11,522 nt of DNA from positions 1 through 11,522 of the forward strand of contig CAMDRY010000064.1 in NCBI GenBank assembly GCA_945906975.1. The letters are read 5' to 3'. This document shows positions 1 through 11,522 of this stretch, piece after piece. The first letter of the stretch is position 1; each line of letters opens with the position of its first letter. Source of the stretch: Bordetella parapertussis. Its GTDB lineage: Bacteria; Pseudomonadota; Gammaproteobacteria; Burkholderiales; SG8-39. The notes under the pieces are model-generated. The model was given only the letters and a program-made list of their open reading frames with translations, was not told the origin of the DNA and did not search any database. The position numbers and the translations under genes are program-made.

Positions 1-157
1 GGCCGGTGAGGTCGAAACCGCCGCCCGGCGGTTGGGGTACGATCATCTTCAGCGGCCTTGACGGGAAGTCCTGGGCGAACGCAAGGGGCGCGGCGAATAA
101 AGTCACCAGCAGTGCCAGGCCGGCGCTTGCGGTGGCGAACAATCGAAACTGTTTCAT
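1..157 (-). CDS. Bug/TctC-family tripartite tricarboxylate transporter receptor, 5' part only
   Basis: Only the first 52 codons lie in the window; the gene continues off the left edge. The product starts MKQFRLFATASAGLALLV, a typical Sec signal peptide: basic start, hydrophobic core, and an AFA-QD cleavage site near residue 28. The mature protein begins DFPSRPLKMIVPQPPGGGFD, which is the hallmark opening of Bug/TctC periplasmic solute receptors (usual form YPSRPIKLIVPFPPGGGTD). Family members are about 320 residues and bind small carboxylates or other organic anions in the periplasm; many are encoded away from any TctA/TctB membrane genes. The substrate cannot be told from this fragment. The ATG at 157 is preceded by an AGGGGA ribosome site seven bases upstream, which supports the start. 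It is transcribed divergently from the histidine kinase. Confidence 0.88.
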   Translation of the reverse strand, partial: MKQFRLFATASAGLALLVTLFAAPLAFAQDFPSRPLKMIVPQPPGGGFDLTG

Positions 158-495
158 GGGCAATCCCCTACTTTTGGTTTGCGCGTGTGCGGTATAGACC
201 TTGGCTGATCCATGGAGCTGGAGTCCTTCCATTGTAGCGGCGCTGCCAGCGCCGGGGGGGATATTGCGCCCGGTGCCCGCGATTCTGCCTCTCGAAATGC
301 CGCCAAAGGCAATGCTAGAATAGTGGCGGCGGAAAACCCACTTGCAAACTGGTTGCGGGCAGGGCGGTTTTACGTGGATTGCGTGCCAGCACGTTTGTGT
401 CACAAGCAAAGATGCGGGTGGAGCGGCGGTAACAAGGAAAGCCGGTTCATGCAACGGCGACGGGCGCGCATGGCGCGGGCTCGCGCGGTTTTCGG
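158..495. other. Divergent intergenic region between the TctC gene and the histidine kinase
   Basis: This 338-base stretch must hold the promoters of both flanking genes. For the kinase a TCGAAA-N18-TAGAAT candidate is visible at 292-321. For the TctC gene, TATACC and TACAAT hexamers occur on the minus strand at 191-196 and 231-236, but neither has a credible -35 partner. Open frames through this stretch encode low-complexity Arg/Gly/Ala peptides with no recognisable family. No clear tRNA, small RNA or long repeat was found. Confidence 0.5.
292..321 (+). promoter_or_regulatory. Candidate sigma70 promoter for the signalling operon
   Basis: TCGAAA at 292-297 (four of six consensus bases) is separated by 18 bases from TAGAAT at 316-321 (five of six). 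Transcription would start near 328, giving a leader of about 170 bases before the kinase. AT-rich hexamers like this are uncommon in this GC-rich window and the position suits the operon. It is a pattern match only. Confidence 0.35.
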
Positions 496-2349
496 GTGTT
501 TGCGGAATCACAAGGGAGCTTAATCATCGTCAAGACCGATTTGTCCTCCGGCGGCGAGGCCGGGGGCGGGGTGAGTGGGTCCGCCGCTAGGCCGCTATTG
601 GCAGGCTTTCGCGAGGGCAGGCTTGCGGCGCGTTTCCTGCCCGAGCGCGTTGCGCTGCTCTATCATTTTGATGATCGCGATGTGCTGCCGCTGGTGCTGA
701 TTGCGGGGATTGCCGGCTTCACGCTCTGGGGCTTTATTCATCCGCCCCTCCTCGCATCTCTCCTGGCTTGGTTTGTGCTGATGCGCATCGCCCGTGCCGG
801 CATTTCAGTCATTTACCGCCGCGCAAATCCGCCCGCCGAGGCGGCGGCGCGCTGGGAAGATTTTTATTGCATCATGGCCGTGCTCTTTGGCGCCGCCTGG
901 GGCCTTGTGTCGGTGTATTTTTACGCAAGCCGGGACCTGTTCCAGGAACTGACCGTCACCTTTCTCATCAGCCTGGGCGCGTTCGGATTGCCGGCCTCGC
1001 TCGCCGCCAGTCCCAAGACCTTTGTCGGTTTCATGGTGCCGCTGGCGACGCCGCTCGTCGGCCTGTTGCTGGCGCGAGGCGGTGCGGTGAACATCTCCGT
1101 GGCGATGATGCTGCTGCTTTATTTGGCCATGGTGTTGTGGCTGTACCTTTCGGCCAACCGCGCGTTGCTAGACAAACTAGAGCTCGATGCGAAGAACGAT
1201 GAGCTCACCAATGAGGTGAAAATCGCCAAGGAGCGTTTATCCCTCGCCATGCGCTCGTCCCAGGTGACCATCTGGGAGTGGAGCGCTGTGCGCGGCAATA
1301 TTTATGTCGACGAGGCGCACGCCACAACGCGCGGTCTTGCCTCCGGTGAGCGCTACTTGCAGCTTGAAGAAGCGCTTGATCTGACCCATCCGGACGACAG
1401 GCAGATGATTGTCAATCTGGTGCGTGACTGCCTCAAGGGCGAAGCGCTCAGGTTCCATGTCGAGGCCCGCGTGCGCAAGGCTGACGGCGACTGGATGTGG
1501 GTGTTCGGCCGCGGCCAGGTGGTCGAGCGTGACGCCAAGGGACAGGCGTTGCGCATGATTGGCACCAATGTCGATATCAGCCAGCGCAAACTGGCCGAGG
1601 GCGAATTGATGGCCTCGTTGCAGCGTGAAAAAGAATTGTCCGACATGAAGTCCAAGTTCGTATCCATGGCATCGCATGAGTTTCGTACCCCGCTGGCGAC
1701 CATTCTGTCCTCGTCCGAGCTGATCGAGCATTATTCGGAGACGCTGAGCGCGGAGGATCGCGCCGGCGTGATCGGCGGCATGAAGGATGCGGTGAAGCGC
1801 ATGTCGGCTTTGCTCGATGATGTGCTGACGATAGGCAAGGCCGAGGCCGGCGTGCTCAAATACCACGGCGAATCGGTGTACTTGCGTTCTTTTTGCGAGA
1901 GCCTTGCGGCGACATTCGGGCAGAACGCGGGCAAGCAGCACACGCTCCAGTTCAAGCACAACCTGACGGACGACGAGCCGGTCGAAACGGACGAGCGTCT
2001 GCTGCACCACATCATGGACAACCTGCTGACCAATGCGGCCAAGTATTCGCCGCCGGGCAAACCCATCCTCTTTGGTGTTCATCGTCAGGGCATGGAATTG
2101 CTGGTTACTGTGGCCGACCAGGGCATCGGTGTTCCGGAAAAAGACCAAGCGCGCCTGTTCGAGGGGTTTTTCCGCGCATCCAACGTCGAGAAAAGGCTGG
2201 GTACAGGGCTTGGTCTTGCCATCGTCAAAAAAGCCGTCGAGTCGCATGGGGGCACGATCAGTTTCGTCAGTGAGCAGGGCAAGGGCACACGCTTCGAAGT
2301 GCGTCTGCCGCTGCGGGGGGCCTCGGGCGAGGCCGAGGCCGGCCATTGA
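496..2349 (+). CDS. Membrane sensor histidine kinase (6 TM, PAS, HisKA, HATPase)
   Basis: A 617-residue hybrid-free sensor kinase of the inner membrane. From about residue 60 to 230 there are six hydrophobic segments, resembling a MASE-like integral membrane sensor; I cannot assign a named family. A PAS_3-like domain follows at roughly 245-370, with the typical DLTHPDDR and MIGTNVDISQRK ends. A HisKA domain carries SHEFRTPL with the phospho-accepting His394. The HATPase_c domain has the N box NLLTNAAKYSP (second conserved Asn about 513), the G1 box DQGIG (Asp541) and the G2 box GTGLGLAIV (569 onward). All kinase boxes look intact, so it should autophosphorylate and pass phosphate to the receiver encoded 13 bases downstream, its obvious partner. 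The GTG at 496 gives the longest frame, but the start is uncertain; GTG 571 would still keep every domain. The signal sensed is unknown. Confidence 0.93.
   Translation: MFAESQGSLIIVKTDLSSGGEAGGGVSGSAARPLLAGFREGRLAARFLPERVALLYHFDDRDVLPLVLIAGIAGFTLWGFIHPPLLASLLAWFVLMRIARAGISVIYRRANPPAEAAARWEDFYCIMAVLFGAAWGLVSVYFYASRDLFQELTVTFLISLGAFGLPASLAASPKTFVGFMVPLATPLVGLLLARGGAVNISVAMMLLLYLAMVLWLYLSANRALLDKLELDAKNDELTNEVKIAKERLSLAMRSSQVTIWEWSAVRGNIYVDEAHATTRGLASGERYLQLEEALDLTHPDDRQMIVNLVRDCLKGEALRFHVEARVRKADGDWMWVFGRGQVVERDAKGQALRMIGTNVDISQRKLAEGELMASLQREKELSDMKSKFVSMASHEFRTPLATILSSSELIEHYSETLSAEDRAGVIGGMKDAVKRMSALLDDVLTIGKAEAGVLKYHGESVYLRSFCESLAATFGQNAGKQHTLQFKHNLTDDEPVETDERLLHHIMDNLLTNAAKYSPPGKPILFGVHRQGMELLVTVADQGIGVPEKDQARLFEGFFRASNVEKRLGTGLGLAIVKKAVESHGGTISFVSEQGKGTRFEVRLPLRGASGEAEAGH
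513..518 (+). promoter_or_regulatory. Strong Shine-Dalgarno-like site lacking a standard start codon at the right distance
   Basis: AGGGAG is the best ribosome-binding match near the kinase start, but the in-frame codons 4 and 7 bases after it are ATC (523 and 526). The usable standard starts are GTG at 496, TTG at 541 and GTG at 571. The site therefore leaves the kinase N-terminus uncertain by up to 25 residues, or hints at an ATC start. Confidence 0.35.
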
Positions 2350-2362
2350 CGCGGGAGCGCAC

Positions 2363-4423
2363 ATGAAACAGAAAATACTGGTGATCGAGGACGAGGCCTC
2401 CATCCGCACCAACATCAGCCTTATGCTCAGGGGCGAGGGCTACGATGTGCGCAATGCCGAGAACGGCCGGCGCGGGGTGGAAGTGGCGCTGGACTACCTG
2501 CCCGACCTGGTGCTGTGCGATGTAATGATGCCCGAGATGGACGGCTTTGGCGTGCTCGATGCGCTGCGTTCCGAGGTGCGATTCGCAGACATACCGTTCA
2601 TTTTCCTGACCGCGCTGGACGATCGTGCCAGCATGCGCCGCGGCATGAACCTTGGCGCCGATGACTACCTGACCAAACCATTCACGCGCGATGACCTCAT
2701 CGAGGCGGTCACCAGCCGGCTAAAGCGCCATGCCGAGATTGAGAACGTGTTCGAGGGCCGCTTGACGCTCAAGGTCGACGAACTGCAGGCCCAATATGCC
2801 GGCCAGCTCGCGGGCAATGGCGCGCTGGAGATCGTCGAAAAGGTGGATCTGCGAGGCAGGACCGGACGCATGCTCAATGCCACAGTGCTGTTCTCCGATA
2901 TCCGCAATTTCACCACCTATTCGGAGCGCCTTACGGCTGCCGATACGGCCCTGCTGCTCAACACTTATTTCGAGCGCGCCTGCCAGCCCATCCTCGCGCA
3001 AGGCGGGCGCATCACCAAGCTGCTTGGCGACGGCGTGATGGTGCTGTTCGAGCCGACCGACGCCGACCCCAACCACGCCAGGCGGGCTTTGCGCGCGGCG
3101 CTGGGTTTGGCCGTTGTTGCGCATCGTTTTCGCGACTGGGTGCATGAAAAACACGGCACCAGCACCTTGCCCGAGTTCAGTGTCGGTTCGGGCCTGCACA
3201 CCGGGGAGATCATGATGTGCCAGGTCGGCGCGCATGGCAATCAGGAGTGGACGGTGATCGGAGACTCGGTCAACGTCGCCTCGCGGCTCGAGGGCAAGAC
3301 CAAGGAATTGGGCTGGGTGGTTGTGGCAAGCCGTGCCACTGTCGAGGCGGCCGGTTCCGGTGTGTCGCGCGGGGCCGATGCAAAAATTTTCCTGCGCGGG
3401 CGTTCCGAACCAATCGAGGTGTTTGAGGTGATCGGCGTTGGCCAGGACGGGCAGAGGACGGCGGGCAATTTCGAACTGCCGAAAAGTGTGCGCGACGCGC
3501 TTCGCGCCAACGCCACCAATACCGCCGAGGCGGCCAAGGGGGCGCTCAACGAGGCGCTGCGCCTTATCACCTCGCAGATCAGCGGCGACTTGGCCAAACC
3601 CTTGAGTATTGCCGGTTACTGCATCATCGGCAAAATCGGTGAAGGGGGTATGTCCAGCGTCTACCTGGCAAAGCGCGAAAGCGACAACGCCGAGGTGGTC
3701 CTCAAGATTGTCAGCGCCGCGGGCAACAAGGACATGATCGACCGCTTCATGCGCGAAGCCCAGATACTGGCCTCGATCGACCACCCCAACGTGGTGAAAA
3801 TTTTCGACCAGGGCTTTGGCAAGGAATACGCCTACATCGCCATGGAATACTTCAACGGCGGCACCTTGTCAGACCTGATCAGGGGCGGCCTGACACCGCG
3901 CGAGACGATGTCGCTGCTGGCGCAGGCGGCCGGCGCGCTGGGTGAGATCCACCGCCGCGGCATCATCCACCGCGACATCAAGCCGGCCAATATGATGGTC
4001 CGGGCCGATGGCACCATCGGGCTGGTGGATTTTGGCGTGGCGCGCAAGACCGATGCGACAAATCTGGAGATGACGCAGCACGGCCTTGTGTTTGGCACGC
4101 CTTACTATCTTTCGCCCGAGCAGGCGAGCGGCGTGCCCGCGCTCGAGGGCTCTGATATCTACAGCCTTGGCATCATCTTTTATGAAATGCTGACGCAAAA
4201 GCGCCCCTACAACGACGACAATATGATCGACATCCTCAACCAGCACATAAACTCGCCGGTGCCGTGCCTGCCCGATGAGCTTTCCGGCTACCAGGACTTG
4301 CTCAATCGCATGATGGCGAAAAAGCTGTCCGAGCGTTTCGCCAGCGCAGATGCGGTGCTCGAGGCCATTGATGCGCTGTGGACAAAAATCGCCATTGCCA
4401 CGGCGCAGATGAGCTCACGCTAG
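2363..4423 (+). CDS. Fusion response regulator: receiver, class III nucleotide cyclase, Ser/Thr kinase
   Basis: A 686-residue soluble protein with three signalling modules. Residues 1-120 are a CheY-like receiver with acidic pocket E9/D10, phospho-acceptor D53, T83 and K105. Residues about 170-355 are a class III adenylate/guanylate cyclase domain: metal ligands D179 and D223, purine-contact K219 and T297, and transition-state residues N304 and R308 in GDSVNVASR. The Lys/Thr pair fits ATP rather than GTP as substrate. Residues about 418-680 are a Hanks-type kinase: glycine loop GEGGMSSV (426-433), K448, E465, HRDIKPAN (D538, N543), DFG (D556) and SPE (584-586). No transmembrane, PASTA or DNA-binding part is seen. 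The ATG at 2363 has GGGAG five bases upstream; the open frame extends back into the kinase gene, but the receiver begins exactly here. Inference: the upstream kinase phosphorylates D53, which gates cAMP synthesis, protein phosphorylation, or both. Confidence 0.94.
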   Translation: MKQKILVIEDEASIRTNISLMLRGEGYDVRNAENGRRGVEVALDYLPDLVLCDVMMPEMDGFGVLDALRSEVRFADIPFIFLTALDDRASMRRGMNLGADDYLTKPFTRDDLIEAVTSRLKRHAEIENVFEGRLTLKVDELQAQYAGQLAGNGALEIVEKVDLRGRTGRMLNATVLFSDIRNFTTYSERLTAADTALLLNTYFERACQPILAQGGRITKLLGDGVMVLFEPTDADPNHARRALRAALGLAVVAHRFRDWVHEKHGTSTLPEFSVGSGLHTGEIMMCQVGAHGNQEWTVIGDSVNVASRLEGKTKELGWVVVASRATVEAAGSGVSRGADAKIFLRGRSEPIEVFEVIGVGQDGQRTAGNFELPKSVRDALRANATNTAEAAKGALNEALRLITSQISGDLAKPLSIAGYCIIGKIGEGGMSSVYLAKRESDNAEVVLKIVSAAGNKDMIDRFMREAQILASIDHPNVVKIFDQGFGKEYAYIAMEYFNGGTLSDLIRGGLTPRETMSLLAQAAGALGEIHRRGIIHRDIKPANMMVRADGTIGLVDFGVARKTDATNLEMTQHGLVFGTPYYLSPEQASGVPALEGSDIYSLGIIFYEMLTQKRPYNDDNMIDILNQHINSPVPCLPDELSGYQDLLNRMMAKKLSERFASADAVLEAIDALWTKIAIATAQMSSR

Positions 4424-4480
4424 CCCGTCGAAAAGTGTTGCAGCCGGCGTGTTGCGGCCGCTTTTTCACCCTCGGGATGT

Positions 4481-4515
4481 GGCTGGAAACCCGCGCCAGG
4501 CGGGCGTTTCCAGCC
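4481..4515 (-). repeat. Intergenic hairpin repeat, copy 1 (possible terminator)
   Basis: A strong inverted repeat between two convergent genes: GGCTGGAAAC at 4481-4490 pairs perfectly with GTTTCCAGCC at 4506-4515, with further GC pairing inside. Read on the minus strand it is a 35-nt element that matches copies at 8686-8720 (26 of 35 identical) and 10621-10655. It begins 12 bases after the dolP-like stop codon and could end transcription from both sides. There is no T tract beyond the stem, so a classical rho-independent terminator is not proven. Confidence 0.65.
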
Positions 4516-4526
4516 ACTGCATTGAT

Positions 4527-5776
<1,250 letters not shown>

Positions 5777-5807
5777 CTAATAAGGTGCAGGAGGCCAGTT
5801 TATACCA

Positions 5808-5833
5808 CCGTCAGGCTTCGCCCCGCCTGCCGG
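5808..5833 (-). terminator. Hairpin just after the HIRAN gene, possible attenuator
   Basis: CCGTCAGGC (5808-5816) and GCCTGCCGG (5825-5833) form a nine-base stem with one mismatch and an eight-base loop, six bases past the HIRAN stop codon and about 105 bases before the isomerase start. There is no T tract downstream on the minus strand, so it may act as an RNA-processing or partial-termination structure rather than a full terminator. Confidence 0.35.
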
Positions 5834-5838
5834 CGTGC

Positions 5839-6270
5839 TTATTCCACAAACACTTCAAATTCAATCCGTTTGCGCGGATTGCGTTCCGTGCGCAATGCGC
5901 TGATGCGCGCGCTGATCGTTTCGCCGCGATCCATGGCCCAGGCGAGGGCGGTGTTTTGCGTGCGCGGTACATAGCCCAGTTTGTGGCCGCGCCACAGCAC
6001 CGCCACCGCGTTGGCATCGTGCGGATTGTCGGCCTCGCGCACCAGCGCCAGGGTATCGCCGCGAGACAAACCGGCCCACAGCGCGCGCCCCTCGTGGTGG
6101 CTGAAGCCGGCCAGGGGGGAGCTTTGCACCAGCATGCGCACCTGCTGCGCCGCCGCGGGTGCCGCGGCGCCCCACCATAAGGCCGCCAGCAACGCGGCCG
6201 CAGCGAGCCTGCGGGTCCGGGCCCGAGGCGGGCTATCCGGCGCTATTCGCCGAAGGCGTCGCGCAGCCAT
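5839..6270 (-). CDS. Exported HIRAN-domain protein
   Basis: A 143-residue protein. Residues 1-41 form a long, strongly basic leader followed by a hydrophobic core (LAAAALLAALWWG) and an AAA-QQ cleavage site, so export to the periplasm is predicted. Residues 44-143 match the HIRAN domain: LSRGDTLALVREADNPHDAN (68-87), then AVAVLWRGHKLGYVPR (88-103). HIRAN domains are best known as DNA-binding modules of HLTF/Rad5-type helicases, but stand-alone bacterial forms exist with unknown role; a periplasmic one would not obviously bind DNA. The start overlaps the end of yraN by 28 bases, so the two are co-transcribed and perhaps coupled. No strong ribosome site is visible and the 20-residue basic lead is long, but no later start keeps the signal peptide. 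This gene is absent from the equivalent E. coli locus. Confidence 0.82.
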   Translation of the reverse strand: MAARRLRRIAPDSPPRARTRRLAAAALLAALWWGAAAPAAAQQVRMLVQSSPLAGFSHHEGRALWAGLSRGDTLALVREADNPHDANAVAVLWRGHKLGYVPRTQNTALAWAMDRGETISARISALRTERNPRKRIEFEVFVE

Positions 6271-6590
6271 TCAACCGCCGCCGCGTCGAGCCGGTCGAGT
6301 ACGATCACATCGAAACGGCAGGCCTGGTCGGGTTTGTCCATGAGGTAGTAACGCGCGGCGGTGAGGATGCGATGACGCTTTTTTGCATCAATGCTCGCCG
6401 CCGCGCCGCCGAAGGCCCGGCTGGCGCGATAACGCACCTCGGCGAAGACCAGGCTTGCGCCATCGCGCAGGATCAGGTCGATTTCGCCGGCGCGGCAGCG
6501 AAAATTGCGCGCCACCAGGTGCAGGCCCTGCTTTTGCAACCAGTTTGCGGCGATATCCTCGGCGGTTTTGCCCGAGCCCGGTTTCAACAC
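6243..6590 (-). CDS. yraN: YraN/UPF0102-family nuclease-fold protein
   Basis: A 115-residue protein of the YraN family, which has an endonuclease-like fold related to archaeal Holliday-junction resolvases; its cellular role is not settled. The key segments are present: GKTAEDIAANWLQKQG at the N-terminus, GEIDLI with E36 and D38, and AEVRYR with E51. The usual lysine of the EVK motif is Arg53 here, a common variant. Length is normal for the family. The start is GTG at 6590 with AGGGGA eight bases upstream; the next codon, TTG, could also serve. It lies 63 bases after the lpoA-like gene and overlaps the following HIRAN gene. Confidence 0.9.
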   Translation of the reverse strand: MLKPGSGKTAEDIAANWLQKQGLHLVARNFRCRAGEIDLILRDGASLVFAEVRYRASRAFGGAAASIDAKKRHRILTAARYYLMDKPDQACRFDVIVLDRLDAAAVEWLRDAFGE

Positions 6591-6653
6591 GCTTGTTTTC
6601 CCCTGCTGTTTTTTTGCCTTTTTCCGACCCTGCCGCTGCCCAACCTGGGCGTG

Positions 6654-7778
6654 TCAGCGCGAAGGGCTCAGCGCTATCGCGGCACCGTCGCGAAACTGCG
6701 CTGCGACCGCTTCGCGTTCAACCATTCCGCGCAGTAAGGTCAGCTTGCCGGTGACCCCGTCCAGGGTGATGCCGCTGCGCTTGCGCACCAACTCCGAGGC
6801 GAGGCGAAAGGCGTCCACCCCGAGCGCGTAAAAGCGTTGCAACTCCGGGGCGATGCTGTCAAAGCGCGGATAGCTCATCACCGCCGGGTGATCGGGCTGC
6901 ACCAGCCAGGGCATTTCGACAAAGCGGATGCCGTTAAGGTCGACATTGGCGAGCGCATCGTTGCGTCCTGAGTAGACCAGCGAGGTGGCATAGGTGGGCA
7001 GCGCGGCCGACAGGAAGGGCCTGACCTGGCGCGCCTGCTCGACATCGGCGGCAAGGAAAATCCCGTCGGCCCCGCTGTTGGTGACAATGAGCTTGAGTTG
7101 CGCAAGCTCGGAGGCCGGGGTGAACTCAAGGGAATCGCTGATGACGCCGCCAAGCGCGCGAAAACTTTCGCTGAACGCGAGGCTGGCGCGGCGTGCCAGC
7201 GGGGATGCTGCGGTGACGGCCAGCACGTCCTTGATGCCATCGATCCAGGCCTGTAGCGCGACCTGGCGCGCCTCCAGTTCTATCGACAGGCCGAAGCCGT
7301 AGAGCTTTTCCGGCATGTTGGCTTGCGGCTCGGGGTAATTGAGCGCAAGGGTCGGCACATTGACGCGGCCGCTGGCGGCAAGGGCGGCGACGCCCGATCG
7401 CGTCAGCGGGCCGACCACCACCTTCGCGCCGGCGCGCACGGCGGCATCGTACTCGAGCATGATGTTCTCGCCCGAGGCGTCGGTGGCCCGAATGGTGACC
7501 GAGATCTTGTCGCCGTCGCGCTCGCGCGCAGTCATAAAGCCCAGGCGCAGCGTATCGGCGGCGGCCTGGAAATCAGCCGATTTGAGCGGCAGCAGCAGGG
7601 CGATCTCGCCGGCCGGCTGCAGCGGCAGCGTAGCCGCCGCTCCGGCCGCAGCCGCGGTGGGCGCGTTTCCGGTGCTTGCCGCTTTGCCCTGGGCCGCGCA
7701 CAATGCCGGCGCCAGCAGTAATAAGGGCAGCAATGACCACATCAACCGAAGCCGCGTAACGCCATGACCAAGCCGCAT
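6654..7778 (-). CDS. lpoA: LpoA/LppC-like penicillin-binding-protein activator, single-domain form
   Basis: A 374-residue exported protein with the type I periplasmic-binding fold of the LppC family; E. coli LpoA activates the peptidoglycan synthase PBP1A from the outer membrane. Typical segments are GEIALLLPLKSADFQAAADT, VVVGPLTRSGVAAL, LALNYPE, DGIFLAADVEQARQVRPFL and FYALGVDAFRLASEL. It is about half the length of E. coli LpoA, lacking the N-terminal TPR part. The leader ends LLAPALCAAQ, which is not a good lipobox, so the product may be a soluble periplasmic protein. I chose the ATG at 7778 (MRLGHGVTRL) because AGGTG lies seven bases upstream; the ATG at 7742 (MWSLLPLLLL) also gives a signal peptide and would avoid overlapping rsmI. 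It is the first gene of the minus-strand envelope cluster. Confidence 0.87.
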   Translation of the reverse strand: MRLGHGVTRLRLMWSLLPLLLLAPALCAAQGKAASTGNAPTAAAAGAAATLPLQPAGEIALLLPLKSADFQAAADTLRLGFMTARERDGDKISVTIRATDASGENIMLEYDAAVRAGAKVVVGPLTRSGVAALAASGRVNVPTLALNYPEPQANMPEKLYGFGLSIELEARQVALQAWIDGIKDVLAVTAASPLARRASLAFSESFRALGGVISDSLEFTPASELAQLKLIVTNSGADGIFLAADVEQARQVRPFLSAALPTYATSLVYSGRNDALANVDLNGIRFVEMPWLVQPDHPAVMSYPRFDSIAPELQRFYALGVDAFRLASELVRKRSGITLDGVTGKLTLLRGMVEREAVAAQFRDGAAIALSPSR

Positions 7779-8666
7779 GAGCACACACCTGTGATTGGGG
7801 CCCGCATTGAGGGAGGCCAATTATATGTGGTCGCCACGCCCCTTGGTAATCTGGGCGATATCACGCTGCGTGCGCTGGAAACGCTGCGCGGCGCCGACCT
7901 GGTCGCCGCCGAGGATACGCGCACCACGGCCAATCTGCTGGCCCATCACGGCATCAAGGCCAGGTTGCTGGCCTTGCACGAACACAATGAGGCGCGCGCC
8001 GCCGACAAACTGATCGCTGCGCTCGCCGCCGGGCAATCGGTGGCCCTGGTCAGCGATGCCGGCACCCCGGCCATCTCCGATCCGGGGGCGCTGGCCGTTG
8101 CGCGCGTGCTCGATGCAGGTTATCGCGTCACCCCCATTCCCGGCCCCAACGCCGCGATCACCGCGCTTTCTGCGGCCGGCATGGTTGAAACGGCATTTTT
8201 GTTTTACGGTTTTTTGCCGGCCAAGGCGGGGGCGCGGCGCAAGGTGCTCGAGTCTTTGTGCGGCCTGCCGCACGCGCTGGTTTTTTACGAGGCACCGCAT
8301 CGCATCGCCGAGTGCATTGACGACCTCGCCGAGAGCTTCGAGCCCGGACGCACCGTGGTGCTGGCGCGCGAACTGACCAAGATGTTCGAGTCGATTCATC
8401 GCTGCCGGCTTGACCAGGCGCAGGCCTGGCTTGCCGCCGACGACAACAACCGCCGCGGTGAATTTGTGCTGATCGTATCCGGCGCCCCTGAGGCCGAGGC
8501 CGAGCTCGATGCCGAGGCCGAGCGCGTACTGGCCCTCGTTGCCGCCGAACTGCCACCGGCCAAGGCCGCCAAGCTTGCGGCCGCGATCACCGGCGTGCCG
8601 CGGGACGTGCTCTACGCACATGCGCTGGCGCGCGCCGGTCGCCGCAATGATGATGATGGGGTTTGA
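7764..8666 (+). CDS. rsmI: 16S rRNA (cytidine1402-2'-O)-methyltransferase
   Basis: A 300-residue SAM-dependent enzyme of the tetrapyrrole-methylase fold that 2'-O-methylates C1402 in the decoding centre of 16S rRNA. Diagnostic segments are LYVVATPLGNLGDIT (20-34), LVAAEDTR (46-53), ALVSDAGTPAISDPG (94-108), PGPNAAITALSAAG, and FYGFLPAKAGARR; a C-terminal helical RsmI tail follows, with an unusual Ala/Glu-rich stretch near EAEAELDAEAE. The length is slightly above the E. coli protein (286). The ATG at 7764 fits the family N-terminus; no ribosome site is obvious. It is divergent from the lpoA-like gene, as in many proteobacteria, and its 5' end overlaps that gene by up to 15 bases. A hairpin repeat follows 20 bases after the stop. 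Confidence 0.95.
   Translation: MTKPHEHTPVIGARIEGGQLYVVATPLGNLGDITLRALETLRGADLVAAEDTRTTANLLAHHGIKARLLALHEHNEARAADKLIAALAAGQSVALVSDAGTPAISDPGALAVARVLDAGYRVTPIPGPNAAITALSAAGMVETAFLFYGFLPAKAGARRKVLESLCGLPHALVFYEAPHRIAECIDDLAESFEPGRTVVLARELTKMFESIHRCRLDQAQAWLAADDNNRRGEFVLIVSGAPEAEAELDAEAERVLALVAAELPPAKAAKLAAAITGVPRDVLYAHALARAGRRNDDDGV
7820..7849 (-). promoter_or_regulatory. Candidate sigma70 promoter of the lpoA-yraN-HIRAN-gmhA-dolP cluster, inside rsmI
   Basis: On the minus strand a perfect TATAAT (plus-strand 7820-7825) lies 18 bases after TTACCA (7844-7849), four of six matches to TTGACA. Transcription would begin near 7813, leaving about 35 bases to the ATG at 7778. It sits entirely inside the rsmI coding frame, which the lack of an intergenic gap makes necessary. 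Confidence 0.5.
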
Positions 8667-8685
8667 GCTGGCCTGAGAGGGGGGT

Positions 8686-8720
8686 AGCTGGAAAGCCTTT
8701 ATTGGCGCGGGTTTTCAGCC
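8686..8720 (+). repeat. Intergenic hairpin repeat, copy 2 (possible rsmI terminator)
   Basis: GCTGGAAA at 8687-8694 pairs with TTTTCAGC at 8712-8719 (one G-T pair), and an inner GCC/GGC stem closes a TTTATT loop. The right arm GGCGCGGGTTTTCAGCC is nearly identical to the corresponding arm of copy 1. It starts 20 bases after the rsmI stop codon, in rsmI orientation. Confidence 0.65.
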
Positions 8721-8845
8721 GGTGTGCCTGTCATTTTCCGGCCGCGCCGGGGTCTGGGGTGCGCTGGCTGCTAGTGTAAAATTGACGCTCAGCAGCACGC
8801 CTGCCCCGCCTTTATTTAAATCCATTCACGTCAAGAAAACACCGC

Positions 8846-9883
8846 ATGCAAACCCTGACCCTGACCCGACCCGACGATTGGCACCTGCACTTGCGTGACG
8901 GCGAAGTGCTCGCCGCCGTGCTGCCCGACACCGCGCGCCAGTTCGCCCGCGCCATTGTCATGCCCAACCTAAAGCCGCCGGTGGTGAGCACCGATGATGC
9001 CATGGCTTACCGCATGCGCATTCTCGACGCCCTCCCGGCAGGGAGTAAATTCGAACCGCTGATGACGCTGTATTTCACCGACCAGACCACACCCGAGGAG
9101 ATCGCCCGCGCCAAGCAGTCGGGCATCGTGCACGCGGTGAAATATTACCCGGCCGGCGCCACCACCAACTCAGATTCGGGCGTGACGCGCCTGTCGCGTG
9201 TCTTCCCGGTGCTCGAGGCGATGCAGGACTACGACTTGCCGCTGCTGATCCACGGTGAGGTCACCGATCCGTCCGTGGACATATTTGACCGTGAGAAGGT
9301 GTTCATAGAGACGGTGCTCGCACCGCAAATCGTCGAGCGCTTTCCCGACCTGCGTGTGGTGCTCGAGCACATCACCACGCGTGACGCCGCCGACTATGTG
9401 GCAAAGGCGCCGGCCAACGTCGGCGCCACCATCACCGCCCACCACCTGTTGTTCAACCGCAACGCGCTGTTTGCCGGCGGCATACGTCCGCATTACTTCT
9501 GCCTGCCCATACTCAAGCGCGAAGAGCACCGCCAGGCGCTGCTCAAGGCGGCCACGGGGGGCGGCGCAAAATTCTTTCTTGGCACCGACAGCGCGCCGCA
9601 TTCGCGCGGCAACAAGGAGTCCACGTGCGGACACGCCGGCTGCTACACGGCGCACGCTGCCATCGAGCTTTACGCCGAGGCCTTCGACGAGGTCGGGATG
9701 CTGCACAAGCTCGAGGCCTTTGCCAGCTTCAACGGCCCGGATTTTTACCGCCTGCCGCGCAACGAGGGCAGCATTACGCTGAAAAAAGATCCATGGAAGG
9801 TGGCTGCAACACTGCCTTTTGGCGAAGAGGGGGAGCTGGTGCCCTTGCGCGCGGGGGAGCCGATATCCTGGCGCCTGGTCTGA
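8846..9883 (+). CDS. pyrC: Dihydroorotase, class II
   Basis: A 345-residue zinc amidohydrolase that interconverts N-carbamoyl-L-aspartate and L-dihydroorotate, the third step of pyrimidine synthesis. All metal ligands of E. coli PyrC are seen at matching spacing: H13 and H15 in [10 protein letters not shown], the carboxylated lysine K99 in [13 protein letters not shown]136 in LLIHGEV, H175 in LEHITT, and the catalytic D248 in LGTDSAPH. Length is normal. The ATG at 8846 starts the typical [20 protein letters not shown]-terminus; the ribosome site is weak (only AAGAAA about nine bases upstream). No convincing -35/-10 pair was found in 8721-8845, though TAAAAT at 8777-8782 is possible. The downstream DUF3025 gene overlaps or abuts its 3' end. 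Confidence 0.97.
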
Positions 9884-10560
9884 AGCCCCTGTCGATAGAC
9901 GAACTCAACCAACAGGCTGCAGCGCGCGGCCTTGTTTCCGGCGGCGGTGCGCCGCTGCATTTTGTTGTGCCTGTCGAAGACGGCCTCAACTACGAACAGC
10001 GTATCCGCGACACGGGGGCGGTCGCCACCCGGGCGGGCAATGTGCATGACCTGCTCAACGCCGGGGCCTGGCTGGACTTTCCCCTGAGCAAGGCTGCGCT
10101 CAACCGCCTGCATTGCGAACAACTGGCGGCGCAGCAGGGCAGCCAGCGCAGTCCGGTGCGCGACGCCCTGACCCTGTTCGATGAAAGCGGCCTTGTCGTC
10201 ACTTGTGCCGACCCCGCGCTTGCGGCCTTGTTGCGCGATTTCAAATGGAAGCTGCTGTTCTGGGGGCGTCGCGTCGAGGTGCTGCTGGCGATGCGCTTTC
10301 ACGTGCTGGGTCATGCGCTGGCTGAAAAGCTGCTCGCACCTTACAAGGGCATCACCGCGCATGCGCTGATTATTGCCGCTGCTGCCGACCTGCCGCGGGC
10401 CCTGCTCGATGAACGCGTCGCACTGGCCCTGCCTTCGCTCCAGTCGACCCGCGCACTTGCGCCGCTGCCGGTGCTGGGTATTCCAGGCTGGGTGGCGGAT
10501 AACGACGACCCGCGTTACTACGATGATACGAGCCACTTTCGTCCGGGAAGACGGGCGTAG
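9793..10560 (+). CDS. DUF3025 protein, start uncertain
   Basis: A protein of unknown function of the DUF3025 family, often found beside pyrC in betaproteobacteria. The family signature [21 protein letters not shown] is clear, followed by [24 protein letters not shown] and a Pro/Arg-rich end ([19 protein letters not shown]). No signal peptide, membrane helix or catalytic motif was recognised. The coordinates use the nearest in-frame ATG (9793), but that start overlaps pyrC by 91 bases and the first 25-30 residues look like a pyrC frame shadow. A better reading may be a CTG start at 9868, with GGGGGAG eight bases upstream (230 residues), or CTG at 9880, overlapping the pyrC TGA. It is probably co-transcribed with pyrC. 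Confidence 0.82.
9853..9859 (+). promoter_or_regulatory. Shine-Dalgarno site that may set a CTG start for the DUF3025 gene
   Basis: GGGGGAG inside the end of pyrC is eight bases before an in-frame CTG (9868-9870). There is no in-frame ATG, GTG or TTG between 9796 and 9966, so either the long overlap from 9793 or a CTG (or ATC 9865) start is needed. Confidence 0.4.
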
Positions 10561-10620
10561 TGTGTGCCCACGCGTAGCCTAAACGCGCAGCCGACCGGCC
10601 CCCAGCCGCCGCAGGCGATA

Positions 10621-10655
10621 GACTGGAGAGGGCCTGCTGATGCGGGTTTTCAGGC
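10621..10655 (+). repeat. Intergenic hairpin repeat, copy 3
   Basis: This 35-nt element has the same length as the other two copies and shares GCGGGTTTTCAG with copy 2 (23 of 35 bases identical overall). The left arm GACTGGAGA pairs with TTTTCAGGC using G-T pairs, and CCTGC pairs with GCGGG inside, so the fold is kept despite base changes. It lies 61 bases after the DUF3025 stop, in the same orientation as that gene. Confidence 0.55.
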
Positions 10656-10891
10656 GGTCTGCGAATTCAAGTTCGAAGTGCGCCGCTGCGCCGGACCGTG
10701 CATGCTGTCATACAATGTTTCCCGCGTTGCAGCTTGAGCTAGCACATCGGCTGTAGGAGAATGGGCCCTTGACCGCCGCGCGATACCGCGAAACCACGAA
10801 ACCACTGGTGTGATGGGTCATCGAGCCACATTTACCCATTGCCCGCCTTGACATGGTTTCCTGGCGTGCCCCGTACTGCGCAGCTTTGCCC

Positions 10892-10908
10892 TTGGCATGT
10901 TCATCGCT
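10892..10908 (+). promoter_or_regulatory. Possible sigma54 (-24/-12) promoter for the VOC gene
   Basis: TTGGCATG-N4-TCGCT has the invariant GG (10894-10895) and GC (10906-10907) exactly ten bases apart, and matches TGGCACG-N4-TTGCW at 10 of 12 fixed positions. A start near 10919 would leave about 34 bases to the ATG at 10953. It is a pattern match only; no enhancer-binding regulator is in the window. Confidence 0.3.
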
Positions 10909-10952
10909 ATGTCCCCCGAGCGCCGCCCCCTATTCTTTGAAAGTGATTCGCA

Positions 10953-11522
10953 ATGACGTCGCCACAAGAACTTCCGCTCGATCACATCGTCATCGCCGTC
11001 GCCGATCTGGCCCGGACGATCATCGACTACCGCGCACTTGGCTTCACCGTGGTGGAGGGGGGCAAGCACCCCGGACGCACATCGCACAATGCGCTGGTGG
11101 TGTTCGAGGATGGCGTCTATCTTGAGTTGATCGCGTGGCAGGCGCCGGCGCCCGAGGAGCGCTGGTATCGCACGCAAACGGCGCACGGCGAAGGCTTTGT
11201 CGACTTTGCCTTGCTGCCACACGACACGGCGCAAGTGCTGGCCGCGGCGCGCGCGCGCGGGCTTGGCTCGCTCAACGGACCCATCGACGGCGGACGCAAT
11301 CGCCCCGACGGTGCACGGCTGCAGTGGCAATCGGCGCGGCACGCCACGCCCGATGTGCCATTTTTGTGCGGTGACGTGACGCTGCGCGCGCTGCGCGTGC
11401 CCGAGGGTGAGGTGCGCCGTCACGCCAACGGTGCGACCGGCGTCGCCAGCCTGGCCGTCGCGGTGCAGGACATCGAGGCTTCGCTCACGCGCTACAAGCA
11501 GCTGCTCGGTCCTGGCCCGGCC
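10953..11522 (+). CDS. VOC-superfamily (Glyoxalase_3-like) protein, 5' part
   Basis: An open frame of 190 codons from the ATG at 10953 that runs off the right edge with no stop. It begins MTSPQELPLDHIVIAVADLA, the typical opening of glyoxalase-like VOC domains, with candidate metal ligand H11. The next strands read YRALGFTVVEGGKHPGRTSH and ALVVFEDGVYLELIAW, with E58 in the usual second-ligand position. A central part (GFVDFALLPHD, about 78-88) and a second VOC module starting near GVASLAVAVQDIEASLTRYK complete the visible part. The layout suits the Glyoxalase_3 family; the substrate is unknown, and members may be dioxygenases, lyases or binding proteins. The ribosome site is weak (GAAAGTGA about 7-14 bases upstream). 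The strand and 392-base gap suggest its own promoter. Confidence 0.85.
   Translation, partial: MTSPQELPLDHIVIAVADLARTIIDYRALGFTVVEGGKHPGRTSHNALVVFEDGVYLELIAWQAPAPEERWYRTQTAHGEGFVDFALLPHDTAQVLAAARARGLGSLNGPIDGGRNRPDGARLQWQSARHATPDVPFLCGDVTLRALRVPEGEVRRHANGATGVASLAVAVQDIEASLTRYKQLLGPGPA

What the first reader, a model, noticed from the sequence alone, without database searches (positions are those of the whole stretch)
2363..4423. Receiver + class III cyclase + Ser/Thr kinase in one soluble protein
The translation shows all three modules with their catalytic residues: D53; D179/K219/D223/T297/N304/R308; K448/E465/D538/D556. Receiver-cyclase proteins and Hanks kinases are each well known, but this three-way order is rare or undescribed as far as I know. 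One phosphorylation event could control both cAMP and protein phosphorylation.
Basis: partly seen in the sequence, partly recalled or inferred. Interest (0 to 1): 0.8.

Follow-up and report, generated by a model that had tools for sequence, protein, structure and literature searches.

The report
Response regulator with two enzymes
A bacterium, probably a betaproteobacterium, carries a switch protein that joins a phosphorylation receiver, a probable cAMP-making enzyme and a protein kinase in one chain, next to its likely sensor; many relatives exist but their function appears untested, so one signal might drive two signalling outputs at once.

Summary
"Rare" does not hold: the 120 best database matches all carry the three domains at 53-96% identity, and 28 of 98 genomes of one family match. 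The lineage looks narrow: no match spanned all three in 187 Myxococcota or 146 Cyanobacteria. "Undescribed" rests on ten weak paper searches. New here: a membrane PAS histidine kinase ends 13 bases upstream; it is the upstream neighbour in 21 of 23 family loci with room to show it. Receiver and kinase catalytic residues, and four of six cyclase ones, are invariant in 121 sequences (window plus 120). In remoter relatives the receiver or cyclase sometimes decays while the kinase stays. Best reading: the histidine kinase phosphorylates the receiver, a long helix drives pairing, and this turns on cAMP synthesis and kinase trans-autophosphorylation together. Anatomy, conservation and gene pairing are shown; activities and coupling are inferred.

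The parts
2363..4423 (+). receiver-cyclase-kinase protein (RCK), 686 aa
   Evidence: translation; Pfam; 121-sequence set
2375..2710 (+). receiver domain, residues 5-116; D10, D53, T83, K105 invariant in 121 of 121
2687..2809 (+). predicted continuous helix, residues 109-149, from the last receiver helix towards the cyclase (pLDDT under 50 in 130-141)
   Evidence: AlphaFold2 model
2873..3436 (+). class III cyclase domain, residues 171-358 (Pfam match 171-322; the end at 358 is from the family profile made here); metal D179/D223, substrate K219/T297, transition-state N304/R308 (roles recalled)
3482..3577 (+). predicted helix, residues 374-405, between cyclase and kinase
   Evidence: AlphaFold2 model
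3623..4351 (+). PknB-like Ser/Thr kinase domain, residues 421-663; K448, E465, HRD 536-538, N543, DFG 556-558, activation-loop T571
496..2349 (+). likely cognate membrane sensor histidine kinase: hydrophobic segments within residues 62-221, PAS_3, HisKA (His394 in SHEFRTPL), HATPase_c; its stop codon ends 13 bases before RCK; the start codon is uncertain
2353..2357 (+). GGGAG, likely ribosome-binding site of RCK
   Evidence: sequence printed

Best explanation
It is the response regulator of a two-component system with two enzymatic outputs in one chain. The membrane PAS histidine kinase encoded just upstream phosphorylates D53 of the receiver (inferred from adjacency and conserved residues). 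The phosphorylated receivers pair, and the long helix 109-149 brings two cyclase domains together; homodimeric class III cyclases need pairing to be active (established knowledge), so ATP is turned into cAMP. The same pairing brings two C-terminal kinase domains side by side so that they phosphorylate each other's activation loop (T571), as PknB-type kinases do (recalled), and then act on target proteins. One signal would thus give both a diffusible messenger and protein phosphorylation. Shown: domains, catalytic residues, their conservation, the conserved gene pair. Inferred: phosphotransfer, both activities, dimer switching, targets.
For: Three domains with intact residues. D10, D53, T83, K105, D179, D223, N304, R308, K448, E465, D538, N543, D556 invariant in 121 of 121; K219 in 117, T297 in 119. 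Loci were fetched for 26 of the 28 positive family genomes (not G390, G393): histidine kinase upstream on the same strand, directly or with a lone receiver between, in 21 of 26; 3 of the other 5 end too soon to tell. H-box present in 22 of 22 paired kinases (21 loci plus window), and identities of paired kinase and RCK rise together, Spearman 0.88, which shared descent alone could also give. Five of 14 further order-level loci instead have a large hybrid histidine kinase right downstream, 2 have a histidine kinase upstream. Long helices join the modules. K and T at the purine positions agree with ATP use: of the two best solved relatives the first has E and the second has K at the K219 position (alignments; that these are the guanylyl cyclase Cya2 and a converted form is recalled). 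cNMP-binding domains occur in 98 of 98 genomes of the family. Precedent: a paper titled as showing activation of cyanobacterial CyaC by phosphotransfer, seen only in the reference list of PMC1183210, whose text also names CheY-AC response regulators.
Against: No activity was measured. The model is a monomer with weak domain packing (pTM 0.46; residues 130-141, 152-166, 408-411 and 558-578 under pLDDT 50). cNMP-binding domains occur in genomes with and without RCK alike, and the domain does not prove cAMP binding. In group B (120 proteins) 13 cyclases lack catalytic residues and, 9 receivers have another residue at D53, while the kinase residues are kept in all 120, so the three functions are not always kept together. 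Of the 26 family-level loci, L145 and L146 have room but no histidine kinase upstream; 7 of 14 order-level loci show none nearby with the single-sequence profile used.
Confidence: 0.55

Rival explanations
1. The kinase is the only essential output. The cyclase serves mainly as a nucleotide-sensing pairing module between receiver and kinase, and cAMP made by it is minor or local.
For: Kinase residues K448, E465, H536, D538, N543, D556 intact in 241 of 241 database proteins, while 13 of 120 group B cyclases are degenerate; degenerate cyclases also in loci L146, L148, L158, L160 and in the second protein of L145.
Against: In the window's own set D179, D223, N304 and R308 are invariant in 121 of 121, which a mere scaffold would not need. 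One fetched locus, L144, reads G at the DFG Asp, so the kinase is not beyond decay either.
Confidence: 0.18
2. The kinase is a regulator, not an output: it phosphorylates its own receiver, helix or cyclase and so sets cAMP synthesis; the protein is in effect a doubly controlled adenylyl cyclase.
For: Both enzymes lie in one chain with low-confidence joints in the model; the cyclase of the window set is fully conserved at four of six residues and nearly so at the other two.
Against: The kinase is kept in relatives whose cyclase has decayed, so it must do something else there.
Confidence: 0.15
3. The two outputs are switched oppositely: phosphorylation of the receiver turns one enzyme on and the other off.
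For: Nothing in the sequence fixes the sign of control; two separate joining helices could work differently.
Against: Both enzyme types are generally activated by pairing (established knowledge), favouring the same sign.
Confidence: 0.1
4. Assembly artefact fusing separate genes.
For: None found.
Against: Same order in 236 of 241 proteins and near-full single-piece matches in 25 of 98 genomes of the family.
Confidence: 0.01

Closest known systems
CheY-AC response regulators and the cyanobacterial cyclase CyaC
   Same: receiver in front of a class III cyclase; phosphotransfer as the switch (CheY-AC named in PMC1183210; CyaC paper seen only by title in its reference list). Matches spanning receiver and cyclase but not kinase were found in 6 of 146 Cyanobacteria.
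   Different: no Ser/Thr kinase behind the cyclase; CyaC carries its own histidine kinase (recalled).
Myxococcus xanthus PKN2 (kinase + cyclase-like region; passages of PMC1262709)
   Same: Ser/Thr kinase and cyclase-like domain in one chain.
   Different: kinase first, membrane segment, no receiver given, nucleotide specificity unclear according to that paper.
TOMM system kinase/cyclase fusion protein (TIGR03903)
   Same: kinase and cyclase in one protein, by its name.
   Different: 168.6 bits against a cut-off of 705.75; best stretch is the kinase, at the start of the profile, so the order differs.
PknB/Stk1 PASTA kinases
   Same: bacterial StkP, PknB and PknA are the closest solved kinases by sequence, and PknB and PknA lead the fold search.
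   Different: 257.3 bits against a cut-off of 450; no PASTA domain or membrane segment.

Membership tests
two-component response regulator | receiver with acidic pair, phospho-acceptor Asp, Thr/Ser and Lys | tested here: met
   E9/D10, D53, T83, K105; D53 in 121 of 121
two-component response regulator | conserved histidine kinase neighbour | tested here: met
   21 of 26 family-level loci plus the window
two-component response regulator | phosphotransfer from that kinase | not testable with these tools
   assay needed
class III adenylyl cyclase | two metal Asp, substrate Lys and Asp/Thr, Asn and Arg | tested here: met
   D179, D223, K219, T297, N304, R308
class III adenylyl cyclase | makes cAMP | not testable with these tools
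   assay needed
Hanks-type Ser/Thr kinase | VAIK-type Lys, helix-C Glu, HRD, DFG, activation-loop Thr | tested here: met
   K448, E465, HRD 536-538, DFG 556-558 in 121 of 121; T571 in 120 of 121, S in one
PASTA kinase (NF033483) | score over curated cut-off | tested here: not met
   257.3 against 450 bits
TOMM kinase/cyclase fusion (TIGR03903) | score over curated cut-off | tested here: not met
   168.6 against 705.75 bits
PD-T4-6 phage-defence kinase (PADLOC) | match beyond a generic kinase domain | tested here: not met
   the 25 best of 46 matching models cover only the kinase region, within residues 411-681

The most novel reading that the evidence does not exclude
A widespread, uncharacterised, mainly betaproteobacterial class of response regulators in which one Asp phosphorylation switches two catalytic outputs in the same molecule, cAMP synthesis and Ser/Thr phosphorylation, joining three signalling systems (His-Asp, cyclic nucleotide, Hanks kinase) in a single dimeric switch; in side branches the cyclase becomes a pseudo-enzyme that only relays the signal to the kinase.
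Probability: 0.45. Interest if true: 0.68.

Novelty: new variant of a known kind. Interest (0 to 1): 0.48.

Why it matters
Bacterial His-Asp, cyclic-nucleotide and Ser/Thr kinase signalling are usually studied apart. A conserved chain that holds modules of all three, beside its likely sensor, makes it directly testable whether one phosphorylation event can command a second messenger and a protein kinase together, and whether a cyclase can act as a relay for a kinase.

Tried and rejected
Own genome: none held. A third conserved neighbour as target: in the all-against-all comparison of flanking frames the widest group (31 loci) is the histidine kinases and receivers. Groups of 19 and 14 loci are opposite-strand frames close to the gene, which I take for shadows of coding frames. 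The other groups hold at most 11 loci each and include some shared upstream or downstream genes (for example L127 with L129-L139, and L001-L005 with L142-L143); these were not identified or followed up. Of the window's other gene products only a 38-residue piece of the divergent upstream frame had a match beside the relatives, in L127. cNMP-binding domains as a co-occurrence test: uninformative, 98 of 98. Phage-defence filing: rejected, generic kinase matches. Plasmids: 9 records, kinase part only, none covering 80% of the query. The fold search gave single kinase domains in 49 of the 50 rows shown and one photoactivated cyclase. In the kinase tree the outgroup is only two remote kinases, and long branches make the order of side branches unsure. 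Paper searches were seen as listings with abstract starts; only two papers were opened, for passages. The terms with underscores were searched without them, so that search says little.

Full report
What is there. Window 2363-4423 (+) is one open frame of 686 residues. Pfam finds Response_reg at 5-116, Guanylate_cyc at 171-322 and Pkinase at 421-663, each above its curated cut-off. Hydropathy gives no membrane segment for this protein and several within residues 62-221 of the upstream histidine kinase. Among solved structures the kinase is nearest by sequence to StkP, PknB and PknA, and the cyclase to bacterial class III cyclases, including photoactivated ones.

How widespread. The protein search scored 7997 candidates; 3485 passed E 1e-3 and the best 120 were listed. 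These 120 are 53-96% identical, cover 98-100% of the query and all carry the three Pfam domains. A second search with a remote member (L150) listed 120 of 780 at E 1e-80; no sequence of this second set is identical to one of the first. In the 241 proteins (window, 120, 120) the order receiver-cyclase-kinase occurs in 236 and cyclase-kinase in 5; those five are short (497-554 residues) and begin close to the cyclase, so they are probably cut pieces rather than receiver losses. Genome scans: 28 of 98 genomes of the family of G001 match at E 1e-90, 25 of them in one near-full piece and 3 split or cut (G005, G390, G393). Of 399 genomes drawn from the order 17 match, 4 of them shared with the family scan. 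The 14 loci fetched from the 13 others comprise 11 with all three domains, one cut by the contig end (L155) and two without a detected receiver (L159, L160). Of 369 drawn from the class 11 match at E 1e-70, only G001 over the full length, the other ten by the kinase part alone. Myxococcota: 53 of 187 match at E 1e-60, none over all three domains. Cyanobacteria: 6 of 146, over receiver and cyclase only. These scans scored only the few best candidates in each genome, and other phyla were not scanned. So the fusion is common within some Betaproteobacteria and was not seen in the two other phyla sampled.

Conservation. In the 121-sequence alignment (window plus 120) the receiver (D10, D53, T83, K105), cyclase (D179, D223, N304, R308) and kinase (K448, E465, H536, R537, D538, K540, N543, D556) residues are invariant; K219 is kept in 117 (Q in 4) and T297 in 119. 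In group B (120 proteins of the second search) 13 cyclases have lost N304, R308 and at least one metal Asp. D53 is kept in 104, another residue stands there in 9, 2 have a gap there and 5 have no receiver in the piece held. The six kinase residues scored are intact in 241 of 241. Of 41 cyclase-kinase proteins from fetched loci, L144 reads G at the DFG Asp and A at the activation-loop Thr, L160 lacks that Thr, and the kinase part of the split L005 was only partly read. L154, L156 and L157 have degenerate receivers; L146, L148, L158, L160 and the second protein of L145 have degenerate cyclases; L159 has R in place of the substrate Lys. On the kinase tree these cases lie on several separate branches, many of them long or weakly placed, so the number of independent losses is uncertain.

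Partner. The histidine kinase (PAS_3, HisKA, HATPase_c) ends 13 bases before the gene; its phospho-acceptor is His394. Loci were fetched for 26 of the 28 positive family genomes. In 21 the histidine kinase lies upstream on the same strand, directly or with a lone receiver between (L005 and L106 show only part of it before the contig ends); 3 (L135, L143, L144) run out of contig and 2 (L145, L146) have none there, L146 having a hybrid one 689 bases downstream. Of the 14 further order-level loci 2 (L147, L148) have one upstream, 5 (L149, L150, L152, L153, L155) have a large hybrid histidine kinase directly downstream, and 7 show none with this single-sequence profile, though L151 and L159 have lone receivers nearby. 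The window's other genes are not found beside the relatives. The paired sequences diverge together (Spearman 0.88 over 22 pairs), which vertical descent would also give.

Mechanism. The model (34-row alignment, mean pLDDT 78.6, pTM 0.46) shows a helix over residues 109-149, continuing the last receiver helix, and another at 374-405. Together with the need of homodimeric class III cyclases for pairing and the activation of PknB-type kinases by pairing (both recalled), the simplest mechanism is pairing on D53 phosphorylation that turns on both enzymes. Steps shown: anatomy, conservation, gene pairing. Steps inferred: phosphotransfer, both activities, sign of control, targets. The decay of cyclase or receiver in some remoter relatives, with the kinase kept, speaks for the kinase as the output most rarely given up and leaves room for the rival in which the cyclase only relays.

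Literature. Ten searches of the held library gave no listing whose title or abstract start describes this three-way protein; five of them returned no paper at all, so the test is weak. From PMC1262709 I saw passages: PKN2 is given as kinase + guanylate cyclase + membrane segment. From PMC1183210 I saw passages: CheY-AC is named as a response regulator architecture, and its reference list holds a paper titled as showing activation of CyaC by autophosphorylation and phosphotransfer.

Verdict. A real, conserved response regulator with two enzyme modules. Each module is known; the combination is a new variant, common in its lineage, whose function is untested as far as I could find.

Noticed in passing
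L145:7870-11487 (-): Tandem pair: a full receiver-cyclase-kinase gene preceded by a second frame with a degenerate cyclase and an intact kinase (502 residues stop to stop, no receiver); possibly a heterodimer partner.
   Followed up: partly
L005:449-3150: The relative's gene is split over two frames within the kinase part; left as found.
   Followed up: no
L001:11427-13163: A second Ser/Thr kinase gene, 31-36% identical in the kinase part, lies about 1.4 kb downstream, also in L002-L005.
   Followed up: partly
L006-L017 and L019: Betaproteobacterial proteins of 634-672 residues (stop-to-stop frames) with a related cyclase domain (41-53% identity) at the C-terminus behind about 450 residues not identified here.
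   Followed up: no
window 2363-4423: Where public sources name the family they often say PpkA, class 3 adenylate cyclase or protein kinase; none of these names reflects all three domains.
   Followed up: no
window 4527-8666: Neighbouring genes: BON-domain, SIS-domain, HIRAN, UPF0102 and LppC proteins on the minus strand, then a tetrapyrrole-methylase/RsmI-like protein on plus; not found beside the relatives.
   Followed up: partly
four of the 121 sequences: Cyclase residue K219 is Q, which may change substrate choice.
   Followed up: no
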